Shown: positions 1 through 64,000 of the stretch, piece after piece | How the letters are laid out: every line of letters starts with the position of its first letter | Position numbering within the stretch: position 1 is the first letter of the stretch | The notes under the pieces: model-generated | Told to the model about the DNA's origin: nothing | Databases searched by the model: none | Seen by the model: the letters and a program-made list of their open reading frames with translations, nothing else | Translations under genes and position numbers: made by a program | Source: Methanolobus profundi | Lineage (GTDB): Archaea; Halobacteriota; Methanosarcinia; Methanosarcinales; Methanosarcinaceae | DNA length: 64,000 bases | Assembly (NCBI RefSeq): GCF_900114835.1 | Contig: NZ_FOUJ01000001.1 | Location: forward strand, 806,001 to 870,000 | Direction: 5' to 3'

Positions 1-459
1 CTTGCCTTCTTTTTCGAGACGATAGGCCAGTGAGTTGTCTGTGTGTACGGTCTTTGCACAGCTTATTACGCAATCGGAGCCTTCGGGCGTGAACTCATCC
101 CCGGGCGAGAGCTCAGTGATATCCACGGTGAACCTGTCCCTGAGATAGTCGTAAACGTCCAGTGTCTTCTCAAACCATTCCCGCGTGCCCTGCGGCCCGT
201 ACAGTTTCATGTCGGTCCTGCCAATTAGCCAGTTTGCCTTGATGAGTGCCAGTACATCCCCTACGTGGTCGAGATGCAGGTGGGTAAGCACTATACCTGT
301 GATATCCTTATGCTGGTACCCGCTCTCGAATATTCGTCCAAGGACCCCGCATCCACAGTCGAAGAGCAGAAGGGAATCCCCTGTATCCATGAGCACACCG
401 GACTGTACTCTGTCAGCCTGAGGTATGCCAGTTCCTGTGCCAAGAAACGTGATTTTCAT
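1..459 (-). CDS. MBL-fold hydrolase, RNase Z-like (partial)
   Basis: Metallo-beta-lactamase fold hydrolase of the RNase Z / phosphodiesterase-like group. The gene starts at 459 and runs off the left edge, so only the first 153 residues are seen. The start MKITFLGTGT is typical of the family. The zinc-binding motif THLHLDH covers residues 59-65 (His60, His62, Asp64, His65), and a further likely ligand His139 sits in TVHTDNSLAYRLE. It may process tRNA 3' ends or cleave another phosphodiester; the C-terminal half needed to decide is outside the window. It is transcribed away from the tRNA-Leu gene that lies 87 bp upstream. Confidence 0.85.
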   Translation of the reverse strand, partial: MKITFLGTGTGIPQADRVQSGVLMDTGDSLLLFDCGCGVLGRIFESGYQHKDITGIVLTHLHLDHVGDVLALIKANWLIGRTDMKLYGPQGTREWFEKTLDVYDYLRDRFTVDITELSPGDEFTPEGSDCVISCAKTVHTDNSLAYRLEKEGK

Positions 460-546
460 ATCCGCTATAATAAGACTTAAGTAACTTAATTGTTATTATC
501 TCGTGTTTAAGACCGCAAGACCGGCACACAACTCTTTATTCTTACT

Positions 547-631
547 GCGGGGGTTGCCCAGCTAGGTCAAAGGCGCCGGACTTAAGATCCGGTATCGAAG
601 GATTTCGAGGGTTCGAATCCCTCCCCCCGCA
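547..631 (+). tRNA. tRNA-Leu (UAA)
   Basis: An 85-nt class II tRNA. Acceptor strands GCGGGGG (547-553) and CCCCCGC (624-630) pair perfectly, with A631 as discriminator. The anticodon loop CTTAAGA (581-587) gives UAA between CCGGA/TCCGG stems. There is a long variable arm and a T-arm with GGTTCGAATCC. No CCA is encoded, as is usual in archaea. It borders the AT-rich cassette at 0.9-6.5 kb. Confidence 0.97.
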
Positions 632-867
632 CTTTGTTTTTGGGTAATAGGTATCTTAGAAAATAGATACTCAGAATTTTGGGAAGTTGTATGTTAAAAG
701 TTTACAATGATTTTTCTCCAAAAAACTATAACTCTAGCTATAAATTAACTTCATCAAATAGAAGTATTACCTAAAAATAACAGATAATCAAATATGGATA
801 ATTCTATCAAAAAATCATATTCATTTACCTATTTTTGGGTTACTTTAGAAATCAACCATGCAAATTA

Positions 868-3800
868 TTAATCCGCGTAAGACCTGCTTAGGTTAAATTT
901 TTTAAAATTATCATTTCCAAGAAAATCAAATTTTCGTTCAAACAATGTGGCTATTTTCTCATTTGATGTTGCAAAAAATACCTGTTTATCACTACTCAAT
1001 ACAAGTTCACGTATATAGTCAAGGAACGACAGTGCATTTAGATCATCTATATGAGCAATAGGGTCATCAATCAGAACGACAGGAGGCCCTCTTTTTAGTT
1101 GAGCATTTTGTGAAAGGAAAATTGACAGAGCGAGCGCTGCTCTTTGACCAGTGCTAATTTGATTCAGGTGGGCCACATCCCCATTCTTTCGAATAAGGGA
1201 TTGCCAATCTGAACTGAATTTTTCAAATTCTGCTGGTGAATGAATACAAGAAAAAATATGCTCAATGCTAGCACGGTTCTTTTGAAGTTCAGAGCCCATA
1301 GCTTCTATCAAGGAATGTTCCTCTATCAACTTTTGAAGAACGAAATCTGCATTAACCAGATTATCTATTTCCTTACGCAAATTAGAGCACTTTGGTTCAA
1401 GAACATCTAACCGTTTCGTAGAATTTAAAAAATTAATACTTGATTTTTTTTCTTTACTAAGAGCCGTTTGTAAATCCACTGCAAGTTGATAAATTAATTT
1501 AGATTCATCCAATAACTCTGTTAGTGGCATTTCACTCGAAAATGGGAATGATGAGAGAAAAGTTCTCAGCTTTTTCTGAATTCTCTCTGTTTTATTAAGT
1601 TTTTCTTTCAATTTAACTAGTGCATCAATCGAATCCTGCGTCTCTAGTACTTCTTCCTCCAGATTCATAACAATCTTTTGTTTTAATGCACGTATATTTT
1701 CTCCATTAAACTCAGACTTACTTGAAAGAGAGGCCATATCTTGTTCAATTCGATTATGCAGTTGTTCGACGTACTCTTCCTTGAAATCTGCAAACGTATA
1801 TCCAGACTCATTCAAACTAACTACAATATTCTCCATCTTCGCTTTAGCCAATCCGTTTGGGTCAAATAAAAGTAATTTATCATTAATTTCGACTAGATGA
1901 GCTTTAGCTGTTTCAAACCTTTCTTCAACTTCTTTTACTTCTGAAAGTACCTGCTGCAACGTGGAATTTGTAGATAAATTATTCTCATTACAATAACGCA
2001 TTAACCAAGCCAAAGTGCACTTCAAATCATGTTCATTGCTTACTAATTTGTCTTGAAGATGCATCCGAGAAACAAAATGTTGGGCGTGACTTTTAAGACG
2101 TTCATCGATATCCATAGTCATATGATTGACTAATTCACCAGAATCAAATTGTGTATTGCAAAGGGGGCATTTATCTGATTCAGGACTAATCTTCAGAAGC
2201 TTATCTGCAATTTCACGAAGCTCTTGTGAAAGACGGAAAGATTTATCTTGTGTTTCAGTAAATTTGTCGTATTCTTCTTTTTGCTTTATTGCAAGATTTC
2301 TTGCATCATCAAGTCTTGAAATCGCGTCTTCGTAGCATTCAGCCAAAGAAACATCGAAGTATATCTTTTTAATTGTATCGAGTTTAATTCCATCAAATCC
2401 AACCAACAAATCAGCATATTTTGATATGCTTTTTTGTTGTTTTCTTTGATTTTCAAGGAGTATAGGTACGTCTGTTTTTACCAATTGATTTGCCTCTTCC
2501 AAGAGGGACAATGCTACTTGTTTTTGATTTTTAGATTTTTCAAGAGCTTTCTGATCTTTTAGTAATGTTTCAAGACGAGAAATGTCGGCTTCAAGCTTTT
2601 CAATAAGAGGTTTGGCACTATTGCAGTAACTAACCAAACCGTCAAGCGAGATAGGAGAAGGAATCCACTTAAGTTCCAAAGCTTGCTCCAGTAATACTTT
2701 CAATTCAGAAAGATTTTCCACAATATTAGTAGCAAATAATTCCTTATTATTCTGAGTTGAATCCCATCCAATATTGCAAATCTTTTCATTCAAATGAGTA
2801 TAGATTGAGTCGGACTCATGTTGTACACTATTAGCTTCTCGAATCTGTATTTCCAAAGCAGCAATTTCATCACTTGTTTGTAATTCTAGTGCTTTAAGAT
2901 TTTTTAACTCAGATGAAAGAGCCGTACGGACTTTTTTTATTGTTGTCTCTATTGTAGAAGTTTCAGAGCCTAATATCAATTTTGAAAGAGCGTCTTTAAT
3001 GTCTGAAGCTGAATCTGCCAACCTCGAAGCAGCATCTGTATCTAAAAAGTTAAATTTTTCAAAACTTTGGTACAGATAATTTGTCTTAATTTCGTATTGA
3101 GAATACCAAATAAGATTACGATCTCGAAATTCAGATAAAGGCCGCTTATGGTCAACTTCATCAGGAGTTCCCTCAGCCAATTCTACACTCAATTTATATT
3201 CCAGTGAATTATCCGGATTCCTTCTATTTCGGCCACAGTAATATAATTCAATTGATTCGAGAAGAGATGTTTTACCTGAGCCATTAGGGCCAACAATAAG
3301 ATTTACTTTGCCAAATTCAAAATGTCTTTGTAGAGGATAATCCAAATATTTTATTAGCTTCATTGATTTAATAAAAGGTACATCCGGTGTTGTTGAATGG
3401 GAAGTTCGTGGAAATTGCAGGGATTGTGAGGTTTGTTCAGGATTCGATTCTAAATATGACTTTTTAATCAAATCTAATCTTTCTGGCATTGTATGCTTGT
3501 TTAGAATTGCATCCTCAAATCCCGCATCTATAAGGTAATCCGTCCAAATTGAAAGGATACTTTTGTGGAGAGTGCTTTCAGTCGGTATAATATTTGCAGG
3601 TGGAAGTATCGAGTCGAGTTTATCTTCTGAGATGACTAATTTACGTGCATAAGTTCGATTACTTTCAATTAATTTTCTAGCCTTCAATATATCGGGCTCA
3701 GATAAACGTTCTTCATCCAAAATAAAGTAGAGATAATTATTCCATTGAAGGCTTTTTTTACCCTCGAAATAATAGGGCCCTATAACACCATCTTGATAAT

Positions 3801-3972
3801 TATTAATTTCTTCTGGTGTTTTAGGTAAGTGTTCTACAAGATCTAAATAGCAAATAGCGTAAGGATTACCCCCATCCATCTTAGTGAATCGAATAATTGT
3901 ATCATCCACTTGTTGGACATCGAAATAATAATCTGAAATGCGTTTTTTTATTTGTTCAAGAGTTAAATTCAT
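868..3972 (-). CDS. Rad50/SMC-like ATPase with zinc hook
   Basis: A 1034-residue ABC-type ATPase of the SMC/Rad50/RecN kind. Walker A GPNGSGKT is at residues 228-235. Two coiled-coil arms flank a Rad50-like zinc-hook CPLC at 602-605. The signature ISTGQRAALAL starts near 939 and the Walker B region VVLIDDP at 965, followed by a D-loop-like AHIDD. Unlike Rad50, about 200 residues precede the Walker A; the part around 75-115 (NNYLYFILDEE, IESNRTYARKL) reminds me of the small middle component of ABC three-component systems, a weak recollection. The start is fixed by GGGAGG 5 nt upstream. The ATG overlaps the stop of the nitrilase-like gene (ATGA), so the two are translationally coupled. A genome-defence role is likely but inferred. 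Confidence 0.85.
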   Translation of the reverse strand: MNLTLEQIKKRISDYYFDVQQVDDTIIRFTKMDGGNPYAICYLDLVEHLPKTPEEINNYQDGVIGPYYFEGKKSLQWNNYLYFILDEERLSEPDILKARKLIESNRTYARKLVISEDKLDSILPPANIIPTESTLHKSILSIWTDYLIDAGFEDAILNKHTMPERLDLIKKSYLESNPEQTSQSLQFPRTSHSTTPDVPFIKSMKLIKYLDYPLQRHFEFGKVNLIVGPNGSGKTSLLESIELYYCGRNRRNPDNSLEYKLSVELAEGTPDEVDHKRPLSEFRDRNLIWYSQYEIKTNYLYQSFEKFNFLDTDAASRLADSASDIKDALSKLILGSETSTIETTIKKVRTALSSELKNLKALELQTSDEIAALEIQIREANSVQHESDSIYTHLNEKICNIGWDSTQNNKELFATNIVENLSELKVLLEQALELKWIPSPISLDGLVSYCNSAKPLIEKLEADISRLETLLKDQKALEKSKNQKQVALSLLEEANQLVKTDVPILLENQRKQQKSISKYADLLVGFDGIKLDTIKKIYFDVSLAECYEDAISRLDDARNLAIKQKEEYDKFTETQDKSFRLSQELREIADKLLKISPESDKCPLCNTQFDSGELVNHMTMDIDERLKSHAQHFVSRMHLQDKLVSNEHDLKCTLAWLMRYCNENNLSTNSTLQQVLSEVKEVEERFETAKAHLVEINDKLLLFDPNGLAKAKMENIVVSLNESGYTFADFKEEYVEQLHNRIEQDMASLSSKSEFNGENIRALKQKIVMNLEEEVLETQDSIDALVKLKEKLNKTERIQKKLRTFLSSFPFSSEMPLTELLDESKLIYQLAVDLQTALSKEKKSSINFLNSTKRLDVLEPKCSNLRKEIDNLVNADFVLQKLIEEHSLIEAMGSELQKNRASIEHIFSCIHSPAEFEKFSSDWQSLIRKNGDVAHLNQISTGQRAALALSIFLSQNAQLKRGPPVVLIDDPIAHIDDLNALSFLDYIRELVLSSDKQVFFATSNEKIATLFERKFDFLGNDNFKKFNLSRSYAD

Positions 3973-5747
3973 TGTTCCCTCCCAATATCAACAGGAGATT
4001 CATCACCTGTTTGATCATAATTGAGATTACGGTGTGGTTCGTATAGAACTATTTGATCATTATTATCACGATACCAAATATGGAAGCGCTGTTGCGCTGA
4101 TATACATTGATTGATATCTGAAGATGATTCATAAATAAAGGAGTTAACACGAGTGACAGTTTTTTCTATTTGAGGAATGGTAGAATCTTCACCCACATAG
4201 ATTACTGTAGCGTATTTTTCAATTGATGATTTGATATTTTGTTGAGGATTATTTGGAGACCACTGAAACTCAAAATCACCTTTTAAATCGTTAATACTGG
4301 GTGGCAAATCATTTTGTTCTATTATATTCCATAAACGACTAAAGCGCTGTAACCTAGATGTTCTGAACTTTATTGCATCCTCATGCATATCTTGGGCAAA
4401 AGTTATTCTTCGGACAACCTCAGGTAATTCAATTACACAAGAATCCAATGATTTAACTTCATACCATCTATTTTTATTGATTTCACCAGAAGATAATGCC
4501 ATTATGCGCTCTGCATTGAAAGGGTTGGTATCTGCTATTTGTTTAATAGCACTTTGAGCATCGATTCCTTCATCCACTAACGTAGAAAAACCATCATCTA
4601 CAGCATCCAGCACAATCCATTTATTAGCCTCATTATTCCAAGTGCAAGTTCTAGTGAGCCGAGGTCCAGTACGCTTTGATGCTGATCCAGGGACTCCAAT
4701 ATGGGCTACCTTGGTTGCGGTCAACAAAAAAGTCGCTGGTTCATAATTAAAGAATAATGCATGTGATCGGTGTGGTTGAAGATATGTGTAATAAAGCCCA
4801 AGTCGGTGATTGGCACAAAGTCTATGGTCAGACTCGTCGAAGTCTTTTGTTTTCAAGTACCATGCTGACCCAGCTATTGTTTTCCAAGACTTATCTTGTC
4901 CATTTATTTCCATAATAACATCTGAAGCCCAATTTATACAGAGTATCTCTGTTTCATCCCGACTATATCGTAAAAGATTGCTTCTACATGCAAGAAATGA
5001 TTCATGTCGTGGATTAGGGTTTAATTGGATATGAAGTATCAAAGCACGATCATGAATCTTTTTAGCAATTGTATCCTCAAACCCAAAAGCATCAGCACAA
5101 ATCAAAGACACAAGTTTTATGGAAGCATCATCTCCGCCAAATAGATAGAGATGTGTGCCTTTTTGCATACCAATATTCTCAAAATGGTCTACATCTCCCA
5201 TTGCCTCTGTTTTAAATTGTACGAGTATTACAGTTCTTGATTCCTCTAAATTAGCAGCAATTGGTGCTTTAAAAACATAGGCAAGTGGGCTGACAAATTT
5301 AGGAGAAAACGAGTCAAGTGGTTCATAAATTACAGTTGCTACTGAATCAAGAGCTGATTTTAGTGCATCAAGTTCACTTATTTTTATGCTCTCACAACCA
5401 AGCGCCCATAATTTCCCATTGGTAGGCCCTTGCCCTTCTTTAATCACTGTTTCAAGAACAGACCATGGCATCGAATACTCTGGAGTAATTAGCAAATCAG
5501 CCTGCTTTTTATTTGCATCTTCCAAAAATAGACTATACTGATTAATTGCAAGTGTATGGTCGCGATTTCGAACACCATTTTCATCTGCCTCTATATCACC
5601 ATGAGGTTGTAATAGTAAAACTTCATAAGTATCCACATTTGAAATCAATGCATTTAATGTTGGATTCCCTAGTCTATTTTCAAGTAGTATCTCCTTGACT
5701 GGTATAACGTCCATGTAATTAACAACCTTTGGCCTTATGATCAGCAT
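3969..5747 (-). CDS. Nitrilase-fold (carbon-nitrogen hydrolase) protein
   Basis: A 592-residue protein whose first ~300 residues resemble the carbon-nitrogen hydrolase fold. The likely catalytic Glu90 is in LLITPEYSMPW, the Cys217 nucleophile in SLICADAFGFED, and Lys179 in VQFKTE is the candidate catalytic lysine. Residues ~330-592 match nothing I recognise and may bind the partner. Stand-alone nitrilases are about 260-300 residues, so the tail is an addition. Two starts are possible: 5747 (used here) or Met12 at 5714, which has AAAGG upstream. A TATA-like AATTTATAAG near 5828-5838 would give a leader of about 60 nt. It overlaps the downstream SMC-like gene by 4 bp. The substrate is unknown. 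Confidence 0.7.
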   Translation of the reverse strand: MLIIRPKVVNYMDVIPVKEILLENRLGNPTLNALISNVDTYEVLLLQPHGDIEADENGVRNRDHTLAINQYSLFLEDANKKQADLLITPEYSMPWSVLETVIKEGQGPTNGKLWALGCESIKISELDALKSALDSVATVIYEPLDSFSPKFVSPLAYVFKAPIAANLEESRTVILVQFKTEAMGDVDHFENIGMQKGTHLYLFGGDDASIKLVSLICADAFGFEDTIAKKIHDRALILHIQLNPNPRHESFLACRSNLLRYSRDETEILCINWASDVIMEINGQDKSWKTIAGSAWYLKTKDFDESDHRLCANHRLGLYYTYLQPHRSHALFFNYEPATFLLTATKVAHIGVPGSASKRTGPRLTRTCTWNNEANKWIVLDAVDDGFSTLVDEGIDAQSAIKQIADTNPFNAERIMALSSGEINKNRWYEVKSLDSCVIELPEVVRRITFAQDMHEDAIKFRTSRLQRFSRLWNIIEQNDLPPSINDLKGDFEFQWSPNNPQQNIKSSIEKYATVIYVGEDSTIPQIEKTVTRVNSFIYESSSDINQCISAQQRFHIWYRDNNDQIVLYEPHRNLNYDQTGDESPVDIGREQ

Positions 5748-5867
5748 ATTCTAAAGATATTTTGATATTTGCTTTGTTGTAAGTTATGGCTTTGTCTATT
5801 GATAGTTTTGTGTATTACATCATACAATAACTTATAAATTATTTGTGTTTAATGTGACTGTTCTCAT

Positions 5868-5992
5868 TAGTCTGTCGCTTTGTCCTTTGTGTCTGTCTCT
5901 TGTCTGTCGTCTGTATTTGTCTCATATGTCTCTTGGAATTGTCTCCTAAATATGGCATGAAAAGACAAAAGAGACACATGTCTCCGTCAAAA
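5868..5992 (-). repeat. GACA-rich low-complexity stretch
   Basis: Read on the minus strand this non-coding stretch is built from many GAGACA / GACAGAC / GGACAA steps. It lies between the Cas1 fragment and the promoter of the nitrilase-like gene. The 13-mer CTGTCGCTTTGTC (plus strand, 5872-5884) recurs at 6176-6188 inside the Cas1 fragment, and its first 12 bases at 40048-40059. The repeat is irregular, with no spacer pattern, so it is not a CRISPR array. Confidence 0.6.
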
Positions 5993-6460
5993 TCAACCAT
6001 TTGCAACAAGTTTTTCCCACTGATCCAAACGTTCTTTATTATGAGCATTAAGTGTAAAAGGTGTATCTGCCTTCGCATTTTTCTTCATGTAATGCAATGT
6101 TCCTTTTGAAAAACCTAGCTTTTTCCAGTCTGAATAGGAAATACTTAGAATCTTTTTTCGTATGTCGCTTGTGTCCTGTCGCTTTGTCTCATACTGAGGG
6201 ACAATGAAATCAATGTCCTTTCTTTTGTTAGTTAAGTATTGAGCTAATTCCATAGTCTTCAGGAACATGACATAGCTCCACATAGTCATATTTCCTTTAT
6301 AGCTAACTCTTTTGTTAAACCACAGATTTACTTCTTCAGTTAGTTTCTTAGCCCCGGTAGGTCTCAGACGCAATGAGTAATTCTCTGTCCTGATGAAATC
6401 CTTGTTTTCCATCCTCTCTGACTCTATCAGGTTAACCACTGCAAAATCAAAATTGAACAT
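5993..6460 (-). pseudogene. Cas1 C-terminal fragment (truncated)
   Basis: A 155-residue reading frame resembling the C-terminal alpha-helical domain of archaeal Cas1 (CRISPR integrase, or the related casposase). The stretch DFIRTENYSLRLRP, then NLWFNKRVSYKG, the RQDTSDIRKKIL region and the HTH-like tail WKKLGFSKGTLHYMKKNAK are the recognisable parts. Full Cas1 is about 300-340 residues. The N-terminal beta domain and the catalytic Glu and His are missing, so integration is not expected. No good ribosome binding site precedes the ATG at 6460, and the DUF4386 promoter directly abuts it, leaving no room for the rest. No cas2, cas4 or CRISPR array is in the window. Confidence 0.6.
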
Positions 6461-6513
6461 ATCCGTAAATAGTAAATAGTTAATTTACCCCACTTATAAT
6501 GGGGGGATATTAG

Positions 6514-7203
6514 ATGGACTCAAACAGAAAGACTGCAATAATTGTGGGCATCTTGTTCATAACTGCGACAGTTGCATACTCGCTTGGTGTTATTTTATTG
6601 GAACCGATCCTGAGAGCTTCAGATTATCTTACTATGGCTTCTGAGAATGAGAACACGATGATAATAGGATCGTTCCTTGTTCTGATAGATGCCGTTGCAG
6701 TAGCAGGCATTGGAATAATGATATATCCGGTCCTGAAAAAGCATAGTGGATCTTTAGCCCTTGGGTACGCCGGTGCCAGAATTGCAGAGGGCGTACTTTT
6801 TACTATTAATGTGATCGCCATACTGACACTACTGGCATTAGCTCAGGATCTTGCAAAAGCAGGATATCCGGATACTGCCTATTATCAAACCTTTGGCACT
6901 GTATTACTGGCAGCAGGTGACCTGGCCTTTTTGTTTGGATTCGCAGTTGCCTTTACTATATCTGCCCTTATCTTGAACTATTTATTGTACAGATCAAAAT
7001 TAGTTCCCAGATGGTTATCAGGCTGGGGTTTTATTGGAGCTGCATTGCTGTGGGTATATTATTTGTTGCAACCTTTCAATATCTATCTGCTTGGTATTCT
7101 ATTTGTTCCAATAGCCATGCAGGAAATGGTTTTTGCAGTATGGCTTATCGTCAAAGGATTCGATCCGGATGCGATCGATACCGAGCCTTCGGGAACAGTA
7201 TGA
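6514..7203 (+). CDS. DUF4386 membrane protein
   Basis: A 229-residue integral membrane protein with about six to seven hydrophobic helices, of the DUF4386 type: an opening KTAIIVGILFITATVAYSLG helix, a central cytosolic LKKHSGSLALGYAGARIAEG and the closing WLIVKGF. Function unknown. The start is supported by GGGGGG nine bases upstream. Two further paralogues stand in tandem at 18.9-20.4 kb. It is divergent from the Cas1 fragment. Confidence 0.8.
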   Translation: MDSNRKTAIIVGILFITATVAYSLGVILLEPILRASDYLTMASENENTMIIGSFLVLIDAVAVAGIGIMIYPVLKKHSGSLALGYAGARIAEGVLFTINVIAILTLLALAQDLAKAGYPDTAYYQTFGTVLLAAGDLAFLFGFAVAFTISALILNYLLYRSKLVPRWLSGWGFIGAALLWVYYLLQPFNIYLLGILFVPIAMQEMVFAVWLIVKGFDPDAIDTEPSGTV

Positions 7204-7370
7204 ACGAGATATAATGAACAGATCAAAGTAAATTTGGAGGAATACATCACTTAGCGGTTTCCAATATTCCCTTCCTTGAAGCGTATCCACTGATAATTCC
7301 CCTGTAGATATCCATATCCAAAATACTAATTAATCATTCCTTTTATACTCTAAAGGGGGAGGCAATATTA

Positions 7371-7634
7371 GTGGAAGGAACAGACAGGAAATTATTACGT
7401 GCTCAGGCACGAGTAAAGGAACTTAAGAACTTTTACACCCATCTGGTATTATACGTAGTGATAATGGGCCTGCTATTTTTCATCGACTATTCAGATGGAG
7501 GCACTTGGTGGGTTCAATGGCCGGTCATTGGATGGGGGATCTTTGTAGTGATGCATGGGATAAATGTGAGCAAATTTGGAACGAACTGGGAAGATAAAAA
7601 GATAAAAGAGATCATGGAAAAAGAGGATAAATGA
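7371..7634 (+). CDS. 2TM-domain protein
   Basis: An 87-residue protein with two membrane helices (about residues 24-42 and 50-66) between a charged N-terminal helix (KLLRAQARVKELKNFYTH) and a charged tail (EDKKIKEIMEKEDK). This is the arrangement of the 2TM domain family, often linked to sensory kinases or regulators. It starts with GTG, placed by GGGGGAGG about 9 nt upstream. No obvious operon partner. Confidence 0.75.
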   Translation: MEGTDRKLLRAQARVKELKNFYTHLVLYVVIMGLLFFIDYSDGGTWWVQWPVIGWGIFVVMHGINVSKFGTNWEDKKIKEIMEKEDK

Positions 7635-7667
7635 TCATCTCATGAATTTTTTCATGTAATAAGGACT

Positions 7668-7692
7668 GCCTTTTAAGGCCCTATCTTTTTTT
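7668..7692 (+). terminator. Hairpin plus T-run
   Basis: Small stem GCCTT/AAGGC (7668-7679) followed by a seven-T run to 7692, 34 bp after the 2TM gene. Archaeal termination depends mainly on the U-run. Confidence 0.6.
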
Positions 7693-7715
7693 ACTTAACA
7701 CTATCCTACGCTTCA

Positions 7716-7744
7716 TTGTAGTCTCGTGATCACAGAGACCACAA
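7716..7744. repeat. Interrupted inverted repeat
   Basis: Arms TTGT-a-GTCTC and GAGAC-c-ACAA surround a central TGATCA. No gene is within 200 bp on the right. It may be an operator or a transcript hairpin. Confidence 0.5.
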
Positions 7745-8021
7745 GAGCTAAATAAATATATCATTATTATTCATGATAGTTGAGAACTATTAACCTCTGG
7801 TTTCATTATCTCTTCCTTATTTGGTTCCATAAATAACCAGGGTATGCAGCTTAATTCTCTGCCTGCCGGGTCTTTTAGAATGGTTCCGGAGTTGAGTTCG
7901 ATCAGTAAGGGATAAGATCAGCTCATACGAAAAATATAATGGATAATAGTTAAGAATAACTAATATATATCTAAAAATTGGCATTTGTCTGACAATGAAG
8001 ACTATTTAATGGGGTATTAGT
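7745..8021 (+). promoter_or_regulatory. Upstream region of the acetate transporter gene
   Basis: No gene seen. A TATA-like TAATATATAT at 7961-7970 is about 52-60 nt before the ATG at 8022, predicting a short leader. The remainder shows no reading frame and no strong repeat. Confidence 0.5.
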
Positions 8022-8594
8022 ATGGATGAAACTTTGATAAAAGATATAACAGCAAACCCGGCTCCATTGGGGTTGATGGGATTCGGGATGACCACAGTAC
8101 TGCTTAATTTGCATAATGCAGGATTATTTGGACTGGGGTCAATGATCCTGGCTATGGGTCTGTTCTATGGCGGTATCGCTCAAATGATAGCAGGTATCAT
8201 GGAGTGGAAAAAAGGTAACACCTTCGGGACAACAGCATTCACTTCATACGGAATGTTCTGGCTTACTCTGGTCTTTATAGTCATAGCACCTCAATTCGGT
8301 CTGGGAGAGGCTCCAGGTGCGCTCGAAATGGCTGCATACCTGTTCATGTGGGGACTATTCACCTTTGGAATGTTCATAGGGACCTTCAAAGCAAACAGGG
8401 CCTTGCAGGTGGTTTTTGGAACATTGACAGTGCTATTCATATTGCTGGCAATAGCCGATCTCACCGGTAATGGGTCCATAAAACAGTTCGCCGGCTATGA
8501 AGGCATCTTCTGTGGGCTTAGTGCTATCTATCTGGCTCTTGCTGAAGTGCTCAATGAAAAGTTCGGTAGAACGATCCTTCCAATTGGAGAATGA
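8022..8594 (+). CDS. Acetate uptake transporter (GPR1/FUN34/YaaH family)
   Basis: A 190-residue protein with six membrane helices of the AceTr family (SatP in E. coli, AceP in Methanosarcina). The family signature [14 protein letters not shown] lies at residues 12-25. It should carry acetate (and possibly succinate) with protons across the cytoplasmic membrane. In a methylotrophic methanogen this fits acetate uptake for biosynthesis or release. GGGG lies nine bases before the ATG. It stands alone, with a hairpin after it. Confidence 0.9.
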
Positions 8595-8615
8595 TAAAGT
8601 TAAAGATCTAAACTC

Positions 8616-8643
8616 AGGACAGTCTCTCTTAAAAGCCTGTCCT
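8616..8643. terminator. Hairpin between convergent genes
   Basis: Perfect stem AGGACAG (8616-8622) / CTGTCCT (8637-8643) between the acetate transporter and the SnoaL-like gene, which converge here. It could end or stabilise both transcripts. Confidence 0.5.
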
Positions 8644-8738
8644 GTTCAGTTATTTGCAGATGACCTTGCCATAACAACATTATTTTTGTCATTTCTGCAG
8701 GGCCATATACATAATGTTATTTTCACTCAAAATAGCAG

Positions 8739-9173
8739 TTACATCAGACCTATCTGTTTCATCACTCCAACAAGGTCATAGAACAGTTTCTCATCAACGA
8801 TCTGTCCGTCCTTCCAGTGAGCAACTGTACAAAAGTCCACTTTGAAGCTCTTATTTGTAGGTGGGATCTCATCTCCCTCTGGAGTTTTCATGGGACCTTT
8901 CATGGTACCGGAAAGGACAGCCACTGAACATGTCCAGTCCCCCTGGCCAAAAAGTACCTTGTATGGTCTGTTCTCAACATGATTGTCCGGAAATGTCTTG
9001 TAGAACTCTATAGCCTCTTCGTTATGTGCTTTTCTTCCCCTTGTTGGTTCCGTTTGTCCCGGCCAGTAAACAGCCGTGTCTTCACTATGCCGTTTATTGA
9101 ATGTTTCCCAATCCTGTGCATTCCATGCATCGTCCAGTGTGATCATTAATTCCAGATTCTCTTCAACGGTCAT
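8739..9173 (-). CDS. SnoaL-like / NTF2-fold protein
   Basis: A 144-residue protein of the SnoaL-like polyketide cyclase or ester cyclase family (NTF2 fold). It shows ITLDDAWNAQDWETFNKRHSE near the start, the FPDNHVE segment and a C-terminal VAHWKDGQIVDEKLFYD. Members bind small hydrophobic ligands and many have no known substrate, so the role is open. GGGGGAG seven nt upstream fixes the ATG at 9173. It converges with the acetate transporter gene. Confidence 0.75.
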   Translation of the reverse strand: MTVEENLELMITLDDAWNAQDWETFNKRHSEDTAVYWPGQTEPTRGRKAHNEEAIEFYKTFPDNHVENRPYKVLFGQGDWTCSVAVLSGTMKGPMKTPEGDEIPPTNKSFKVDFCTVAHWKDGQIVDEKLFYDLVGVMKQIGLM

Positions 9174-9472
9174 TTAACTCCCCCTTTATTTATTTTCAAC
9201 GATCAGGCAGCTTGTGATCAAAACAAAACCCAAATATCAACAGGAAAATAATACAACTAAGCTCCCCACTAATAATTGGTTTTCTTTACTATATAATCAG
9301 ATTGGCTTTGTAGAAAATAGGCCCTATAATAAAAAAATCGAATTGCAGGTTATTTAAGTGGTGTGTCTATATCTAAAGATCTCTCTGATCAGAAGGTACT
9401 TTATAGCATTATTTTCATACTTACATTGGGACTACTTAGAAATTATTTTACATATTCTGTGGGAGGAATATT
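9174..9472. promoter_or_regulatory. Divergent intergenic region
   Basis: About 300 bp between the SnoaL-like (minus) and DUF5996 (plus) genes. A TATA-like CTATATAATC lies at 9289-9298, and a strong GGGAGG precedes the ATG at 9473. No other structure seen. Confidence 0.4.
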
Positions 9473-10387
9473 ATGAATAACTCATATCAAGAAGAACAAT
9501 TTCCAGTTCTTCCTATTGAAGAATGGGAAGATACAATGAACACGTTTCATCTGTTCCTGCAAGTGATAGGGAAGATCAGACTTAAGCTGTTCCCTAAAAG
9601 AAATCACTGGTGGCATGTGACCTTATACATATCAACAAGAGGGATCACAACAGGCCCTATTCCATATGAGGATATGAGCTTTGAGATGGAATTCGATCTC
9701 ATTGAGCATGTGCTGATCATCAGAACAAGCACAGATCAGAATAGGAACATCGAACTAAAGGGACTCTCTGTCTCTCAGTTCTATAAAAAAGTGTTCTCAG
9801 AGCTTTCAGATATCGGTATAAGTACTAAGATAGTAGCGGTTCCTTATGACACGCCGTTTAGCACAGAACCATTTGAAACCGATGATAAGCATTCTTCATA
9901 TAATGAAAAGTATGTCAACAGATACTGGCGTATTCTTGTTCAGATGAACTCGATCTTTGAGACCTACAGAGGTACATTCACAGGAAAATGTTCACCATCG
10001 CAATTTTTCTGGCACCATAAAGACCTGTCATTGATATTCTACTCAGGAAGATCTGTAGAACTATGGGAAGGTGCCAATCCGGTGGATACTGAAGCCTATT
10101 CACATGAATTGATAGCCTTTGGATTCTGGCCAGGTGATGAGAACGTCAGAGAACCTGCATTTTACGCTTCCGTATATCCCGAACCAGAAGGACTTACCGA
10201 TGAACCGCTGAGCCCTGAGAAAGCATTCTGGTCCCCTGACGGAGGTGGAATGGCCCTATTGATGTATAATGATGCCAGAAGCACTCCTGATCCAAAACAA
10301 GCAATAGTGGAATTCATGGAAAGTGTCTATCAGGCCGGTGCTAAAAAGGCGAACTGGGATAAAAAAGCTTTCCAGCTTCCGGTGTAA
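9473..10387 (+). CDS. DUF5996 family protein
   Basis: A 304-residue soluble protein of the DUF5996 type: the opening LPIEEWEDTMNTFHLFLQV, the HWWHVTLYISTRGITTGPIP strand region, and late motifs FWPGDE and ASVYPEPEG. Family function is unknown to me. It has no signal peptide or membrane segment. The ATG follows GGGAGG by about six bases. It stands alone and converges on the PAS kinase gene, with a palindromic hairpin between them. Confidence 0.8.
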   Translation: MNNSYQEEQFPVLPIEEWEDTMNTFHLFLQVIGKIRLKLFPKRNHWWHVTLYISTRGITTGPIPYEDMSFEMEFDLIEHVLIIRTSTDQNRNIELKGLSVSQFYKKVFSELSDIGISTKIVAVPYDTPFSTEPFETDDKHSSYNEKYVNRYWRILVQMNSIFETYRGTFTGKCSPSQFFWHHKDLSLIFYSGRSVELWEGANPVDTEAYSHELIAFGFWPGDENVREPAFYASVYPEPEGLTDEPLSPEKAFWSPDGGGMALLMYNDARSTPDPKQAIVEFMESVYQAGAKKANWDKKAFQLPV

Positions 10388-10424
10388 AAGCAAAAGATGC
10401 CATTTTAATGGCACATACAATTGA

Positions 10425-10451
10425 GATGATCATTGATCATCATTTTCTTTT
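10425..10451 (+). terminator. Palindromic hairpin after DUF5996 gene
   Basis: Perfect GATGATCA / TGATCATC (10425-10441, one central base) followed by a T-rich ATTTTCTTTT. A smaller hairpin TGCCAT/ATGGCA lies at 10398-10413. Confidence 0.6.
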
Positions 10452-10499
10452 CATTCAGAAATGCGTTCAATATCTTCTGACCACACATACTCGATCGTT

Positions 10500-13400
10500 T
10501 CACAGACCGATCGGTATTGTAAATGTGAAAGTACTTCCTTTTCCAGGTTCACTTTCAACATATATATCTCCTGAATGCATCTCTATGTAATGTTTAACAA
10601 TTGCAAGACCTAAGCCGGTTCCACCATGATCACGATTCACAAAGGAACTGAGCTGTTTAAATGGATCGAATATAGCATTTTGTTGTTCAGGAGGAATGCC
10701 AATACCATTATCGATGATAGACACCTGAACATTTTCGTTCATTATTTTAGAATCGATCCATACTTGGCCTGATCTTGGTGTGAACTTGATCGCATTACTA
10801 AGAAGATTATACATGAGTTGTTTAAGCTTGATCTTATCAGCAATGATCGCCAGTTCATCAAACTCGATATTGACTTCCAGGTCAAGGTCCTTCTCTCTGA
10901 AAAGCGGGTCCATTAAGATCAAGATCTCATCTATTAGTCTCCGGAGATCGACCATCTCAGGTATGTATTCCATATTGCCAGATTCTATTTTTGAAATATC
11001 AAGAATATCATTGATAAGTTCCAGCAGATGATTACCACTAGTAAGGATATTAGAGACATACTGAACCTGCCTTTCATTCAGATCTCCAAACAGTTTGTCG
11101 TTGAGTACCTGAGAAAAACCAATGACCGAATTAAGTGGTGTACGAAGTTCATGGCTCATATTCGCAATGAACTCTGATTTTATCTGGTTTGATTCTTCAG
11201 CCAGGGCCTTAGCCTGAAGAAGGGCCATTTCAGCCTGCTTACGCTCAGTTATGTCTGTGAGGAAAAGAGTAAGACCGATAACATTTCCCATCTCATCTTT
11301 AAGAGGACTGTATACATTCTCATACCATTTTCTCTCAAAGAATGAATCACCATACTCCTCAACAACAGTGAAGGCTTCACCTGCAAGTACCCTGTCAAAA
11401 TTAGACCTTGCTTTTTCTATATCCATCGTATTTTTTATATGATCAAGAATGCTGTCCCCTATCTCTATTTTGGTACCCCAGATATTTTCCATCGTTCTCT
11501 GATGGTTGTTGTTGTAAGCAATATATCGATAATTCTTATCCAGAGCAAATATGACAACATCTTTGGGACTCTCGATCACTTCCTGCAAGAGCTTGTATGC
11601 ATGCCGGTATTTTTCCTCTGCATGTTTAAGCATCTCTTCGGCTCTCTTTCTTTCGGTAATATCCCTGCAAACACAAAAAGCCAGTTTCTGACCACCAAAT
11701 ATCGCACCGTTCGAGCTGACCTCAATATCAAGTAAGGTCCCATCTTTACAACGGTGGCGTGTCTCGAATGTGTGTCCGGACTCATCAACATCCTTTATTA
11801 TCTCAATTATCTCTTCACGTGTCGAATTGTTTTCCCAATCCCATACGTGTAATTTAAGAACTTCATCCATTGAGTATCCCAGCATATCTGCATATTTCTG
11901 GTTGGCCTCGACAACCTCACCTTTGTCATTAACAACAACGATGCCATCATTTGATTGTTCAACAAGGATGTTCCTTCTGGCACGTTCCTCTTCAATTTTC
12001 CTTTCAGCTCTCTTTTTCTCTGTGATATCTGAATGAGTTCCATACATGCGAAGTGGTCTGCCGTCCTCGTCCCACTCTATCACTTTTCCACGGGAGAGTA
12101 CCCATATCCAGTCTCCATTTTTGTGCTGCATGCGTGTTTCGTATTCATAGTACTCCAGTTCACCTGTAAAGTGCTTATTAAGAAGTATGTCTGATCCTTT
12201 TATATCATCAGGATGGACCAGTTTTTTCCATGTTTGGATGTCGAGTGGAACCAATTCATCCCGGGTATACCCAATGATCTCCGCCCAGCGTTCATTGACC
12301 GAGGTCTCATCGGTCTGCACATTCCATTCCCATGTACCAACATTTGTACTCTCAATGATGTTTGCCAGACGCTTACGTTCTTCTATTATGCTGTTTTCGG
12401 CTTGCTTTCTTTCAGAAATATCTCTGCCAACACCCAGAACTCCTATGATCTTTCCACTGGAATCATGCATTGGACTCTTTATTGTTTCCAGATATTCCTG
12501 GTGTCCATCGTCCGCATAGGTGACAATTTCCTCATTAACTGAAGGTCTGTCAGCTTCTAATGCTTTGATGTCCTTTTGTCTGAAGAAATCCGCAAGTTCC
12601 TGATCAACAAAATCATGATCGGTCTTCCCGATGATCTCTTCTTCCTTTGCACCAAAAAAACGCTCGAACTTTGCATTGCATGAAAGATAAACCCCATTGA
12701 CATCTTTTAGCCATACAAGGTCAGGAATAGTATCAACCAGTGTGCGAAGTTGTCCTTCACTGTTCTTTAATGCTATCTCTGTATTTTTACGTTCAGTTAT
12801 ATCGATCGTTGTCGCCATGATCCTTTCAATACCGTTTATGGTCACAGGACTTAATCTGACATGTTGCCAGAAATGTTCATTCTCTGCATTTATGCTAAGC
12901 CATTCAAGTTCTTGTATTCCTTCAGTGGCAGCTTTATGGATCAATATGAGTGCTTCATTAAAGGAATATGGGGGATCCAGCCAGAAATTATTTGCTTTTA
13001 ACTGCTTAAGCGAAGAAAAGCCATACATTTCATAGGTCTTAGGATTAGCATCAATGATCTCTCCGGTTTCCTTGTCATGTATAATTATCGATATCGGTGC
13101 GTCCGTGAAAAGTGCTCTGTATTGCTCTTCCCTATCATGAATAGTTCTTTCTGCCTGCTTACGTTCTGTTATATTCTGAAAAACAGTAGCGAAGATACCT
13201 TCATCCACTTTGTAAGCGTTAATACTGAAGTATCTGTCCAAGGGCTCAGCAAACTCTTCAAAACTAATAGGATCGCCTGTAATTACTACGTTACCATACG
13301 TTTCTATGAGAGAGGTATTTTCTATGCCAGGTAGAATTTCGGTTACACGCTTTCCAATAATATCGACAACTTTTAGTCCCGTATGCTTCTCAAATGCTTC

Positions 13401-14435
13401 ATTTGCCTCAAGAAATATATAATCTATCGGAGTGCCTTTTTCATCAAGGACCATTTTATGGATCGCTACCCCACTGATATCATTTTCAAATAGGCCACGA
13501 TACCTTTGCTCACTTTCTATCAATTCCTTTTCTGCACCTATCTGGCCTATAATGTTCCAGGCCATATCCATGAGCAAAGTAAGCTGAAGGGTATCACTCC
13601 TTGTGTAATCTGATCCTTTGTTGGCAACTCCCACTACAGCGACAATTTTATTGTTTCTGAAAATTGGCACTGTCATGAAATTATGAAGTTCAACATGTCC
13701 TTCAGGATAACCTTTTTTCAATGGGTTCGAAGCATGGAGGTCATTTACTATTATTGTTTTACGTTGTCTGACAGCTTCTCCCCAAATACCTGTGCTGTCA
13801 AGGTCATAAACAGTTTGAGGCTCAACTATTCCGCAGTCATTCATTACATTCTTAGACCACGTGTTAAGGGTAAATTGCTTCCTTTTCTCACTATAATAGT
13901 AAATATAACCAATTTTACTTTTTGTGAGCTTAATGGATTCATTTAGAGCAAAATCAAGGAGATCCTGTATTGATCCATGTTTTGATCGTAGAATTTCAAT
14001 GATACTTGTTGATCTGGCCTCTTCAAGAAGCAATTCCTCTTCTACTTTCTTTAATTCAGTTATATCGTGGATCACCAGGCAAAGCAGGTCCTTTTCTTTG
14101 GAAGTTATTGGAATTGCGTAGATCTCAACATCCTGAATTTGACCATTTTTCAATTTATGCTTAAAAGTGAAGTGATTCTTGCTTTCGTTTTTAACTCTGG
14201 AAAGCTCTGATAGTATTTTTTCCTCAGACAGTATATCTATCTGACTTATTTTCTTTTGTTTTAATTCCTCAGGTGACCAGCCATAATAATTGGAAGCAGC
14301 ATTATTGGCATCAATGATACAAAGACTCTCAGGTTCAATAAGTAACATGATAACATGGTCATTATTGAATAGTTGAATGTTATCTTCCGTTTTTTCATCT
14401 AAATTGAATTCAGATGATCCTGAATTAGTTTTCAT
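10500..14435 (-). CDS. Multi-PAS/GAF sensor histidine kinase
   Basis: A 1311-residue soluble sensor kinase. In order: PAS (about 20-130), GAF (about 145-300, with the [21 protein letters not shown] strand), then six PAS units to about 1070, most ending in a DITERK(Q/R)AE linker. HisKA carries the phospho-acceptor His1095 in SHELRTPLN, and the HATPase shows N, G1 (DNGIGIPP) and G2 ([10 protein letters not shown]) boxes. There is no membrane segment, so it senses internal signals, perhaps through PAS-bound cofactors; no heme-binding CxxCH is visible. No receiver domain or adjacent response regulator is present, as is common in methanogens. AGAGG lies five nt before the ATG. Confidence 0.93.
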
Positions 14436-14908
14436 TTTTCCTCTTTATGATATTTCAAAGCAAGTTATTATTTATCTGCTTAAAGTTTGGAATATGGTCC
14501 GTGATATTTTGGTATGGACAGTTTAAGAAGTTCAAATGATACATAAATGCACTACTACCATAGTAGTCCACATGCTATATAATCGATATGATATCGATAA
14601 TTTTTATCACTATTCCCTGGATTTTATGAGTTTATTATTATTTAATTTAATATGTTGTATATTCGCTATCTTATAATTCATTTAATTAATTATATATTAT
14701 ACCCCTGTATTTCCGGTGCAAAATATTCTGTAACTACTTGACCGGTTTTTTGACCAAATAGATGTTGAACTGATCTCCAGCTTGTAGAATGCACATATTC
14801 ATCAAATAAAAATTCAATACATATACTTAAATATGATTACATCAGTAACCTCATTCCGTATATGTCCTTTAATGGGATAGTTCAAAAATATAATAGAGGA
14901 GACTTTTC
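14436..14908. promoter_or_regulatory. Divergent control region with two palindromes
   Basis: 473 bp between the PAS kinase (minus) and ferredoxin (plus) genes. It holds ACTACTA-cca-TAGTAGT (14551-14567) and ATCGATAT-g-ATATCGAT (14582-14598), both perfect, plus a paired GACC in TTGACCGGTTTTTTGACC near 14738-14755. These are candidate operators for the kinase gene. The rest is AT-rich with no reading frame. Confidence 0.5.
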
Positions 14909-15217
14909 ATGCAAAAACCAGAAACACACATATTCGTTTGTGCAAGCACAAGACTGAACGGAATAGTAAAGGGCGCATGCCAGAACAAATCATCACATAA
15001 TCTTGTAGCTATGATTTCCGAAGAAGTAATGGACAGGGACCTGGAAGGTGAAGTGATGGTCACTGCAACCGGATGTGTAGGTATTTGCGAAAAAGGTCCA
15101 ATAGTAATGATCTACCCTCAGCAGATATGGTATGGCGAAGTATCAGAAGATGATATTGAAGACATACTTGATGCAGTAGAGGAAGGCGGAGTAGTCGACA
15201 GACTTCTCATATCCTGA
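14909..15217 (+). CDS. Thioredoxin-like 2Fe-2S ferredoxin
   Basis: A 102-residue ferredoxin of the NuoE / Aquifex-type thioredoxin-fold family. The four cluster cysteines are Cys11, Cys24, Cys56 and Cys60 (C-x12-C ... C-x3-C, the last pair in TGCVGICEKGP). It should bind one [2Fe-2S] cluster and pass electrons in the cytoplasm; the partner is unknown. GAGGAG lies eight to nine bases before the ATG. It is a single-gene unit ended by a clear hairpin. Confidence 0.88.
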   Translation: MQKPETHIFVCASTRLNGIVKGACQNKSSHNLVAMISEEVMDRDLEGEVMVTATGCVGICEKGPIVMIYPQQIWYGEVSEDDIEDILDAVEEGGVVDRLLIS

Positions 15218-15239
15218 GAACAAATTCAATGTCTAAAGC

Positions 15240-15273
15240 GAGTTGTTCAATATAATTCAACAACTCTCTTTTT
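15240..15273 (+). terminator. Hairpin plus T-run after ferredoxin gene
   Basis: Perfect stem GAGTTGTT (15240-15247) / AACAACTC (15259-15266) followed by TCTTTTTAC, 22 bp after the stop. Confidence 0.8.
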
Positions 15274-15759
15274 ACTTGTTGATCACTTTATTTTTTACAT
15301 GATCTTTAGTCCATTTCAATGGTCATTGATCTTTTAATTCACATCTGTTCCTGCTTTTCTTTAAGAAGGTAGCTGCCTTTTTTCATGATAACGATCAAAA
15401 AGAATATACTTACTCTTTCTTCCATAATGGTAAAAATGGTAAACAGGGCCACATTATAGAGGTTATGTGTCATGAAAGACCTTTGAAGAATTACAGCAGG
15501 TACTGACTACCCATACAAGTACCCGGGACATAAACCTTGTTAAGCTCAAGTGTTACTCTTGCCTTGTATACCATTTACCTGACACTTAGTCTCCCACGTG
15601 CCACCGGTCTCCAGATTATTTTTTTGATATTTAGAAGTGGCCAAAAGGAACTATATAGGCGTATACAGGTCTGCATAATCCATAAATGCGAAGTACGAAT
15701 ATATTTTATATAGATGTCGATCAGGCATCAACTTAAGTGAAGAACGTGGCTGGTAAAAA
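15274..15759. other. Non-coding stretch, short hairpins only
   Basis: About 490 bp without a credible gene. It contains small inverted repeats (GGTACT/AGTACC near 15498, AAGTGT/ACACTT at 15548-15587) and a TATA-like TTTTATATA near 15705-15713 that could drive the next gene. Nothing else is recognisable. Confidence 0.4.
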
Positions 15760-16458
15760 ATGAACGGAACTGCTGCATCTTTTAAGAATTCGATAGGAAT
15801 GGAGTTCATGCTTATTCCGGCTGGCTGTTTCAGGCTGGATCAGAATATGTTCAGTTATGAGATACCAGAACCTGTAGTTACTATACCGGAACCATTCTAT
15901 ATTGGAAAATATCCGGTGACACAAAAGGAATGGAAAGCTGTCATGGGCGATCTGCCTTCTTGTTTTGAAGGGAATGACAGGCCGGTAGAGTGTATCTCAT
16001 GGGACGATGTTCAGAAGTTCATCAGAGAACTGAACGCAAAAGAAGACAATGGAATTTATCGTCTTCCTTCTGAAGCCGAATGGGAATATGCCTGCAGGGC
16101 AGGAACGGATACGAAGTATTTCTTTGGAGACTCTGATGCAGAATTAGGTACATATGCATGGTACTATGGTAACTCAGAGCACAATACGCATCCGGTAGGG
16201 AGGAAAAGGCCCAATCCATGGGGACTGTATGACATGCACGGCAATGTATGGGAATGGTGCCAGAACAGGCATCACAGGAACTACGAAGAAGCCCTTGCCG
16301 AAGGAACTGCATGGGATACTGTAGGAAGCATCGGTATCGTGCTGCGTGGTGGCGGCTGGGTCAGTTATCCTGATAAATGCTGTTCTTCATGTCGAAGCAG
16401 CTATGATTCGGACTATGGTTCTTATTCACTTGGTTTTCGTCTTTTAAGGTCCGTGTGA
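15760..16458 (+). CDS. FGE-sulfatase (SUMF1/EgtB-like) domain protein
   Basis: A 232-residue protein made of one formylglycine-generating-enzyme-sulfatase domain. Hallmarks: EFMLIPAGCF, YIGKYPVTQKEW, RLPSEAEWEYACRAG (about 102-116), GLYDMHGNVWEWCQN and the closing LRGGGWVS ... GFRLLRSV. True FGEs oxidise a sulfatase cysteine with copper and O2, which is unlikely in a strict anaerobe. Many such proteins instead act as ligand-binding C-type-lectin-like folds. No sulfatase gene is nearby. The ribosome binding site is weak. Confidence 0.85.
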   Translation: MNGTAASFKNSIGMEFMLIPAGCFRLDQNMFSYEIPEPVVTIPEPFYIGKYPVTQKEWKAVMGDLPSCFEGNDRPVECISWDDVQKFIRELNAKEDNGIYRLPSEAEWEYACRAGTDTKYFFGDSDAELGTYAWYYGNSEHNTHPVGRKRPNPWGLYDMHGNVWEWCQNRHHRNYEEALAEGTAWDTVGSIGIVLRGGGWVSYPDKCCSSCRSSYDSDYGSYSLGFRLLRSV

Positions 16459-16559
16459 TATCCTGAATTAGTGGTATAGCATAAATCAGGTCCTTGAATA
16501 TATTGTGACCACTAAAAAGCAGATGTCCAGATAAATTTCCCTAAATGTAGTAATAAAGC

Positions 16560-16708
16560 ATCATTGGCCAAATCAGGAAAGTGGTAAATATGGGGGTGGT
16601 TGGTTGGGTTGGCCAATGATACTGGAGTTGGGTAGTTTTTCATTAATTAAAGAGGGTGGTCCGCAATTAATGAGTGATGATGGGATGGTTATGTTGTTCC
16701 CAACTCTG
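16560..16708 (-). ncRNA. Candidate structured small RNA with CCAACCAACC loop
   Basis: Read on the minus strand, transcription would begin near 16708. The first stem is GAGTTGGG/CCCAACTC (16699-16706 with 16625-16632), enclosing a second, CATTAATT/AATTAATG (16665-16672 with 16641-16648), whose loop holds ACCACCC. Next comes a perfect 12-bp stem, ATCATTGGCCAA/TTGGCCAATGAT (16609-16620 with 16560-16571), whose 37-nt loop holds CCAACCAACC then CCCCC. The strand is C-rich and G-poor in the loops. A TATA box lies 25-27 nt before the predicted start. The plus-strand ORF here is G-rich and lacks family features. Confidence 0.6.
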
Positions 16709-16731
16709 CATTCAAAATGCCCTTCATCTAT

Positions 16732-16738
16732 TATATAT
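16732..16738 (-). promoter_or_regulatory. TATA box for the 16.6-kb small RNA
   Basis: Minus-strand AGATATATAATAG centred at 16735, about 27 nt upstream of the first stem of the candidate RNA. This is the usual archaeal box A spacing. Confidence 0.55.
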
Positions 16739-16803
16739 CTGTCTGTTAACTATGTCGCTTGCTATCGAAATAAACTTAAAACAACTTACAACGAGTTTTA
16801 TAT

Positions 16804-18189
16804 TCATTTACCTTTCTTTCTCAAATTAACAAATACAACAGCAAAGACACCTGCCATGGCAAGTATGACCTCAAAACCCGGTGAACTTGCGGTACTGGCC
16901 TTTGTTCCTTCTATTCCCAGCTGTTCCTCTAATTCTGCATTGAGCCTGATGTTCTCTGCCATTTCCTCAAGTTCGGCCCTGTCCTTTAGAAGTTCATAGA
17001 ACCCGTGCCACTGTACATAGTCAGGACCCAGCATGAAAGCGCCCATTCTGGCACGTCTGCCTTCATGGTGCCACATCTCGTATATCTTGAACTCGATGGG
17101 TTCGTCGAAGTTCTGCTCAGTGATCAAACCTTCTTCCTTCAGTTCATCAACGATCAGTTTTGCATCCGTGTATTTGATGTTGTATAATTCCACGGTGTTG
17201 TCCGCATTCGTGTAGTAATTAGCTATCCAGTCATCAGAATGACACTGTTCACACACTGAATACATGCGCTCACGTTTCTCCTCCCAGGTGGAACCATCAC
17301 TTATGGGAGTTCCCAGCAAGTTAGCTGTGTTATCGGTGCGTCTGGAAACAGGTGTCTCAAGTTCCCATGAAAGACGTTCGCTTACATCATGTGTAGGAGC
17401 CATCTCCTGTGTTCCTGACATGTGGCATACAGCACAGGTAGGTGCCCTGTAATCCTCTCCGGCCACCCAATCCACAGATGTCCAGTTCCAGTTATCACCA
17501 TCGGTATTGTAGATGCTTCCATGCTTAGATTCATCATATATCTCGGTCTGTGGATGATCAGGTCCCAGATGACATTGCTCGCATGATTCTGGTTTCCGTG
17601 CTTCCTCTACTGAAAAAAGATGCCGTGTATGGCAGGCTGAACAGGATCCGAGACTTCCATCAGGATTTATCCTTCCAATTCCGTTGTTCGGCCAGACCTC
17701 AGGGTCCTCTGTGGTCTTACCAAGCATATTTGTCCCATGACATGCCTGACATCCGTTGACAGTAGCATCATGACTTACAATGGTCTCTCCATCGACAACA
17801 ACGAGACTTTCAAGATATGGCAATGCCTTGTTATCAAAATCCAGTTCATAATATATTGAACCCAGGGCATGAAGGCTCCTGTCATTCTCTTCGTACTCTG
17901 TAGCATGACAGGATCCGCAGTCACTTGCTGACACCACAAGCGTGATATCGTATCCCATATGCGATATAGCATCCGGGTCATCTGGCTGAGCAACGTGACA
18001 ATCCGCACACGAAACACCATATTCTGCATGTGTACTGTCCTCCCACTCATCTATTATGGCCGGGAAAGCATCCATGGACCTATGACAATCCAGACAATCA
18101 TACCAGTCGTCTTCAACTGCTCCACATGGCTGAACCATTAACGCAAAAATAGCTATCAATAACCCCATTATTAAATATGTGATATTCAT
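16804..18189 (-). CDS. Octaheme HAO-like cytochrome c, PGF-CTERM anchored
   Basis: A 461-residue secreted multiheme cytochrome. After a signal peptide (residues 1-24) come eight CxxCH sites at Cys32, 61, 91, 147, 183, 203, 252 and 313. The spacing and the motifs SKHGSIYN, MAPTHDVSERLSW and WHHEGRRARMGAFMLG(P) match the hydroxylamine-oxidoreductase-like octaheme family. The tail has PGF at 437, a hydrophobic helix and RKKGK, as in archaeosortase PGF-CTERM substrates, so it should sit on the outer face of the cell membrane or S-layer. The ATG at 18189 is preferred over 18306: it follows GGGGTGG, and a TATA box (about 18261-18275) lies between the two. Electron transfer at the surface is inferred. 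Confidence 0.88.
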   Translation of the reverse strand: MNITYLIMGLLIAIFALMVQPCGAVEDDWYDCLDCHRSMDAFPAIIDEWEDSTHAEYGVSCADCHVAQPDDPDAISHMGYDITLVVSASDCGSCHATEYEENDRSLHALGSIYYELDFDNKALPYLESLVVVDGETIVSHDATVNGCQACHGTNMLGKTTEDPEVWPNNGIGRINPDGSLGSCSACHTRHLFSVEEARKPESCEQCHLGPDHPQTEIYDESKHGSIYNTDGDNWNWTSVDWVAGEDYRAPTCAVCHMSGTQEMAPTHDVSERLSWELETPVSRRTDNTANLLGTPISDGSTWEEKRERMYSVCEQCHSDDWIANYYTNADNTVELYNIKYTDAKLIVDELKEEGLITEQNFDEPIEFKIYEMWHHEGRRARMGAFMLGPDYVQWHGFYELLKDRAELEEMAENIRLNAELEEQLGIEGTKASTASSPGFEVILAMAGVFAVVFVNLRKKGK

Positions 18190-18302
18190 ATTCCACCCCA
18201 ATATAGCAATGCATCCTTCCGGATGACATTCAAACACTCCCATAAAACATTCGCAGGAATAGCATATATATTTAAGTATGTAGAATACCCGATCATCCGG
18301 GA

Positions 18303-18728
18303 TCAATTCACGAAATACTCTCTCCTGGACAATATATGGGCCAGAAAGATAAAGGACAAGGCAGCATCTGCAAGCATTTCAATATTCCCTATTACCACAT
18401 AGATCATGATCCCATTACCTGTACCCCACAGGAACCAGGGTATTGACAAATATAGGGCTGACCTTTTCAAGTCGATCATCCCATAGGCCAGAACAACAGA
18501 TACTACTGCATAAAAGATGTAAACAATAGTTGAAAGGGTCATATTCAAAGAGTGTCCCAAAAAGTATGCATTTGTTCCTGTAATGGCCATGAACAACTGG
18601 GATATAGCTCCAAGACCAATGAGGATCCCAAGTATAACTATTCCTCTTGGTTTTGTTTCATCGAGTCCCAGCATCCGGTAGTTATTTTTAAGGATGGATA
18701 TCCAGATATCTGCGATCCCATTGACCAT
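18303..18728 (-). CDS. Small membrane protein, unknown
   Basis: A 141-residue protein with four predicted membrane helices (roughly residues 30-50, 60-82, 91-110, 115-133) and a short N-terminal cytosolic part. I do not recognise a family. It lies upstream of the cytochrome gene on the same strand, but a separate TATA box for the cytochrome makes an operon doubtful. No clear ribosome binding site, so the start is uncertain. Confidence 0.6.
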   Translation of the reverse strand: MVNGIADIWISILKNNYRMLGLDETKPRGIVILGILIGLGAISQLFMAITGTNAYFLGHSLNMTLSTIVYIFYAVVSVVLAYGMIDLKRSALYLSIPWFLWGTGNGIMIYVVIGNIEMLADAALSFIFLAHILSRREYFVN

Positions 18729-18850
18729 ACTCTTATTTAGATGTCAACGGTATAAGTAAATATTTGTATGTGATATCAAAATAATTTTCATCTTTTAAGG
18801 AACACATAAATAGGACCTGTGTTCAAAAATAACGGGGAGGAAGGGTTAGA

Positions 18851-19579
18851 ATGACAGAACACTTAATTGACGATATATCGTTACGCAAAATAGCACTGAT
18901 AGCAGGTTTCAGTTATCTGATAATATTCATCACAGGTATTGCATCCAATTTTATTGTTCTTATGGATCTTTTTATACCCGGGGATGCTGCGGGCACTGTA
19001 GATAGCCTTCTGGCCAATATGGGTCAGTTCCGTGCGGGTATCCTGGGATTTATAATCATGGTCATCTTTGATGTGATAGTGGCCTGGGCCCTTTACATCC
19101 TGCTCAAACCGGTGAGCAGGGGGCTTTCATTGCTTGCTGCATGGCTGAGACTGGTGAATGCAACCATCTTCGGGCTAGCTATCTATGACCTTTTTGCGAT
19201 CCTGCGGATACTGAACGATACCACTTATCAGGATTTGCTCACCCCGGAAATGATCCAGGCCCAGGTGATGTTATTCTTTACTGCATTCAATGACACGTGG
19301 CTTATAGGACTCATTTTCTTTGGGATACATCTGGCATTTCTGGGTTATCTTATCATCAGGTCGGGTTATATCCCGAAATTCATTGGTATCCTTCTTATGA
19401 TAGCATCAGCAGGTTATCTGATCGACAGTTTTGCCAATGTGCTTCTGGTCAGCTACGCAGAATACGCAGGGATATTCATGCTGATAGTTCTCGTTCCCGG
19501 TGTTATCGGGGAACTTTCTCTCACCTTGTGGCTTCTGATAAAAGGCCGTAAACTAACATTGCCTGAATACCCGGCATAA
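18851..19579 (+). CDS. DUF4386 membrane protein (tandem copy 1)
   Basis: A 242-residue protein with seven predicted membrane helices. DUF4386 features include LRKIALIAGFSYLIIFITGI, the FIPGDAAGTVDSLLANMGQFRAGI loop, SLLAAWLRLVNA, LGYLIIRSGYIPK and the closing LWLLIKG. Function unknown. GGGGAGG lies about eight bases before the ATG. A close paralogue follows 83 bp downstream, so the two probably arose by tandem duplication. Confidence 0.82.
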   Translation: MTEHLIDDISLRKIALIAGFSYLIIFITGIASNFIVLMDLFIPGDAAGTVDSLLANMGQFRAGILGFIIMVIFDVIVAWALYILLKPVSRGLSLLAAWLRLVNATIFGLAIYDLFAILRILNDTTYQDLLTPEMIQAQVMLFFTAFNDTWLIGLIFFGIHLAFLGYLIIRSGYIPKFIGILLMIASAGYLIDSFANVLLVSYAEYAGIFMLIVLVPGVIGELSLTLWLLIKGRKLTLPEYPA

Positions 19580-19662
19580 AATATTAGATACCTCATGAAG
19601 AAATATCCAGAAACAAATAAATATGGAACAAAATTAAATTAAAATGGGAGGAAGTGATCAGC

Positions 19663-20361
19663 ATGGCAAACCTTTCAACTGATATATCGATGCGAAAAGC
19701 TGCCGGCATCGCAGGATATGGACTTCTGCTGATGACATTTTTCGCTCTCCTGTCCGATGCTTTGATCCTACCGCGTCTTATCGTGCCGGGAGATGCAGCA
19801 GCAACGGCAGGTAATATCATGGCTGATCAAGTTTTGTTCCGTCTGGCCATATGCAGCTTTATTGTGGTGGCAGTTCTTGATGTGCTGGTTGCATGGGCAT
19901 TTTATATTTTGCTCAGGTCGGTGAACAGGAGCATATCATTGCTTGCAGCATGGTTCAGGCTGGTATATGCTGCCATCCTGATATTCAGCATTGTTTTTCT
20001 TGTAATTGCCCTACAGATACTGAATGATGCTCAATATCTTGCAATATCCGGCACAGATCACTCACAAGCTATGATGATGCTATTTATCAATGCTTTCAGT
20101 GAAGCATGGGCTGTTGGGTTGATATTGTTCGGTCTTCATCTTGTGCTTCTTGGTTATCTGGTCCTCAGGTCAGGTTACATCCCCGGAGCTCTTGGTTTGC
20201 TTGTGATGCTTGCAGGCTTAAGTTATCTGTCGGATCATTTTATTGGATATCTTGTTCCTGATCAAAATATAGCACTCAGTACGATCTTTGGCTGGGGTGA
20301 ACTTGTATTTATGATATGGCTTCTGGTAAAAGGACATAGTATACCTGAAATAACTGAATGA
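19663..20361 (+). CDS. DUF4386 membrane protein (tandem copy 2)
   Basis: A 232-residue paralogue of the preceding gene, matching along its whole length: MRKAAGIAGYGLL, LIVPGDAAATAGNIMADQVLFR, SLLAAWFRLVYA, LGYLVLRSGYIPG and MIWLLVKG. The ATG at 19663 is chosen over a GTG at 19654: GGGAGG (19646-19651) is 11 bases before the ATG but only 2 before the GTG. Confidence 0.82.
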   Translation: MANLSTDISMRKAAGIAGYGLLLMTFFALLSDALILPRLIVPGDAAATAGNIMADQVLFRLAICSFIVVAVLDVLVAWAFYILLRSVNRSISLLAAWFRLVYAAILIFSIVFLVIALQILNDAQYLAISGTDHSQAMMMLFINAFSEAWAVGLILFGLHLVLLGYLVLRSGYIPGALGLLVMLAGLSYLSDHFIGYLVPDQNIALSTIFGWGELVFMIWLLVKGHSIPEITE

Positions 20362-20395
20362 ATAAATGAATGTATTACAAAATGAAGGGTGCCTG

Positions 20396-21358
20396 ATGAA
20401 AGCAATTGTATACGAAAGATATGGATCTCCTGATGTACTTGAGTTGAAAGAGATAGCAAAGCCCATCCCCAAGGACAACGAGATACTTATCAGAGTGCAT
20501 GCCAGCACGGTTAACAGGACAGATTGCGGTTTTAGGAAAGCTGACCCTTTCATTGCAAGGCTATTTGCCGGTCTGACACGTCCAAGAAATCATATACTTG
20601 GAACTGAGTTTGCTGGAGTGGTAGAGTCCACAGGCAAAGATGTGACCGAATTCAGTGCAGGTGACAGTGTATTCGGGCATAGCGGAGATAAGTTCAGGGC
20701 GCATGCCGAGTACATCTGCCTTTCAGAAGACGACCCTGTGGCATTAAAACCTGAGAATATGAGCTATGAGGAGGCTGCCTCGATATGTGACGGTGCTGCG
20801 CTGGCCTGGACATATCTTGCTAAAGCTGATCTCAAAAAAGGACACAAGGTACTTATCAACGGAGCCTCCGGTTCAATCGGTTCGGCAGGTATACAACTTG
20901 CCATATATTGTGGTGCAGAGGTCACGGGAGTATGCAGCACAGGAAATATGGAAATGGTCAGCTCTCTTGGAGCCGACAGGGTAATTGACTATACTCAAGT
21001 GGATTTCACAAAGGACGATCTGAAGTATGAGGTGGTCTTCGATGCTGTGGGTAAAAGCACTTTCTCACGTTGCAAAGATCTCATGAAAAATGGCGGGATC
21101 TATTTTTCAACTGAACTTGGACCAATGGCACAGAACCCTTTCCTTGATATATGGACCTCCCTTTTCGGAAGTAAAAAAGTGAAGTTCCCTATGCCCAAAT
21201 ACACTAAGAAGGACGTTCTCTTCTTTAAGCAGCTCATTGAGGAAGGACATCTAAAAGCGGTCATCGACAGGCAATATCCACTGGAACAGATAGCAGATGC
21301 TCACAGGTATGTTGATACCGGACACAAAAGAGGGAATGTTGTAATAACCATTGTTTGA
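20396..21358 (+). CDS. Zinc-independent MDR oxidoreductase (quinone reductase-like)
   Basis: A 320-residue medium-chain dehydrogenase/reductase. MKAIVYERYGSPDVLEL opens the family fold. The NAD(P) site is in HKVLINGASGSIGSAGIQLA, and NRTDCGFRKADPF stands where zinc-type ADHs carry catalytic Cys. The zinc lobe is absent, so an NAD(P)H:quinone or enone reductase is likelier than an alcohol dehydrogenase. The ATG at 20396 fits the family start and follows GGGTG; the frame opens 30 bp earlier. It follows the DUF4386 pair by 34 bp and may be co-transcribed. Confidence 0.85.
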   Translation: MKAIVYERYGSPDVLELKEIAKPIPKDNEILIRVHASTVNRTDCGFRKADPFIARLFAGLTRPRNHILGTEFAGVVESTGKDVTEFSAGDSVFGHSGDKFRAHAEYICLSEDDPVALKPENMSYEEAASICDGAALAWTYLAKADLKKGHKVLINGASGSIGSAGIQLAIYCGAEVTGVCSTGNMEMVSSLGADRVIDYTQVDFTKDDLKYEVVFDAVGKSTFSRCKDLMKNGGIYFSTELGPMAQNPFLDIWTSLFGSKKVKFPMPKYTKKDVLFFKQLIEEGHLKAVIDRQYPLEQIADAHRYVDTGHKRGNVVITIV

Positions 21359-21512
21359 GTGGGGTTGTTTAATTTCAGCTTTCTATTAGCTCATTTTTGG
21401 CAGTTCTTTTGAACAAGTGTCCTTATATGGTAAATTATAAATAATGGAACCTCAGTATATGACTTCCGTCTACTAATTAATATTACAATTTCAACTACAT
21501 GGAGCCTCCACA

Positions 21513-22121
21513 ATGAAACTGCCTTTACCTATCAAGCATGCATTGATCGAAACAATGATCACCAAGTATATTGAGGACAACTCAGCTTCAAGGATAAGTG
21601 AAGAACCTCTTACCTATTCGGTCCCGGTTTCCAGCATTCTGGAAAGTGCCAGTGATTTTGGCCTCACCACAGATGATGTCAAGGCTACTGTCGATGAGAA
21701 TCAGGGTTCCCTTTCATACAGCGAGGATCCTGAGGTTCTGGAATTCATCTCACCTTTGACAAGGAGTTGTGACCGCTACAATGAATGCTTTGATTACATC
21801 AAAGAGAACACATCATCCAATGCTAAGTTCGTCATTGAATACGACCCTGCGATAAAGGAGTCACTTATCTATCACTTCCTTTCAGGATCAATCGTCATGA
21901 TAGTGCCTGATAGCATGACCAGTCTTTCCCAGCTCAACTTTGCCCTAATGGCCGGTGGAAGCAAGCTTCGTGCGATAATGGACAAATTAGGTGGCGGCTG
22001 GGTATATGTGTTCCCGAAATATATCATGGAATATATGGAATGTGGTAAGACGTCTGCAAAAGAGACCAATGTCCAGATGGTGCTTGCAAGTTATATGGCA
22101 GACATGTTCCCTGATGCCTGA
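21513..22121 (+). CDS. Unknown conserved-looking protein
   Basis: A 202-residue soluble protein I do not recognise. It opens with LPLPIKHALIETMITKYIEDN and has a hydrophobic segment GSIVMIVPDSMTSLSQLNFALMAGG near 128-152 that looks buried rather than membrane-spanning. The upstream TGGAG-c-CTCCA (21500-21510) is a palindrome containing GGAG, so the ribosome binding site could be masked in a hairpin. Single gene with its own promoter region. Confidence 0.65.
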   Translation: MKLPLPIKHALIETMITKYIEDNSASRISEEPLTYSVPVSSILESASDFGLTTDDVKATVDENQGSLSYSEDPEVLEFISPLTRSCDRYNECFDYIKENTSSNAKFVIEYDPAIKESLIYHFLSGSIVMIVPDSMTSLSQLNFALMAGGSKLRAIMDKLGGGWVYVFPKYIMEYMECGKTSAKETNVQMVLASYMADMFPDA

Positions 22122-22147
22122 ATAAGATCATCAATATCTCAGTAAGA

Positions 22148-22170
22148 TGGACTGCTCAAAAAGCAGTTCA
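22148..22170. terminator. Hairpin between convergent genes
   Basis: Stem TGGACTGCT / AGCAGTTCA (22148-22156 with 22162-22170, one G-T pair) with an AAAA-containing loop. It overlaps the stop codon of the VOC gene and lies 27 bp after the preceding gene's stop. Confidence 0.6.
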
Positions 22171-22590
22171 TCCCATTTCTGTATCATGATCGAACTGCCA
22201 GTTCACCCCGAACTTATCAGTAACATATCCATAGAGCTCGCTCCAGAACATTTCCTGTAGCTCCATGCTCACAGTACCTTCTTCCTTGAGCTTGTTGAAC
22301 ATCGATCTCAACTTCTCTTTATCATCGCTCAGGATAACCAGGCTGACATTATTACCAACGGTCAATGGCATTCCAGGTGGCACATCGGAGAACATTATAG
22401 TATTTCCCTCGATCTCCAGAGATGTATGCAATACCAGGTCCTCCATTTCCCCGCTCACATGGAAATCAGCATCATCCGGCATATCCCTGTAGAACATTAT
22501 CTCTGGTTCCTCTGTTTCGAAAACCTCTTCATAGAATCTAACAGCTTCAAGACAGTTCCCATCAAAATTTATATAGGCTTGTATAGGCAT
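22168..22590 (-). CDS. VOC / PhnB-like protein
   Basis: A 140-residue protein of the vicinal-oxygen-chelate superfamily, PhnB (3-demethylubiquinone methyltransferase-like) branch: MPIQAYINFDGNCLEAVRFYEEVFETEE, FSDVPPGMPL, MELQEMFWSELYGYVTDKFGVNWQF. Most members have no known substrate. The ATG at 22590 is preferred; an in-frame GTG at 22605 overlaps the GGGAG that serves the ATG. Confidence 0.85.
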   Translation of the reverse strand: MPIQAYINFDGNCLEAVRFYEEVFETEEPEIMFYRDMPDDADFHVSGEMEDLVLHTSLEIEGNTIMFSDVPPGMPLTVGNNVSLVILSDDKEKLRSMFNKLKEEGTVSMELQEMFWSELYGYVTDKFGVNWQFDHDTEMG

Positions 22591-22797
22591 TTGAACGACT
22601 CCCACAGTTTATTAGTTCAATATCACTAAAAGTCCAATACTGAATGTGTCTTTCATTGGATTATAACATTACCTTTGGAGATGATCAGGGTATATTATGG
22701 AAAACATAATGTGGAGATCCATCTGTGATCTTACTGACTTTAACGCACAATCCCTAAATACAACATTCTCTAAATAACAAGAAGGAGGTTGTAGAAT

Positions 22798-23403
22798 TTG
22801 TTTTCATCAATAGTGATACTTATTATTTGTCTGGTGGGATTTGCAGCAATTCACAGTTTACTGGCAAGTCTGCCCTTTAAGCGTTTCATCAGGCGGTCCT
22901 TAGGCTCGAAGGCCGATGGTCTATACATGCCTGTTTACAACCTTATTGCAGTTATAACCATTATTCCGCTGGTGTACCTGCTCTATAAGAACCCGGGTGA
23001 GTTCCTGTATATAGTTCCATCTCCATGGAAATGGTTCATGGTAGGTGGTCAGATCATCGCTGCTATTATAGGTCCAAGAGCATTGAGAGATGCACCACAA
23101 CGGTTCCAGTTAAGAAGACAGTTATCTGCACCAAGCACATCTGAAGCAGGTCCTCTTGATATACACGGTGTCTATCGATGGATAAGAGATCCTTTTCTGT
23201 TCTCAGGACTTGTCATTATGTGGCTTACTCCATTCATGACCACTAATCTGCTCATCATATACTTCCTGACAACAATTTACCTGATCATGGGTTCCCTTCA
23301 CTGGGAAAGCAGATTGGTTGCACAGTTCGGTGATGAATATCGTGAATATCAGAAGAATGTCCACAGGATCGTTCCACGTCTGAAAGCTTACTATAAGAAT
23401 TAA
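22798..23403 (+). CDS. ICMT/PEMT-like membrane methyltransferase
   Basis: A 201-residue protein with five to six membrane helices. The C-terminal part carries the isoprenylcysteine / phospholipid methyltransferase pattern: GVYRWIRDPFLFSG near 121-134 and HWESRLVAQFGDEYREYQKNVHRIVP at the end. It probably transfers a methyl group from S-adenosylmethionine to a membrane-bound substrate, not known here. NnrU-like proteins are an alternative. It starts with TTG, placed by GGAGGT nine bases upstream. Confidence 0.75.
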   Translation: MFSSIVILIICLVGFAAIHSLLASLPFKRFIRRSLGSKADGLYMPVYNLIAVITIIPLVYLLYKNPGEFLYIVPSPWKWFMVGGQIIAAIIGPRALRDAPQRFQLRRQLSAPSTSEAGPLDIHGVYRWIRDPFLFSGLVIMWLTPFMTTNLLIIYFLTTIYLIMGSLHWESRLVAQFGDEYREYQKNVHRIVPRLKAYYKN

Positions 23404-23491
23404 TTGTCAAAGGGAACAATTGAAGAAAAAGAGAATGGATGATCACAAAAGTGGTCTTCCAATTCCGTGTTAAATAGTTATTGTAGAAAAA

Positions 23492-23737
23492 TTAAGCTAC
23501 TTCGCCAAATGCGAACTTGCGCATTACTTTTGTAACCTTAATGGTTACTTCGTCACCAACAGTGGTGTTTGGCACGAAAACAACAAATCCGCTTACTCTT
23601 GCGATTCCGTCGCCTTCTCTTGCAATATCTTCAATAGTTACATCGTAGCTTTCTCCAGCTTCTACTGGAGCAGTTGAATCATTGTTAAACAAATATTTCA
23701 CGTCCTTTAAGATTAGCTTAAAAGAAACAAAACCCAT
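23492..23737 (-). CDS. TRAM domain protein (RNA-binding)
   Basis: An 81-residue protein whose last ~55 residues form a TRAM domain: YDVTIEDIAREGDGIARVSGFVVFVPNTTVGDEVTIKVTKVMRKFAFGEV. Stand-alone TRAM proteins are widespread in Methanosarcinales and are known as RNA chaperones and cold-response proteins, including in Methanolobus. Here about 28 extra residues precede the domain, so the start is not certain. Single gene. Confidence 0.9.
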   Translation of the reverse strand: MGFVSFKLILKDVKYLFNNDSTAPVEAGESYDVTIEDIAREGDGIARVSGFVVFVPNTTVGDEVTIKVTKVMRKFAFGEVA

Positions 23738-23939
23738 TGGTCAGAATACGAAAAAACAGTAAAAACAGTTAGTGTAATACTATCTAAACCTATTATTATC
23801 AAATTAGTTAAAGCCTCTAAAAGCAACCTTAACACGCTGGGATGCTATATATAACTGTTCCTATACTTATGTGTATATTTCATTTCTGTCTCTTCCAAAA
23901 AACATATACATTTTGATCGCTTATTTGCAGGCGATACTT

Positions 23940-24224
23940 ATGATGCACGAAGAAAGAAGCAAAACCTCAGAAAGTACCTTGAACATGAAAAGAGCTATCG
24001 ATTCTTTAAGAGAGGAACTTGAAGCCGTTGACTGGTACAACCAGAGAGCAGATGCATGTACAGATGAGAACCTCAAGAAGATACTCATTCACAATGCAAA
24101 TGAAGAGAAAGAACATGCTGCTATGCTCCTTGAATGGATCAGACAGCACGACGATGCTTTCTCCAAAGAGCTCAAAGAATACCTTTTCGCTGAAGAAGCA
24201 GACATAGCAAGCCTTGAAGAATAA
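23940..24224 (+). CDS. Encapsulated-ferritin-like protein (EncFtn family)
   Basis: A 94-residue two-helix ferritin-like protein. LREELEAVDWYNQRADAC and LKKILIHNANEEKEHAAMLLEWIRQHD match the EncFtn pattern, with Glu and His ligands for the di-iron ferroxidase centre formed at the dimer interface. It should oxidise and mineralise iron inside an encapsulin shell, yet no encapsulin gene is in the window. The start is ATG 23940 (or 23943): the frame extends to 23871, but that part looks like leader. A TATA box GCTATATATAAC lies near 23842-23853. Confidence 0.85.
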   Translation: MMHEERSKTSESTLNMKRAIDSLREELEAVDWYNQRADACTDENLKKILIHNANEEKEHAAMLLEWIRQHDDAFSKELKEYLFAEEADIASLEE

Positions 24225-24245
24225 AGGCTTTACTCTTTTTTATTT
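24210..24245 (+). terminator. Hairpin plus T-run overlapping the stop codon
   Basis: Stem AGCCTT (24210-24215) / AAGGCT (24224-24229) followed by TACTCTTTTTTATTTTT. The stem includes the end of the EncFtn gene. Confidence 0.7.
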
Positions 24246-24470
24246 TTGGAGCAATATTGTGTTGTTCTCCTGACCAATGTTACATTAAATAACTGTGTTT
24301 TTCTATATTTTACTATGGATATCTTTAGCGATGCTAGAACATCATATATAAAGAACTTCAAAACAGATCGACTAAAAACTAAATTCGGGACTGAATATTG
24401 ATAAAATATAGAAATAAATAAAATAAAGAGAACAAAGATCAATTGTTCCCTTATTCACGTTCTTTTGAGC

Positions 24471-26858
24471 TCATATACTTCCCGCAGATGCCATCTTTTT
24501 ATCGATGTAGCTTACTGCCGGCCTGTGCAGGTCGATGTCAAGTGCTTCCTTGAGCACCTCTTCTATGGTCTCTACAGGTACGAATTTGAGCTCGTTCCTT
24601 ACATCCTCAGGTACATCTTCAAGATCTCTCTCATTCTCTTTTGGAAGGATGACCTTCTTTATACCTGCTCTGTGAGCCGCCAGGACCTTTTCTTTGATAC
24701 CACCTACGGGCAGTACAGCACCACTAAGTGTGATCTCACCTGTCATGGCAAGCTTCGGATCCACTGCCTTCCCGGTGATAAGGGAAGTGATCGCAGTGAA
24801 GAGTGTCACACCTGCTGATGGTCCGTCCTTTGGTGTAGCACCGGATGGCACATGGATATGGATATCACTAGCAGTGAAATCAAAGGCTGTTGCAGTGCCT
24901 GCAAGCCGTGACCGTGCCAGACTCATAGAGATATGTGCTGATTCCTTCATTACATCACCAAGCTGACCTGTGAGTGTAAGCTTTCCTTTTCCGGGCATGA
25001 ATGTCCCTTCTATGAAAAGGATGTCACCACCAACAGGTGTCCATGCAAGTCCTGTGACCACGCCGGGTACATTTTCCTTTCTTGCATCATCCTGACGGAC
25101 CAGTTCTTTTCCAAGGACCTCTTTGAGCATATCTGCCTTGATGACGTATGGAAGCTCAGCATTTCCAGATACGATCTTCTCGGAGACGAACCTTGCAGCC
25201 CTTGCAAGTTGTTTCTTCAGTCCACGGACACCAGCCTCACGGGTGTATCTCTCGATCATCAGTTTCAGGGCATCATCCTCTATTCTCAGCTTTTCAGCGT
25301 CAAGACCATGGTCCTCCAGTATAAGAGGGATCAGGTGGTCTTTTGCGATATCAAGTTTCTCATTCTTGGTATAGCCGGATATCTCGATGATCTCCATCCT
25401 GTCACGCAGTGGTCCCGGGATGTTCGCCAGTGAGTTAGCAGTAGCTATGAAGAGCACCTCGGAAAGGTCATATGGCACTTCAAGATAGTGGTCAGAGAAC
25501 GTATTGTTCTGTTCCGGGTCAAGTACTTCAAGAAGGGCACTTGCAGGATCACCTGAATGGGATGATGAAAGCTTGTCGATCTCATCAAGGATGAACACAG
25601 GATTCTTTGTCCCTGCCTTCCTGATACCCTGTACGATCCTTCCCGGCATTGCGCCGATATAGGTCTTTCTGTGTCCTCTTATCTCGGCCTCGTCCCTGAC
25701 ACCACCAAGGCTCACGCGTACATATTCCCTACCAAGGGCATCTGCAATGCTTTTACCAAGACTTGTCTTTCCGGTTCCTGGCGGACCTGTGAAGAGAATG
25801 ATCGAACCCTGCTTTTCATGCTTCAGTTTCATTACGGCAAGATGCTGTATGATCCTCTCCTTGACCTTTTCAAGACCATTGTGATTACTTTCAAGCACAT
25901 TACGGGCCTGCTCGATGTCAATGCTCTTTCTTTCTGTGACATCCCATGGGAGGTCCAGCAGGAGGTCCAGATAGTTCCTGATCACATTGCTCTCTGGATT
26001 GTGGTCCCCTCCGGTCTCAAGCTTCCTGAGCTCGGAAAATGCCTTCTTCTTAACATCTTCGGGCATGCCGGAACGTTCGATCCTGTCCTTGTAATTAGCT
26101 TCACCTGACTCAGGGTCATCGAACTCATGAAGTTCTTCCTGGATAACCTTGAGCTGTTCACGCAGCATTGCTTCTCTGTGTGTTCTGTTTACCTTTTCAG
26201 CAACCTTTTTAGCTACCTCTATCTGGATATTGATATTCTCCTTCTGGTTGGTCAGGACATAGAGGAATGTAAGATAACGTTCGCGCACTGAGACCGTTTC
26301 AAGCAGGTCCTGCTTGTCCTTTACCTCGATCGGCATAAAAGGCATCACATAGCCCATGATCTGGTCTACGGAATCCATTTTGTCAATTGGTTTGGTAAAT
26401 GTCTCTGAGCTCTTGAAGCGTTCACTAATCTCGTAGATCATCTTTTTGATATCCTTCAGGATAACTTCCCGAAGTCCCTCATCAAGGTCATCTACATCCT
26501 GGACATGTTCGTATGTCGTATAGAACATCCCGTCCTTCTTGTAAATAGAAGTTGACCTTACTCTCTTCACAGACCTTGCAAACACAACATAACCTTCATC
26601 TGCAGGCAGTATTGATATTATTTCCAGAAGGTTACCTGTCTTGTAGAGTGTCTCTTCGGAGAGGTCCGATAGTTGGGTCCCGTCTTTCATGGTGAGCCCG
26701 ACCGCATACGCGGTGCCTTCTTCTTCCATCATTGAAAGAAGGACCTGCCCTGTCTTTTTGTCAGCCAGGAATTTTGTCTTGCTCTCAGGGTATATCACTA
26801 TCTCAGAAAGTCTGATAACTATACTTTCTGTTCCGTTTTCTGTTGCTTGTGGGTACAT
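24471..26858 (-). CDS. lon: ATP-dependent protease La (LonA type)
   Basis: A 795-residue Lon protease of the soluble bacterial LonA type: N-terminal substrate-binding domain (about 15-210), coiled region, AAA+ module with Walker A GPPGTGKT at 358-365 and VRDEAEIRGHRKTYIGAMPG, then the protease domain with the Ser681-Lys722 dyad (GPSAG and GGIKEK). The archaeal norm is the membrane LonB; no membrane insert is seen, so this gene probably derives from bacteria. It degrades misfolded and short-lived regulatory proteins. Its promoter carries a 21-bp element shared with the upstream MarR gene and overlapping the expected transcription start. Confidence 0.96.
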   Translation of the reverse strand: MYPQATENGTESIVIRLSEIVIYPESKTKFLADKKTGQVLLSMMEEEGTAYAVGLTMKDGTQLSDLSEETLYKTGNLLEIISILPADEGYVVFARSVKRVRSTSIYKKDGMFYTTYEHVQDVDDLDEGLREVILKDIKKMIYEISERFKSSETFTKPIDKMDSVDQIMGYVMPFMPIEVKDKQDLLETVSVRERYLTFLYVLTNQKENINIQIEVAKKVAEKVNRTHREAMLREQLKVIQEELHEFDDPESGEANYKDRIERSGMPEDVKKKAFSELRKLETGGDHNPESNVIRNYLDLLLDLPWDVTERKSIDIEQARNVLESNHNGLEKVKERIIQHLAVMKLKHEKQGSIILFTGPPGTGKTSLGKSIADALGREYVRVSLGGVRDEAEIRGHRKTYIGAMPGRIVQGIRKAGTKNPVFILDEIDKLSSSHSGDPASALLEVLDPEQNNTFSDHYLEVPYDLSEVLFIATANSLANIPGPLRDRMEIIEISGYTKNEKLDIAKDHLIPLILEDHGLDAEKLRIEDDALKLMIERYTREAGVRGLKKQLARAARFVSEKIVSGNAELPYVIKADMLKEVLGKELVRQDDARKENVPGVVTGLAWTPVGGDILFIEGTFMPGKGKLTLTGQLGDVMKESAHISMSLARSRLAGTATAFDFTASDIHIHVPSGATPKDGPSAGVTLFTAITSLITGKAVDPKLAMTGEITLSGAVLPVGGIKEKVLAAHRAGIKKVILPKENERDLEDVPEDVRNELKFVPVETIEEVLKEALDIDLHRPAVSYIDKKMASAGSI

Positions 26859-26882
26859 TGTTTCTCGTCTTGGGTGTTAATA

Positions 26883-26903
26883 AGTTAGTTAGCCTTTACC
26901 TAA
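26883..26903. promoter_or_regulatory. Operator-like element of lon
   Basis: Contains TTAGCCTTTACCTAA preceded by AGTTAG. It matches the element at 27356-27376 in 20 of 21 positions. It sits just downstream of a minus-strand TATA (TTTTTTTATATC, about 26909-26921) where lon transcription should start, so a bound protein would block lon. Confidence 0.75.
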
Positions 26904-26922
26904 TCATTGAGATATAAAAAAA

Positions 26923-27339
26923 TCATCTCACCTTTCCTAAGATCCCGATAAGGGTTGACATCTCATTTTCATCAAGTGAAAATGCCATTCTTTCAGTCAG
27001 TTTCAATAAAGCGATCTGTTCACGCCGACAAATGGTCTGCCCTTTATCGGTCAGGCATATGTAGTAGGTCCTGCCATCAACGGGGGATCTTTTTTTGTAA
27101 ACATATTCCATACGGATAAATTTGTTGATCATTTCTGAAATTGTGGGTTTGGAGTTACGTGTGATCTCAGCAAGTCTGCTGAATGTGATCTCCCCATGCT
27201 CATCAATGACCTGCAGGTATCTTACCTGTTTTATGGTTATGTCCGGTGATCCGCATTCACAGAGGACATCAGAAGAGCACTGGTTCTTGATATTCAGTAA
27301 TTTTTCAAAAACTGTAAATAATTGCTCTTTTTCCTCCAT
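26923..27339 (-). CDS. MarR family transcriptional regulator
   Basis: A 138-residue winged-helix regulator. ITIKQVRYLQVIDEHGEITFSRLAEITRNSKPTISEMINKFIRMEYVYKKRSPVDGRTYYICLTDKG is the MarR core. The N-terminal CSSDVLCECGSPD cluster of cysteines could bind a metal or sense redox state. It lies directly upstream of lon on the same strand. Both promoters carry the same 21-bp element, so it probably represses itself and lon; that is inferred. Confidence 0.88.
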   Translation of the reverse strand: MEEKEQLFTVFEKLLNIKNQCSSDVLCECGSPDITIKQVRYLQVIDEHGEITFSRLAEITRNSKPTISEMINKFIRMEYVYKKRSPVDGRTYYICLTDKGQTICRREQIALLKLTERMAFSLDENEMSTLIGILGKVR

Positions 27340-27355
27340 TGTAGATCGTCCGTGT

Positions 27356-27376
27356 AGTTAGTTAGGCTTTACCTAA
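27356..27376. promoter_or_regulatory. Operator-like element of the MarR gene
   Basis: TTAGGCTTTACCTAA with TTAGG/CCTAA half-sites, preceded by AGTTAG. It is directly after a minus-strand TATA (AGTATATATTTA, about 27375-27387), the same placement as at lon. The half-sites resemble DtxR-family iron boxes. Confidence 0.75.
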
Positions 27377-27406
27377 ATATATACTTGTTGGTTAGCAAAC
27401 ATTTAT

Positions 27407-27454
27407 CGTAAAAAGAAAAAAGAGAGTTCATGGCTTACTTTAAAGCCATAGAAC
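27407..27454 (-). terminator. Hairpin plus T-run after UPF0182 gene
   Basis: On the minus strand: stem GTTC-ATGGCTT / AAGCCAT-a-GAAC (27426-27436 with 27443-27454) then a run of about ten T with one C. Confidence 0.75.
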
Positions 27455-27479
27455 GCACTCGAAATACAATCTTTTGCTA

Positions 27480-30224
27480 TCAGCCAGAGATACTTAGCTC
27501 TGCCTCTTCGAGCACCTGGGACAACTGGTCGAGTATCTCTTCCACTTTATCCATCTCTTCACCATAACCTGCCCAGTCACCATCTGCAAGATATTCCTGT
27601 GCTCTGTCATAGTGGTCCAGTGCCTGTTGTGCAAGTTCCTTTGCAGTCTCCGGTACTCCGGTCTCCTGCTCTGTATCATCTTCCACAACACTGATCCTGC
27701 CTTCAACAAGCATTTGCAGTGATTCATGCAGATCCTCTCCCATAACGACCTTCTGCCCGGAGGAGACCACAACTCTTCTGAGCTCAGGGATCTCAGATTC
27801 CTCGGCACTGATGAATATCGGTTCTGTGTACAGTATGGAATTACCTATAGGTACTACCAGCAGATTACCTCTGATAACCCTGGAACCTGTCTGTCCCCAT
27901 AGGGTCAGTTGTTCAGAGATATCCGGATCCTGGTCGATCCTGGACTCGATCTGTGTAGGTCCGTAGATCAGCTCTCCCTTTGGAAGCTCGTAGTGTTTGA
28001 GCTCACCGTAGTTAGGCTCGTCACATCTGGCTGCTATCCAGGCGATCATGTTCTCCCTGTTCCTTGGTGTAAATGGCTGCAAAAGGACGTATTCCAGTCC
28101 TCCGTCATCGGGGAGCTTGGTGATCATGTAATATGGTTCCATTTCAATACTGGTTCCCCTGTACACTTCTCTGGGTATCTCCCATGCATCCTCTTTGTTG
28201 TAGAATGTCTCAGCATCCTTCATGTGATAGTTCTCATACAGGTCCATCTGTACCTTGAAGAAATCCTTGGGATAACGTATGTGTTCCTGAAGTCCTTCCG
28301 GCATCTCGCTGAAAGGTTTGAACAGGTCCGGGAATATCTTTGAATAGGTATTGATCACAGGTTCGTCTTCCATGACATAGAAGTCAACCGTCCCGTCATA
28401 GGCATCAACAACGACCTTCACGGAATTACGGATATAATTGATGTCATAGAACTTTTCACCATAATAGCTCTCAGAATATGGATATTTGTCTGCCGTTGTG
28501 TATGCATCGATCATCCAGTAAACCTTTCCTTCATAGATCACAGGGTATGGATCGCTGTCATATTCAAGGAATGGGGCTATGGTCTGTGCCCTGTCTACTA
28601 TCTGTCTGTGGTACATCAGTCTGGAACTGTCATCCACATATTCGCTCAATATGAAATTGGATTCGCCGAATGAGTAAGCATATATAAGTCTCTTTACGAA
28701 CGAGTCCAGCAGTATGCCGCTCTTCCCATCATATTGTGTGAAAACGTTCTGGCCTTCCTTAGGATAATCGAATTCCTCTTTTCCGGTATCAGCTATTTTA
28801 TAGTCGGTTGTTATCTCCCCGTAGTATATACGTGGATTATCGACGGTGAACTCACCTGTAGGCGGGATATCCTGTAGCACGAACTCTGGTCTTCCGTCAT
28901 CGGTCTTTGTACTTACCGGGTTCATAACTATGCCGAAACCATGTGTATAGACCAGACGTTCGTTCACCCATGTCCTGGCCTCAGGTGCAAGTTGCATGGT
29001 GTCAAGTTCCCTTGCAGATATCATGTACTGCTGGTAACCTTCGTCCATAATGTAGCGATCAGTGTCCACATCATTGAATGTATAATAGGTTCTGATCTGC
29101 TGGAGCTGTTTGTATGTTTGTTCAAGGGCTCTGCGGTCCCATATCCGTATATTATCCGTGATATGGGTATTGTTCTCCAGTTCTTCTGCAGTGAGGTCGG
29201 TATTAGCCTCAAATGGGCTTTCTTCGATATCCGAAAGTCCAAATGCTGTTCTAGTGTAATTGATATTGTATTCCAGATATTGTTCTTCAAGCTGGATCTC
29301 TGTTGGCTCTACCTTGAACTGCTGATAGAGTCCAGGTACCATAGAACTTGTCACCATGAAGAGAAGGACAAGGAATATACTTGCCATGGGTATATTCACG
29401 TTCTTCAGCTTTATGTTGGCTATTAGAGCTATGGATGCCAGGAAGGACAGTGCTGTGAGTATATTGAAAAGGGGAAGTCTGACATGCACATCAGTATACC
29501 CTGCACCGGCAACCACTCCCTGCTGTGATAAAAGTATGTCATACCTGTCCAGGAAGAATCCGAACGCGATCAGTACGAACATAAAGGCAAGGAGTGCAGA
29601 AAGATGAACAAGCACCCTCTCGGGTACAATATCCTTCAGACTTCCTGTCTGGTAAAGGAAATAAGACTCTTCTGTATTGTCTATCTCGATCGCATCTAAT
29701 CTGAGGACAGACTGAAGCCTCACTGCATAGAGGATCACTGTCATTATGATAGCAATGACAGTAAGGGTCATGAGAACACCGCGGATCATATGGATGAAAG
29801 GTAGCTGGAACACATAGAAGCCGATGTCATTCATGAGTATCGGATCATCTATGCCAAAGGCTGTACTGTTCAGATAGAGCAGGATCGTTCTCCAGCTGGT
29901 GCTGAATCCCAGACCGAACAGAAGCGAAAATGCCCCAATGAGTATCAGTATAGCTGTGCTGTCAGTATTGCTGTATGCAATATTCTTGTCTTCAAGTATC
30001 TTTTTCACCGTGTTCCCTGCATGCTTTGCATTGAAGTAAAGGAAGATGAAAGCAAGCAGAAATCCGGGTATTATTGTAATAATTTTCCATTGTAATATCG
30101 TTGTAAAAACGGACGTGTATCCTATCATGTCGAACCAGAGATAATCTGTGTATATCCCTACGAATGGTCCGATACCAAAGAAGAACGCCACGATAAGGAA
30201 AAAAACGATTCTAATATCTTTCAT
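27480..30224 (-). CDS. UPF0182 membrane protein
   Basis: A 914-residue protein of the UPF0182 family. The first ~320 residues hold about seven membrane helices (first at 5-25). The remainder is a large domain likely outside the cell, with the typical segments ARTWVNERLVYTHGFG, YYGEITTDYKIADTG and RENMIAWIAARCDEPNYGEL. An acidic, Gln/Glu-rich helix closes the protein. The role is unknown. GGGGTG lies seven bases before the ATG. It forms its own unit with a strong terminator-like hairpin. Confidence 0.9.
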   Translation of the reverse strand: MKDIRIVFFLIVAFFFGIGPFVGIYTDYLWFDMIGYTSVFTTILQWKIITIIPGFLLAFIFLYFNAKHAGNTVKKILEDKNIAYSNTDSTAILILIGAFSLLFGLGFSTSWRTILLYLNSTAFGIDDPILMNDIGFYVFQLPFIHMIRGVLMTLTVIAIIMTVILYAVRLQSVLRLDAIEIDNTEESYFLYQTGSLKDIVPERVLVHLSALLAFMFVLIAFGFFLDRYDILLSQQGVVAGAGYTDVHVRLPLFNILTALSFLASIALIANIKLKNVNIPMASIFLVLLFMVTSSMVPGLYQQFKVEPTEIQLEEQYLEYNINYTRTAFGLSDIEESPFEANTDLTAEELENNTHITDNIRIWDRRALEQTYKQLQQIRTYYTFNDVDTDRYIMDEGYQQYMISARELDTMQLAPEARTWVNERLVYTHGFGIVMNPVSTKTDDGRPEFVLQDIPPTGEFTVDNPRIYYGEITTDYKIADTGKEEFDYPKEGQNVFTQYDGKSGILLDSFVKRLIYAYSFGESNFILSEYVDDSSRLMYHRQIVDRAQTIAPFLEYDSDPYPVIYEGKVYWMIDAYTTADKYPYSESYYGEKFYDINYIRNSVKVVVDAYDGTVDFYVMEDEPVINTYSKIFPDLFKPFSEMPEGLQEHIRYPKDFFKVQMDLYENYHMKDAETFYNKEDAWEIPREVYRGTSIEMEPYYMITKLPDDGGLEYVLLQPFTPRNRENMIAWIAARCDEPNYGELKHYELPKGELIYGPTQIESRIDQDPDISEQLTLWGQTGSRVIRGNLLVVPIGNSILYTEPIFISAEESEIPELRRVVVSSGQKVVMGEDLHESLQMLVEGRISVVEDDTEQETGVPETAKELAQQALDHYDRAQEYLADGDWAGYGEEMDKVEEILDQLSQVLEEAELSISG

Positions 30225-30463
30225 AAAGCACCCCGTTACTAAATGTGAAGTCTATGTTATATCTATTGCACGCTTAACCCGGGAAGAGAACTGTGTTTTT
30301 TGCAGGTATTATCTTTTTATTTTCGATGCTGGGGATATTTCTTCAGATGCCGGTAATTATCAAAGACAAACGATGGTGGTAAATGTATTGAAAGGTAATT
30401 ATCTGTGAACTATGTTCAATAAAGGTCATTTGATCAATTAGAATGATCTCAATTGGGGAAAAT

Positions 30464-31120
30464 ATGTCAGTTGAAGAGAATATAACCGAGGTCCTGCAAG
30501 AACTGGGAAACACAAAACTGGTCTGTGTCACAAAAACAGTGGACCCTGAAAGGATAAATGAGGCTATCAAAGCCGGAGCTACGATAATTGGTGAGAACAG
30601 GGTCCAGGAGTATGAAGAAAAGTATGCTTCACTTCTCCCTTCTGAAAGGCACCTGATAGGACATTTGCAGACCAATAAGGTCAAAAAGGCAGTTCAGTTC
30701 TTTGATGTTATCCAGTCAGTGGACTCGCTCAAGGTAGCACAGGAGATCGATAAGAGAGCTGAGGAAGCAGCTAAGGTCCAGAATATCTATCTTCAGGTCA
30801 ACATAGGCGCTGAGCCACAGAAATATGGATTCATGCAGAATGAGATAGAACAGGCAATTGAAGAGATTGCTTCACTGAACAATGTTCGGGTCACAGGTAT
30901 GATGTGTATTCCTCCTTATGTTCCATCTGAACAGGCACGCCTCTATTTCAGGAAAATGAAGGGTCTTTTTGATGAGCTCAAAGCTTCTACCCAGGAAGGA
31001 TATGATAATATCGACCTTCAGGACCTTTCCATGGGAATGTCCGGTGACTATAAGGTTGCGATCGAAGAAGGAGCAACTATTGTCCGAATAGGTTCTGCGA
31101 TATTTGGGAGCAGGAAATAA
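30464..31120 (+). CDS. YggS/PLPBP-type pyridoxal phosphate homeostasis protein
   Basis: A 218-residue PLP-binding TIM-barrel protein. Lys24 in LVCVTKTVDPE is the expected Schiff-base lysine, followed by IGENRVQEYEEKY, HLIGHLQTNKVKKAV and MGMSGDYKVAIEEGATIVRIGSAIFG. The family keeps free PLP and amino-acid pools in balance and has no known enzyme reaction. The ATG at 30464 follows GGGG; the in-frame ATG at 30443 has no ribosome binding site. Confidence 0.92.
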   Translation: MSVEENITEVLQELGNTKLVCVTKTVDPERINEAIKAGATIIGENRVQEYEEKYASLLPSERHLIGHLQTNKVKKAVQFFDVIQSVDSLKVAQEIDKRAEEAAKVQNIYLQVNIGAEPQKYGFMQNEIEQAIEEIASLNNVRVTGMMCIPPYVPSEQARLYFRKMKGLFDELKASTQEGYDNIDLQDLSMGMSGDYKVAIEEGATIVRIGSAIFGSRK

Positions 31121-31177
31121 GATAATTCCTGCTCATTTTGCTACTTTATCTAATGTGCTCTGTAACCATTCTGAAAT

Positions 31178-31662
31178 TCAATTTATCAATTCATCCCTGT
31201 TCTTATACAGGTACCACATTCCCCAAAGTCCATATAGTGCGATCAAAGGAAGGACAATTGAATATGAAACATATTTATCCGCACTCAGATAGAAAGTATC
31301 CCTGCCAATGAAGATGGCTGCCAGACTGACGATCGCCAATAGACAGTGATCGCCATGGCTGCGAACATTGAGTACAGGCCCCAGTCCATTCTTTTTAGCA
31401 ATCCGATAATTCCTATGATCAATAGTGGAATATACAATATGGTATCTGCAAATGCAAACCCATTTGCCCAGGCTATACCAACTTCACCGACCTCTTCTAC
31501 AGATTCCTGTAATCCCAGTGAGACCGTCATGTCGTAGTCTATCAGTGAGAATGTCTGACCTGAAAGAAATAACAATGTCAGTATTATGCCTATGGAGAGA
31601 AACAACCAGAAAACGGTCTTATTTATTGTATGTTTATCGTGTTCACTACCATCTTCGCCCAT
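31178..31662 (-). pseudogene. Membrane protein gene with a frameshift
   Basis: Reading from 31662 (or 31689) gives a protein with about three membrane helices up to MFAAMAITVYW near 31340, then an unconvincing tail to a stop at 31285. Moving one frame back at that point continues smoothly as LAIVSLAAIFIGRDTFYL followed by SYSIVLPLIALYGLWGMWYLYKNRDELIN and a stop at 31178-31180. The joined product is about 160 residues with four to five helices. It is either a sequencing error, a recent inactivation or programmed frameshifting. I do not recognise a family. Confidence 0.7.
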
Positions 31663-31800
31663 TTGATACCCAGCTCCCGTTCGATGCAAGGATGCATGAA
31701 TGAACCATCCTTATCATCTATACTTGAATTTTGGACGGGATGTGTATTAAATATTTATTAAATAACGCTGCTCTTCAGTGAACCTGTAATGATACCCGGA

Positions 31801-32520
31801 TCAACATTTGATCTCCAGTGCATTGATTATTTTTTCAGTGTTTTCCGGATCATCGAATATAAGACGCAGATTTCCGTTCTTAAAATAGTAGAGTCTCATT
31901 ATTTCATCAATATGGGATTGACCCGGCTCTACCTTTATTCCTATTGCTTTTGAAGGAGGTGTACTGTTAAGGGTTATATCAACAAGTTTCCCGAGACTTT
32001 CAAGACAATCTAGGGATTGTTCGGTATTTTTCAATGCTTTTAATTTAATTACGCTTTTGTTCCTTTTTTCCACTTCCTCTTCTGAGGATACATGGTCAAG
32101 AGGAATAAGACGCCTACAATCGCTTTTGATCCGTTTTAGTATATGGTCGTCATTTTGTAGATACTTGCTCTTGATATGTTCAGCTATTTTAAAAGCATCA
32201 TAGTTTTCCAGACCCTCGATAAATTCCAGAACGCTGTCGTAATCCACAGGTATCTTTAGATCATTATTGCTTTCGATCTGGATTATCTGGTTCAGGAAGA
32301 TCTCCTTGATGATGTTTATTGGTTTGTTGAGATTCACAGAATCTGTAAAAGGGAACAGGAACAAAGATTGCCGACTGGTGGAAGGGATAACGTTTCCAAG
32401 ATGAGAATTGATCTCTCTGACTGTGATCTTTGTTTCTCTCTGAGTATTGCACAATAGTTCGATCGTTTCGTTCTGTAAAGAGTATATCGTTTTTCTGAGA
32501 TCGTTATTGTCTTCGGCCAT
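31801..32520 (-). CDS. Unknown soluble protein
   Basis: A 239-residue protein, mostly helical and charged, with KTIYSLQNETIELLCNTQRETKITVREI near the start and no signal or membrane segment. No family recognised. The ATG at 32520 is chosen because GGGGGG lies five bases upstream; the frame opens 18 bp earlier. It follows two Msr-like regulator genes on the same strand. Confidence 0.6.
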   Translation of the reverse strand: MAEDNNDLRKTIYSLQNETIELLCNTQRETKITVREINSHLGNVIPSTSRQSLFLFPFTDSVNLNKPINIIKEIFLNQIIQIESNNDLKIPVDYDSVLEFIEGLENYDAFKIAEHIKSKYLQNDDHILKRIKSDCRRLIPLDHVSSEEEVEKRNKSVIKLKALKNTEQSLDCLESLGKLVDITLNSTPPSKAIGIKVEPGQSHIDEIMRLYYFKNGNLRLIFDDPENTEKIINALEIKC

Positions 32521-32624
32521 CAGCCCCCCTCTTGGCATTTAAATTATATATATCTTCACTGAGGAAAGGGCTTCTGTGACTAGTTAGACAGAACAATGAG
32601 CAATTAATTCTCTTACTTCAACTA

Positions 32625-33410
32625 TCATATCTCAGTTATCTGTGTTGCATCCTTAAGGTAATGATCATAAAGGTCCTTTCCCCATTTACGCACTTCAGGG
32701 CCCATACATATGAGTTGTTTATTGCTGAAATTGCCATCATTGGTCAGTAATCTTAGAAGAAAACCATTATCTGTAACTGTAAGTGATGATATTTCGACGT
32801 CTTTATCATATCGGTATATCTTCACATTATCAAAAGAAAGGAAATACTTGCATTCATCAGGCATTTCAGTAATAAGTTTCTCAACAAGTTCCTTGCTATC
32901 GATAATATTTATCTGAAGTCCTGCATCCAGGAACATATTAAATCTTGGAATAAAGTCAGGATGCATAAAGGTGAATATGAGATACACAGATATTGATGTA
33001 AGAGTTTCCTTTAGATAATTTCTATTCAGATCATGTGCATCCACATGGCCTGGCTCTACAAGAACACAATTCCTTATTTCACCTATCCTTTTCAATAATT
33101 CATCAGGCATCGCATCTGTATTGTGGGTTGAAAAGTAGTGTTCATTTTTATCCAGAGTCTCAATAGTATCAAGAAAAGGTCGCATTTCATCCACTATGAC
33201 CTTTCCAATAGATGTTAGTCCATAATTATCATCTGAGTGGTAAATGAGGCCATGTTTCTCTAACATCCTTATCTGTGGAAGTAATGATTGTCTGCTTGTA
33301 TCGAGCGTTCCAATGATATGCCTGATGTCTTTATTCCCATCCTGCAATAACAAAAGGGTTCTCTTCCTTTTGTCAGATGCAAATATCACATCTATCAATG
33401 TTCTCTTCAT
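32625..33410 (-). CDS. Msr/FilR1-type winged-helix regulator (copy 2)
   Basis: A 261-residue regulator with an ArsR-like winged helix (about 1-75: LIDVIFASDKRKRTLLLL ... TSRQSLLPQIRMLEKHGLI) and a C-terminal FilR1 (formerly DUF1724) domain. This is the architecture of the Methanosarcina Msr regulators that control methanol methyltransferase genes. It is a paralogue of the gene 12 bp upstream and likely shares its transcript. No methyltransferase gene is in the window, so the targets are elsewhere or different. Confidence 0.85.
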   Translation of the reverse strand: MKRTLIDVIFASDKRKRTLLLLQDGNKDIRHIIGTLDTSRQSLLPQIRMLEKHGLIYHSDDNYGLTSIGKVIVDEMRPFLDTIETLDKNEHYFSTHNTDAMPDELLKRIGEIRNCVLVEPGHVDAHDLNRNYLKETLTSISVYLIFTFMHPDFIPRFNMFLDAGLQINIIDSKELVEKLITEMPDECKYFLSFDNVKIYRYDKDVEISSLTVTDNGFLLRLLTNDGNFSNKQLICMGPEVRKWGKDLYDHYLKDATQITEI

Positions 33411-33422
33411 TGATGATCAACT

Positions 33423-34214
33423 TTATTCTATTTTAGTTATCAGAGTAGCATTTTTCCTGTAATGATCATAGAGGTCCTTTCCCCATTGTCGTCCTTTTGA
33501 TCCCCCGCAGATCAACTGCTTGTTACTGAATTCGTTATTATTGAATAGTAACCTTAAAAGGAACCCTTCATCTGTTACTGTGATCGATGAGATCCCAGGA
33601 TACTCATCATACTGATAGAACCTTATATTTTCATATCCAAGGAAATGTTTGAACTCCTTATTCCAGCTATCTCTCAATTTCAGGACAAGTTCTTTACTGA
33701 AGATTATTTCAATATTCACACCACTATTTGCAAGCTGAGAAAGGATCAAAGGACAGGAAGGATGCATAAAGGTGAATACAAAATATACTTTTCTGGACCT
33801 TAGAGCTACCTCAAGATAATCTGCATTCATGTCATGTGAATTGACAATGCTGGGTTCGATTATCGTACAGCCTCGGATATGACTTATTCTTTTCAGGAAA
33901 GGCTCCGGGATAGCATCTATGTTATGAGCTTCCAGATAATTGCTGTTCTCATCAAGTGTTTCGATGGTATTCAAAAAAGGTTCCATTTCATCCACTACGA
34001 TCTTCCCCATACCTGTCAATCCATAGCTGTCATCAGATTGATAGATAAGATGGTGTTCCTTCAAGATCTTCATTTGTGGAAGCAGTGCCTGTCTTGTAGT
34101 ATCAAGATGTGCAAGTATCAGCTCCATTTCCTGAGGCCCATCATGCAGCATCAAAAGTACATTTTTCCTTTTATCCGATGCAAATATAACATCCAGCAGT
34201 TGTTTTTTCTTCAA
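33423..34214 (-). CDS. Msr/FilR1-type winged-helix regulator (copy 1)
   Basis: A 263-residue paralogue of the next gene with the same winged-helix plus FilR1 layout (KKKQLLDVIFASDKRKNVLLML, TRQALLPQMKILKEHHLI, closing KGRQWGKDLYDHYRKNATLITK). The start is taken as TTG at 34214, because GGAGG lies nine bases before it and the protein then begins exactly where the paralogue begins; the longer frame to 34244 would place the SD inside the gene. A MarR/lon-like element lies 56 bp upstream. Confidence 0.85.
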   Translation of the reverse strand: MKKKQLLDVIFASDKRKNVLLMLHDGPQEMELILAHLDTTRQALLPQMKILKEHHLIYQSDDSYGLTGMGKIVVDEMEPFLNTIETLDENSNYLEAHNIDAIPEPFLKRISHIRGCTIIEPSIVNSHDMNADYLEVALRSRKVYFVFTFMHPSCPLILSQLANSGVNIEIIFSKELVLKLRDSWNKEFKHFLGYENIRFYQYDEYPGISSITVTDEGFLLRLLFNNNEFSNKQLICGGSKGRQWGKDLYDHYRKNATLITKIE

Positions 34215-34269
34215 TATCCAACCCTCCGTCCGGTAGGGATACATATGGTGAAAGTGATCAGGTAGTATA

Positions 34270-34285
34270 GTTAGCCTATAACTAA
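34270..34285. promoter_or_regulatory. lon/MarR-like operator element upstream of the Msr pair
   Basis: GTTAGCCTATAACTAA matches the lon element GTTAGCCTTTACCTAA in 14 of 16 positions. It lies 56 bp upstream of the TTG start of the regulator pair. Confidence 0.45.
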
Positions 34286-34494
34286 TATTAGATCAAATTG
34301 TAAGACCGAACTTGTTCGATAGGTTGTATACATCTAATACACATAAACTTTTACATATAAAATCGCTCTCTTCTGCCTGCTTTTTTACAGCTTATAAAAA
34401 TAATATTACATACAACCAACAGATATTTGGTATGTATCCAAATTATCCAGAAGATGTCAGATCACTGGAATTAAGATGTATTGGGATAATATGG

Positions 34495-34534
34495 ACCACT
34501 GGTCAGAAAGGTGAACCACTGGTCAAAAAGGTAA
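34495..34534. repeat. 20-bp tandem duplication
   Basis: Two adjacent units, ACCACTGGTCAGAAAGGTGA and ACCACTGGTCAAAAAGGTAA (18 of 20 identical), 19 bp beyond the end of the pentapeptide-repeat gene. The 308-bp gap between that gene and the regulators otherwise holds only an unconvincing TTG-started frame. Confidence 0.8.
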
Positions 34535-34552
34535 AAACCGGATGAGAATTTA

Positions 34553-35071
34553 TCAATCTATCTCAATGTCAAATACATTCAAAAGTGAGAGGACTTCGGG
34601 AATGGAGAATTTGGTTTTTTGCAGGCGGTTGTTGTTCGGGTCGATCTCATAGTTCTTTGCATTCCTGAACGATGCAAAACTCAGATCAGTGTTACCGAAC
34701 ATGCTATCCATCAGGTCAGAACCATCAAAATTAGCATTTTTCAGGTTTGTATTGACAAGATCACAACCATGTATCTTGCAATTAATGAACTCAGTATTCT
34801 CAAGGTCCATATCAGAGAATATAGAATAGGAAAGTAAGCAGCCTTCAAAAGAAAAGCTCAAAAGGAAGTCATTACATTTTGAAATATCCAGACCCATTAC
34901 TTTACAATCAATGAACCTGACATCCTGGAACCTTGTGTTGTTAAGGTCGATATTTGAAAGATTGCAGTTCTGAAAAACACAATCTATAAACTTTGTATTC
35001 TTAAATGATCTCTCTGTGAGATCGAGATCACTGAATGTTTCTCCTTCAAACTCCTGATCCTGATATTCCAT
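34553..35071 (-). CDS. Pentapeptide-repeat protein
   Basis: A 172-residue protein made almost wholly of A(D/N)LXX-like five-residue repeats (LDLTERSFKNTKFIDCVFQN ... LVNTNLKNANFDGSDLMDS), about residues 10-150, which fold as a right-handed quadrilateral beta helix. Such proteins include DNA mimics that protect gyrase (Qnr, MfpA), but many have other or unknown roles. No signal peptide. The C-terminal 20 residues form a short helix. It is not clearly part of an operon. Confidence 0.88.
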   Translation of the reverse strand: MEYQDQEFEGETFSDLDLTERSFKNTKFIDCVFQNCNLSNIDLNNTRFQDVRFIDCKVMGLDISKCNDFLLSFSFEGCLLSYSIFSDMDLENTEFINCKIHGCDLVNTNLKNANFDGSDLMDSMFGNTDLSFASFRNAKNYEIDPNNNRLQKTKFSIPEVLSLLNVFDIEID

Positions 35072-35124
35072 GTTCGATAAAAGTTGTTCTTGCCTGATAA
35101 AGTTTCTTCATTTTACTTACACGG

Positions 35125-35496
35125 TTAGTTATACAGAGCCGGAACTATCAGCAGACCTGCCAGAAATGATATCAGGTTACATATGCATGATAAGATCAGA
35201 GCTTTTCTTATCCCTATTTTAAGCAAGAAATAATAGATCACAGATTCAACGAGGAATACGAGTGATTCCCCAGCCATCATATTAAGATAATGATCCCTTA
35301 TGAAGAAAGGCAATACGAACCAAAGATATGGCAGTGTGGCAAAAGAGGCAAATATTCCTGAGAATAGTAACAGGACATCACTTGCCTGGTCTTTATCGAT
35401 TCTAAGAAAGTGTCTGACAACTATTATGAGGACAGTTGTCTCAATAAAGATGGTCAGGACAAGGGATAGTAAAAATAAAAGCTCATAGTTCATCAT
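35125..35496 (-). CDS. Small membrane protein, unknown
   Basis: A 123-residue protein with four predicted membrane helices (about 5-28, 40-65, 72-92, 95-118). No family recognised. It starts 19 bp after the stop of the secreted protein gene upstream on the same strand, so the two are probably co-transcribed. Confidence 0.65.
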   Translation of the reverse strand: MMNYELLFLLSLVLTIFIETTVLIIVVRHFLRIDKDQASDVLLLFSGIFASFATLPYLWFVLPFFIRDHYLNMMAGESLVFLVESVIYYFLLKIGIRKALILSCICNLISFLAGLLIVPALYN

Positions 35497-35514
35497 TGAA
35501 CCTCTGTCAACTTC

Positions 35515-36249
35515 TTATGCAGAACTGAATAGCCTGTTGAAGAAGTGGATAAGAATATCAGAAAAGCTCCTTTCATTACTACTTTGTTTATCCGAAGCTG
35601 AAGCATTTTGCTTTGTATCTCTATTTTCAATGATAGCATCTTTAATAACAACGTCTTCCGTTGTATCTACAACAATAGAACCTTCATTCTGCTCAGGCAG
35701 AGAACTATTCAACGTCAGTATCATATCAGTGATCTCTGGTTCTTCGAATGTCTTTACCCTCTTTATATCTCCAACATATGTTGATATCCTTTTAGATTCA
35801 TACAATATCAGACTGTTGTTGTTGAAACCAGCTATAGAGTAGTATCTTGTTTCCTCGTTCAGTGGGTTTGTTACTGCGACCATATCCCAATCCACATTGA
35901 GGTCAAAAGTATATCCCGGATGATCGGTCTCTTTTTCAAAGTCGATATTTTCCAGGCCTGAAACATCGAAATATTCCCGTTCAACAGCATATATCGTAAG
36001 CTCGTTAGCTTTATAGAACTGTGTCAGGCATTCATCAGTATCGATTAGATAAGGATTCTCGCATTGGATCACAGGTCCCCTGATATATCCCACAAAGACC
36101 ACATCAGGAAACTCATCTGTGTTGTTGATCATAACATATCTGTGTATACCCTTTGTCCCGGGGAGCATTATATCTGCATCTATGGGCTGTATAAGCATGA
36201 TCGATACCACAAGTGCGATCATAAGCACAATAATTTTTGATCTTTTCAT
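35515..36249 (-). CDS. Secreted or anchored protein, unknown
   Basis: A 244-residue protein with a clear signal peptide (residues 1-25, IIVLMIALVVSIMLIQPIDA), a beta-rich body with two cysteines (in IQCENPYLIDTDECLTQF) that may form a disulfide, and an Asn/Ser-rich segment before a short hydrophobic end (SDILIHFFNRLFSS). Not recognised; resembles small exported proteins of methanogens. First gene of a likely two-gene unit. Confidence 0.65.
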   Translation of the reverse strand: MKRSKIIVLMIALVVSIMLIQPIDADIMLPGTKGIHRYVMINNTDEFPDVVFVGYIRGPVIQCENPYLIDTDECLTQFYKANELTIYAVEREYFDVSGLENIDFEKETDHPGYTFDLNVDWDMVAVTNPLNEETRYYSIAGFNNNSLILYESKRISTYVGDIKRVKTFEEPEITDMILTLNSSLPEQNEGSIVVDTTEDVVIKDAIIENRDTKQNASASDKQSSNERSFSDILIHFFNRLFSSA

Positions 36250-36373
36250 ATCATATCAACAAATAGAAAATATGGCAATTTTATTAAAAAATATTATGGC
36301 CATCTCTCCAACAAAGCATAAATACACAGGGACCAATCTAAAAATGTGGATGTTGTGGGTGGTGTTAACTTAG

Positions 36374-36814
36374 ATGCCTGATGACCGGACAATGAAAGTT
36401 CTCAGGAACCTTATGAAAAAGCAGAATTTTGCAGTTCTTGCTACCTTTCATGATGATGAACCGTATACCAATCTGGTGGGATTTGCAAGCAGCGATGACC
36501 TCAGATACATCTTTTTTGTAACTCCTGTTGCCACAAAGAAATATACCTATCTTCGGGATTCCGGCAAGGCATCCATAATGATAGATAACAGGTCTAACAG
36601 GGAGTCTGATCTTAAGGATGCAATAGCAGTGAATGCTACCGGTACGGTAACAGAGGTTGAAAAAACGAAGGAATTCAGGGAAATATATCTTAGAAAACAT
36701 CCTTATCTTACTGATTTCCTGGAATCACCATCATCAGCCATGATGAGAATGGAGGTACACAGGTATATCATCGCCAGCCGGTTCCAGAATGTTGTGGAGA
36801 TAGATATGAGATGA
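36374..36814 (+). CDS. PNPOx-like flavin-binding protein
   Basis: A 146-residue split-barrel protein of the pyridoxamine 5'-phosphate oxidase-like family: MKVLRNLMKKQNFAVLATFHDDEPYTNLVGFA, VTPVATKKYTYLRDSGKASIMIDNR and MRMEVHRYIIASRFQNVVEI. It should bind FMN or F420 and act in redox chemistry. The next gene starts inside it (4-bp overlap), showing tight coupling. GGGTGGT lies about 11 bases before the ATG. Confidence 0.85.
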   Translation: MPDDRTMKVLRNLMKKQNFAVLATFHDDEPYTNLVGFASSDDLRYIFFVTPVATKKYTYLRDSGKASIMIDNRSNRESDLKDAIAVNATGTVTEVEKTKEFREIYLRKHPYLTDFLESPSSAMMRMEVHRYIIASRFQNVVEIDMR

Positions 36815-38967
36815 AGGAACTCGTCATTCCAATGGAGAACATACAGGAAGAACATCGTGATCTCATAGGTTCAAAGGCATTCTCACTTCATTCCATATTC
36901 CATATCGGTTTTAATGTTCCCTCATACATCTGTATCACTACAAATGCCTATGAAAGGTATCTGAACTCAAGTTCTCTTAAAGGAAGGATCATACTGGAGC
37001 TTTCCAGAAAAGACATTAGTGATATGCGCTGGGAAGAGATGTGGGATACCTCTCTTAGGATCAGGAACATGTTCCTCAACACGCCGATCCCCAATTCACT
37101 TGCCAGTGATATCCGGAAATATATTGCTGAACGCTTCACTGATACACCGGTGGTTGTCAGATCATCAGCGCCCGGAGAGGACTCATCCCAGACATCCTTT
37201 GCAGGGCTTCATGAATCCTATGTCAACATTAGAGGAACTGAGGCAATACTGGAACATATAAGGCTCGTGTGGGCTTCCCTGTGGTCCGATGCAGCTATCC
37301 TCTACAGGAAAGAACTAGGACTTGACATAAAGCATAGTAAAATGGCTGTCCTTGTCCAGGAACTCATTGCAGGTGATGTTTCAGGGATAATCTTCAGCAG
37401 CAGTCCTGAGAACAAAGAACAATTGGTCATCGAGGCCATACATGGTCTTAATAAAGGACTTGTGGATGGAGATATAGAACCTGACAGGTGGTCGATCGAC
37501 AGGAGAACAGCATCGATCGATCAATATTCCAGTCCATCTGGTCGCAATAGGATCGTGCATCTCAGGGATTCAGGAACATCCCTTGAAAGTTCCTCTGATG
37601 AACTATCTCGTACTGTCCCTTTAGATGAGACCGAGATTCACAGGCTACATAGTATAGCAATGGAACTGGAAAGCTCATTCGGACATCCACAGGACATCGA
37701 GTGGACAAAAAAGGATAATGAGCTATATATCCTGCAGTCAAGACCAATAACAACTGCAGATGATGAAGAAAAGCTCTGGTATCTTTCTCTCAGAAGGAAC
37801 ATGAATAACCTGAAACAGCTTCGCCTGAAGATAGAGAACGAACTTATCCCGGAGATGATAGAGGATGCCAGGATCCTTGGTTCTGTTGATACAGGATCAA
37901 TGAACAATGAAGAGCTTGCCGGGGAAATAATACGGCGAAAAGAACTTTATGATAACTGGGATAAACGATATACTGATGAGTTCATTCCTTTTGCCCACGG
38001 AATGCGACTTTTCGGTCAGGTCTATAATGATATGGTAAGACCATCTGACCCATATGAGTTCATGGGGCTTCTTTCCGGTTCAGGATTGCTGAGCATTAAA
38101 AGGAACAAAAGACTTGGCCAGATGGCAGATATTTTAAGGACCGATCCATCTCGTTTTGATAAAATAATGGCTGGTTCCATTGATGACTCTTTTGAAAAAG
38201 AGATCGATACTTTTCTGGAAGATTTCGGTCATTCTGGTTCCATAGGGAACAGAGATGAGTTGTTAAAGCTCATAACGGAAATGGCTTCAAGACCTGAAAA
38301 GAAGATCCCGGTAGAAAGCGGTCATAGTGATGTGGAAGAAAAGTTCTTTTCTTCGTTCCCTGAAAAGGACCGGGCATTTGCTGAAGAACTACTGGATATT
38401 GGACGTATAAGTTATCGCCTGCGTGATGACGATAATATCTATCTTGGCAGAATAGAGCATCAGTATCTTTTGTCACTGGACGAGGCAAAGCGAAGGCTTG
38501 CAGACAGAATAGAAGGTCCTGAAATATCAAACGATATTGAATTACAGGAGATACTGAAAGCGCTTAACAACGAAACATATGTTCCTGTGATCAGTAAGAT
38601 GGATGAGAACAAGAAGACTGGTTCAGACAGTAAGCTTTTCAAAAGGCAGATACAGGGTCAACCGGCAGGAAAAGGACTTGTCACCGGTATTGCACATGTG
38701 ATCGACGATAACAAGGAGCTCTTCAACGTAAGATCAGGTGAGATACTAGTCTGTGATGCGATCGATCCGAACATGACCTTCATCGTACCCATCGTAAGCG
38801 GAATTGTAGAACGTAGGGGTGGGATGCTGATTCATGGTGCTATCATTGCAAGAGAATATGGCATTCCATGTGTGACAGGTATACCCGATGCGACCATGGT
38901 GATAATGAATGGTGATGAGGTCACAGTGGATGGTTATCTGGGGATCGTCACAATAAAGAGGAAGTGA
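36811..38967 (+). CDS. PEP synthase / PPDK-like phosphotransferase without PEP-binding barrel
   Basis: A 718-residue protein with the ATP-binding pyruvate-phosphate-dikinase N-domain (about 10-310; VVRSSAPGEDSSQTSFAGLHES and QDIEWTKKDNELYILQSRP), a middle helical domain (about 320-600), and the swivelling phosphohistidine domain with His675 in GGMLIHGAIIAREYGIPCV. The TIM-barrel that binds PEP/pyruvate in true PEP synthase is missing. The layout is that of rifampin phosphotransferase and similar dikinases, which move phosphate from ATP through His to a small molecule bound by the middle domain. The acceptor is unknown. Confidence 0.85.
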   Translation: MKELVIPMENIQEEHRDLIGSKAFSLHSIFHIGFNVPSYICITTNAYERYLNSSSLKGRIILELSRKDISDMRWEEMWDTSLRIRNMFLNTPIPNSLASDIRKYIAERFTDTPVVVRSSAPGEDSSQTSFAGLHESYVNIRGTEAILEHIRLVWASLWSDAAILYRKELGLDIKHSKMAVLVQELIAGDVSGIIFSSSPENKEQLVIEAIHGLNKGLVDGDIEPDRWSIDRRTASIDQYSSPSGRNRIVHLRDSGTSLESSSDELSRTVPLDETEIHRLHSIAMELESSFGHPQDIEWTKKDNELYILQSRPITTADDEEKLWYLSLRRNMNNLKQLRLKIENELIPEMIEDARILGSVDTGSMNNEELAGEIIRRKELYDNWDKRYTDEFIPFAHGMRLFGQVYNDMVRPSDPYEFMGLLSGSGLLSIKRNKRLGQMADILRTDPSRFDKIMAGSIDDSFEKEIDTFLEDFGHSGSIGNRDELLKLITEMASRPEKKIPVESGHSDVEEKFFSSFPEKDRAFAEELLDIGRISYRLRDDDNIYLGRIEHQYLLSLDEAKRRLADRIEGPEISNDIELQEILKALNNETYVPVISKMDENKKTGSDSKLFKRQIQGQPAGKGLVTGIAHVIDDNKELFNVRSGEILVCDAIDPNMTFIVPIVSGIVERRGGMLIHGAIIAREYGIPCVTGIPDATMVIMNGDEVTVDGYLGIVTIKRK

Positions 38968-38971
38968 TATT

Positions 38972-39352
38972 TTGGTGTCGAACACTCTATTCTGGCTATA
39001 TCTTATCAACTCTGTTCTGCTTATCGACCATGAGATAGATTCTGCCTATTGGGAAGAATGGAATATTTTCAAACTCCCCGGTGGGATCACTGGATTTCTG
39101 CTGATACACATACCTGTACTCTTCTTTGTTCTTTATGGACTGGTCCTTGTATTCCAACAGTCATACACAGGTCTGATATTCTCACTTATCCTCAGTTTTT
39201 CAGGGTTATTTGCATTCACGGCTCACATGTATTTCATTAAAAAAGGAAGGGAAGAATTCAAAACCCCGATGTCAATGTTCATCCTTTCGGCAACTCTGGT
39301 GGTCTCCATTATACAGCTAGTCCTCACTGTAAAACAGCTTTTCAACATCTAA
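38972..39352 (+). CDS. DUF6713 membrane protein
   Basis: A 126-residue protein with four membrane helices. The segment LLIDHEIDSAYWEEWNIFKLPGG near 16-38 is typical of DUF6713. Function unknown. It begins at TTG 38972 or GTG 38975, only 4-7 bp after the dikinase-like gene, so it belongs to the same transcript. Confidence 0.75.
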   Translation: MVSNTLFWLYLINSVLLIDHEIDSAYWEEWNIFKLPGGITGFLLIHIPVLFFVLYGLVLVFQQSYTGLIFSLILSFSGLFAFTAHMYFIKKGREEFKTPMSMFILSATLVVSIIQLVLTVKQLFNI

Positions 39353-39401
39353 GGGACAAAAACTACAAATCGGATGTGAACGAAGTCCTTCAGAGAATAT
39401 C

Positions 39402-40040
39402 ATGGACAAAGACAAAAAACCTTCAATTAAAGTCGTTAAGGACGGACCGTTCATTGTTAAGGACCTTAAGACACTTCGAAACTCAAAGAGCGTATTCATT
39501 GAGACAGTGCCTGTAATGGCATTATGCAGATGTGGGGATTCAAATAATAAACCATTCTGTGATGGTACACACACAAGTAGTGGTTTTTCAGGTGAAAAGG
39601 AAGAGGGACGTGTTCCTGATAAAGTGGACTCTTATGTAGGTAAAAATATAACCGTCCATCATAACAAGGGAGTTTGCTCTCATATAGGTCATTGTATACT
39701 GAAATTACCAGAAGTGTTCAGAAAAGGTCAGGTTCCCTGGGTAGATACCGAGGGAGCAACACCTGAAGAGATCGCAAAGGTCATCAGGACATGTCCATCA
39801 GGAGCATTGAGCTATACGATCAATGATGAACTACACAAGGATTATCCTCATGAACCGGAGATGTTCCTTGTTAAGAATGGTCCCTATCATGTTGTTGGTG
39901 GGATAGAACTGGAAGACCCGGATGGATCAGAACCAGAGACCATGGACCATTATTCGCTTTGCAGATGTGGTTCTTCAAAGAATAAGCCATTCTGTGATGG
40001 TACTCATATAGAAAAAGAGTTCAAGGACAGGATCAACTAA
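39402..40040 (+). CDS. Double CDGSH iron-sulfur protein with (4Fe-4S)-type middle domain
   Basis: A 212-residue protein with two CDGSH (mitoNEET-like) motifs: Cys42, Cys44, Cys53, His57 and Cys187, Cys189, Cys198, His202, each expected to hold a [2Fe-2S] cluster with one His ligand. Between them is a divergent 4Fe-4S mono-cluster domain (KGVCSHIGHC, RTCPSGALSY). This arrangement is common in bacteria and archaea and is thought to be used in redox or cluster transfer. It follows the DUF6713 gene by 49 bp. Confidence 0.92.
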   Translation: MDKDKKPSIKVVKDGPFIVKDLKTLRNSKSVFIETVPVMALCRCGDSNNKPFCDGTHTSSGFSGEKEEGRVPDKVDSYVGKNITVHHNKGVCSHIGHCILKLPEVFRKGQVPWVDTEGATPEEIAKVIRTCPSGALSYTINDELHKDYPHEPEMFLVKNGPYHVVGGIELEDPDGSEPETMDHYSLCRCGSSKNKPFCDGTHIEKEFKDRIN

Positions 40041-40083
40041 AAATTTCCTGTCGCTTTGTTTTTTGTCTTATGCTTATCGAACC

Positions 40084-40551
40084 TTAAAATATTCTCTTCA
40101 TCTTTGAGACCACATTGTCAGATATGATGTGGACTTCCATTGACAGGACCATTCCTGCTGTGACCGCTACGATGAAACTGGATGGAATGCTGTGCAGGTC
40201 TATTCCTCCAAGCAGGAGCAATGCAGCAACTATGATCGCCAGGTTCAGTACAATTGTTAAAGGTCCAATGATAGGATTATGTGAGAATCCCCTGTGTTTG
40301 AATATGACCTTGTAGGGCCACCACAGGAATTTAAGGATGCCCCATCTTTTGTACGGTTTACTGTTTATATCGAGATCCGGACTTAGATAGAATGTTGCGA
40401 AAAGGTATGCTAGTGCAAATACCAGCAACATGTAAATGTCCAGATATTCTGCAACTGGAGCTATCTCTTTCCACATAATGTAGTAAAGACCCGACATTAG
40501 TGCTAAGAGTACGGCAGTATTTATTCTGTCATGTGTTTTTACTTCTGGCAT
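40084..40551 (-). CDS. DUF2227 metal-binding membrane protein
   Basis: A 155-residue protein with about four membrane helices and the conserved polar motifs THDRIN (7-11), YLSPDLDI, KHRGFSHN and MEVHIISD, which put His and Asp residues where a metal could bind. This is the DUF2227 'putative metal-binding' pattern. The reaction is unknown. It converges on the CDGSH gene. Confidence 0.8.
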   Translation of the reverse strand: MPEVKTHDRINTAVLLALMSGLYYIMWKEIAPVAEYLDIYMLLVFALAYLFATFYLSPDLDINSKPYKRWGILKFLWWPYKVIFKHRGFSHNPIIGPLTIVLNLAIIVAALLLLGGIDLHSIPSSFIVAVTAGMVLSMEVHIISDNVVSKMKRIF

Positions 40552-40732
40552 TATTCATTCATCCCCTGAATTTGAATAATAGAGTCTTCTTACTCTTTTT
40601 TATGTAAGTTCGATAAATGAGTGCAGATATATTTTTGTATTGTGGTCTTAAATGGTCTGATCTGGATATAATTCATGATCATCAGGAACATTGCACAAAA
40701 CCTAATAATCAGCAGGATATTATTATCCGATA

Positions 40733-41539
40733 ATGAAAAAAGAAGATCATCTGGTTTTTAGGAATTGGTTCGATGAGTATGTAAGATCGTTCTATTCAGA
40801 TGACCCTTTAGTTCAACAGAACATCATTCTCAAAGAGGAACACAGTATCAGGGTCTGTGAGAATGCTTCGCTTATTGCTCTTTCTGAAAAGGTTGATGAA
40901 ACAAACTATTCTCTTGCCATGACGATCGCTCTTTTTCATGATATTGGCCGCTTTGAGCAGTTCAGTAAATATAGGACATTCAGGGATACAGAATCAGAGA
41001 ACCATGCAACACTTGGTGTAAAGGTGCTTAAAAGAGAAGGTGTGCTATCGAATATTTCCAGAGAGGATAGAAGAACCATTCTGCTTGCGATCGCAGAACA
41101 TAACAGGTTCATGATAACCGGCAACCTTGATGAGAGAACTCTCTTTCATGCAAAGCTCATAAGGGATGCAGATAAACTGGATATCTATAAGGTTCTGGTC
41201 GACCAGGTGAATTCTAACACAACAAATCCTGCTCTTTATCTGGGCTTTCCTGACACAGAAGAATATTCTCCTGAGATCGTACAGGAGATACTAGACAATA
41301 AGGTTGCGAGTGTGAAGCATGTCAGAACATGTAATGACATGAACCTAACACGTCTTGCATGGGTATTCGATATTAATTTCGTTGAAACCATGAAGCTGCT
41401 CAGGGAACGGAAATATATCGATGATCTGATAGCCACATTACCTGAGAATGATGAGATATTGTCCCTGCATGCTCATTTGAATGAATATATGGCCTCTGTT
41501 CTGGAAAATAACGAATGTAGTACCAAAACACCTAAGTAA
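40733..41539 (+). CDS. HD-domain phosphohydrolase
   Basis: A 268-residue HD-superfamily hydrolase. The metal site is His37 (EEHSIRV), His69-Asp70 (ALFHDIGRFEQF), His91 (ENHATLG), and the late Asp in RDADKLDIYKVL. A soluble phosphohydrolase, likely acting on a nucleotide or second messenger; no substrate can be named. Weak ribosome binding site. Confidence 0.88.
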   Translation: MKKEDHLVFRNWFDEYVRSFYSDDPLVQQNIILKEEHSIRVCENASLIALSEKVDETNYSLAMTIALFHDIGRFEQFSKYRTFRDTESENHATLGVKVLKREGVLSNISREDRRTILLAIAEHNRFMITGNLDERTLFHAKLIRDADKLDIYKVLVDQVNSNTTNPALYLGFPDTEEYSPEIVQEILDNKVASVKHVRTCNDMNLTRLAWVFDINFVETMKLLRERKYIDDLIATLPENDEILSLHAHLNEYMASVLENNECSTKTPK

Positions 41540-41607
41540 AGTAGGCTACTCGGTCGTACCAGAACAACAGTTCATTTTTACATATCTAAAGACATCAGGT
41601 TGATAAT

Positions 41608-42033
41608 ATGGCAATAAAAGACGGCGATACAGTAAAGGTAGAATACACTGGCACACTTGAAGATGGCTCGGTTTTTGATTCATCTGCAGCTCATGGAGAA
41701 CCTCTGGAATTCACAGTTGGTTCAGGCAAGATCATAAAAGGTTTCGATAATGCTGTGATGGGGATGGAAGTTGGCGATGAGAAAACAGTCACTTTTTCAC
41801 CAGAAGAAGCATATGGTGAACGCAAGATCTCACTGGTTGATACTGTATCAAGGGATCTCATTCAATCCGATATGGAAATAGAGGTCGGTAAGACATTCCT
41901 GGTACAGACACCACATGGACAACCACTTCCTGCAAAGATAGTTGACCTTACGGAAGATGAGGTCACATTTGATCTGAACCATCCTCTTGCAGGTAAAGCA
42001 TTGACCTTCAATATCAAGGTCATCGAAGCATAG
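41608..42033 (+). CDS. FKBP-type peptidyl-prolyl isomerase (SlyD-like)
   Basis: A 141-residue SlyD-like FKBP. The FKBP half-domain (VKVEYTGTLEDGSVFDSS, FTVGSGKIIKGFDNAVMGMEVGDEKTVTFSPEEAYG) is followed by the inserted IF chaperone domain (about 70-120) and the closing FDLNHPLAGKALTFNIKV. It speeds proline isomerisation and helps folding in the cytoplasm. It lacks the His-rich metal tail of E. coli SlyD. GGTTGAT precedes the ATG. Confidence 0.94.
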   Translation: MAIKDGDTVKVEYTGTLEDGSVFDSSAAHGEPLEFTVGSGKIIKGFDNAVMGMEVGDEKTVTFSPEEAYGERKISLVDTVSRDLIQSDMEIEVGKTFLVQTPHGQPLPAKIVDLTEDEVTFDLNHPLAGKALTFNIKVIEA

Positions 42034-42045
42034 ATATGTGATACA

Positions 42046-42096
42046 GGTTGTTAAGTTCAAAGGACAGATATGTCCCTGATCTTTCAACCCTTTTTT
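42046..42096 (+). terminator. Hairpin and T-run after the FKBP gene
   Basis: Outer stem GGTTG/CAACC (42046-42050 with 42085-42089), inner stem GGACA/TGTCC (42062-42075), then CTTTTTT to 42096. Confidence 0.6.
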
Positions 42097-42210
42097 AACT
42101 TTGATCTCTTATGCCATCGATTATTGAGTGGCTGTATTTGTTTTGCGACAACTGTCTAAAACGAGAATATCATTATCATCATTCTCATTATATACTAAAG
42201 AATACATATA

Positions 42211-42218
42211 TTTATATA
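42211..42218 (+). promoter_or_regulatory. TATA box of the 42.2-kb small RNA
   Basis: TTTATATA centred near 42214, about 26 nt before the first stem base at 42240. Confidence 0.55.
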
Positions 42219-42239
42219 CTTGAAAAATATACTAGTGCT

Positions 42240-42405
42240 TGTAGTCACACAGTCTGGAGATACAGGCTGACTACACGACCAATGATCGGTGGTACGATCT
42301 GACCTTGATTGAAAATAACTGAAGCTAAAAACGCATAAAAACTGGAACGTTAACAAACCTACTCCAAATTACTCCCACACAACACACACAAGGTTTGTTG
42401 CGTTC
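42240..42405 (+). ncRNA. Candidate two-hairpin small RNA with G-free loop
   Basis: Hairpin 1: TGTAGTCA (42240-42247) / TGACTACA (42268-42275), loop 20 nt. Hairpin 2: GAACG-tt-AACAAACCT (42345-42360) / AGGTTTGTT-g-CGTTC (42391-42405), 14 paired bases, with a 30-nt loop (42361-42390) that has no G and contains ACTCCC and ACACAACACACACA. No reading frame of worth is present. A TATA box sits at the right distance. The design matches the hairpins at 16.6 and 62-64 kb. Confidence 0.6.
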
Positions 42406-42454
42406 AGGCTTTAGTCATCACAATTATCTAAATATAAGATGGAGTATGAGCGAC

Positions 42455-42511
42455 AGGGGAAATATGTTCCTTCAAGGAACAGGGTTATTGTCAATTTCTT
42501 TAATTTCCCCT
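42455..42511 (+). ncRNA. Nested hairpin, possible second small RNA
   Basis: Outer stem AGGGGAAAT (42455-42463) / ATTTCCCCT (42503-42511), inner stem GTTCC/GGAAC (42466-42480). TAAATATA near 42429-42436 lies about 23 nt upstream. It could also be the 3' end of the preceding candidate RNA. Confidence 0.45.
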
Positions 42512-42580
42512 CTACTTTTCATATAACAGAATTATCATCTTTTCTCTGGATATCTCACAACTATCAGGCATGTAGAGCGA

Positions 42581-43351
42581 TCAGAAGAACGATCCTAGAA
42601 CGACGAACAGCATAAAGCTCGCGGTCAGATTTGCTATGAGCGAAGCCTCAAGTCCTTTTTTCCAGTATAAGCACCCAAACACAATACCTGCTACACCATT
42701 GATGACCACAAAACGTAAAGCAGATATCTGATCGATGGTTGCAGATGAATTAAAGAGGAAATATCCAATTGCATATATAAGGCTTATGATCAATATTGAG
42801 ATCAATATGCCGGTTCTTGTTGGCTGACCGTCTGCTGTCTTTTTTATCTTCCACGATATCCACACAAGCAGTGTGACAAGCATGAATCTCAGCACCACCT
42901 CTTCTACAATACCTGCGTATAGAGAGTAAAGGAAACGTTCCCATAAAGGAGGTGTTGTCAGAGTGACTATAAGAGGTTCAGCGAACATTGAAAATACAAA
43001 ATAGTCAAGAACAAATATAACTACTGTCAGGACCAGGCCTATGAAGATCGACAACTTCACGATCGATCCGGTTTCAGAGGGTAATTCCCTTTTCTCTGAT
43101 AAGGAATTGAGAATAGGGGTTCCAAAGCCTACTTTTTTTCCAAGATACAGACCCAAAAAAACAGAGATCATCAAAATGACCGTGGAACGGATGAATTGGG
43201 TGGCCAGTAGATTGGGTAAAGAAACACCCAGGTCATAAAGGAAGTCCTCTGACATGGTTATGGAATATGGGATAGTTGCAAGCAAAGCGAACTCTGCGAG
43301 CATGAAGAGGAACCAGTAGATGTTCCAGTCCACAAGTTCCCTTATCCTCAT
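42581..43351 (-). CDS. CPBP family intramembrane metalloprotease
   Basis: A 256-residue membrane protein with about seven to eight helices. GIVEEVVLRFMLV near 155-167 is the EExxxR motif of CPBP (CAAX protease and bacteriocin-processing) glutamic-type intramembrane proteases. The second motif, usually FxxxH, is degenerate here, and the usual HxxxN is replaced by a SLIANLTAS segment, so activity is uncertain. AGGTGG lies five bases before the ATG. Confidence 0.8.
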   Translation of the reverse strand: MRIRELVDWNIYWFLFMLAEFALLATIPYSITMSEDFLYDLGVSLPNLLATQFIRSTVILMISVFLGLYLGKKVGFGTPILNSLSEKRELPSETGSIVKLSIFIGLVLTVVIFVLDYFVFSMFAEPLIVTLTTPPLWERFLYSLYAGIVEEVVLRFMLVTLLVWISWKIKKTADGQPTRTGILISILIISLIYAIGYFLFNSSATIDQISALRFVVINGVAGIVFGCLYWKKGLEASLIANLTASFMLFVVLGSFF

Positions 43352-43390
43352 TTTTCCACCTGTTTAAAAAGTCGATGTGCAATGTGATGA

Positions 43391-44830
43391 TCACATTGCA
43401 TCCTTTGCTGCCTTTGTGAAGAAATCTATGGCCTGTGCAAGTTCCTCATGGTCCTTTGCATATTCTTCGATCTCCACACCCTTGAGGTAGGCCTCACATG
43501 CCTGAACAAGTGCCTTTGCACCTGCCTGTGTTCCTTCAGGATGAGCATGCACCCCAGAACCCATGGTGGTTATGAAATCAACATTACCCATCACATCGAT
43601 GAAAGGTTTAAGTCTCACTGGATTCAGACCGCCTGATACGATAGGACAGCACTTCTTCATGCCTCTCCAGCTGTCATCCTCAAGTACAACATGGTGTGCT
43701 ATATCCTCGTTCACAATGGCAATAGCATCCTTATCTGTCTCAGGTATCTTTGACCAGCTCTGTCTGAAGAAATGACCTTCTGCGCTCATATACTGGATCT
43801 CGTGAGCTGCAACAACATCCTCTTTTGGTGTTCCCTTCATCTTACCAACACCTGCGGTACCTGTGTGGATACCTGAAGCACCTGCAAGTCTTGCGAACTT
43901 GGAGAGTACCAGTACCGAGAATCCCAGTGGGTTCTCAGGTCTTGTGAAAGCTCCGTGAGCTGCCCTGTGGAAGTGGATAAAAACATTCGGATATCTGCGT
44001 CTGAGTGTCTGTACAGCCATCCATCCAGCGGTTATCCCATCGATCAGGAATGCATAACTTCCGGGTTCGAAACCGGCATTGACTATCATCTCACATCTTT
44101 CGATCATGGTATCGAAATCAGCGGCTGATACATTGAACGAGTGCACCTTCTTCTGACCTGTTTCCTTAACAGCCTTATCCATGGCTTCCTTAACGTGCAA
44201 TACCATCTTGTCATATGGACAGAAATCCTGATTTGCCTGTGGCTCATCGTTCTTCACGAAATCTCCGCCACCTACCCAGAAGTCATAGCAGACCTCAGCG
44301 TATTCAGCAGATGTGAGTCCCATCTTAGGTTTAACGATGGTACCAAGGATAGGTCTGTCATATACATTGAGATATGCTCTCATGTCATCCACTGTAAAAC
44401 TTGGTCCGTCATATTGCTCAAGCATGGATGGCGGGAACCAGACATCCAGGAGTTTCAGGGCTGCAACTTCCTTCATTCCAAGGATATTACCCACGATATA
44501 GGTCAGGATGTTCTGGACATTCCCTCCCCTGTCAAAGAGTCTCCATGGATATGCGATCCACACGAGTTCCCTTTCAAGGTCCAGCTGGTATACCAGTGCA
44601 TTCATTGTCCTTGAGAAAGGTGTCTCGGTATTGACCTTGAAGTTCGTACCCGTGGACGATTCAGCAGCTACTTCTGCAGCAGCCTGGAGTACATTGAACT
44701 TCCCTCCCGGTACAATGTGGAACACACCGAGCAGGTATTCCCCGTTGGTCGGGTCCGGCAACTCCATATTTACATATGCTTCCTGTTTAGAATTAAGCGA
44801 CTTGACCAGATCTTCGTGAATAGAACTCAT
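43391..44830 (-). CDS. rbcL: RuBisCO large subunit, form II/III
   Basis: A 479-residue ribulose-1,5-bisphosphate carboxylase of the archaeal AMP-salvage pathway. Active-site Lys167 in GTIVKPKMG and the carbamylated Lys193 with Asp195/Glu196 in FVKNDEP are present, then HFHRAAHGAF and loop-6 GKMKGT. The segment from about residue 355 to 390 (FFRQSWSKI ... NEDIAHHV) is the extra assembly domain known from the Methanococcoides burtonii enzyme, which marks form II/III. With AMP phosphorylase and R15P isomerase (not in the window) it turns AMP ribose into 3-phosphoglycerate. ATG 44830 is preferred over a TTG at 44851; a TATA box lies near 44875-44887. Confidence 0.96.
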   Translation of the reverse strand: MSSIHEDLVKSLNSKQEAYVNMELPDPTNGEYLLGVFHIVPGGKFNVLQAAAEVAAESSTGTNFKVNTETPFSRTMNALVYQLDLERELVWIAYPWRLFDRGGNVQNILTYIVGNILGMKEVAALKLLDVWFPPSMLEQYDGPSFTVDDMRAYLNVYDRPILGTIVKPKMGLTSAEYAEVCYDFWVGGGDFVKNDEPQANQDFCPYDKMVLHVKEAMDKAVKETGQKKVHSFNVSAADFDTMIERCEMIVNAGFEPGSYAFLIDGITAGWMAVQTLRRRYPNVFIHFHRAAHGAFTRPENPLGFSVLVLSKFARLAGASGIHTGTAGVGKMKGTPKEDVVAAHEIQYMSAEGHFFRQSWSKIPETDKDAIAIVNEDIAHHVVLEDDSWRGMKKCCPIVSGGLNPVRLKPFIDVMGNVDFITTMGSGVHAHPEGTQAGAKALVQACEAYLKGVEIEEYAKDHEELAQAIDFFTKAAKDAM

Positions 44831-44915
44831 ATAAAAGGAAAGGGTCAGCAATCTATTTTAGTTTTTGGACACTGCTATTTAAATAGAAGCCATATAATAG
44901 AAATTTACAGGACCT

Positions 44916-45962
44916 CTAAACAACAGGTACTTCACCACTTATTATATCATCGTTAAATGGATCAAGTTCATCATAATCGGTATCTATATGCTGTGATACC
45001 TCTTCTGCCTCTGAATATTTTGCAATATGGAATACAGCTTCGCCTTCATGTGTAAGGGGAAGGTTCGTTTTACCAATGACAATACCAGATGCTGAGCTGA
45101 TAACCTTTGTTTCGATATCACCCAACGGGTCATTTATGTAAGCTAAAATGTCGCCTTTTTGAACAAGTGAACCTAAGGGTACGATCAAACGTAATATACC
45201 ACTTTCAGGAGCCCGTATCCATTGTGTGGACCCGGATATCAGGGTTTTGTGTTCTTTTATCTTCTTGCTCTTTGGTCTCATACCCAGATAGGACATGACC
45301 CCGAGAATACCCCTTACTCCAGCCCGGATAGCAACCTCATTGAATCGAAGTGCTTCGCCAGCTTCATACAAAATTACCGGAATATTGTGTTTGCAGGCAG
45401 CTTCACGTAATGAACCGTCACGGACATTAGAATTGATTATTACAGGAACACCAAAAGCACGTGCAATTGCTTCTGTTTCAGGCTGATCATTAAGGAAGGC
45501 GCGGATCTGTGGAAGATTCTCCCTGGCAATTGCTCCTGTATGAAGGTCAATGACATGAGTACATTGAGCCACTATTTCTGTCATCAGGATATTGGCCAGG
45601 CGTGATGCCATTGATCCTTCTTTTGATCCCGGAAATGAACGATTGAGATCACGTCTGTCAGGCAAATAACGGGATTGGGAAACGAAACCAAATACATTTA
45701 CAATTGGGATTGCAATTATCGTACCTTTCAGATTATTGATCGTTCTATGCTTAAGGATACGGCGGATGATCTCCACGCCATTTATCTCATCCCCATGGAT
45801 CGCAGCACATACAAGCAGGCAAGGTCCGGGTTTGCGTCCGTTCACAACATGTACTGGCATTGAAGCTGATGTATGTGTATAGAAACTCGGGATAGGTAGT
45901 TCGATCGATCTCCTGGTCCCGGGTTCGATCTCTATACCTGCGATCGTAATGGAGCGCTGCAT
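44916..45962 (-). CDS. Succinylglutamate desuccinylase / aspartoacylase-like zinc hydrolase
   Basis: A 348-residue M14-like zinc carboxypeptidase of the AstE/AspA group. Zinc ligands are in AAIHGDEINGVE (H..E) and VIDLHTGA. The C-terminal ~90 residues form a biotinyl-like beta barrel (LVPLGSLVQKGDILAYINDP). It starts 3 bp after the RimK gene, with AGGTTGAT as ribosome binding site. In this operon type it likely trims or hydrolyses amide-linked amino acids added by RimK; that is inferred from context. Confidence 0.88.
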   Translation of the reverse strand: MQRSITIAGIEIEPGTRRSIELPIPSFYTHTSASMPVHVVNGRKPGPCLLVCAAIHGDEINGVEIIRRILKHRTINNLKGTIIAIPIVNVFGFVSQSRYLPDRRDLNRSFPGSKEGSMASRLANILMTEIVAQCTHVIDLHTGAIARENLPQIRAFLNDQPETEAIARAFGVPVIINSNVRDGSLREAACKHNIPVILYEAGEALRFNEVAIRAGVRGILGVMSYLGMRPKSKKIKEHKTLISGSTQWIRAPESGILRLIVPLGSLVQKGDILAYINDPLGDIETKVISSASGIVIGKTNLPLTHEGEAVFHIAKYSEAEEVSQHIDTDYDELDPFNDDIISGEVPVV

Positions 45963-45965
45963 GGA

Positions 45966-46871
45966 TCAACCTTTTCCACGGGTTGCGGTTTTACCGGGCT
46001 TGCTGGATTTCTCACAATACTCGATGATCATACCTGCAATATCCTTACCGGTGGCTTTCTCAATACCCTCGAGTCCAGGGCTTGAATTTACTTCCATTAC
46101 CACAGGTCCATGATTGGAGCGTAAGATATCGACACCTGCTACATTGAGCCCCATGATCTTTGCTGCACGTACTACGGTGGACCTTTCCTCAGGTGTTATC
46201 CTGATGACCTCGGCAGTACCCCCCCTGTGTATGTTCGATCTGAACTCTCCTTTTGCAGCCTGTCTTTTTATGGATGCTACAACTTTACCGCCGATCACAA
46301 AACAACGGATATCTGCACCATTTGCTTCACTGATATATTCCTGCACCAGAATATTGGCTTTTACACCCATGAAACCTTCGATCACACTCTCAGCAGCTTT
46401 CTGTGTTTCGGCCAGTACTACACCAATTCCCTGTGTACCTTCAAGCAATTTAATGACAAGGGGTGCACCACCTACCATTTTGATCATGTCCTTTATGTCA
46501 TCTGGCTTACTTGCATATCCGGTTACAGGCAGACCAATACCCTCACGGGATAGCAGCTGCAGAGAACGTAATTTGTCTCTGGAGCGTGTGATAGCAACTG
46601 ATTCATTCAAAGGGAATACTCCCATCATTTCGAATTGTCGAAGAATTGCAGCACCATAGAATGTTACAGATGCACCTATACGGGGAATGACAACATCAAA
46701 GTTATCAAGTTCTTCTCCTTTGTAGTGAATAGAAGGCTTGTGAGAGGTTATGTTCATATAAGCTCTCAATACATCTATTACCTGTACTTCGTGTCCTTTT
46801 GCTTCTGCTGCTTCAATTAAACGACGGGATGAATATAGATTTGGATTTCTTGACAATAAGGCAATTTTCAT
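45966..46871 (-). CDS. rimK: RimK-family ATP-grasp ligase
   Basis: A 301-residue ATP-grasp enzyme of the RimK family, which joins L-glutamate to a carboxylate (ribosomal protein S6 tail in E. coli; cofactor F420 or tetrahydrosarcinapterin in methanogens). Signatures: [67 protein letters not shown] and the metal site [15 protein letters not shown]. Its ATG shares one base with the stop of the preceding gene (TAATG). The acceptor here is unknown. Confidence 0.93.
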
Positions 46872-47350
46872 TAATCGACCTCAGTTTTGAAAGTATATAC
46901 TTCGCCTAAGTCCGGCTGACCACATATAAAGGACGCGCCGGAATCAACAATGATCTTATTTTTCATAGCACTGCGACCTAATAACATCCTGAAACGCATA
47001 GTATCTCTGTCAGTAAGGGTTATTTCGATCGGATAATGCAGATCTCCGATAATAACGTTCGTTTCTATAACATAACGTAATTCCCGATGTCCTCCAGAAT
47101 CGGTTACCTGTCTTCTGTCTATAACAGGCGCTGTGCATTCGATATAATGCTCCTGGTCCTTCTGGATCGGATGAACAAAGAATCTGACCATCTCAATTCC
47201 GTTCTCTTCGTATACCTCTACATTAAAAGCATGTAATGCAGATGTTCTGGCCCCTGTGTCCACTTTCGCCTTAATAGCATGTAAACCCAGATCAGGTAAT
47301 GCAACCCATTCACGCCATCCAAGAATTAATTGACCATTATTTTTGCACAT
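46871..47350 (-). CDS. Retropepsin-like 'ATP-dependent zinc protease' (RimK-associated)
   Basis: A 159-residue protein of the PF05618-type family: [31 protein letters not shown] carries a DTGA aspartic-protease-like motif, and [10 protein letters not shown] follows. Such proteins are often fused to or next to RimK and may cleave what RimK adds or mature a substrate. First gene of the three-gene operon. Predicted start ATG 47350. Confidence 0.85.
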
Positions 47351-47537
47351 AAGAACCTGTTAAAATGTAAGATGTTGTTTTTATCGTAGTTTATTCCATG
47401 ATCTTAAAGATTTCTTCAGTATATATTATCTGTGTTAGTATAAGAGTATTTTACTGATCAGATCAAGACCTAAAGAAGTATTCAGGCATCCTGAGTATCT
47501 GTTTCTCCTATATAAGGTCAAGGATGAACTATTGACC

Positions 47538-47891
47538 CTAATAGATGCCCAGTATCAGTAGAATAATGACAATTCCAAAAAGAATGAACTGAGGTGCTGA
47601 TGCTTTGATAGTTTCTGTTTCTGTTTCTTTGATGCAGATGGCCACAAATACTACCAGACCACAGGTCACCATCATAAGAATAAAAACCGGAAGGATGTAA
47701 TTGAAGTAAAAGGCAGAATATGCCGATCCAAGTCCCTGCAATAATAAAACAACAGACATCTGATGATATGGAACATAACCTGCTATGCTGCGCTGTTCTT
47801 TTTTCTGGAAATAGTTCCTTTCCCCAAATACAATATGAAGGATACACAGGCATATGAGCAAGATACCGGATAACAGCAGATAGATGTTCAT
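47538..47891 (-). CDS. Small membrane protein, unknown
   Basis: A 117-residue protein with four predicted membrane helices (first MNIYLLLSGILLICLCILHIVFG). No family recognised. The ATG at 47891 follows GAGAGGTCAG; the frame stays open to 47951 but without support. Another frame over the same bases (47518-47853) is a shadow. Confidence 0.65.
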   Translation of the reverse strand: MNIYLLLSGILLICLCILHIVFGERNYFQKKEQRSIAGYVPYHQMSVVLLLQGLGSAYSAFYFNYILPVFILMMVTCGLVVFVAICIKETETETIKASAPQFILFGIVIILLILGIY

Positions 47892-48043
47892 ATCTGACCT
47901 CTCACATAATAGGATTCTCTCAACTTGATATATTTTAGACCATCGTAACATTCATACTTTTCCATATTATGACCTTTTCATTTTTGAAGACCATCTGACA
48001 GATTTCAAAAAGTTATAATATGATGAAATAAATTAATATAACT

Positions 48044-48391
48044 ATGAACATTATCCTTGAACGGATCCTACGAAGAAGTTGCTGTAAAATTGGCATTTTT
48101 CTGATCATAATACTGGTCATCATGGTATTTTCAGGGTTCATGATGTACTATATAGAAGGGAAGAATAATGGCTTCTCCACTATTGTATTAGCCGTCTACT
48201 GGGCATTTACAACGTTAATAACAGTAGGATATGGGGACATAACACCGCAGACAGGTTCAGGCAGGACCATTGCTATACTGCTTCAGACACTTGGATATAC
48301 TCTCTTTATAATACCTGTTATCGTTGTTCTATACGAGATCGTGAATGCGTTCCTTGACGAATTCACCCGGACCGGCAACAAAGATACATAA
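48044..48391 (+). CDS. Two-helix potassium channel subunit
   Basis: A 115-residue ion channel of the KcsA-like two-TM type: outer helix (about 15-36), pore helix and filter TTLITVGYGDITP (residues 61-73), inner helix (about 83-105). The filter TVGYGD is intact, so it should be K+-selective. There is no RCK or sensor domain. A single chain would form a tetramer. No clear ribosome binding site. Confidence 0.88.
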   Translation: MNIILERILRRSCCKIGIFLIIILVIMVFSGFMMYYIEGKNNGFSTIVLAVYWAFTTLITVGYGDITPQTGSGRTIAILLQTLGYTLFIIPVIVVLYEIVNAFLDEFTRTGNKDT

Positions 48392-48442
48392 TGCTTAATA
48401 TGAGCTCAGGTCTTGTAAATATTCAAAGAAAAGGTTGGATAT

Positions 48443-49153
48443 ATGGAATACAAAAGGCTGTTCAGGGATTCTTTCAGTATTGTCATTGGCAATATCATAC
48501 CTTACGGACTTGCAGCTCTTATTCTCACATTTGCATCAATGCTGATCATAACCGCTCCGCCCTTGCTCTATGGATTTATCTCAATGCTCATAAAAGGAGC
48601 ACGACAGGAAAAAGTAAGGACCACTGATGTATTCGATGGTTTCCGTTCCGGTAACTTCCTGAGGAGCTGGATATACTTCATTTTCATGATAGCTGTGGTT
48701 ATCCTGCTAATGATCGCATGGATGGTGCTTTATATCTTTGCAGGGATCCTCATGATAATTTTTGGTTCATTGGCGGGTCCGGTATTTTCTGAAACAATGG
48801 TTATTTCCATCCTGATCATAGTTTCGCTTGTCCTGGCCTGCATAGTTGCCATACCGGCTATCCTTATCGTCTATGTGCTCCCCCTTTTTGTAATAAAAGA
48901 GTATTCGATAACCAATGCAATATCAGAAAGCATCAAAATGGTAAAGGGACACTTAATTGCCAGTACGATAATATGCACTGTCATTGCACTTATCGCTCTG
49001 GCAGGTTCACTACCTTATTACATTGGTCTATTTTTTCACTGGCCACAATGGTTCAGCTTACTTCTTTATTTTGGAGGGATCATCCTGACAACCCCTCTCA
49101 GTCAGCAGATACTTGTGAATACCACTTTTGAACTGATGGGAACTGAGTTGTAA
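48443..49153 (+). CDS. DUF4013-like polytopic membrane protein
   Basis: A 236-residue protein with five to six membrane helices, opening with YKRLFRDSFSIVIGNIIPYGLAALI and holding YVLPLFVIKEYSITNAISESIKMVKGH near 150-176. This is the pattern of DUF4013 and related membrane proteins of unknown role. AAGGTTGGAT lies about four bases before the ATG. It follows the channel gene by 51 bp. Confidence 0.7.
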   Translation: MEYKRLFRDSFSIVIGNIIPYGLAALILTFASMLIITAPPLLYGFISMLIKGARQEKVRTTDVFDGFRSGNFLRSWIYFIFMIAVVILLMIAWMVLYIFAGILMIIFGSLAGPVFSETMVISILIIVSLVLACIVAIPAILIVYVLPLFVIKEYSITNAISESIKMVKGHLIASTIICTVIALIALAGSLPYYIGLFFHWPQWFSLLLYFGGIILTTPLSQQILVNTTFELMGTEL

Positions 49154-49226
49154 AAAAGTATAGATATGCCCTGTAATACTTTCATATAAATCACAAACCT
49201 TAATACATACCCGATACCATAAAAAA

Positions 49227-51557
49227 ATGGGAATGGAGAACGAAACAGGCAGGATAAGGATGGACAGTTCATCCGACACGGACGAAGACGATGTCGGACT
49301 TGCACAACGCTACAAGACAATTGTGGAGCTGACAGTAGATGGTTTCTGGTACATTGATGAATATGGCAATATCCTCGATGTGAACACCAGATATTGCAGT
49401 ATGACAGGTTACTCCTATAATGAAGTGATCAGTAGCCCTATATGGGATATAGAAGCAGATATGAACAGATCACAGGTCATATATCAGATAGACCGGACCA
49501 AAAAACTTGGTAAAGCCCTTTTTGAGACCCATCATTTTAAAAAAGATGGCAGTCTGATCGATCTTGAAGTGAGTGCAACATATATTGACTATGGGACACC
49601 TGGTCTGCTCTGTTTTCTCAGAGATATAACCGATCGTAAAGAACTTGAACAGAAACTTCAGGAAAGTGAAAGGAGCAAAACCGTCCTGCTCTCTAATCTT
49701 CATGGAATGGCATACCGTTGTGATTATGACAGGGACTGGACCATGCGTTTTGTCTCAGAAGGTTGCTACGAGCTTACGGGCTACCAGACTGAAGACCTTT
49801 TAGGGAACCGGCTGATCTCCTTCAACGATATAATAGAACCCGGATACAGGGATAAAATATGGAATAAATGGGCTGAGGTACTTTCAAGAAAAGAGACATT
49901 TCAGGCTGAATACCGGATCCTCACTGCTTCGGGAGAAGTGAAATGGGTCTGGGAACAGGGTAAGGGTATCTTTGATGACAAAGGCAACGTGATAGCCCTG
50001 GAAGGTTTCATTACTGATGTTACAAGACAGAAAACAATAGAAGAAGAACTGAGGGAAAGTGAAAGACTTTTCAGGACCACTCTTTATAGCATAGGGGATG
50101 CGGTCATTACCACGGATATTCATGGAAACCTGAAGCAAATGAACCTGATCGCTGAAGAGCTCACCGGATGGGGAGAAAAGGAAGCAAGTGGAAAACAACT
50201 GGAGGATATTCTGGTCATCATCAATGAGAATACCAGGGAACCGGTAGATATCCCGATCCGTGAAGTACTAAGAGTTGGAGAAGTGGTCGGACTGGCAAAC
50301 CACATACTGTTGATCTCAAGGAACGGTATGGAAATACCTGTCGCAGATAGTGCTTCTCCTATAATCAATGAGGATGATGAGGTCATTGGGGTGGTACTCG
50401 TCTTCCGTGACCAGACTGAAGAACGTGCTGCCAGAGAAGCAATAGCTGAAAGTGAAGCACGCTTCCGTCTTCTTGTTGAAAGTGCGCCGGAAGCTATCTT
50501 TGTTCAGACGGACTGGCGATTCGCTTATCTTAATCCCAAAACATTGAAGCTTCTTGGAGCTGCTTCTCCTGCACAGCTATTGGGTAAGAACGTTATTGAC
50601 CATTTCGATACCAGGTCACAGGATACTGTGAAAGAACTTATCCATGGTCTGAAAGGAGATAAACAGGATGTTCACCTCGTAGAAGAAACATTCATTCGTC
50701 TTGATGGAAGCTCATTTGTTGCAGAGGTAGCAGTGGTTCCTATCAACTATGGTGGAGCAGATAGTGTTCTGGTGTTCTTCCGCGATATCACAGAAAGGAA
50801 GGAAGCTGAAGAAGCGATCATTAAAGCTAAAATGGCATCTGATATTGCCAATCGCAGTAAAAGTGAGTTCCTGGCCAATACAAGTCATGAACTCCGTACT
50901 CCTCTTAGTTCTATCATTGGTTTTTCCGATCTGCTCATAGAAGGAACTATGGGTGAGCTCAATGAAAAACAAAAAAGATATGTTACAACCATAAACAAGA
51001 GTGGTAACCTCCTTTTGAACCTTATAAACAATATACTTGATCTTTCTCAGATAGAATTTGGTGAGATGGATCTGGAGTGTGTGAAGTTTGACATTGTCGA
51101 TGCTATAAATGATGTGCATTCAATGATCTCCATACTCTCTTCCAGGAAGAACATAAGCATTGATATGGATATTGATCTGCCCCAAAGAATGGTCGTGGCT
51201 GACAATGAAAAGATCAAAGAGATCCTTTACAATCTGCTGGACAATGCATTGAAGTTCACTCCGGATGGCGGCAGGATAACTATCCGCGCTATTCAGAAGG
51301 ATACTGGTTTCATCCAGTTGTCTGTTAGTGACACAGGGATCGGCATCCCAAAAGATGATATTAATAAGATATTTGAGCCATTTTATCAGAGCGATGGTTC
51401 AACAACACGCAGATATAGTGGTACAGGCCTTGGTCTGACCATAATCAAAAAATTCGTGAAAATGCACGGTGGAAATATCTGGGTAAAAAGTGAACCTGGA
51501 AAAGGAAGTGCCTTCTTTTTCACGATACCTGTTTTAACAGACTGTACTGAAAGATAA
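49227..51557 (+). CDS. Multi-PAS sensor histidine kinase
   Basis: A 776-residue soluble kinase. Four PAS units (about 25-150, 150-280, 280-405, 405-530) are each followed by a DITDRK/DVTRQK-type linker. HisKA holds His554 in SHELRTPLS, and the HATPase holds N-box LLDNALKFTPDGG, DTGIGIPKDD and SGTGLGLTIIKKF. No membrane helix, receiver domain or neighbouring regulator. No ribosome binding site is visible, and a TATA-like CATATAAAT near 49183-49191 suggests a leader of only about 15 nt. Confidence 0.92.
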   Translation: MGMENETGRIRMDSSSDTDEDDVGLAQRYKTIVELTVDGFWYIDEYGNILDVNTRYCSMTGYSYNEVISSPIWDIEADMNRSQVIYQIDRTKKLGKALFETHHFKKDGSLIDLEVSATYIDYGTPGLLCFLRDITDRKELEQKLQESERSKTVLLSNLHGMAYRCDYDRDWTMRFVSEGCYELTGYQTEDLLGNRLISFNDIIEPGYRDKIWNKWAEVLSRKETFQAEYRILTASGEVKWVWEQGKGIFDDKGNVIALEGFITDVTRQKTIEEELRESERLFRTTLYSIGDAVITTDIHGNLKQMNLIAEELTGWGEKEASGKQLEDILVIINENTREPVDIPIREVLRVGEVVGLANHILLISRNGMEIPVADSASPIINEDDEVIGVVLVFRDQTEERAAREAIAESEARFRLLVESAPEAIFVQTDWRFAYLNPKTLKLLGAASPAQLLGKNVIDHFDTRSQDTVKELIHGLKGDKQDVHLVEETFIRLDGSSFVAEVAVVPINYGGADSVLVFFRDITERKEAEEAIIKAKMASDIANRSKSEFLANTSHELRTPLSSIIGFSDLLIEGTMGELNEKQKRYVTTINKSGNLLLNLINNILDLSQIEFGEMDLECVKFDIVDAINDVHSMISILSSRKNISIDMDIDLPQRMVVADNEKIKEILYNLLDNALKFTPDGGRITIRAIQKDTGFIQLSVSDTGIGIPKDDINKIFEPFYQSDGSTTRRYSGTGLGLTIIKKFVKMHGGNIWVKSEPGKGSAFFFTIPVLTDCTER

Positions 51558-51902
51558 TAGAACACCTATATAGAGTACTTATTTTTATCTATAGACCTAT
51601 TTATTCTTTATACTATTTTTAAGTGATATTTACCATTTATATTTATTTATATACCTCTAAATCCTCTATTAATAGATTCAATAGTTATTCAAGCACTGAT
51701 AAGCATTTCAAATCATTTTAAACTTGAATAAATAGATTAGGATGTATATAGGCATCTAATATCTTCTAAGAATTAGTTTTATATATCTAATATGCTATTA
51801 TCCAAATAATATCAAGTATTTATTAGAATAAACTAGTATAGTCTTTTTTTACAACTTACTAGCTCCTTATAGTACTTGTTTTCCAACATAAAAGGAGTAG
51901 AT
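51558..51902. promoter_or_regulatory. AT-rich intergenic region before the decarboxylase gene
   Basis: 345 bp, strongly AT-rich, with many TATA-like runs and repeated ATCTAATA/AATAGATT pieces but no clear inverted repeat and no reading frame. AAGGAG at 51890-51895 is the ribosome binding site of the next gene. Confidence 0.5.
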
Positions 51903-53075
51903 ATGAGAAAAGAGCAATATGAATTCCCTCTAGATGATCTCATCTCTGAGGACGACTTTAAAAAGATCAAAGAATTTTCCAGGGACAAAGAGACTCCCTT
52001 TCTTATTATAGATCTGGACAAAGTCGAAAAAAGGTACGATGAACTTGTAGAGAACATGCCTTTTGTTAAGATATACTATGCAATGAAGGCAAATCCACTT
52101 GATGAGGTAATTCTGTCTCTCAAGAACAAGGGATCGAATTTTGATGCAGCAACTATTTACGAGATAGACCAGCTTTTAAGGCTGGGCGTGGAACCGGAAC
52201 GGATCAGCTATGGCAATACTATCAAAAAGGAAAAAGATGTTGCCTATGCATATCAGAAAGGTATAAGGATGTTTGCCACAGATTCAGAAAGCGATCTGCG
52301 GAAAATTGCCAATAATGCCCCAGGTTCACGTGTATTCTTCCGTCTGCTAACTGAAAGTGACGGAGCTGATTGGCCTCTTTCACGTAAGTTCGGATCACAT
52401 CCTGATGTTATCTATGAACTGATAATTCTGGCACATGAACTGGGATTGGAACCATACGGACTTTCATTCCATGTAGGTTCACAACAACGTGATATCGGAC
52501 AATGGGACAATGCCATTTCAAAATGTAAGTACCTTTTTGAAGCTGTTGCTTTACACGGTATAAAACTCCAAATGATAAATCTTGGCGGAGGTTTTCCTGC
52601 CAAATATATCTCACCTGCAAATGAACTTGAAACATATGCTCATGAGATCCTCCGTTTCATATGGGAAGACTTCGGGGAAGATCATCCTGAAATAATAATA
52701 GAGCCGGGACGTTCACTTACCGCAGATGCCGGTATGATCGTGACCGAGGTTATAATGATCTCAAAGAAAGCAAAGCTCAATCAGTATAAGTGGGTATACC
52801 TTGATATCGGTAAATTCGGCGGGCTCATTGAGACCCTTGATGAATGCATAAAATATCCCATTTACACCGAATGCAAAGGTTATGAAGAAGAGGTCATACT
52901 AGCAGGTCCTACATGTGACAGCATGGATATTCTCTATGAAGATCACAAATACGTTTTCCCTGATACCCTCAACGAAGGAGAACGCCTCTATATCTTTACC
53001 ACCGGTGCATATACACAGAGCTATAGTTCCGTGTCGTTCAATGGTTTCCCACCATTGAAAGCATACGTGGTCTGA
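51903..53075 (+). CDS. PLP-dependent ornithine/lysine-type decarboxylase (alanine-racemase fold)
   Basis: A 390-residue group IV decarboxylase. Lys62 in YYAMKAN binds PLP, LSFHVGSQQRD and the glycine-rich NLGGGFPAKY anchor the phosphate, and Cys338 in AGPTCDSMD comes from the partner subunit. The family makes putrescine or cadaverine, or decarboxylates diaminopimelate; AGPTCDSMD and the 390-residue length favour ornithine/lysine. ATG 51903 is preferred to 51876 because of AAGGAG. It stands alone and ends in a strong hairpin. Confidence 0.88.
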   Translation: MRKEQYEFPLDDLISEDDFKKIKEFSRDKETPFLIIDLDKVEKRYDELVENMPFVKIYYAMKANPLDEVILSLKNKGSNFDAATIYEIDQLLRLGVEPERISYGNTIKKEKDVAYAYQKGIRMFATDSESDLRKIANNAPGSRVFFRLLTESDGADWPLSRKFGSHPDVIYELIILAHELGLEPYGLSFHVGSQQRDIGQWDNAISKCKYLFEAVALHGIKLQMINLGGGFPAKYISPANELETYAHEILRFIWEDFGEDHPEIIIEPGRSLTADAGMIVTEVIMISKKAKLNQYKWVYLDIGKFGGLIETLDECIKYPIYTECKGYEEEVILAGPTCDSMDILYEDHKYVFPDTLNEGERLYIFTTGAYTQSYSSVSFNGFPPLKAYVV

Positions 53076-53077
53076 TC

Positions 53078-53106
53078 GGAAAAGGTATTACCTTTTCCTA
53101 TTTTAT
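53078..53106 (+). terminator. Hairpin plus T-rich tail after decarboxylase gene
   Basis: Perfect stem GGAAAAGGT (53078-53086) / ACCTTTTCC (53090-53098), loop ATT, then TATTTTATT. Confidence 0.8.
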
Positions 53107-53128
53107 TCACGTTCTTTCTATATTCTGA

Positions 53129-54580
53129 TCAGGCAGTGGACCAGTCACTGTAAACATATGAAGCCCCGGCATTGTCGCCCCATGCCCATATGCCCACACG
53201 ATATATCTGTCCTGCAGGGACATGGAGGTCTGACACGGAATATGTCACCTTTTCATCAACAGCAAGATCAAGACCCGTGTCTGTTTCCAGGTCATCCCAT
53301 ACCATGCCATCAGCGCTTGTTTCAAGGGTGGCATATATCACAAGATCCTTAGCAGATATAGAACCAACATTCTCGACCTCTATGTCAAGGTCAACGTAGG
53401 TAACCTGTCCGATACTTTTTCCAGTGCCACTGAATCCTATACTAAGTTCCGGGTGTCCTTCTGAGATCGGCACTACTGTACCCTCAAAGTCCGCATATTC
53501 ATCAGGAATGACACCAACATCCCATCCCGAGTTCGTGGTCTCAAGATAATAGTATCGAATGCCTGAATATTCGTAGTAGCTACCTTCAAGAGCAGAATTG
53601 CCCTTTACACCTACTGCCATATGTCCTGGTAATTCTATAAGTGCCACACCATAACCCATATCATAGAGCAGGGATGCCAAAAGGATCGAAGAATCCTCAC
53701 AATCCCCTCCGCCATGGTATAATGTCTCGAAAGGGAAACGTGGATATTCATCGTAACCTGCTGAAGCACTATCACTTACATACGGGAGTGACTGAACGAA
53801 TGTCATGGCAATATAGGGGATATCATTCCTGCTATAGCCTTTCTCCTCAGCAAGTTCACCAAGCTGGGAGCTTATCTGAGATATAAGTTCATCGTCATAA
53901 GGGTCATTTACAAAATGAGTGAACTCCCTGTTACGGCTCCTTTCCGAATATGAATCATATGCCTCTATATTGTATTCATACTCCACAACAAATTCCGTGT
54001 TCTCATAATACCATCTATAGGTCCGTACGATAGTATCCTCATTTATTTTGAGATCGCTCTCTATTACTTTCCCTTCATAGGTATCAACCTCAAGGGTTAT
54101 TTCCGGCCTGACGGTGTAAGTGAGTTCCACAAAAAAGCTATTGTCCAGAATGCTGTTAACATGGACAGAATAGATAACATTCAGATCATTGGTGTCTTTC
54201 ACATTATAGGTAGAACCTACTAGCATGCTACCGGAAGCATATTCGTTCCCATCCTTCCTGAGCGATACCCGGATCTTACCTTCATCTTTATTGATGGTAA
54301 GTACTTTCAATGAATAATTGTTCTCAAGTTCAAGGATGCCTGTTCTTTTAATGGAAGCAGTATATGTGGAACTATAGAGGTCCATATTATCAATAAGTGA
54401 CATATTATCCGGGGAAAGTTCTTCAAGAACAGCGTCGTTCTCATCACCACTGATCGCATCAATATTGTTATCCCCATTATAGGTCGTAGGCTGATCAGTT
54501 ATGCACCCTGATGAGACAATAAGGCTAAAGACTATAATGGCTGTGATGAAGAGGACATGATGTTTTTTCAGTAAATTCAT
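53129..54580 (-). CDS. Transglutaminase-like lipoprotein
   Basis: A 483-residue exported protein. The signal ends in the lipobox VSSGC (Cys26), so it is probably lipid-anchored outside the membrane. A transglutaminase-like domain holds the nucleophile Cys in GGGDCEDSSILLASLLYDMGY and His in LPGHMAVGV. The C-terminal ~90 residues form a CARDB-like beta domain. Such proteins cleave or crosslink amide bonds at the cell surface; the substrate is unknown. AGAGAGAT precedes the ATG. Confidence 0.85.
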   Translation of the reverse strand: MNLLKKHHVLFITAIIVFSLIVSSGCITDQPTTYNGDNNIDAISGDENDAVLEELSPDNMSLIDNMDLYSSTYTASIKRTGILELENNYSLKVLTINKDEGKIRVSLRKDGNEYASGSMLVGSTYNVKDTNDLNVIYSVHVNSILDNSFFVELTYTVRPEITLEVDTYEGKVIESDLKINEDTIVRTYRWYYENTEFVVEYEYNIEAYDSYSERSRNREFTHFVNDPYDDELISQISSQLGELAEEKGYSRNDIPYIAMTFVQSLPYVSDSASAGYDEYPRFPFETLYHGGGDCEDSSILLASLLYDMGYGVALIELPGHMAVGVKGNSALEGSYYEYSGIRYYYLETTNSGWDVGVIPDEYADFEGTVVPISEGHPELSIGFSGTGKSIGQVTYVDLDIEVENVGSISAKDLVIYATLETSADGMVWDDLETDTGLDLAVDEKVTYSVSDLHVPAGQIYRVGIWAWGDNAGASYVYSDWSTA

Positions 54581-54649
54581 GTTATCTCTCTGAATATTAT
54601 TTGTCAGAAGTGATTATCTGTCCATATCAATGATAAACTTTCTTTCAGT

Positions 54650-57019
54650 TCAAGCAGTTGAAAATATTAGAGGAATTGTTATGGTAAAGCAACTGCCTTT
54701 GCCGGGATCACTTCCAACCGTGATGGTTCCGTTGTGCATCTCAACGAATTTACTCACCAGTGCAAGTCCAAGGCCGGTTCCTTCGTACTGGCGATTGTAG
54801 AACGAATCGATCTGCCTGAAAGGATGGAACAGTTTGTCAAGATCATCTGTGGAGATGCCGATCCCTGTATCACTTACTGAGATCATTATCATATTTCCAT
54901 CTATAACAGCATCCAGGTCTACAGAACCACCATCGGGTGTGAATTTAATGGCATTACTTATCAGATTATAGAGGATCTGTTTGATCTTGGCCCGATCGGC
55001 CGTCATCTCAAAACCATTTGTGACATTATTACGAAGCTTGATAGCTTTTCTCAATGCCTGTGGTCCCATTACACTTACAACTTCCCTTACCACATCAAGG
55101 AACACAAAGGTATCAACGTTAAATTGCATCTCTCCTGCTTCGATCTTCGAGATATCTAGAATATCGTTGATGAGCATCAGAAGGTGTTTACCGCTATTGG
55201 ATACGTTGGAAAGATAGCTCAATTGTTTGTCGTTAAGATCCCCGAAGGTCCCGTCTATAAGGATATCTGAGAAACCGATGATAGAATTAAGAGGAGTACG
55301 CAGTTCATGGCTCATATTTGCAATGAACTCACTTTTTATCCTGTTGGCAGTCTCGGCTATGATCCTGGCTTCGATTATCTCTTCTTCCGTTCTTTTTTGC
55401 TCGGTTATATCCCTTATATGCTCAATTATCCTTGATACGTTCCCTTCACTATCGAATATAGGTATGATTCGAACCTCGCGGGCCGTATTGTCAATTTCAA
55501 TGTGCTTTTGGTAGGTAATGGTCTCTCCCGAACTGAAAACAGTGAATGGTATACATTGTTCACATGGAGTGTCACGATCCATGAACACTTCATAGCATGG
55601 TCTGTTAAGCATTTCTTCTTTCCCTTTCAGATGCTCATGACCTTCCCAATTGCTCAGCACCACACGATGATCCCTGTCAATTACGGAAAGAAGGTCAGGG
55701 ATCGAGCTAAAAGTGCTTGACAACAATTGTCTGTGCTCTTTTATCTCTTTGTGTACTCTCTTGCTCTCTGTTATATCCCTTATAATTCCCGCGATCATTG
55801 AAGGATTGCCTTCATTGTCATAGACAAGATGGGCATTGACCGATACATGGGCTATGCTCCGGTCTTTTTTAAGCAATGTAAGCTCGTAGTGGGTCACAGA
55901 ACCATTTTTCAGGATCGTCTGAAGGAAAGCATGCCTGTCTTTGGGATCTTTGTACAGGACACTGGTGGGTCTTCCAACTAGCTCTGTTTCATGATATCCC
56001 ATGTGTTGCAGGACAGAAGGACTTATTGTCAGGATCACTCCCTCAAAATCGCTTTCGTAATAGATATCATGTATCTCCTCGAAGATCCTGCGATATTTCT
56101 CTTCATTCCGCGTCATTAGTTGTTCGGTCTTTTGGCGTTCGATACCACTAATGAAGATCTCGGCGATAATGTTGAGCAACTTGATAAGTTCAGTGTCAAA
56201 TTCTTCAACAACGAATAACGAATTCAGACAGATGAAACCCATTTTGTATCCGGGACCGAACATTGGGATTAGCATAAGGGACCTTGTGCCACTATCTGTC
56301 AGTATGTCCAGTTCCGTTCCTTCATGATCAGTGACCGGCAGGTCCTTGACGTTAATAAGAGATGAGGTCTCACTTTTTTCATTGAACCATTCTGTGTTCC
56401 TGAGAACGATATCTTTCAGAACAGAAACCCCGGGTTTACTATCTATATTACTGTTCCACTCATGAGTGCAGGTCATCTCATCTGGCTGATAGCCCTGAAA
56501 GATACATATGATGTTGGAATTTGTTATCCTTCCAAGAGGTCCCAGAGAATCAGATATGCCTTTATCTATCTCTCCTGTTGGCATTCTTATAAAAGTAGCT
56601 GATATCTCACCTATAAAGTGTTCGATCTCGCTCCTTTTAAAAAGGGTTTTCTCTGCTTTCTTCCTTTTTGATATGTCTTCAAAGATGACAACACAACCGA
56701 TGATCTCTCCATTTTCGCTCCTGTCAGGTCTTGAGCTTATCTTCAGGTAGAGATTTTTACCCCATATCGTTTTGTATGGTGTTTCTACTGTGACCTCCAT
56801 GCCTGTTCTCATACATTCCTCAAGAGCATCAGGAAGACCTGCCTTTTTGATCGGTTCAAATGTGAACAGGTTTATGGTCTTTGTCTTTTCTTTGGAGGGT
56901 GAACCCAGCATTTCAAGCAGGAACTTGTTCACAAATGTTATATTGCCTTCTTTATTGCAACTGAGTATGCCAACTGGAAGGCTAAAAACCATATCCCTGA
57001 ATCTATCATCATTTGACAT
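54650..57019 (-). CDS. PAS/GAF sensor histidine kinase
   Basis: A 789-residue soluble kinase: PAS (about 1-125), GAF (about 130-300, with SGTRSLMLIPMFGPGYKMGFICLNS), two more PAS units (about 305-430 and 430-550), HisKA with His571 in SHELRTPLN, and HATPase boxes [23 protein letters not shown] and EGTGLGLALVSKF. The third PAS region holds CYEVF plus CEQC, which could bind a metal or sense redox state. No membrane helix. It is divergent from the small ORF and Cache sensor genes at 57.3 kb, with which it shares a 310-bp control region. Confidence 0.92.
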   Translation of the reverse strand: MSNDDRFRDMVFSLPVGILSCNKEGNITFVNKFLLEMLGSPSKEKTKTINLFTFEPIKKAGLPDALEECMRTGMEVTVETPYKTIWGKNLYLKISSRPDRSENGEIIGCVVIFEDISKRKKAEKTLFKRSEIEHFIGEISATFIRMPTGEIDKGISDSLGPLGRITNSNIICIFQGYQPDEMTCTHEWNSNIDSKPGVSVLKDIVLRNTEWFNEKSETSSLINVKDLPVTDHEGTELDILTDSGTRSLMLIPMFGPGYKMGFICLNSLFVVEEFDTELIKLLNIIAEIFISGIERQKTEQLMTRNEEKYRRIFEEIHDIYYESDFEGVILTISPSVLQHMGYHETELVGRPTSVLYKDPKDRHAFLQTILKNGSVTHYELTLLKKDRSIAHVSVNAHLVYDNEGNPSMIAGIIRDITESKRVHKEIKEHRQLLSSTFSSIPDLLSVIDRDHRVVLSNWEGHEHLKGKEEMLNRPCYEVFMDRDTPCEQCIPFTVFSSGETITYQKHIEIDNTAREVRIIPIFDSEGNVSRIIEHIRDITEQKRTEEEIIEARIIAETANRIKSEFIANMSHELRTPLNSIIGFSDILIDGTFGDLNDKQLSYLSNVSNSGKHLLMLINDILDISKIEAGEMQFNVDTFVFLDVVREVVSVMGPQALRKAIKLRNNVTNGFEMTADRAKIKQILYNLISNAIKFTPDGGSVDLDAVIDGNMIMISVSDTGIGISTDDLDKLFHPFRQIDSFYNRQYEGTGLGLALVSKFVEMHNGTITVGSDPGKGSCFTITIPLIFSTA

Positions 57020-57329
57020 ATAAAGCGCAGCCTGGAATATATTTGTGTTTTATAAAAAATATAGGTAGCAGTACATGATATTTATGCACTCTTTATAATT
57101 ATAATTATCCAATACTCCGCTGGTAGTAAGTTCTGTCCAGTTTCATGCCCTAATATAAGGAATAGAGCTGCTGCGATCAGTAATGTCGATCAGCATAAAA
57201 ATGGTGAATGGAGGATGTTCGAGAACCTCAACTTGTACTATATAAGCAATTCTAAAAAAATTAAAATATATAGATAATTTTATATAATACAAGTAGGAAT
57301 ACAACTTCTTACGCAAGTTGAGGGATACA
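57020..57329. promoter_or_regulatory. Shared control region of kinase and Cache sensor
   Basis: 310 bp between divergent genes. A plus-strand TATA, TTTTATATAATAC near 57278-57290, precedes the small ORF at 57330. AT-rich otherwise, without strong inverted repeats. Confidence 0.5.
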
Positions 57330-57473
57330 ATGAATGATGATCATGACAAAAATACCGCTATTGTTCATATAAAATGTATAAATACCGGGTTTAATAATAG
57401 TGACGCGCTTACACAATATCAATATGTTATAGAGGCAGACCGCACGATCTTGAGAAATGCCCGGGGGAATTGA
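57330..57473 (+). CDS. Small 47-residue ORF coupled to the Cache sensor
   Basis: An ATG at 57330 preceded by GAGGG opens a 47-codon frame (MNDDHDKNTAIVHIKC ... ILRNARGN) that stops at 57471-57473, one base before the ATG of the sensor gene. It lies right behind a TATA box. The product is soluble and of no family I know. It may be a leader peptide that controls sensor translation, or a remnant. Confidence 0.55.
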   Translation: MNDDHDKNTAIVHIKCINTGFNNSDALTQYQYVIEADRTILRNARGN

Positions 57474-57474
57474 G

Positions 57475-59811
57475 ATGAGCGGGGAGAAAAGTTTCAGTGT
57501 TTTTGACCCTTCAATACGTTTTGAACATCGGGAGTTCTATGAAGAGATAGTCAGTGAACTAAATGTTATGATACCGGTCTGTATTCATGGAGAGACCATA
57601 GCTGTTGCAATTTGTGAAAATACAACTGAAAGGGACCAGATAACTGAATTAATGAAACATGTAGAAGATTTCTCGAGACAGTTATTACAGATAACAAAGA
57701 AGTTATTTGATCAATACTATGTCGCTAAAGAGGAACAACATGAATCGATCCTTCATACTACTGCCTACAATAAGATCAATACTCTGGACAGGAATCTTCT
57801 TGAGCGGACGTGTGACGTGAGATGGTGGGCACTGGAAACAGCTTTTAGTGACTGTATTGCATTTTACGAAAAGACAAAACAAAGTGCATGGTCCATTTTA
57901 CAGATTCTCGATCAAACTACAGGATCAAATGTTGATAATGATATCAGAGATCGCCTTACAAATTTCCCGGAATTATTAAAGGATGGAGCATTAAAGGACT
58001 TCATCGGAAAGTTCAGGAGTTTTAGCCATAGGTTCCAGACAGAGGCACATGATCGCAATACTCTGGAAGACTTTCTGCAGGACCTTATGGACCTGGATTC
58101 TAAGATCTCTTTTGCATGTTATAGATTGGAAGATATCAAAAGCTCTTATACACTTTACCGGGATCTGGTCATTGCTGATCCTGAAGGATATATCATAGCA
58201 AATTCTAACAGCCTTAGAAGGTCAGAAGTTCTTGGTCTAAAGGTAGATGATGAAGAATGGTTTGCCAGGGCTTTGAAAACCAGGAATGGTACAGAATATG
58301 TCGCTCAGGATATCTGCCCATCCAGAGTAGAGGACCAGCTTTCTCTGGTATATTCGACAGCTGTACGTGAAAATAGCAATGAGAATGGCAATGTGATCGG
58401 AGCCATGGGTATCTATTTCGATCTTCAGGGAGAGGCTAGTATCATCCTGAGTGAATTCATGCCTTTAACTCCAACAGGGACCATACAGGATGGTTGTTAT
58501 TCGATGTTTACAACCAGTGATGGAAGGATAATTGCCTCGACAGATGAAGATATGCTTGAGGTCGAGAAAAAAGCGCATATTCCAAGAAATAATCGTGCTC
58601 TGGCCGATGGTGAGCAGGTAAATACCTATATGGCTTTCGAAGGCGTGGATTCTGCTATTTTCTCATCAAGGACGGACGGTTATCTGGAATATCGCGGACT
58701 TGGCTGGAGTTCACATGTCATCCTTCCTAAGTCCCATATTTTTGCGAATAACGTTCATGCTGATGAATATGATATCGGATCAAAGGAGTTGATGAATTCC
58801 AATATCAACCCGGAGATCAACAAACAGACCTACACAAAGATACAGAATGACAAAAATGAGATCCAATTGACATCGCTTAACGGGACTATATATGCCTCAA
58901 AAATGGGAGAGCGTGGCGATCAATTAGAACCTATCTTCAAGCAGATAACCCGTTCCAGTAATTTGATAACGTCCAAAATGGAAGACCTGCTGGAAGAGAT
59001 GGCAGCTGTTGAACTGCAATTGAATCTAAAGACGTTGGAGAACTTTTCTAAACAGGCGATCGATCTGATCGACAGGAATCTCTTTGAAAGGGCAGCTGAT
59101 ATCCGCTGGTGGTCAACTGACGAATATTTCTGGAAAGCACTTTTAAACCCTTCTGAAGAACGATTCAGGAAAGCCAGCGAACGGTTAAAGGTCATCAATG
59201 GCAGTTATACCATGTACAGGAATCTGGTTCTGGCGGATGCTAATGGAATTATCAGAGCCTGTTCGAATACTGAGCTAATGGGTGAGCTCAGTGAACTTGA
59301 TGTGTCTGGCCACATATGGTTCCAGAAAGGAGGACACACTTCACGATCGAATCAGTATGCTGTTCAGGATGTCATGGATTCTCCTCTGGAAAAGGATAAG
59401 GAACGTTCTCTTATCTATGCAGGTGGTGTTCGCAGAAATGGTGACAGAGAAGGAGAAACTATTGGAGTACTGGGTGTACTGTTCGACTGGGACACTGAGG
59501 CTAGAACGATATTGAAAACATGTCTTCCAAAAGACAGGAACGGACAGGTGATCTCTGGCAGTATTGCTGTCTACGTAGATCAGGACCTTGAGGTGATCGA
59601 GACAACAGGAGAGGGTGATATTTCGATAGGTTCTGTACTTGGCCTTCCTGGTAAGGTCTCTGCCCTGCAGCCAGGAGAAAAGGTTTCTGGTATTTTTGAA
59701 TTAAACGATCAAAAATATATCTATGGTGCATGCAGGACCAAGGGATACCGGGAATATCCGGGATTGAAATGGATCGCCTGTGTCCTTCGTCCTATTTCTA
59801 CGGATATCTGA
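57475..59811 (+). CDS. Soluble double-Cache sensor protein
   Basis: A 778-residue protein with two similar halves. Each has a NL(L/F)ERxxDxRWW motif (in NLLERTCDVRWWALE and NLFERAADIRWWSTD) followed by a Cache-like sensing domain: SYTLYRDLVIADPEGYIIANSN ... IGAMGIYFDLQGEA, then SYTMYRNLVLADANGIIRACSN ... IGVLGVLFDWDTEA. Cache domains normally face outward between membrane helices, but here there is no membrane helix, kinase or chemotaxis domain. It therefore probably binds a cell-internal ligand and signals through a partner, perhaps the divergent kinase. ATG 57475 follows GGGGG and is preferred over 57457. Confidence 0.75.
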   Translation: MSGEKSFSVFDPSIRFEHREFYEEIVSELNVMIPVCIHGETIAVAICENTTERDQITELMKHVEDFSRQLLQITKKLFDQYYVAKEEQHESILHTTAYNKINTLDRNLLERTCDVRWWALETAFSDCIAFYEKTKQSAWSILQILDQTTGSNVDNDIRDRLTNFPELLKDGALKDFIGKFRSFSHRFQTEAHDRNTLEDFLQDLMDLDSKISFACYRLEDIKSSYTLYRDLVIADPEGYIIANSNSLRRSEVLGLKVDDEEWFARALKTRNGTEYVAQDICPSRVEDQLSLVYSTAVRENSNENGNVIGAMGIYFDLQGEASIILSEFMPLTPTGTIQDGCYSMFTTSDGRIIASTDEDMLEVEKKAHIPRNNRALADGEQVNTYMAFEGVDSAIFSSRTDGYLEYRGLGWSSHVILPKSHIFANNVHADEYDIGSKELMNSNINPEINKQTYTKIQNDKNEIQLTSLNGTIYASKMGERGDQLEPIFKQITRSSNLITSKMEDLLEEMAAVELQLNLKTLENFSKQAIDLIDRNLFERAADIRWWSTDEYFWKALLNPSEERFRKASERLKVINGSYTMYRNLVLADANGIIRACSNTELMGELSELDVSGHIWFQKGGHTSRSNQYAVQDVMDSPLEKDKERSLIYAGGVRRNGDREGETIGVLGVLFDWDTEARTILKTCLPKDRNGQVISGSIAVYVDQDLEVIETTGEGDISIGSVLGLPGKVSALQPGEKVSGIFELNDQKYIYGACRTKGYREYPGLKWIACVLRPISTDI

Positions 59812-59925
59812 AAAGCCAAATGAAGGTCCTGCAGGATCTTTATCCGCTTCTTTAGTTATCATCATTAAGTGGAAAATAGCGAATAGTATTTGCATAGGAA
59901 GAAAGTAATAGGTACTGGAAAGACC

Positions 59926-60366
59926 ATGATACCGTTCGTTCTCACTTTCTTCATATTCCTAAGTTCGCTATTTAGAATGCTAAAGCAACCGGAATTCAGA
60001 AGTTTTTTTCTGCTTGTTCTGTTCACACTTACTTTTGGAACTGTGGTCTATCATTCAGTGGAAGGATGGAGATGGATCGACTCCTTGTATTTCTCTGTGA
60101 TAACCCTGACAACCATAGGTTACGGTGATCTGGCTCCGGTCACTGATATTGGCAAGATCTTCACGATACTGTATGTTTTCGTAGGGCTTGGGATCCTATT
60201 AGGTTTTGTTAATGCAAGTGGTGAATATTTCAGAAAACAGCAAATAGAAAGAATGTCCAGAGGCATTCCGAACTTTCTGTGGGATTCAGGTAATACTCTG
60301 GAGGAAACTGAACGTGACATTCTGGAGAACATAAGGGATCATGAAGAAGAAGAGGGCAGTTGGTAG
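59926..60366 (+). CDS. Two-helix potassium channel subunit
   Basis: A 146-residue ion channel. After two hydrophobic stretches near the N-terminus (about 2-18 and 27-47) comes the pore with the filter TLTTIGYGDLAP and an inner helix (IFTILYVFVGLGILLGFVNASG). A charged cytosolic tail rich in Glu follows. The filter TIGYGD is K+-type. The ATG at 59926 is chosen; the TTG at 59890 has no support. Confidence 0.85.
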   Translation: MIPFVLTFFIFLSSLFRMLKQPEFRSFFLLVLFTLTFGTVVYHSVEGWRWIDSLYFSVITLTTIGYGDLAPVTDIGKIFTILYVFVGLGILLGFVNASGEYFRKQQIERMSRGIPNFLWDSGNTLEETERDILENIRDHEEEEGSW

Positions 60367-60610
60367 GCTTTTGTCTCTAAATGGAGCCTTCGTCATAAAT
60401 ACTTCTCTGTTCTCTGAAGAACAAGTCTTATGCCTTTTATTTTTATTTTAACTGTGACAGCTTTTGAAAGTCGGACTGAGGACTGTAACAAAATGAAGGA
60501 CATAGCTCTCAGTGAATGACTGGTAAGTATGCCTAAAGAACGATACTGATATTCAGGTATTTGATGAATATGTTAAAGATGCTTAAGAAAAAGTATGTAA
60601 ACGAATTTGG

Positions 60611-60683
60611 TAGCCCGGCACGGATTCGAACCGAGGTTGCGGGATCCAGAGTCCTGCATGATTGACCACTACACTACCGGGCT
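60611..60683 (-). tRNA. tRNA-Gln (CUG)
   Basis: A 73-nt tRNA on the minus strand. Acceptor AGCCCGG/CCGGGCT is perfect, with A as discriminator, and the anticodon loop CTCTGGA gives CUG. T-loop GGTTCGAATCC is normal. Two stem positions do not pair: an A-C in the anticodon stem (CAGGA/TCCCG) and a T-T in the T stem (CTCGG/CCGTG). No CCA is encoded. Confidence 0.93.
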
Positions 60684-60740
60684 ACGGTGATTGCATCTCC
60701 CTAATTGTAAAGCTTGTATATTAAGGTATCGGACGGATGG

Positions 60741-61145
60741 TTATTCAAGACCTTCCGGGTTCTCATTCAGAACAGCAGTCCACCACCATCTTGCCATGTC
60801 AATAAGGTCTTTACTGAACTGACCGGAAAGCCGATACTCTTTATCTTTATGAGTAATGAGGCCGGCGCCTAGCAGTTTATTGCGCATGGCATAGAATGAG
60901 GCTCTGCCTATGTCGAGTTCTTCAAGGATGCTTTCCCATTCACTGGTCTTGATGGGGTTGCCACTTTTCTGACGGTCTTCGACCATCATGAGGAACTTCT
61001 GGCCGCGAATGGCGGTTGCCTCCTCCTGGAAAAGGCGGCGCATCAGATTATAATACGGGTCCCTGGAATGGGTTATACGTGAATTTGAATCCGAACGTAT
61101 CACTAATGTGGTAGATGTACGTGGTGCGTTCTTTACAATAGACAT
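60741..61145 (-). CDS. Small winged-helix protein, unknown
   Basis: A 134-residue protein with a helix-turn-helix-like segment in the second half (SEWESILEELDIGRASFYAMRNKLLGAGLITHKDKEYRLS) and an N-terminal basic, Ser/Thr-rich tail. A DNA-binding role is likely. I do not know the family. AGGTAAT precedes the ATG at 61145. It lies 57 bp after the DUF2551 gene on the same strand, next to tRNA-Gln. Confidence 0.65.
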   Translation of the reverse strand: MSIVKNAPRTSTTLVIRSDSNSRITHSRDPYYNLMRRLFQEEATAIRGQKFLMMVEDRQKSGNPIKTSEWESILEELDIGRASFYAMRNKLLGAGLITHKDKEYRLSGQFSKDLIDMARWWWTAVLNENPEGLE

Positions 61146-61201
61146 TTGATTACCTGAGGTCGGGAAAATGGTCTCATCTCAACTGCTGTGTTGCTGAATG
61201 A

Positions 61202-61525
61202 TCAACAACCAGAAGCAGAGGATCTTGATTCAAGGGCAGAACGTATCATGTCCTCATATTCTTCCTTCAGGGAATACACTATAGGGGTCTTGTAGGACTC
61301 TTTATGAGACCTGAGGACACCTAACTTAGAGTAGATGTAGCCTACCATTGATGCAACGGCACTACGGGAGATATCATACTTCTGAGTGATGTTCTCATGC
61401 AGTTCATCAACAGTTGTCTCTTTCACTTTTAAGAATAGTGATAATATGTGACTGCGGAGCCCATTACAATCAAGTTCAATGAACTTTTGCAATCTTCGTT
61501 TTATCTTTGCGCGAATTGAGTCCAT
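61202..61525 (-). CDS. DUF2551 winged-helix protein
   Basis: A 107-residue protein of the DUF2551 type, a small winged helix: IKRRLQKFIELDCNGLRSHILSLFLK, TVDELHENITQKYDISRSAVASMVGYIYSKLGVL, KTPIVYSLKEEYEDMI. Probably binds DNA. GAGGTGAAGATATG gives one of the best ribosome binding sites in the window. First of a two-gene unit. Confidence 0.8.
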   Translation of the reverse strand: MDSIRAKIKRRLQKFIELDCNGLRSHILSLFLKVKETTVDELHENITQKYDISRSAVASMVGYIYSKLGVLRSHKESYKTPIVYSLKEEYEDMIRSALESRSSASGC

Positions 61526-61680
61526 ATCTTCACCTCATATATAGCACAAACTTTTATATGCACTTCAATCTATATATATGTTTTTAAAGTATTATAATAA
61601 AATGGAAATAATAGGCCATTTATCTAAAATGACTAATAGGATAAAAGTATTCTTTAGTATCTCAATTCTTCGGTGACTAT

Positions 61681-62130
61681 ATGGATATCAGGTACGATAT
61701 TGAAAATAATGTGATGCAGATAGATGATGTTGATATACATCCCCATAGCCTGGATACTAATTTCATAGGTGTCTGCAACAATTGTAATTCAGATGTAAGT
61801 AGCATAAGCTATCACACCTATGAAGAAGGGATGGTAGTTGCTGGAAAATGCAGTCTTTGCGACACCATAGTTGCGATAATGTATGATAATGAATGGAACT
61901 GGCAGGGAGAAGAAACCATTTCTCAGTTCTTTGATATCAAAAGCAGCAATAACCTGAAAAACCTTAATTCGATCGACCGAAAGAAACTTGCTACGGTTTT
62001 TACTCCTGCTGAGACCGATGCTATGTATGCAAAGGCCAGAGGCGAAAAATACGTTCGCCAATACCTATACAGGGCACGTAAGAAATATGCAGATTTTGAA
62101 GAGCTGTTCGGGATCCACATAAATATATGA
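61681..62130 (+). CDS. Zinc-ribbon-like protein, unknown
   Basis: A 149-residue soluble protein with two CxxC pairs (CNNC at about 32-35 and CSLC at about 57-60) that should bind zinc, and a basic helical C-terminus (KYVRQYLYRARKKYADFEELFG). No family recognised; nucleic-acid binding is plausible. GGTGA lies five bases before the ATG. It is the last protein gene before the hairpin-rich non-coding region. Confidence 0.65.
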   Translation: MDIRYDIENNVMQIDDVDIHPHSLDTNFIGVCNNCNSDVSSISYHTYEEGMVVAGKCSLCDTIVAIMYDNEWNWQGEETISQFFDIKSSNNLKNLNSIDRKKLATVFTPAETDAMYAKARGEKYVRQYLYRARKKYADFEELFGIHINI

Positions 62131-62629
62131 TCGGATCATGCTCAAGTATATGCATACTAAAGCTATGAGAGTTAGGAATACGTGCGAAAATAATATAGAC
62201 AGTATTACTTTGAGTATTAGTGCATAGAGTGAGCATCTGCACAGTTTGTTAAAAACATAGAAGTAGTATTTAAATAACGATGTTTTTATAATATATTTTT
62301 TGATTTGAATATGCTAGGGTATTCAAATACAAAATATGCAAATAATACTTGCATAATTTGTTTTACAATAACGTATAATTAATAAACTATTACATAAGTT
62401 TATTGTATAAGTCGTAGTGTTTGACGATCTTTCCACATATTATGTGCAACTGTGCATATTATATCAATATCCTGGTAACTACCAAATGCTATTTACTGCA
62501 ATAGCCATATCATATATCGTATACCTGTACATATTAGCTACAGATAATGGTTTTGTAGGAAACAAGAACAACATATTTATATACTAACGTTTGCATCTTC
62601 AGATTTGAAGGGACATTACAATTCTAGCA
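62131..62629. other. Start of the long non-coding region
   Basis: No gene seen. Holds a perfect hairpin ATTTGAATA/TATTCAAAT (62303-62328) and a TATA-like TTTATATA at 62576-62583 that could start the first RNA unit near 62606. Confidence 0.5.
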
Positions 62630-62718
62630 TCCTGATAGGTGCAAGTACCACCACCCAAACATCAAACAATATCATATTTGTACCACCAACCCCCGTTCCT
62701 TCGTTTGCCCTATCAGGA
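62630..62718 (+). ncRNA. Hairpin unit 1: two TACCACC loop motifs
   Basis: Perfect 10-bp stem TCCTGATAGG (62630-62639) / CCTATCAGGA (62709-62718). The 69-nt loop carries TACCACC at 62646 and 62681, followed by ACCC and AACCCCC. Confidence 0.6.
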
Positions 62719-62740
62719 ACCCACATTTATTGATGAGTGA

Positions 62741-62892
62741 CAATGTTGCGTAACATTGTTTCCTGTTCTTCTATATATTTTAAGAACAGAATAAACTGTG
62801 TACAATTCGAAAAGAGGAATATCGGGGTTAGTACACAGGCGTCGAAGACAATAACATCGGCGTCTTCCTCCTTATAATACACCATCATAAGG
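62741..62892 (+). repeat. Cluster of five short perfect hairpins
   Basis: CAATGTT/AACATTG (62741-62758), CTGTTCTT/AAGAACAG (62763-62789), CTGTGTAC/GTACACAG (62796-62838), GAAGAC/GTCTTC (62844-62867), CCTTAT/ATAAGG (62870-62892). A CTTCCTCCTT pyrimidine run lies between the last two. Confidence 0.6.
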
Positions 62893-63078
62893 ATATTGAT
62901 ATCTTATGGAAAGCTTGCATAATTATCTTCTGCAGCTGAAAATAGTGGTTGAAAGAATTATATCATTAAATTAAGTTATATTATTGAATATAAAATAAGT
63001 ACTGAACTTATAAATAGAATAATATAAAAACTAAATGTAGAATATAGTGTGGGATAATATGCTATATCACATATTAGT

Positions 63079-63191
63079 TGCCTATAGGGTCCTTCAGGAT
63101 CCCTAACCTAACATGTACCCTTATAGGCAGCATTTTATACTTACGGCAGTGCTCGCTGCAACAATTCCTCCTTCTCTTAAAGTGTGTTGCA
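63079..63191 (+). ncRNA. Hairpin unit 2: ACCTAACATGT loop plus CCTCC loop
   Basis: Stem TGCCTATAGGGT / ACCC-t-TATAGGCA (63079-63090 with 63117-63129, one bulge) with ACCTAACATGT in the loop. It is followed by TGCAACA/TGTTGCA (63157-63163 with 63185-63191) whose loop holds TTCCTCCTTCTC, which includes the anti-SD core CCTCC. Confidence 0.55.
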
Positions 63192-63285
63192 CTACGGGCC
63201 TGTCCAAAAAGTAATTTATCATAAACAGTGTTAATTTTGAGAATCAAATAATATGGATATATATAATATAGAAATAATTAATAGT

Positions 63286-63362
63286 GTGTGTTACTACATA
63301 TATAATAGTAACACACCCTATCCAAACCCACACAAGAACACCAACCTAGCAGTGGTGTTCTT
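63286..63362 (+). ncRNA. Hairpin unit 3: two perfect hairpins behind a TATA box
   Basis: GTGTGTTACTA/TAGTAACACAC (63286-63296 with 63306-63316), then a C/A-rich linker (CCTATCCAAACCCACAC), then AAGAACACC/GGTGTTCTT (63334-63342 with 63354-63362) with loop AACCTAGCAGT. GGATATATATAATA (63255-63268) is centred 25 nt before the first stem. Confidence 0.6.
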
Positions 63363-63397
63363 CCTCACTGTTACTTTCTAGCATATAACGTATAAGA

Positions 63398-63411
63398 GTT
63401 GCGTAACATTG
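63398..63411 (+). repeat. Direct repeat copy GTTGCGTAACATTG
   Basis: Identical 14-mer to 62745-62758, and both are followed by (T/C)TTCCT(G/A)TT. Confidence 0.7.
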
Positions 63412-63519
63412 CTTCCTATTGTATTATATAGAATTGCTTCTCAGGCATTAGAGCTCAATGGGTAGTTTCACTTACATTTACAATATCATATTATCTTTGG
63501 TACTGCTGGAATAAAATGC

Positions 63520-63574
63520 CGGTGTTAAATTATATATAGGTTCAACAACAGTGTAAGGCTGCTTGTTAACACCG
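63520..63574 (+). ncRNA. Hairpin unit 4
   Basis: Perfect stem CGGTGTTAA (63520-63528) / TTAACACCG (63566-63574), 37-nt loop. The loop is less C-rich than the others. Confidence 0.5.
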
Positions 63575-63612
63575 TTAACTTGCACATAAAATTGGATAGA
63601 GATGGTACATAA

Positions 63613-63735
63613 AACCTGACAAGGCACCACACCAACCAACCTAACATGTTCCTTGTCAGGTTACTCTGATGGATGATCAAACTTTAATATATGAGTCCCT
63701 ATTACAATGGTAATACCACCAACCAGCTCATCAGA
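63613..63735 (+). ncRNA. Hairpin unit 5: CCAACCAACC and ACCTAACATGT loop
   Basis: Perfect 12-bp stem AACCTGACAAGG (63613-63624) / CCTTGTCAGGTT (63651-63662). The 26-nt loop has only one G and holds CCAACCAACC followed by TAACATG. A second hairpin, TCTGATG/CATCAGA (63665-63671 with 63729-63735), follows at once and carries TACCACCAACC (63714-63724) in its loop. Confidence 0.65.
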
Positions 63736-63847
63736 ATCCCGTTTTCACAACTATTCTGCTTTATCCTGCATCTTTATAGCTATCAGTGGCATAACTAACC
63801 AGGGAACAAAATAAAAGATAGGTAAATAGCAAATCCGATCTCTTATT

Positions 63848-63905
63848 TAATGTAAGTTACATTACTAACAATAGATAAGTAACTAAGTTTCATAGATCTG
63901 ATCTA
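63848..63905. repeat. Two perfect palindromes
   Basis: TAATGTAA-g-TTACATTA (63848-63864) and TAGATC-t-GATCTA (63893-63905). Confidence 0.6.
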
Positions 63906-63932
63906 GGAAGAAGTAGATAATACTATCTTATA

Positions 63933-63993
63933 CACCTCTGATCCGTACCACCCAGAGGTGCATAAATGGTGCCAGGTCGGCTTTAATAGGCAC
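63933..63993 (+). ncRNA. Hairpin unit 6: TACCACC loop
   Basis: Perfect stem CACCTCTG (63933-63940) / CAGAGGTG (63953-63960) around a 12-nt loop ending in TACCACC (63946-63952). A smaller GTGCC/GGCAC hairpin (63969-63993) follows. The unit may continue past the window edge. Confidence 0.55.
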
Positions 63994-64000
63994 TACATAC

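Follow-up and report, generated by a model that had tools for sequence, protein, structure and literature searches.

A probable conserved small RNA gene with a variable C-rich loop in a methane-producing archaeon

The hairpin region at positions 16557–16708, on the minus strand of the window (the whole stretch of 64,000 nucleotides analysed here), very probably represents a genuine small RNA gene, conserved in evolution, in a methane-producing archaeon. It comprises two tandem hairpins, the first formed by helix P1 enclosing P2 and the second by P3, which carries a C-rich loop. Our favoured reading, which we hold to be fairly probable, is that of a stand-alone, trans-encoded small RNA gene whose scaffold is under selection and whose open C-rich loop most likely pairs with G-rich RNAs. 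To our knowledge, archaeal small RNAs are abundant, yet few families are defined by conserved structure. In the focal family, a testable scaffold is combined with a C-rich loop that can be exchanged, and the family leads on to a second hairpin RNA, conserved far more widely, whose loop is near-invariant and for which there are candidate G-rich partners; target recognition by methanogen small RNAs, an open question, would become accessible to direct tests.

Fold, homologues and scaffold conservation

In the predicted fold of the 152-nt core, P1 is an 8-bp helix between GAGUUGGG (16699–16706) and CCCAACUC (16625–16632). P2, at 16640–16673, holds GGACCACCC in its apical part, and P3, at 16557–16623, is a 15-bp hairpin with a 37-nt loop (all on the minus strand). 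The initial annotation had described a perfect 12-bp stem enclosing CCAACCAACC and a second hairpin carrying ACCACCC, and these elements are indeed present. The stem pairs 16560–16571 with 16609–16620 and reaches 15 bp once a G-U and two further pairs are added; the 10-mer lies at 16598–16607 of the minus strand; and ACCACCC, the minus strand of 16654–16660, sits inside P2 and thus within P1. The P3 loop (16572–16608, minus strand; CCCAACCAACCACCCCCAUAUUUACCACUUUCCUGAU), a putative interaction site, consists of 17 C, 10 A, 9 U and a single G.

The fold is much stronger than expected from composition, with a z of -7.47 against 200 shuffles. In a separate run, the minimum free energy of -38.8 compared with a dinucleotide-shuffle mean of -18.75 (sd 2.89), and none of 1000 shuffled sequences was equally low. 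Within the folded core, the 72 unpaired bases include 35 C and no G, while a slightly longer focal stretch has one G among 77 unpaired bases. Since 25 of 1000 shuffled versions of the core also lacked any unpaired G, the G-free unpaired regions are by themselves suggestive rather than decisive.

No convincing homologue emerged when the focal RNA was compared by BLAST with 60 relatives (the best match apart from itself had E 0.026), and loci L009–L013, which this search returned, look like chance matches on inspection. Homologues were found with covariance models, whose E-values are rough by the search tool's own statement. Model R1, built from the focal sequence alone and searched in 40 genomes, 39 of them others, returned below 1e-3 the focal RNA and one copy each in two of those 39, G019 (E 9.6e-6) and G007 (E 9.8e-5); three further matches at E 0.4–0.7 were treated as noise. 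With model R2, made from the linker and P3 of these three sequences, a search of 60 genomes revealed two additional G007 copies (E 3.4e-9 and 5.8e-8). One of the G007 copies lies on another contig of that genome. R2 also returned an antisense echo of one G007 copy (E 0.013) and weak matches in G019, G008, G022 and G048. Model R3 was then derived from the homologues only, namely the G007 copies (G007a, b and c) and the G019 copy (G019a); it recovered the focal RNA at 16553–16709 with E 8.7e-6, as the sole match in the genome of that RNA.

Because the R1 and R3 searches agree in two directions, we regard the homology of the focal RNA with the G007 and G019 copies as firm. The family is patchy, with clear homologues in these two other genomes only (three copies and one, respectively). 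Weak matches of the three models (E 0.003–1) in G001, G004, G008, G010, G014, G020, G022, G037, G040, G048 and others were left out of the family. Loci L196, L197 and L200 resemble two-hairpin relatives, a resemblance that is unproven.

Conservation of P2 and P3 is solid. P2 has equivalents in all four homologues, and P3 is paired in every member. Of its pairs, 13 can be aligned between the focal RNA, G007a and G019a; they form in 38 of the 38 cells with letters on both sides, and 3 of the 13 have changed on both sides, while slid alignments of the same three sequences drop to 21–55% paired. An alignment without the focal RNA still has 96.9% of its cells paired (20–50% in slid versions) and a covariation of 0.260 vs 0.190, a value reached in 0 of 500 shuffles, whereas its four both-side-changed pairs are not beyond shuffles (129 of 500). 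With only 3 to 5 sequences aligned, such shuffle counts are not to be read as probabilities. At this depth of 3 to 5 sequences, pairs are kept through changes on both sides, which is our criterion for a structured RNA gene. P1 is the weaker part, because its helix, although found at an equivalent place in all five members, is shifted in register between them.

These data bear on the explanation that the hairpins are a chance inverted repeat or an element acting at the level of DNA, such as a regulator site or a mobile-element remnant. A dispersed family, present in several copies in G007 and on more than one contig there, would be compatible with it. However, pairing has been preserved through both-side base changes, the P3 loops vary between copies while the stems persist, and the fold lies far beyond shuffles, so that we consider this origin highly improbable.

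Promoter, gene context and coding potential

A TATA box, TATATAAT, occupies 16737–16730 of the minus strand, 27–29 nt before P1 (a distance derived by hand), in agreement with the initial claim of about 27 nt before the outermost stem. In the homologues, where distances were obtained by script, the centre of a TATA-like element lies 26–28 nt (G007a), 28–30 nt (G007b), 31 nt (G019a) and 37 nt (G007c) from P1. This similar spacing is support for a promoter rather than proof, since AT-rich intergenic DNA often offers such boxes. RNA polymerase would begin about 21 nt past the box, at a predicted start near 16708–16710 of the minus strand, and the product would be an RNA of about 155 nt with the P1/P2 and P3 hairpins in tandem.

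About 100 nt separate the focal RNA from the stop codon of an upstream multihaem cytochrome gene on the same strand, and an FGE-sulfatase-domain gene is also nearby. This position is what a structured 3' UTR or terminator of the cytochrome gene, made only within that mRNA, would have. Such an origin appears improbable, given that a TATA box precedes the element, that the homologues adjoin unrelated genes, and that the cytochrome genes of G024 and G002, the two inspected, have no such RNA in the downstream sequence examined. Following the locus through synteny of the cytochrome gene failed, as full or partial relatives occur in just 3 of 26 other genus genomes (one has E 3.6e-6 over 55 residues). 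In Methanococcoides, the loci downstream of the cytochrome hold no comparable hairpin pair.

The five loci, one focal and four homologous, all have different flanking genes, which at the homologous loci were named from reading translations and not from a family search. The G019 copy adjoins genes other than those at the focal locus; one G007 copy lies by a histidine kinase gene, another between reading frames of 134 and 458 aa, and the third has a histidine kinase-like frame on one side and a frame of 323 aa on the other. Different flanking genes together with a conserved P3 argue for a dispersed, trans-encoded small RNA gene. A shared protein product is excluded: in three of the five members every one of the six frames is interrupted by stops, and in each of the other two, the focal RNA and G007a, the single frame free of stops is on the opposite strand. 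Both-side changes, unrelated flanks and a TATA box at a similar distance thus lend strong support to the initial proposal of an RNA gene transcribed from a promoter of its own.

Loop sequences, the 63-kb array and a genus-wide hairpin

The initial annotation placed the focal RNA in one family with a hairpin near 63.6 kb, whose loop carries the same 10-mer. The likeness in loop style stands, and CCAACCAACC is common to the two loops, a match exceeding chance (13 of 2000 shuffles as good). Homology does not follow, as the focal covariance model scores 10.8 bits (E 2.1) against 63608–63662, outside family membership. The low score and the common 10-mer indicate a likeness in loop and style, not in scaffold: the two RNAs belong to a common class, with a strong stem and a G-poor C-rich loop, on different scaffolds. 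Nor is the 10-mer a conserved element, because the focal homologues carry other C-rich loops, from which it is absent.

By itself CCAACCAACC is unremarkable, as its five occurrences in the whole 3.1-Mb genome are close to our own estimate from base composition. Three of the five lie in loops of perfect 11–12-bp stems. Across the genus, a subset of 77 sites was examined, and 13 of these fall in perfect stems of at least 10 bp, compared with 2 of 352 random positions taken from the sampled loci. Many of the 77 are within open reading frames or have short stems only; with homologues also lacking the motif, we dropped it as a conserved core. Hairpins of the class, defined as a perfect stem of at least 9 bp and a loop of 15–60 nt with at most 6% G and at least 25% C, number three in the window, the focal one included, whereas 400 kb sampled from this genome contained none. 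A third G-free-loop hairpin (ACUCCAAAUUACUCCCACACAACACACACA; 42352–42399, plus strand) is intergenic, lies inside a longer helix and has a TATA-like sequence upstream. Recurring intergenic structured elements with ACC-rich loops were also seen in other genus genomes (L104, L116, L098, L079, L124, L132 and others), and those scanned had no Rfam match.

The hairpin at 63613–63662 is part of an intergenic tandem array that extends beyond the window end (62558–64000 and L071:1-1520). Its units have TATA-like boxes and carry UACCACC, CCCUAACAUG and CCAACC in their C-rich loops; most of them fail the strict class filter. The array is syntenic in several other genus genomes, downstream of a conserved 149-aa reading frame. 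Its first unit (62608–62720), well conserved in 8 genomes, has GAAGGGAC, UCCUGAUAGG, GUUCCUUC and CCUAUCAGGA in that order and looks like an H-type pseudoknot in most of the eight. In most of these genomes the arms have changed and still match; the likeness is weakest in G019, where the second helix is weak. Upstream of the array, at 61681–62127, a reading frame with two CxxC pairs recurs in 32 of 60 relatives and has no Pfam or NCBIfam match.

The matches of R3 extended to a short hairpin, GUGAGCGGG...CCCGCUCAC, which has CCCACUCCCACACUAACCCCCACUCCCC as its loop and whose sites are overlapped by 20 of the 34 R3 matches listed. Its 28-mer loop, allowing up to 3 mismatches, is present in 26 of 27 genus genomes and, in a 3-mismatch form, in G031 of another genus; 24 of the 29 matches listed are exact, and the reversed 28-mer had no match in 60 genomes. 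Its loci include L232 (G000:C7:462474-462501, minus strand) and the others of L228–L254, and a TATA-like element lies upstream in most loci inspected. The two loci scanned, L232 and L254, had no Rfam match. With this genus-wide loop, the P3 loops of the homologues have 12 (G007a), 12 (G007b), 19 (G007c) and 13 nt (G019a) in common (0–3 of 2000 shuffles as good), and the CCCACUCCC motifs of the homologues' loops occur in it as well. The longest match of the focal loop is 7 nt, with 780 of 2000 shuffles as good. As the homologues share the genus-wide loop sequence and the focal RNA does not, the scaffold is conserved and the loop variable.

Pairing of the loop and relation to known small RNAs

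In the mechanism we favour, selection would keep the scaffold so that the nearly G-free, C/A-rich P3 loop stays open as an interaction site, and this loop would most likely base-pair with G-rich single-stranded stretches of other RNAs. Loops that are kept open and poor in G are suited to pairing with G-rich RNA. GGGAG, AGGTG and similar G-rich words are enriched in translation-start regions; the focal loop, tested on 331 such regions, gave a mean of -9.04, against -9.17 (sd 0.50) for 30 shuffled loops, and was no better than these, which argues against masking of ribosome-binding sites.

Other RNAs of the class offer candidate partners. G-rich leaders with GGGGAGUGG or GGGGAGUGA occur in array units of G025, G010 and G005 and in related RNAs of G012 and G015, and all seven tested outdid most shuffles in pairing with the genus-wide loop (0–14 of 300 as good), in a test biased by the choice of leaders for their complementary motif and concerned with other RNAs of the class, not with the focal RNA. 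At L153, L155, L149, L088 and L092, GGGGAGUGG/A leaders complementary to the genus-wide loop are followed by hairpins with C-rich loops; from their sequence, these RNAs are possible sponges. We tentatively entertain, as a doubtful but conceivable extension, an RNA–RNA network coded in loops, in which the CCCACUCCCACACUAACCCCCACUCCCC hairpin would take part together with the focal family, whose different scaffold would bear loops of a similar kind, exchanged from species to species (here for the CCAACCAACC style of the 63-kb array), and with G-rich RNAs, the GGGGAGUGG leaders of some array units, as antagonists or sponges.

The absence of preferential loop pairing with the 331 translation starts would also fit a decoy or scaffold role, with a single-strand RNA-binding protein captured by the C/A-rich loop in a CsrB-style titration. 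What the loops of different class RNAs have in common is short motifs (UACCACC, CCAACC, CCCACUCCC) and not long unique sequences, which favours such a role. RNAs of the CsrB/RsmZ type display repeated short motifs in hairpin loops, and the motifs of CsrA are GGA. The focal class resembles them in its loop-displayed short motifs and differs in that its loops lack G. As no candidate protein, CsrA-like or other, was identified for the class, and as there are G-rich RNAs that could pair with the genus-wide loop by complementarity, we judge titration of a protein unlikely and retain pairing with G-rich RNAs as the preferred role.

With membership in Rfam 15 defined by a score at or above the gathering threshold, only tRNAs qualified in the window and in 20 related loci, and nothing did in 9 loci holding the homologues and the genus-wide hairpin. 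At the level of titles and the opening lines of abstracts, we recognised no description of the focal family in the methanogen small-RNA papers covered. Methanosarcina mazei sRNA162, which according to the abstract-level account targets a bicistronic mRNA (PMC3510493), and sRNA154 are intergenic trans-acting small RNAs that come, like the focal RNA, from methanoarchaea; compared by description only, the G-poor C-rich loop on a P1/P2/P3 scaffold is a trait of the focal RNA that we do not attribute to either. For Methanolobus psychrophilus R15, a dRNA-seq study reports 195 small-RNA starts in 129 (elsewhere 125) intergenic regions, 43 intergenic regions with two or more small RNAs, and nine highly conserved small RNAs, all cold-induced and linked to a 'cold box' (PMC5378194). 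The R15 small RNAs may include members of the focal class, and the 63-kb array would fit the R15 layout of several small RNAs per intergenic region (PMC5378194).

Follow-up and report, generated by a model that had tools for sequence, protein, structure and literature searches.

A structured non-coding RNA of Methanolobus profundi and its genus-wide family with a common promoter box and C-rich loops

In this work we describe a gene whose predicted product, about 280 bases long, is a structured non-coding RNA. The gene lies in a window of 64,000 nucleotides (the whole stretch of DNA that was analysed), and the RNA belongs to a Methanolobus-wide family of related RNAs. We lean towards the reading that it is a trans-acting sRNA of about 280 nt, with paralogs across Methanolobus and shared box promoters, which is probably induced by cold and which would pair with ribosome-binding sites through a C-rich loop. 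A sequence-only reading of the window had proposed that a structured RNA stands alone at this place, under a promoter of its own, and our results strongly support that part of it, since both of its stems are kept in orthologs. The features of the gene are as follows.

42170..42194, plus strand: family-wide upstream box TCATNATNATgATNcTcATTATATA (box and TATA pattern in the genus; consensus of 78 promoters)
42211..42218, plus strand: TATA box TTTATATA (sequence; part of the promoter consensus)
42238..42515, plus strand: predicted RNA (conservation and fold; known here from sequence)
42240..42275, plus strand: P1 stem-loop, 42240-42247 with 42268-42275, TGTAGTCA/TGACTACA (ortholog pairing, fold)
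42288..42298, plus strand: conserved motif GGTGGTACGAT (ortholog alignment; present in most subfamilies)
42318..42415, plus strand: P3 hairpin, outer stem 42318-42325/42408-42415, inner stem 42345-42359/42392-42405 (ortholog pairing, fold)
42360..42391, plus strand: G-free C-rich loop with ATTACTCCCACA, proposed target-pairing site (sequence, conservation)
42441..42451, plus strand: conserved motif GGAGTATGAGC
42466..42480, plus strand: P4 small hairpin GTTCC/GGAAC
42482..42492, plus strand: conserved motif GGGTTATTGTC, with a GGTT for which pairing with GACC near 42277 is predicted

Both ends of the RNA are estimates, the start from the TATA spacing and the end (about 42515) from conservation and a T-rich stretch. 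The TATA box and the first stem had been placed at 42211 and 42240 and are found there, as is the second stem of 14 pairs, which contains one bulge. The loop of this second stem indeed has no G, and its length is 32 nt instead of the 30 nt given before. The earlier description is extended here by the outer stem of P3, by GGTGGTACGAT, by the 3' module at 42441-42492 and by the upstream box at 42170-42194.

The predicted structure is supported by folding energies as well as by comparison. The hairpin 42345-42405 folds with -15.0 kcal/mol against -5.24 for its shuffles (z -5.06), and none of 200 shuffles equals it; against shuffles, z is -3.46 for the P1 hairpin and -2.98 for the whole RNA. The fold of 42236-42425 favours the plus strand (z -3.20), the minus strand reaching only -0.80. 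In an alignment of orthologs from 15 Methanolobus genomes, 98.6% of 505 cells are paired; shifting the 3' partners by 1-3 columns lowers this to 27-40%. None of 500 shuffles reaches the observed pairing, and five pairs are changed on both sides in a compensatory manner. Conservation of the stems between the FKBP and CPBP genes had been suggested as a check, and these genes are indeed the usual setting of the 15 aligned loci: FKBP is present in 13, CPBP lies downstream on the opposite strand in 12, and both flanks are found in 11. This count covers the fetched loci, one of which (G016) ends at a contig end, and at some loci FKBP is separated from the RNA by other genes. A second subfamily (14 sequences) is 95.9% paired with 15 of 30 pairs changed on both sides, and a third (10 sequences) is 97.7% paired, its number of further pair types being no higher than in shuffles. 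The long-range GACC/GGUU pairing is predicted in the subfamily of the window. A pseudoknot between the loop UACUCC and a downstream GGAGUA looked attractive in the window copy; we dropped it as a general rule because G016 and G012 retain the loop without GGAG.

Searching the 27 genomes of the genus by blastn with 42160-42440 gave matches in all of them. The matches are long (E 1e-25 or better) in 16 genomes, and in the rest they are shorter or weaker and mainly promoter-proximal. The region matched three places in its own genome and therefore has paralogs; the members we find there are C7:249515, C7:540745, C7:780343, C7:848170 (the gene described here), C8:34437 and C16:144405, with C7:292624 perhaps a further one. 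In Methanolobus halotolerans two near-identical copies of one member lie about 34 kb apart. The neighbourhoods bear on the question whether the RNA could be a cis-acting leader, that is, a riboswitch or attenuator of an adjacent gene. The window ortholog mostly retains its neighbours, as such a leader would; however, CPBP, which comes next, is encoded on the opposite strand, the same applies to the TPR gene beside another subfamily in all 11 of its loci, and the paralogs adjoin unrelated genes. We consider a leader function very improbable.

The members of the family also share a promoter. The pattern of upstream box plus TATA, with at most two mismatches, occurs at 98 places in 27 of 27 genus genomes and nowhere in the reversed control. 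From blastn and promoter matches we fetched 100 regions, a part of all places, and 98 of these regions carry the promoter within five mismatches, the other two being without it. On clustering, 80 of the 98 promoters fall in RNA subfamilies of at least three members, while the remaining 18 stand alone or in small groups and include several promoters of protein genes. The consensus aa.AtcTCAT.AT.ATgAT.cTcATTATATAtta.AgTaTAgATATATTTATATAgTag was derived from 78 promoters, namely those of the 80 that have at most three mismatches and are not truncated at an end. A few protein genes are also preceded by the upstream box (L027, L035, L081 and relatives); they encode a 98-aa coiled-coil-like protein, a 127-aa protein without a family and a DUF7507 protein. 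We also considered whether the box may be a Fur-like operator.

The sequence-only reading had taken the RNA for a dispersed relative of a hairpin cluster at 62-64 kb, because its layout resembles that of the unit at 63286-63362. Window positions 62130-64000 hold an AT-rich cluster of hairpins preceded by TATA, in which the unit 63284-63370 folds well (z -4.72). Both places have a TATA box followed by hairpins, and the cluster contains three copies of GTACCACC (at 62645, 62680 and 63945), which is complementary to the GGTGGTAC motif of the family. The likeness in layout, a TATA box and then two hairpins, is generic, however, and comes without meaningful shared sequence: blastn between the regions finds only TATA-like and other short matches, and the two have neither promoter box nor RNA motifs in common. 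Within the window the RNA gene is the only place with the promoter box, GGAGTATGAGC or GGGTTATTGTC, each in a single copy, and the cluster shows little conservation across the genus. Kinship with the cluster is for these reasons rejected, and we give it hardly any credence; the true relatives of the RNA are at other places in the genome.

Members of the family have in common P1 near the 5' end, GGUGGUACGAUAUG or a variant of it, and a hairpin with a C-rich, G-poor loop. Most subfamilies also carry the 3' module, in which GGAGUAUGAGC is followed by a small hairpin and GGGUUAUUGUC. A shorter subfamily, detected via this module, is without the GGUGG motif. Further variation was seen in individual subfamilies. 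GGTGGTACGATATG is found twice per RNA in the subfamily of L024, L052 and L056, and the 3' motif GGGTTATTGTC is tandemly repeated several times after the RNA in L100 and G010:C136. L260 and L262 form a candidate further subfamily, with GGAGTATGAGC...GGGTTATTGTC and then the complementary GATAACCCGCTCAT. Another subfamily (L026 and ten further loci) is always convergent to the gene of a TPR protein of about 820 aa (11/11).

The GGUGG motif raises the question whether these RNAs are instead mRNAs of small proteins, with GGUGG as Shine-Dalgarno sequence and AUG six bases on. GGTGGTACGATATG does resemble a good start site, and 50 of the 65 matches to the GGUGGUACGAU motif have an ATG after them (80 members were examined, of which 15 lack the motif in this exact form). 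The resulting frames nevertheless range from 1 to 93 codons and are not conserved, their ends differing even among orthologs. The copy in the window has CTG, and the indels in the alignment are not multiples of three. We rejected the small-protein reading, as the reading frames are only unconserved ones, and regard it as hardly likely.

The investigation of the taxonomic distribution shows that the family is restricted to the genus. With stricter filters applied, the 3'-module model is found in 27 of 27 Methanolobus genomes and in none of 84 genomes from 13 other genera of the family Methanosarcinaceae, and the exact pattern of the module in 25 of 27 and 0 of 84, respectively. When the 3' module was aligned across subfamilies, RNAalifold found no pairs common to them, and model R1 is therefore one of sequence only. 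Its alignment holds 34 rows of the 50 found, picked by a regular expression on the module's own motifs, so the invariance of these motifs in the 34 rows is partly by choice. A search over 84,980 species returned 65 stretches, of which 36 are Methanolobus or Methanosarcinaceae isolates by title and 29 belong to scattered taxa. We estimate that about 58 chance matches are expected in 257 Gb, so the 29 scattered stretches can be explained by chance; the upstream box is absent from all 29 and from one viral contig. A looser P1 pattern gave one site, which is at chance level. Rfam 15 at the gathering score matched only tRNAs in the window and has no family for the RNA. The permissive threshold (E up to 10) added only two chance-level matches in the window, and no Rfam family matched ten paralog loci. 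In the open-access literature we found no description of the family beyond Li et al. 2015.

The loop of P3 is the part of the RNA that we propose as the site of target pairing. Its core ATTACTCC is identical in all 15 orthologs, and the loop is G-free apart from its first base in 13 of 15 (in 3 of 15 when the first base is counted). Of 80 members, 79 have TCCC within their first 200 nt, where 41.4 would be expected from shuffles, although these counts are not independent because the members are related. In predicted folds the median unpaired probability of TCCC is 0.90, compared with 0.43 for whole RNAs; these folds thus hold what masking of a ribosome-binding site (RBS) calls for, an exposed C-rich loop complementary to the RBS. 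The search for targets gave little. In five genomes the shorter seed GGGAGTA stands before ATG about as often as its reversed control (278 and 277 times), which is no enrichment. TGTGGGAGTA stands shortly before an ATG in 3 of 5 genomes, and we estimate that three matches are about chance level. At two of these places the gene is DUF5996, the two being orthologs. This gene, present in 5 of 27 genomes, follows the best loop-complementary site and is a weak target candidate; its RBS is fully complementary to the loop core in three other genomes and has one mismatch in the own genome. The DUF5996 gene of the window lies at 9473-10378, with an RBS TGTGGGAGGAAT that is complementary to the RNA loop except for one base.

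This lack of target enrichment also suits a different reading, in which the RNA is a scaffold for proteins or ribosomes (similar to 6S RNA, or sponging a cold-shock RNA-binding protein) and the C-rich loop is a protein site and not an antisense seed. Across subfamilies GGUGGUACGAUAUG, GGAGUAUGAGC and GGGUUAUUGUC are conserved better than the loops, and some copies have G/U-rich inserts between the 3' motifs, both of which would agree with a scaffold. On the other hand, one subfamily of 14 copies does without the 3' module, and the G016 ortholog (L072) has lost it while P1, P3 and the loop are kept. The loops differ between subfamilies yet stay constant within that of the window, and this is as expected of seeds. 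We regard the scaffold reading as fairly unlikely.

In the trans-acting sRNA reading that we prefer, several paralogs per genome would be transcribed from near-identical promoters with a common upstream control box, and cold would probably induce their transcription. The RNAs would share a scaffold of P1, GGUGGUACGAUAUG and usually the 3' module, which probably binds a common partner, and a hairpin would present the C-rich UCCC loop. This loop may pair with G-rich ribosome-binding sites of target mRNAs, and the pairing would then block translation or alter mRNA stability. A wider picture, which we find possible rather than probable, is a genus-wide archaeal RNA regulon of modular RNAs of about 190-400 nt, with one scaffold and promoter switch and swapped C-rich seed loops, through which one cold-responsive regulator would reprogram the translation of many mRNAs. 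If true, this would be a sequence- and structure-defined multicopy family of trans-acting archaeal sRNAs with a scaffold module of its own, GGAGUAUGAGC-hairpin-GGGUUAUUGUC. To our knowledge, there are few archaeal sRNAs whose mode of action or family structure has been worked out. The family described here, which is absent from Rfam, was recognised from sequence alone and has paralogs, a common promoter box and loops that can be exchanged. The box offers a route to the regulator, the scaffold to a protein partner and the defined loops to targets.

The family probably connects to published and unexplained cold-induced sRNAs of a cold-adapted methanogen, and renders their function testable. The accessible part of Li et al. 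(2015, PMC5378194) describes 195 sRNAs in M. psychrophilus R15, among them nine conserved sRNAs that have a 'cold box' and are induced in the cold, at 8 C. Our genome G005 fits R15, as its position 26,651 lies within a PAS-histidine kinase-receiver gene, like the transcription start site that the same part of the paper places in Mpsy_0031 (PMC5378194). G005 has several conserved sRNAs of the family together with a common box upstream of TATA: members at 212335-212779(-), 594292-594743, 2065371-2065812 and 2696005(+), and probably 2721948(+). This makes about five to six members against the nine published (PMC5378194). The R15 sRNAs resemble our family in that they come from the same genus, are highly conserved and number several in the genome, and their promoters are preceded by a common motif; a common structure, subfamilies and a genus-wide distribution, given here, do not appear in the accessible part of that paper (PMC5378194). 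The cold-box sRNAs of R15 are probably members of this family, an identity that we infer from the features described for them.

Among other archaeal intergenic sRNAs, sRNA154 of Methanosarcina mazei masks an RBS with one loop, which resembles the loop here, and sRNA41 masks RBSs as well, according to the sections available of PMC5867862; for the M. mazei sRNAs those sections describe no multicopy family with a shared upstream box (PMC5867862). LhrC of Listeria monocytogenes is bacterial, whereas the RNAs here are archaeal and have a conserved scaffold, the sequence comparison with LhrC being that of the Rfam scan alone. The LhrC sRNAs are also smaller than the RNAs here. What LhrC shares with our family is to be multicopy and to carry UCCC in its loops: in the available part of its description it is multicopy, G-poor and stress-induced, and the UCCC of its loop pairs with Shine-Dalgarno sequences (PMC4132741).

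Follow-up and report, generated by a model that had tools for sequence, protein, structure and literature searches.

The sponge RNAs CsrB and RsmZ consist of many hairpins in which a fixed loop motif is carried on drifting stems, and related sites occur in the leaders of their targets. CsrB titrates CsrA, to our knowledge a bacterial protein that is not expected in archaea, and we know of few trans-acting RNAs that have been characterised in archaea. In Rhizobiales, SmelA075 and SmelA099 form 3-4 hairpins, each with the anti-Shine-Dalgarno loop CCUCCUCCC and with variable stems (PMC3927594). In Methanosarcina mazei, sRNA154 masks an RBS through its loop, and sRNA41 masks RBSs as well (PMC5867862). 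For Methanolobus psychrophilus, the published description gives 195 intergenic sRNAs, 43 intergenic regions with two or more of them, nine highly conserved and cold-induced sRNAs, and cold-box sRNAs (PMC5378194).

We do not place the hairpin array of Methanolobus profundi that we describe here in any of the families compared; SmelA075/SmelA099 are the nearest known kind to it. It shares with CsrB/RsmZ the many hairpins, the fixed loop motif, the drifting stems and the related sites in leaders, while its motif is ACC instead of GGA and it may comprise several transcripts. Like SmelA075/SmelA099, it has several hairpins with the same C-rich loop motif and varying stems, has multiple members and is proposed to mask RBSs (PMC3927594). 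Unlike the array, they are bacterial, their loop is a direct anti-SD sequence instead of UACCACC or ACCAACC, they have only a few hairpins per RNA where up to 17 stand in one gap here, and there is no homology. The CCUCC-type anti-SD was not found in the array hairpin loops, and CCTCC occurred only in strands beside some stems in relatives. The M. mazei sRNAs are likewise archaeal, intergenic and from the same order, and they mask RBSs, which for the array is only proposed (PMC5867862); they are, however, single genes with other sequences and form no array. The M. psychrophilus sRNAs, compared by the paper's description alone, are from the same genus, clustered and intergenic (PMC5378194), whereas genome G005, taken as M. 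psychrophilus, lacks unit 1 (described below) and TACCACC in its syntenic gap. A covariance-model search with Rfam 15 matched no family to the array, in keeping with the preliminary description, whose author knew of no named family with this look. The only significant match was a tRNA outside the region, and one other match (E = 4.7) lay far below the gathering score and is due to chance. A search of a plasmid collection gave no match, and neither of our two unit models (R1 and R2, below) matched any genus but Methanolobus.

The window analysed is a stretch of 64,000 nucleotides (G000:C7:806001-870000) from the 3.1-Mb genome of M. profundi. The array-bearing gap measures 3,882 bp, from window position 62131 to about 66012, and thus extends beyond the window end. 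It holds no long protein gene between the end of a 149-aa gene (61681-62130) and an MFS transporter gene (L004 11013), and the next longest among the intergenic regions listed is about 1.0 kb (regions of at least 400 bp in 880 kb of contig). The gap is syntenic in most of 27 Methanolobus genomes, its two flanking genes standing 1.7-5 kb apart in the greater part of the genus. The cluster had been placed at 62303-63993, in an interval without a protein gene. The absence of a protein gene there is correct and the array does lie there, but it runs about 500 bp past the window end (Table 1), and there are related dispersed copies outside this interval.

Table 1. Features of the hairpin array and of related copies (window positions unless a contig is given)
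Feature	Position	Strand	Basis or remark
Promoter-like element of unit 1, TTTATATACTAACGTTTGCAT (TATA box + TTTGCAT)	62576..62596	+	aligned in 9 species, consensus TATAAATAGCAACATTTGCATA
Unit 1, candidate structured RNA with H-type pseudoknot	62607..62718	+	covariation in 9 species; covariance model R2
TACCACC, first copy in unit 1	62646..62652	+	alignment
TACCACC, second copy in unit 1, better conserved (TGTACCACCA in most relatives)	62681..62687	+	alignment
Hairpin CTGTGTAC / GTACACAG, 27-nt loop	62796..62838	+	
Hairpin GAAGAC / GTCTTC, A/C-rich loop; weaker, may be chance	62844..62867	+	sequence
Unit with outer stem TGCCTATA / TATAGGCA, inner hairpin GGGTCCTTCAGGATCCC, single strand TAACCTAACATGTACCCT	63079..63129	+	sequence; repeat family D6
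Hairpin GTGTGTTACTA / TAGTAACACAC, 9-nt loop	63286..63316	+	
Hairpin AAGAACACCA / TGGTGTTCTT, loop ACCTAGCAG, C/A-rich strand upstream	63334..63362	+	
Hairpin CGGTGTTAA / TTAACACCG	63520..63574	+	
Unit with 12-bp stem AACCTGACAAGG / CCTTGTCAGGTT, loop CACCACACCAACCAACCTAACATGTT	63613..63662	+	
Unit with stem TCTGATG / CATCAGA, loop with TACCACC (63714-63720)	63665..63735	+	
Hairpin CACCTCTG / CAGAGGTG, 12-nt loop ATCCGTACCACC, TACCACC at 63946-63952	63933..63960	+	
Array continuation past the window	G000:C7:870104-870147 and about 870445-870507		
Leader-hairpin copies	G000:C7:524227-524361 (L182), G000:C7:454597-454732 (L241)		one before DUF4405, the other before a VTC-domain gene

Perfect hairpins with arms of at least 8 bp were about 15 times as frequent as in dinucleotide shuffles. 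In 62303-63993 we counted 18 non-overlapping perfect hairpins with arms of at least 6 bp (shuffled mean 10.1), 13 with arms of at least 7 bp (3.9) and 8 with arms of at least 8 bp (0.5, with a maximum of 3 in 60 shuffles). The earlier figure of at least fifteen inverted repeats therefore holds for arms of at least 6 bp, about half of which are expected by chance, while strong hairpins with longer arms are far above chance. Over the whole gap, counted with arms of at least 8 bp and a GC-weighted threshold against dinucleotide shuffles, there were 10 hairpins versus 0.6, and the gaps of relatives held 17 versus 1.5 (G022), 16 versus 0.9 (G024) and 14 versus 0.9 (G023). A CRISPR or other regular repeat array was discarded, as the longest direct repeat is 33 nt and has two copies, 653 bp apart. 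This repeat (window 62740-62777 and 63398-63430) contains a palindrome, which reads ACAATGTTGCGTAACATTGT in its first copy, and has a TATA-like stretch after it; it could be a shared operator-promoter, and a similar repeat occurs in G016 (L008 about 1501-1547).

The stem sequences had been thought all to differ. This did not hold, as many stems in relatives have common CTGATA or CTTATCAG cores, and others such as CTGATAAG or CCTTATGGGGC are common to several stems. Orthologous stems had changed in matched pairs, with GATTGCCTGATAAG / CTTATCAGGCAATC in one species versus GATTGTCTGATAAG / CTTATCAGACAATC in another, and CCTTATGGGGC / GCCCCATAAGG versus CCTTATGGGAC / GTCCCATAAGG; where GTCTGATAGAGG stood against GTCTGATAGGGG, the partner arm was altered to match. 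Units were also duplicated in tandem in G024. Duplication and drift thus seem to shape the array, while the pairing and the loops are retained.

The best-resolved member is unit 1, which lies behind a conserved promoter-like element. In its predicted H-type pseudoknot, helix A (62607-62614 with 62695-62702) is interleaved with helix B (62630-62639 with 62709-62718). The arms of the nine homologues were registered by hand, and 85.9% of the cells were paired. As registering by hand is biased towards the structure, more weight attaches to the double changes: both sides had changed in 6 pairs and 10 cells (3.0 and 3.9 in shuffles), including G-C to A-U in both helices and U-A to A-U and to G-C in helix B. 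The covariation score was 0.242 compared to 0.152 +/- 0.020 in shuffles, none of 500 shuffles being as high, and slid controls reached at most 0.081. The count of G-U versus A-C cells in unit 1 alone (13 versus 9) is not decisive by itself. R2, the covariance model of unit 1, was found once per genome, at the array locus, in nine Methanolobus genomes, and had no match in other genera among 112 genomes of the family. It gave two weak matches in G001, one of them inside that genome's own copy of the region. Unit 1 thus has both a conserved RNA secondary structure and a candidate promoter of its own, the latter recognised by sequence. The compensatory stem changes with fixed loops that the preliminary description had proposed to seek in relatives are present, in unit 1 and in the other orthologous stems.

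The loops are rich in C (24.5%, compared to 15.4% in the background) and poor in G (11.4%, compared to 13.8%). The 5' arms are G-rich, and T is somewhat enriched in the 20 nt that follow the 3' arm (40% versus 34%). The repeated motifs first reported are real: TACCACC lies exactly at 62646, 62681, 63714 and 63946, always on the plus strand, with five copies in the other 62.3 kb; CCAACC occurs five times between 62686 and 63724, all plus; and ACCTAACATGT recurs at about 63106 and 63639. In the gaps of the array-bearing species, TACCACC occurred about 25 times on the plus strand versus once on the minus strand, and ACCAACC 23 times versus none. The loop classes are TACCACC, ACCAACCAACCCTAACATG, AATAACCCCTAAC, TTACCCAGTTACCCGAA and ATACATCATACCAACCAATG. 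One and the same class can be found on differing stems, and that of the unit at 63613..63662 (CCAACCAACCCTAACATG) also occurs in G021-G023, on other stems. Promoter-like elements (a TATA box and AnnAACAnTTGCATA) recur before several units, and all 11 occurrences of a strict form, AnnAACAnTTGCA, in ten gaps are on the plus strand. Relatives thus keep both the pairing and the loop motifs, whereas the loss of both was what the preliminary description had named as refuting its idea. This upholds the view that the cluster encodes structured RNAs, undescribed so far, whose exposed loops are conserved. That the array comprises plus-strand structured RNA with conserved loops and drifting paired stems is well supported by these sequence comparisons, and we infer that it is transcribed as separate small RNAs. 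A genome search with CCAACCTAACATGT and two mismatches did no better than the reversed pattern, and a TACCACC-pair pattern across the genus was overall not above control; one conserved class of such pairs (TACCACCAAATATGG...) was discarded as coding sequence on the opposite strand.

A related hairpin is dispersed in 5' leaders, upstream of either a DUF4405 or a VTC-domain gene. It has the promoter TTTATATTTGCATTT and the stem AGATC(A/G)CATG / CATG(T/C)GATCT, which closes a long loop rich in ACC. Within the family, its model R1 matched 14 genomes, all of them Methanolobus. In 20 copies of the stem, 200 of 200 cells pair (192 Watson-Crick, 8 G-U, 0 A-C), and the most variable pair is A-U in 11, G-U in 6 and G-C in 3. 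This pattern of predicted pairing, with G-U and no A-C, is the signature of a plus-sense RNA. The two M. profundi copies have an identical promoter type and a repeated AAAGCTTTAT-like sequence upstream. A leader peptide with His or Thr codons was rejected by eye, the frame not being conserved between copies. Intergenic GTACCACC was found 11 times versus 1.0 expected in 880 kb, with 6 of the 11 outside the array. One of these lies within a small palindrome (GATCGTACCACCGATC) on the minus strand at window 42278-42305. Paired TACCACC was also seen in the strand between two hairpins at four sites (G001:C4:94801, G024:C4:22134, G014:C11:19901 and G010:C156:2537), about 160-200 bp upstream of a start codon; the downstream gene encodes a secreted, cohesin-like protein at three of the four.

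We suggest, with a probability of about 0.4, that the array is a cluster of structured RNAs peculiar to the genus, whose single-stranded ACC loops act by RBS pairing. Its genes or modules would be read from the plus strand into small structured RNAs. Each of these would expose a single-stranded loop poor in G and rich in ACC (such as TACCACC or ACCAACC(C)TAACATG), with a stem sequence free to drift while pairing persists. The loops would be trans-acting pairing sites; UACCACC would block 30S binding by pairing with GGUGGUA in the RBSs of a group of mRNAs, most of which encode membrane and secreted proteins, while the stems would hold the loop open and protect the RNA. Since their exposed loops stay the same while the stems change in matched pairs, the array RNAs probably regulate genes, in a manner hardly known from archaea.

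The GGTGGTA RBS is the exact complement of the TACCACC loop motif. GGTGGT ranked first among 1,112 RBS k-mers in its association with a hydrophobic segment at the N terminus (18 of 24, p = 7e-6), in a test of 754 genes from one contig of one genome with home-made gene starts, which was post hoc in that the hydrophobic character of the GGTGGTA genes had been noticed before. For GGTGGTA, 10 of 11 genes had such a segment, compared to 31% in the background. Half of the GGTGGTA sites lie inside upstream coding sequence; in the strictest subset, with non-coding sequence upstream, the count was 4 of 4 (p = 0.008). The k-mers GGTGA and GGAGG had no association with the segment among the same 754 genes. 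The genes concerned include MnhE, MnhG, an ABC-transporter permease, pilins, lipoproteins and one that we read as FpoL. In small samples of other genomes the counts were 1 of 2 (G022), 1 of 1 (G005) and 0 of 2 (G032), too few cases for comparison. GGTGGTA at mnhE and mnhG is kept also in several array-less species, and its distribution follows phylogeny. The duplex energies of whole loops with RBS regions were no better than those of shuffled loops, and many loops (ACCCAGTTACCC, CCAACC) had no enriched RBS complement. Of the original proposal that the loops pair with G-rich RBSs, what stands is that GGTGGTA RBSs mark membrane and secreted proteins in this genome; the whole-loop energies speak against it, and GGTTGG, the complement of CCAACC, shows nothing. 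Loop-to-RBS pairing is therefore only suggestive, and we infer it as the mechanism on this footing.

The ACC loops might instead be recognition sites of a hypothetical single-strand RNA-binding protein, which the array would titrate, the leader sites being the regulated targets. We regard this sponge as the main rival, though less likely than not. ACC triplets are numerous in the loops and freely spaced (mostly 4-11 in each leader loop), the 5' leaders of unrelated genes (DUF4405, VTC, MMPL and the cohesin-like protein) carry the motif too, intergenic GTACCACC is in excess as given above, and many fixed loops on drifting stems are the look of a multi-site RNA. No candidate protein is at hand, however, and the loop classes are more diverse than the sites of one protein usually are. 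The TRAM proteins of Methanolobus were ruled out as specific partners by their reported nonspecific RNA binding (PMC6705878). We put RBS pairing slightly ahead of the sponge because the loop complement topped all k-mers.

The units follow one another head to tail on a single strand of one syntenic gap, and could thus be hairpin domains of one long non-coding RNA (2-3 kb) instead of separate small RNAs. This is improbable, as promoter-like elements stand before several units, units are gained, lost and duplicated freely between species, and the length varies from 1.7 to 5 kb. A DNA-level element with no RNA function (recombination sites, protein-binding palindromes, mobile-element remnants or terminators) is more improbable still: it would agree with inverted repeats in AT-rich DNA, CTGATA cores common to stems and the palindrome-containing repeat within the array, but loops and promoters are strand-asymmetric, the leader stems vary to G-U and never to A-C, the loops, at 20-45 nt, are longer than terminators would have, and near-identical regular repeats are lacking.

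Returning to RNAs that act through their ACC loops, we tentatively propose a genus-specific, post-transcriptional regulon in which the expanding array, with its conserved unit 1 pseudoknot, and the 5'-leader copies have one common partner, either the GGUGGUA RBSs of envelope-protein mRNAs or a hypothetical ACC-binding protein. If true, archaea would have in it a counterpart to the Csr-type sponges or to the sRNAs that control the envelope in bacteria. With up to 17 fixed-loop hairpins at one syntenic locus and a motif link to leaders and an RBS class, the regulon is directly testable, and the array offers ready-made RNA baits for an archaeal RNA-binding partner. The unit 1 pseudoknot, the genus-wide synteny, the 5'-leader copies and the possible protein partner go beyond the preliminary description.

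Other conserved sequences surround the array. Beyond the window, about 880 bp (L004 9561-10442) are conserved at about 70% across much of the genus, and parts of them match the opposite strand in G026 and some others. This stretch has no long ORF, only a short one at its start (L004 9573-9713), which encodes 46 aa in G000, contains ...SVWYNLGSVERQVKSCENFK..., has a relative in G022 by eye and had no Pfam match. On the other side, the 149-aa protein is conserved and has four cysteines, and its Pfam matches, of zinc-finger-like type, are only weak. Throughout most of the genus its gene keeps synteny with the array, and a DUF2551 protein is encoded nearby (61202-61525).
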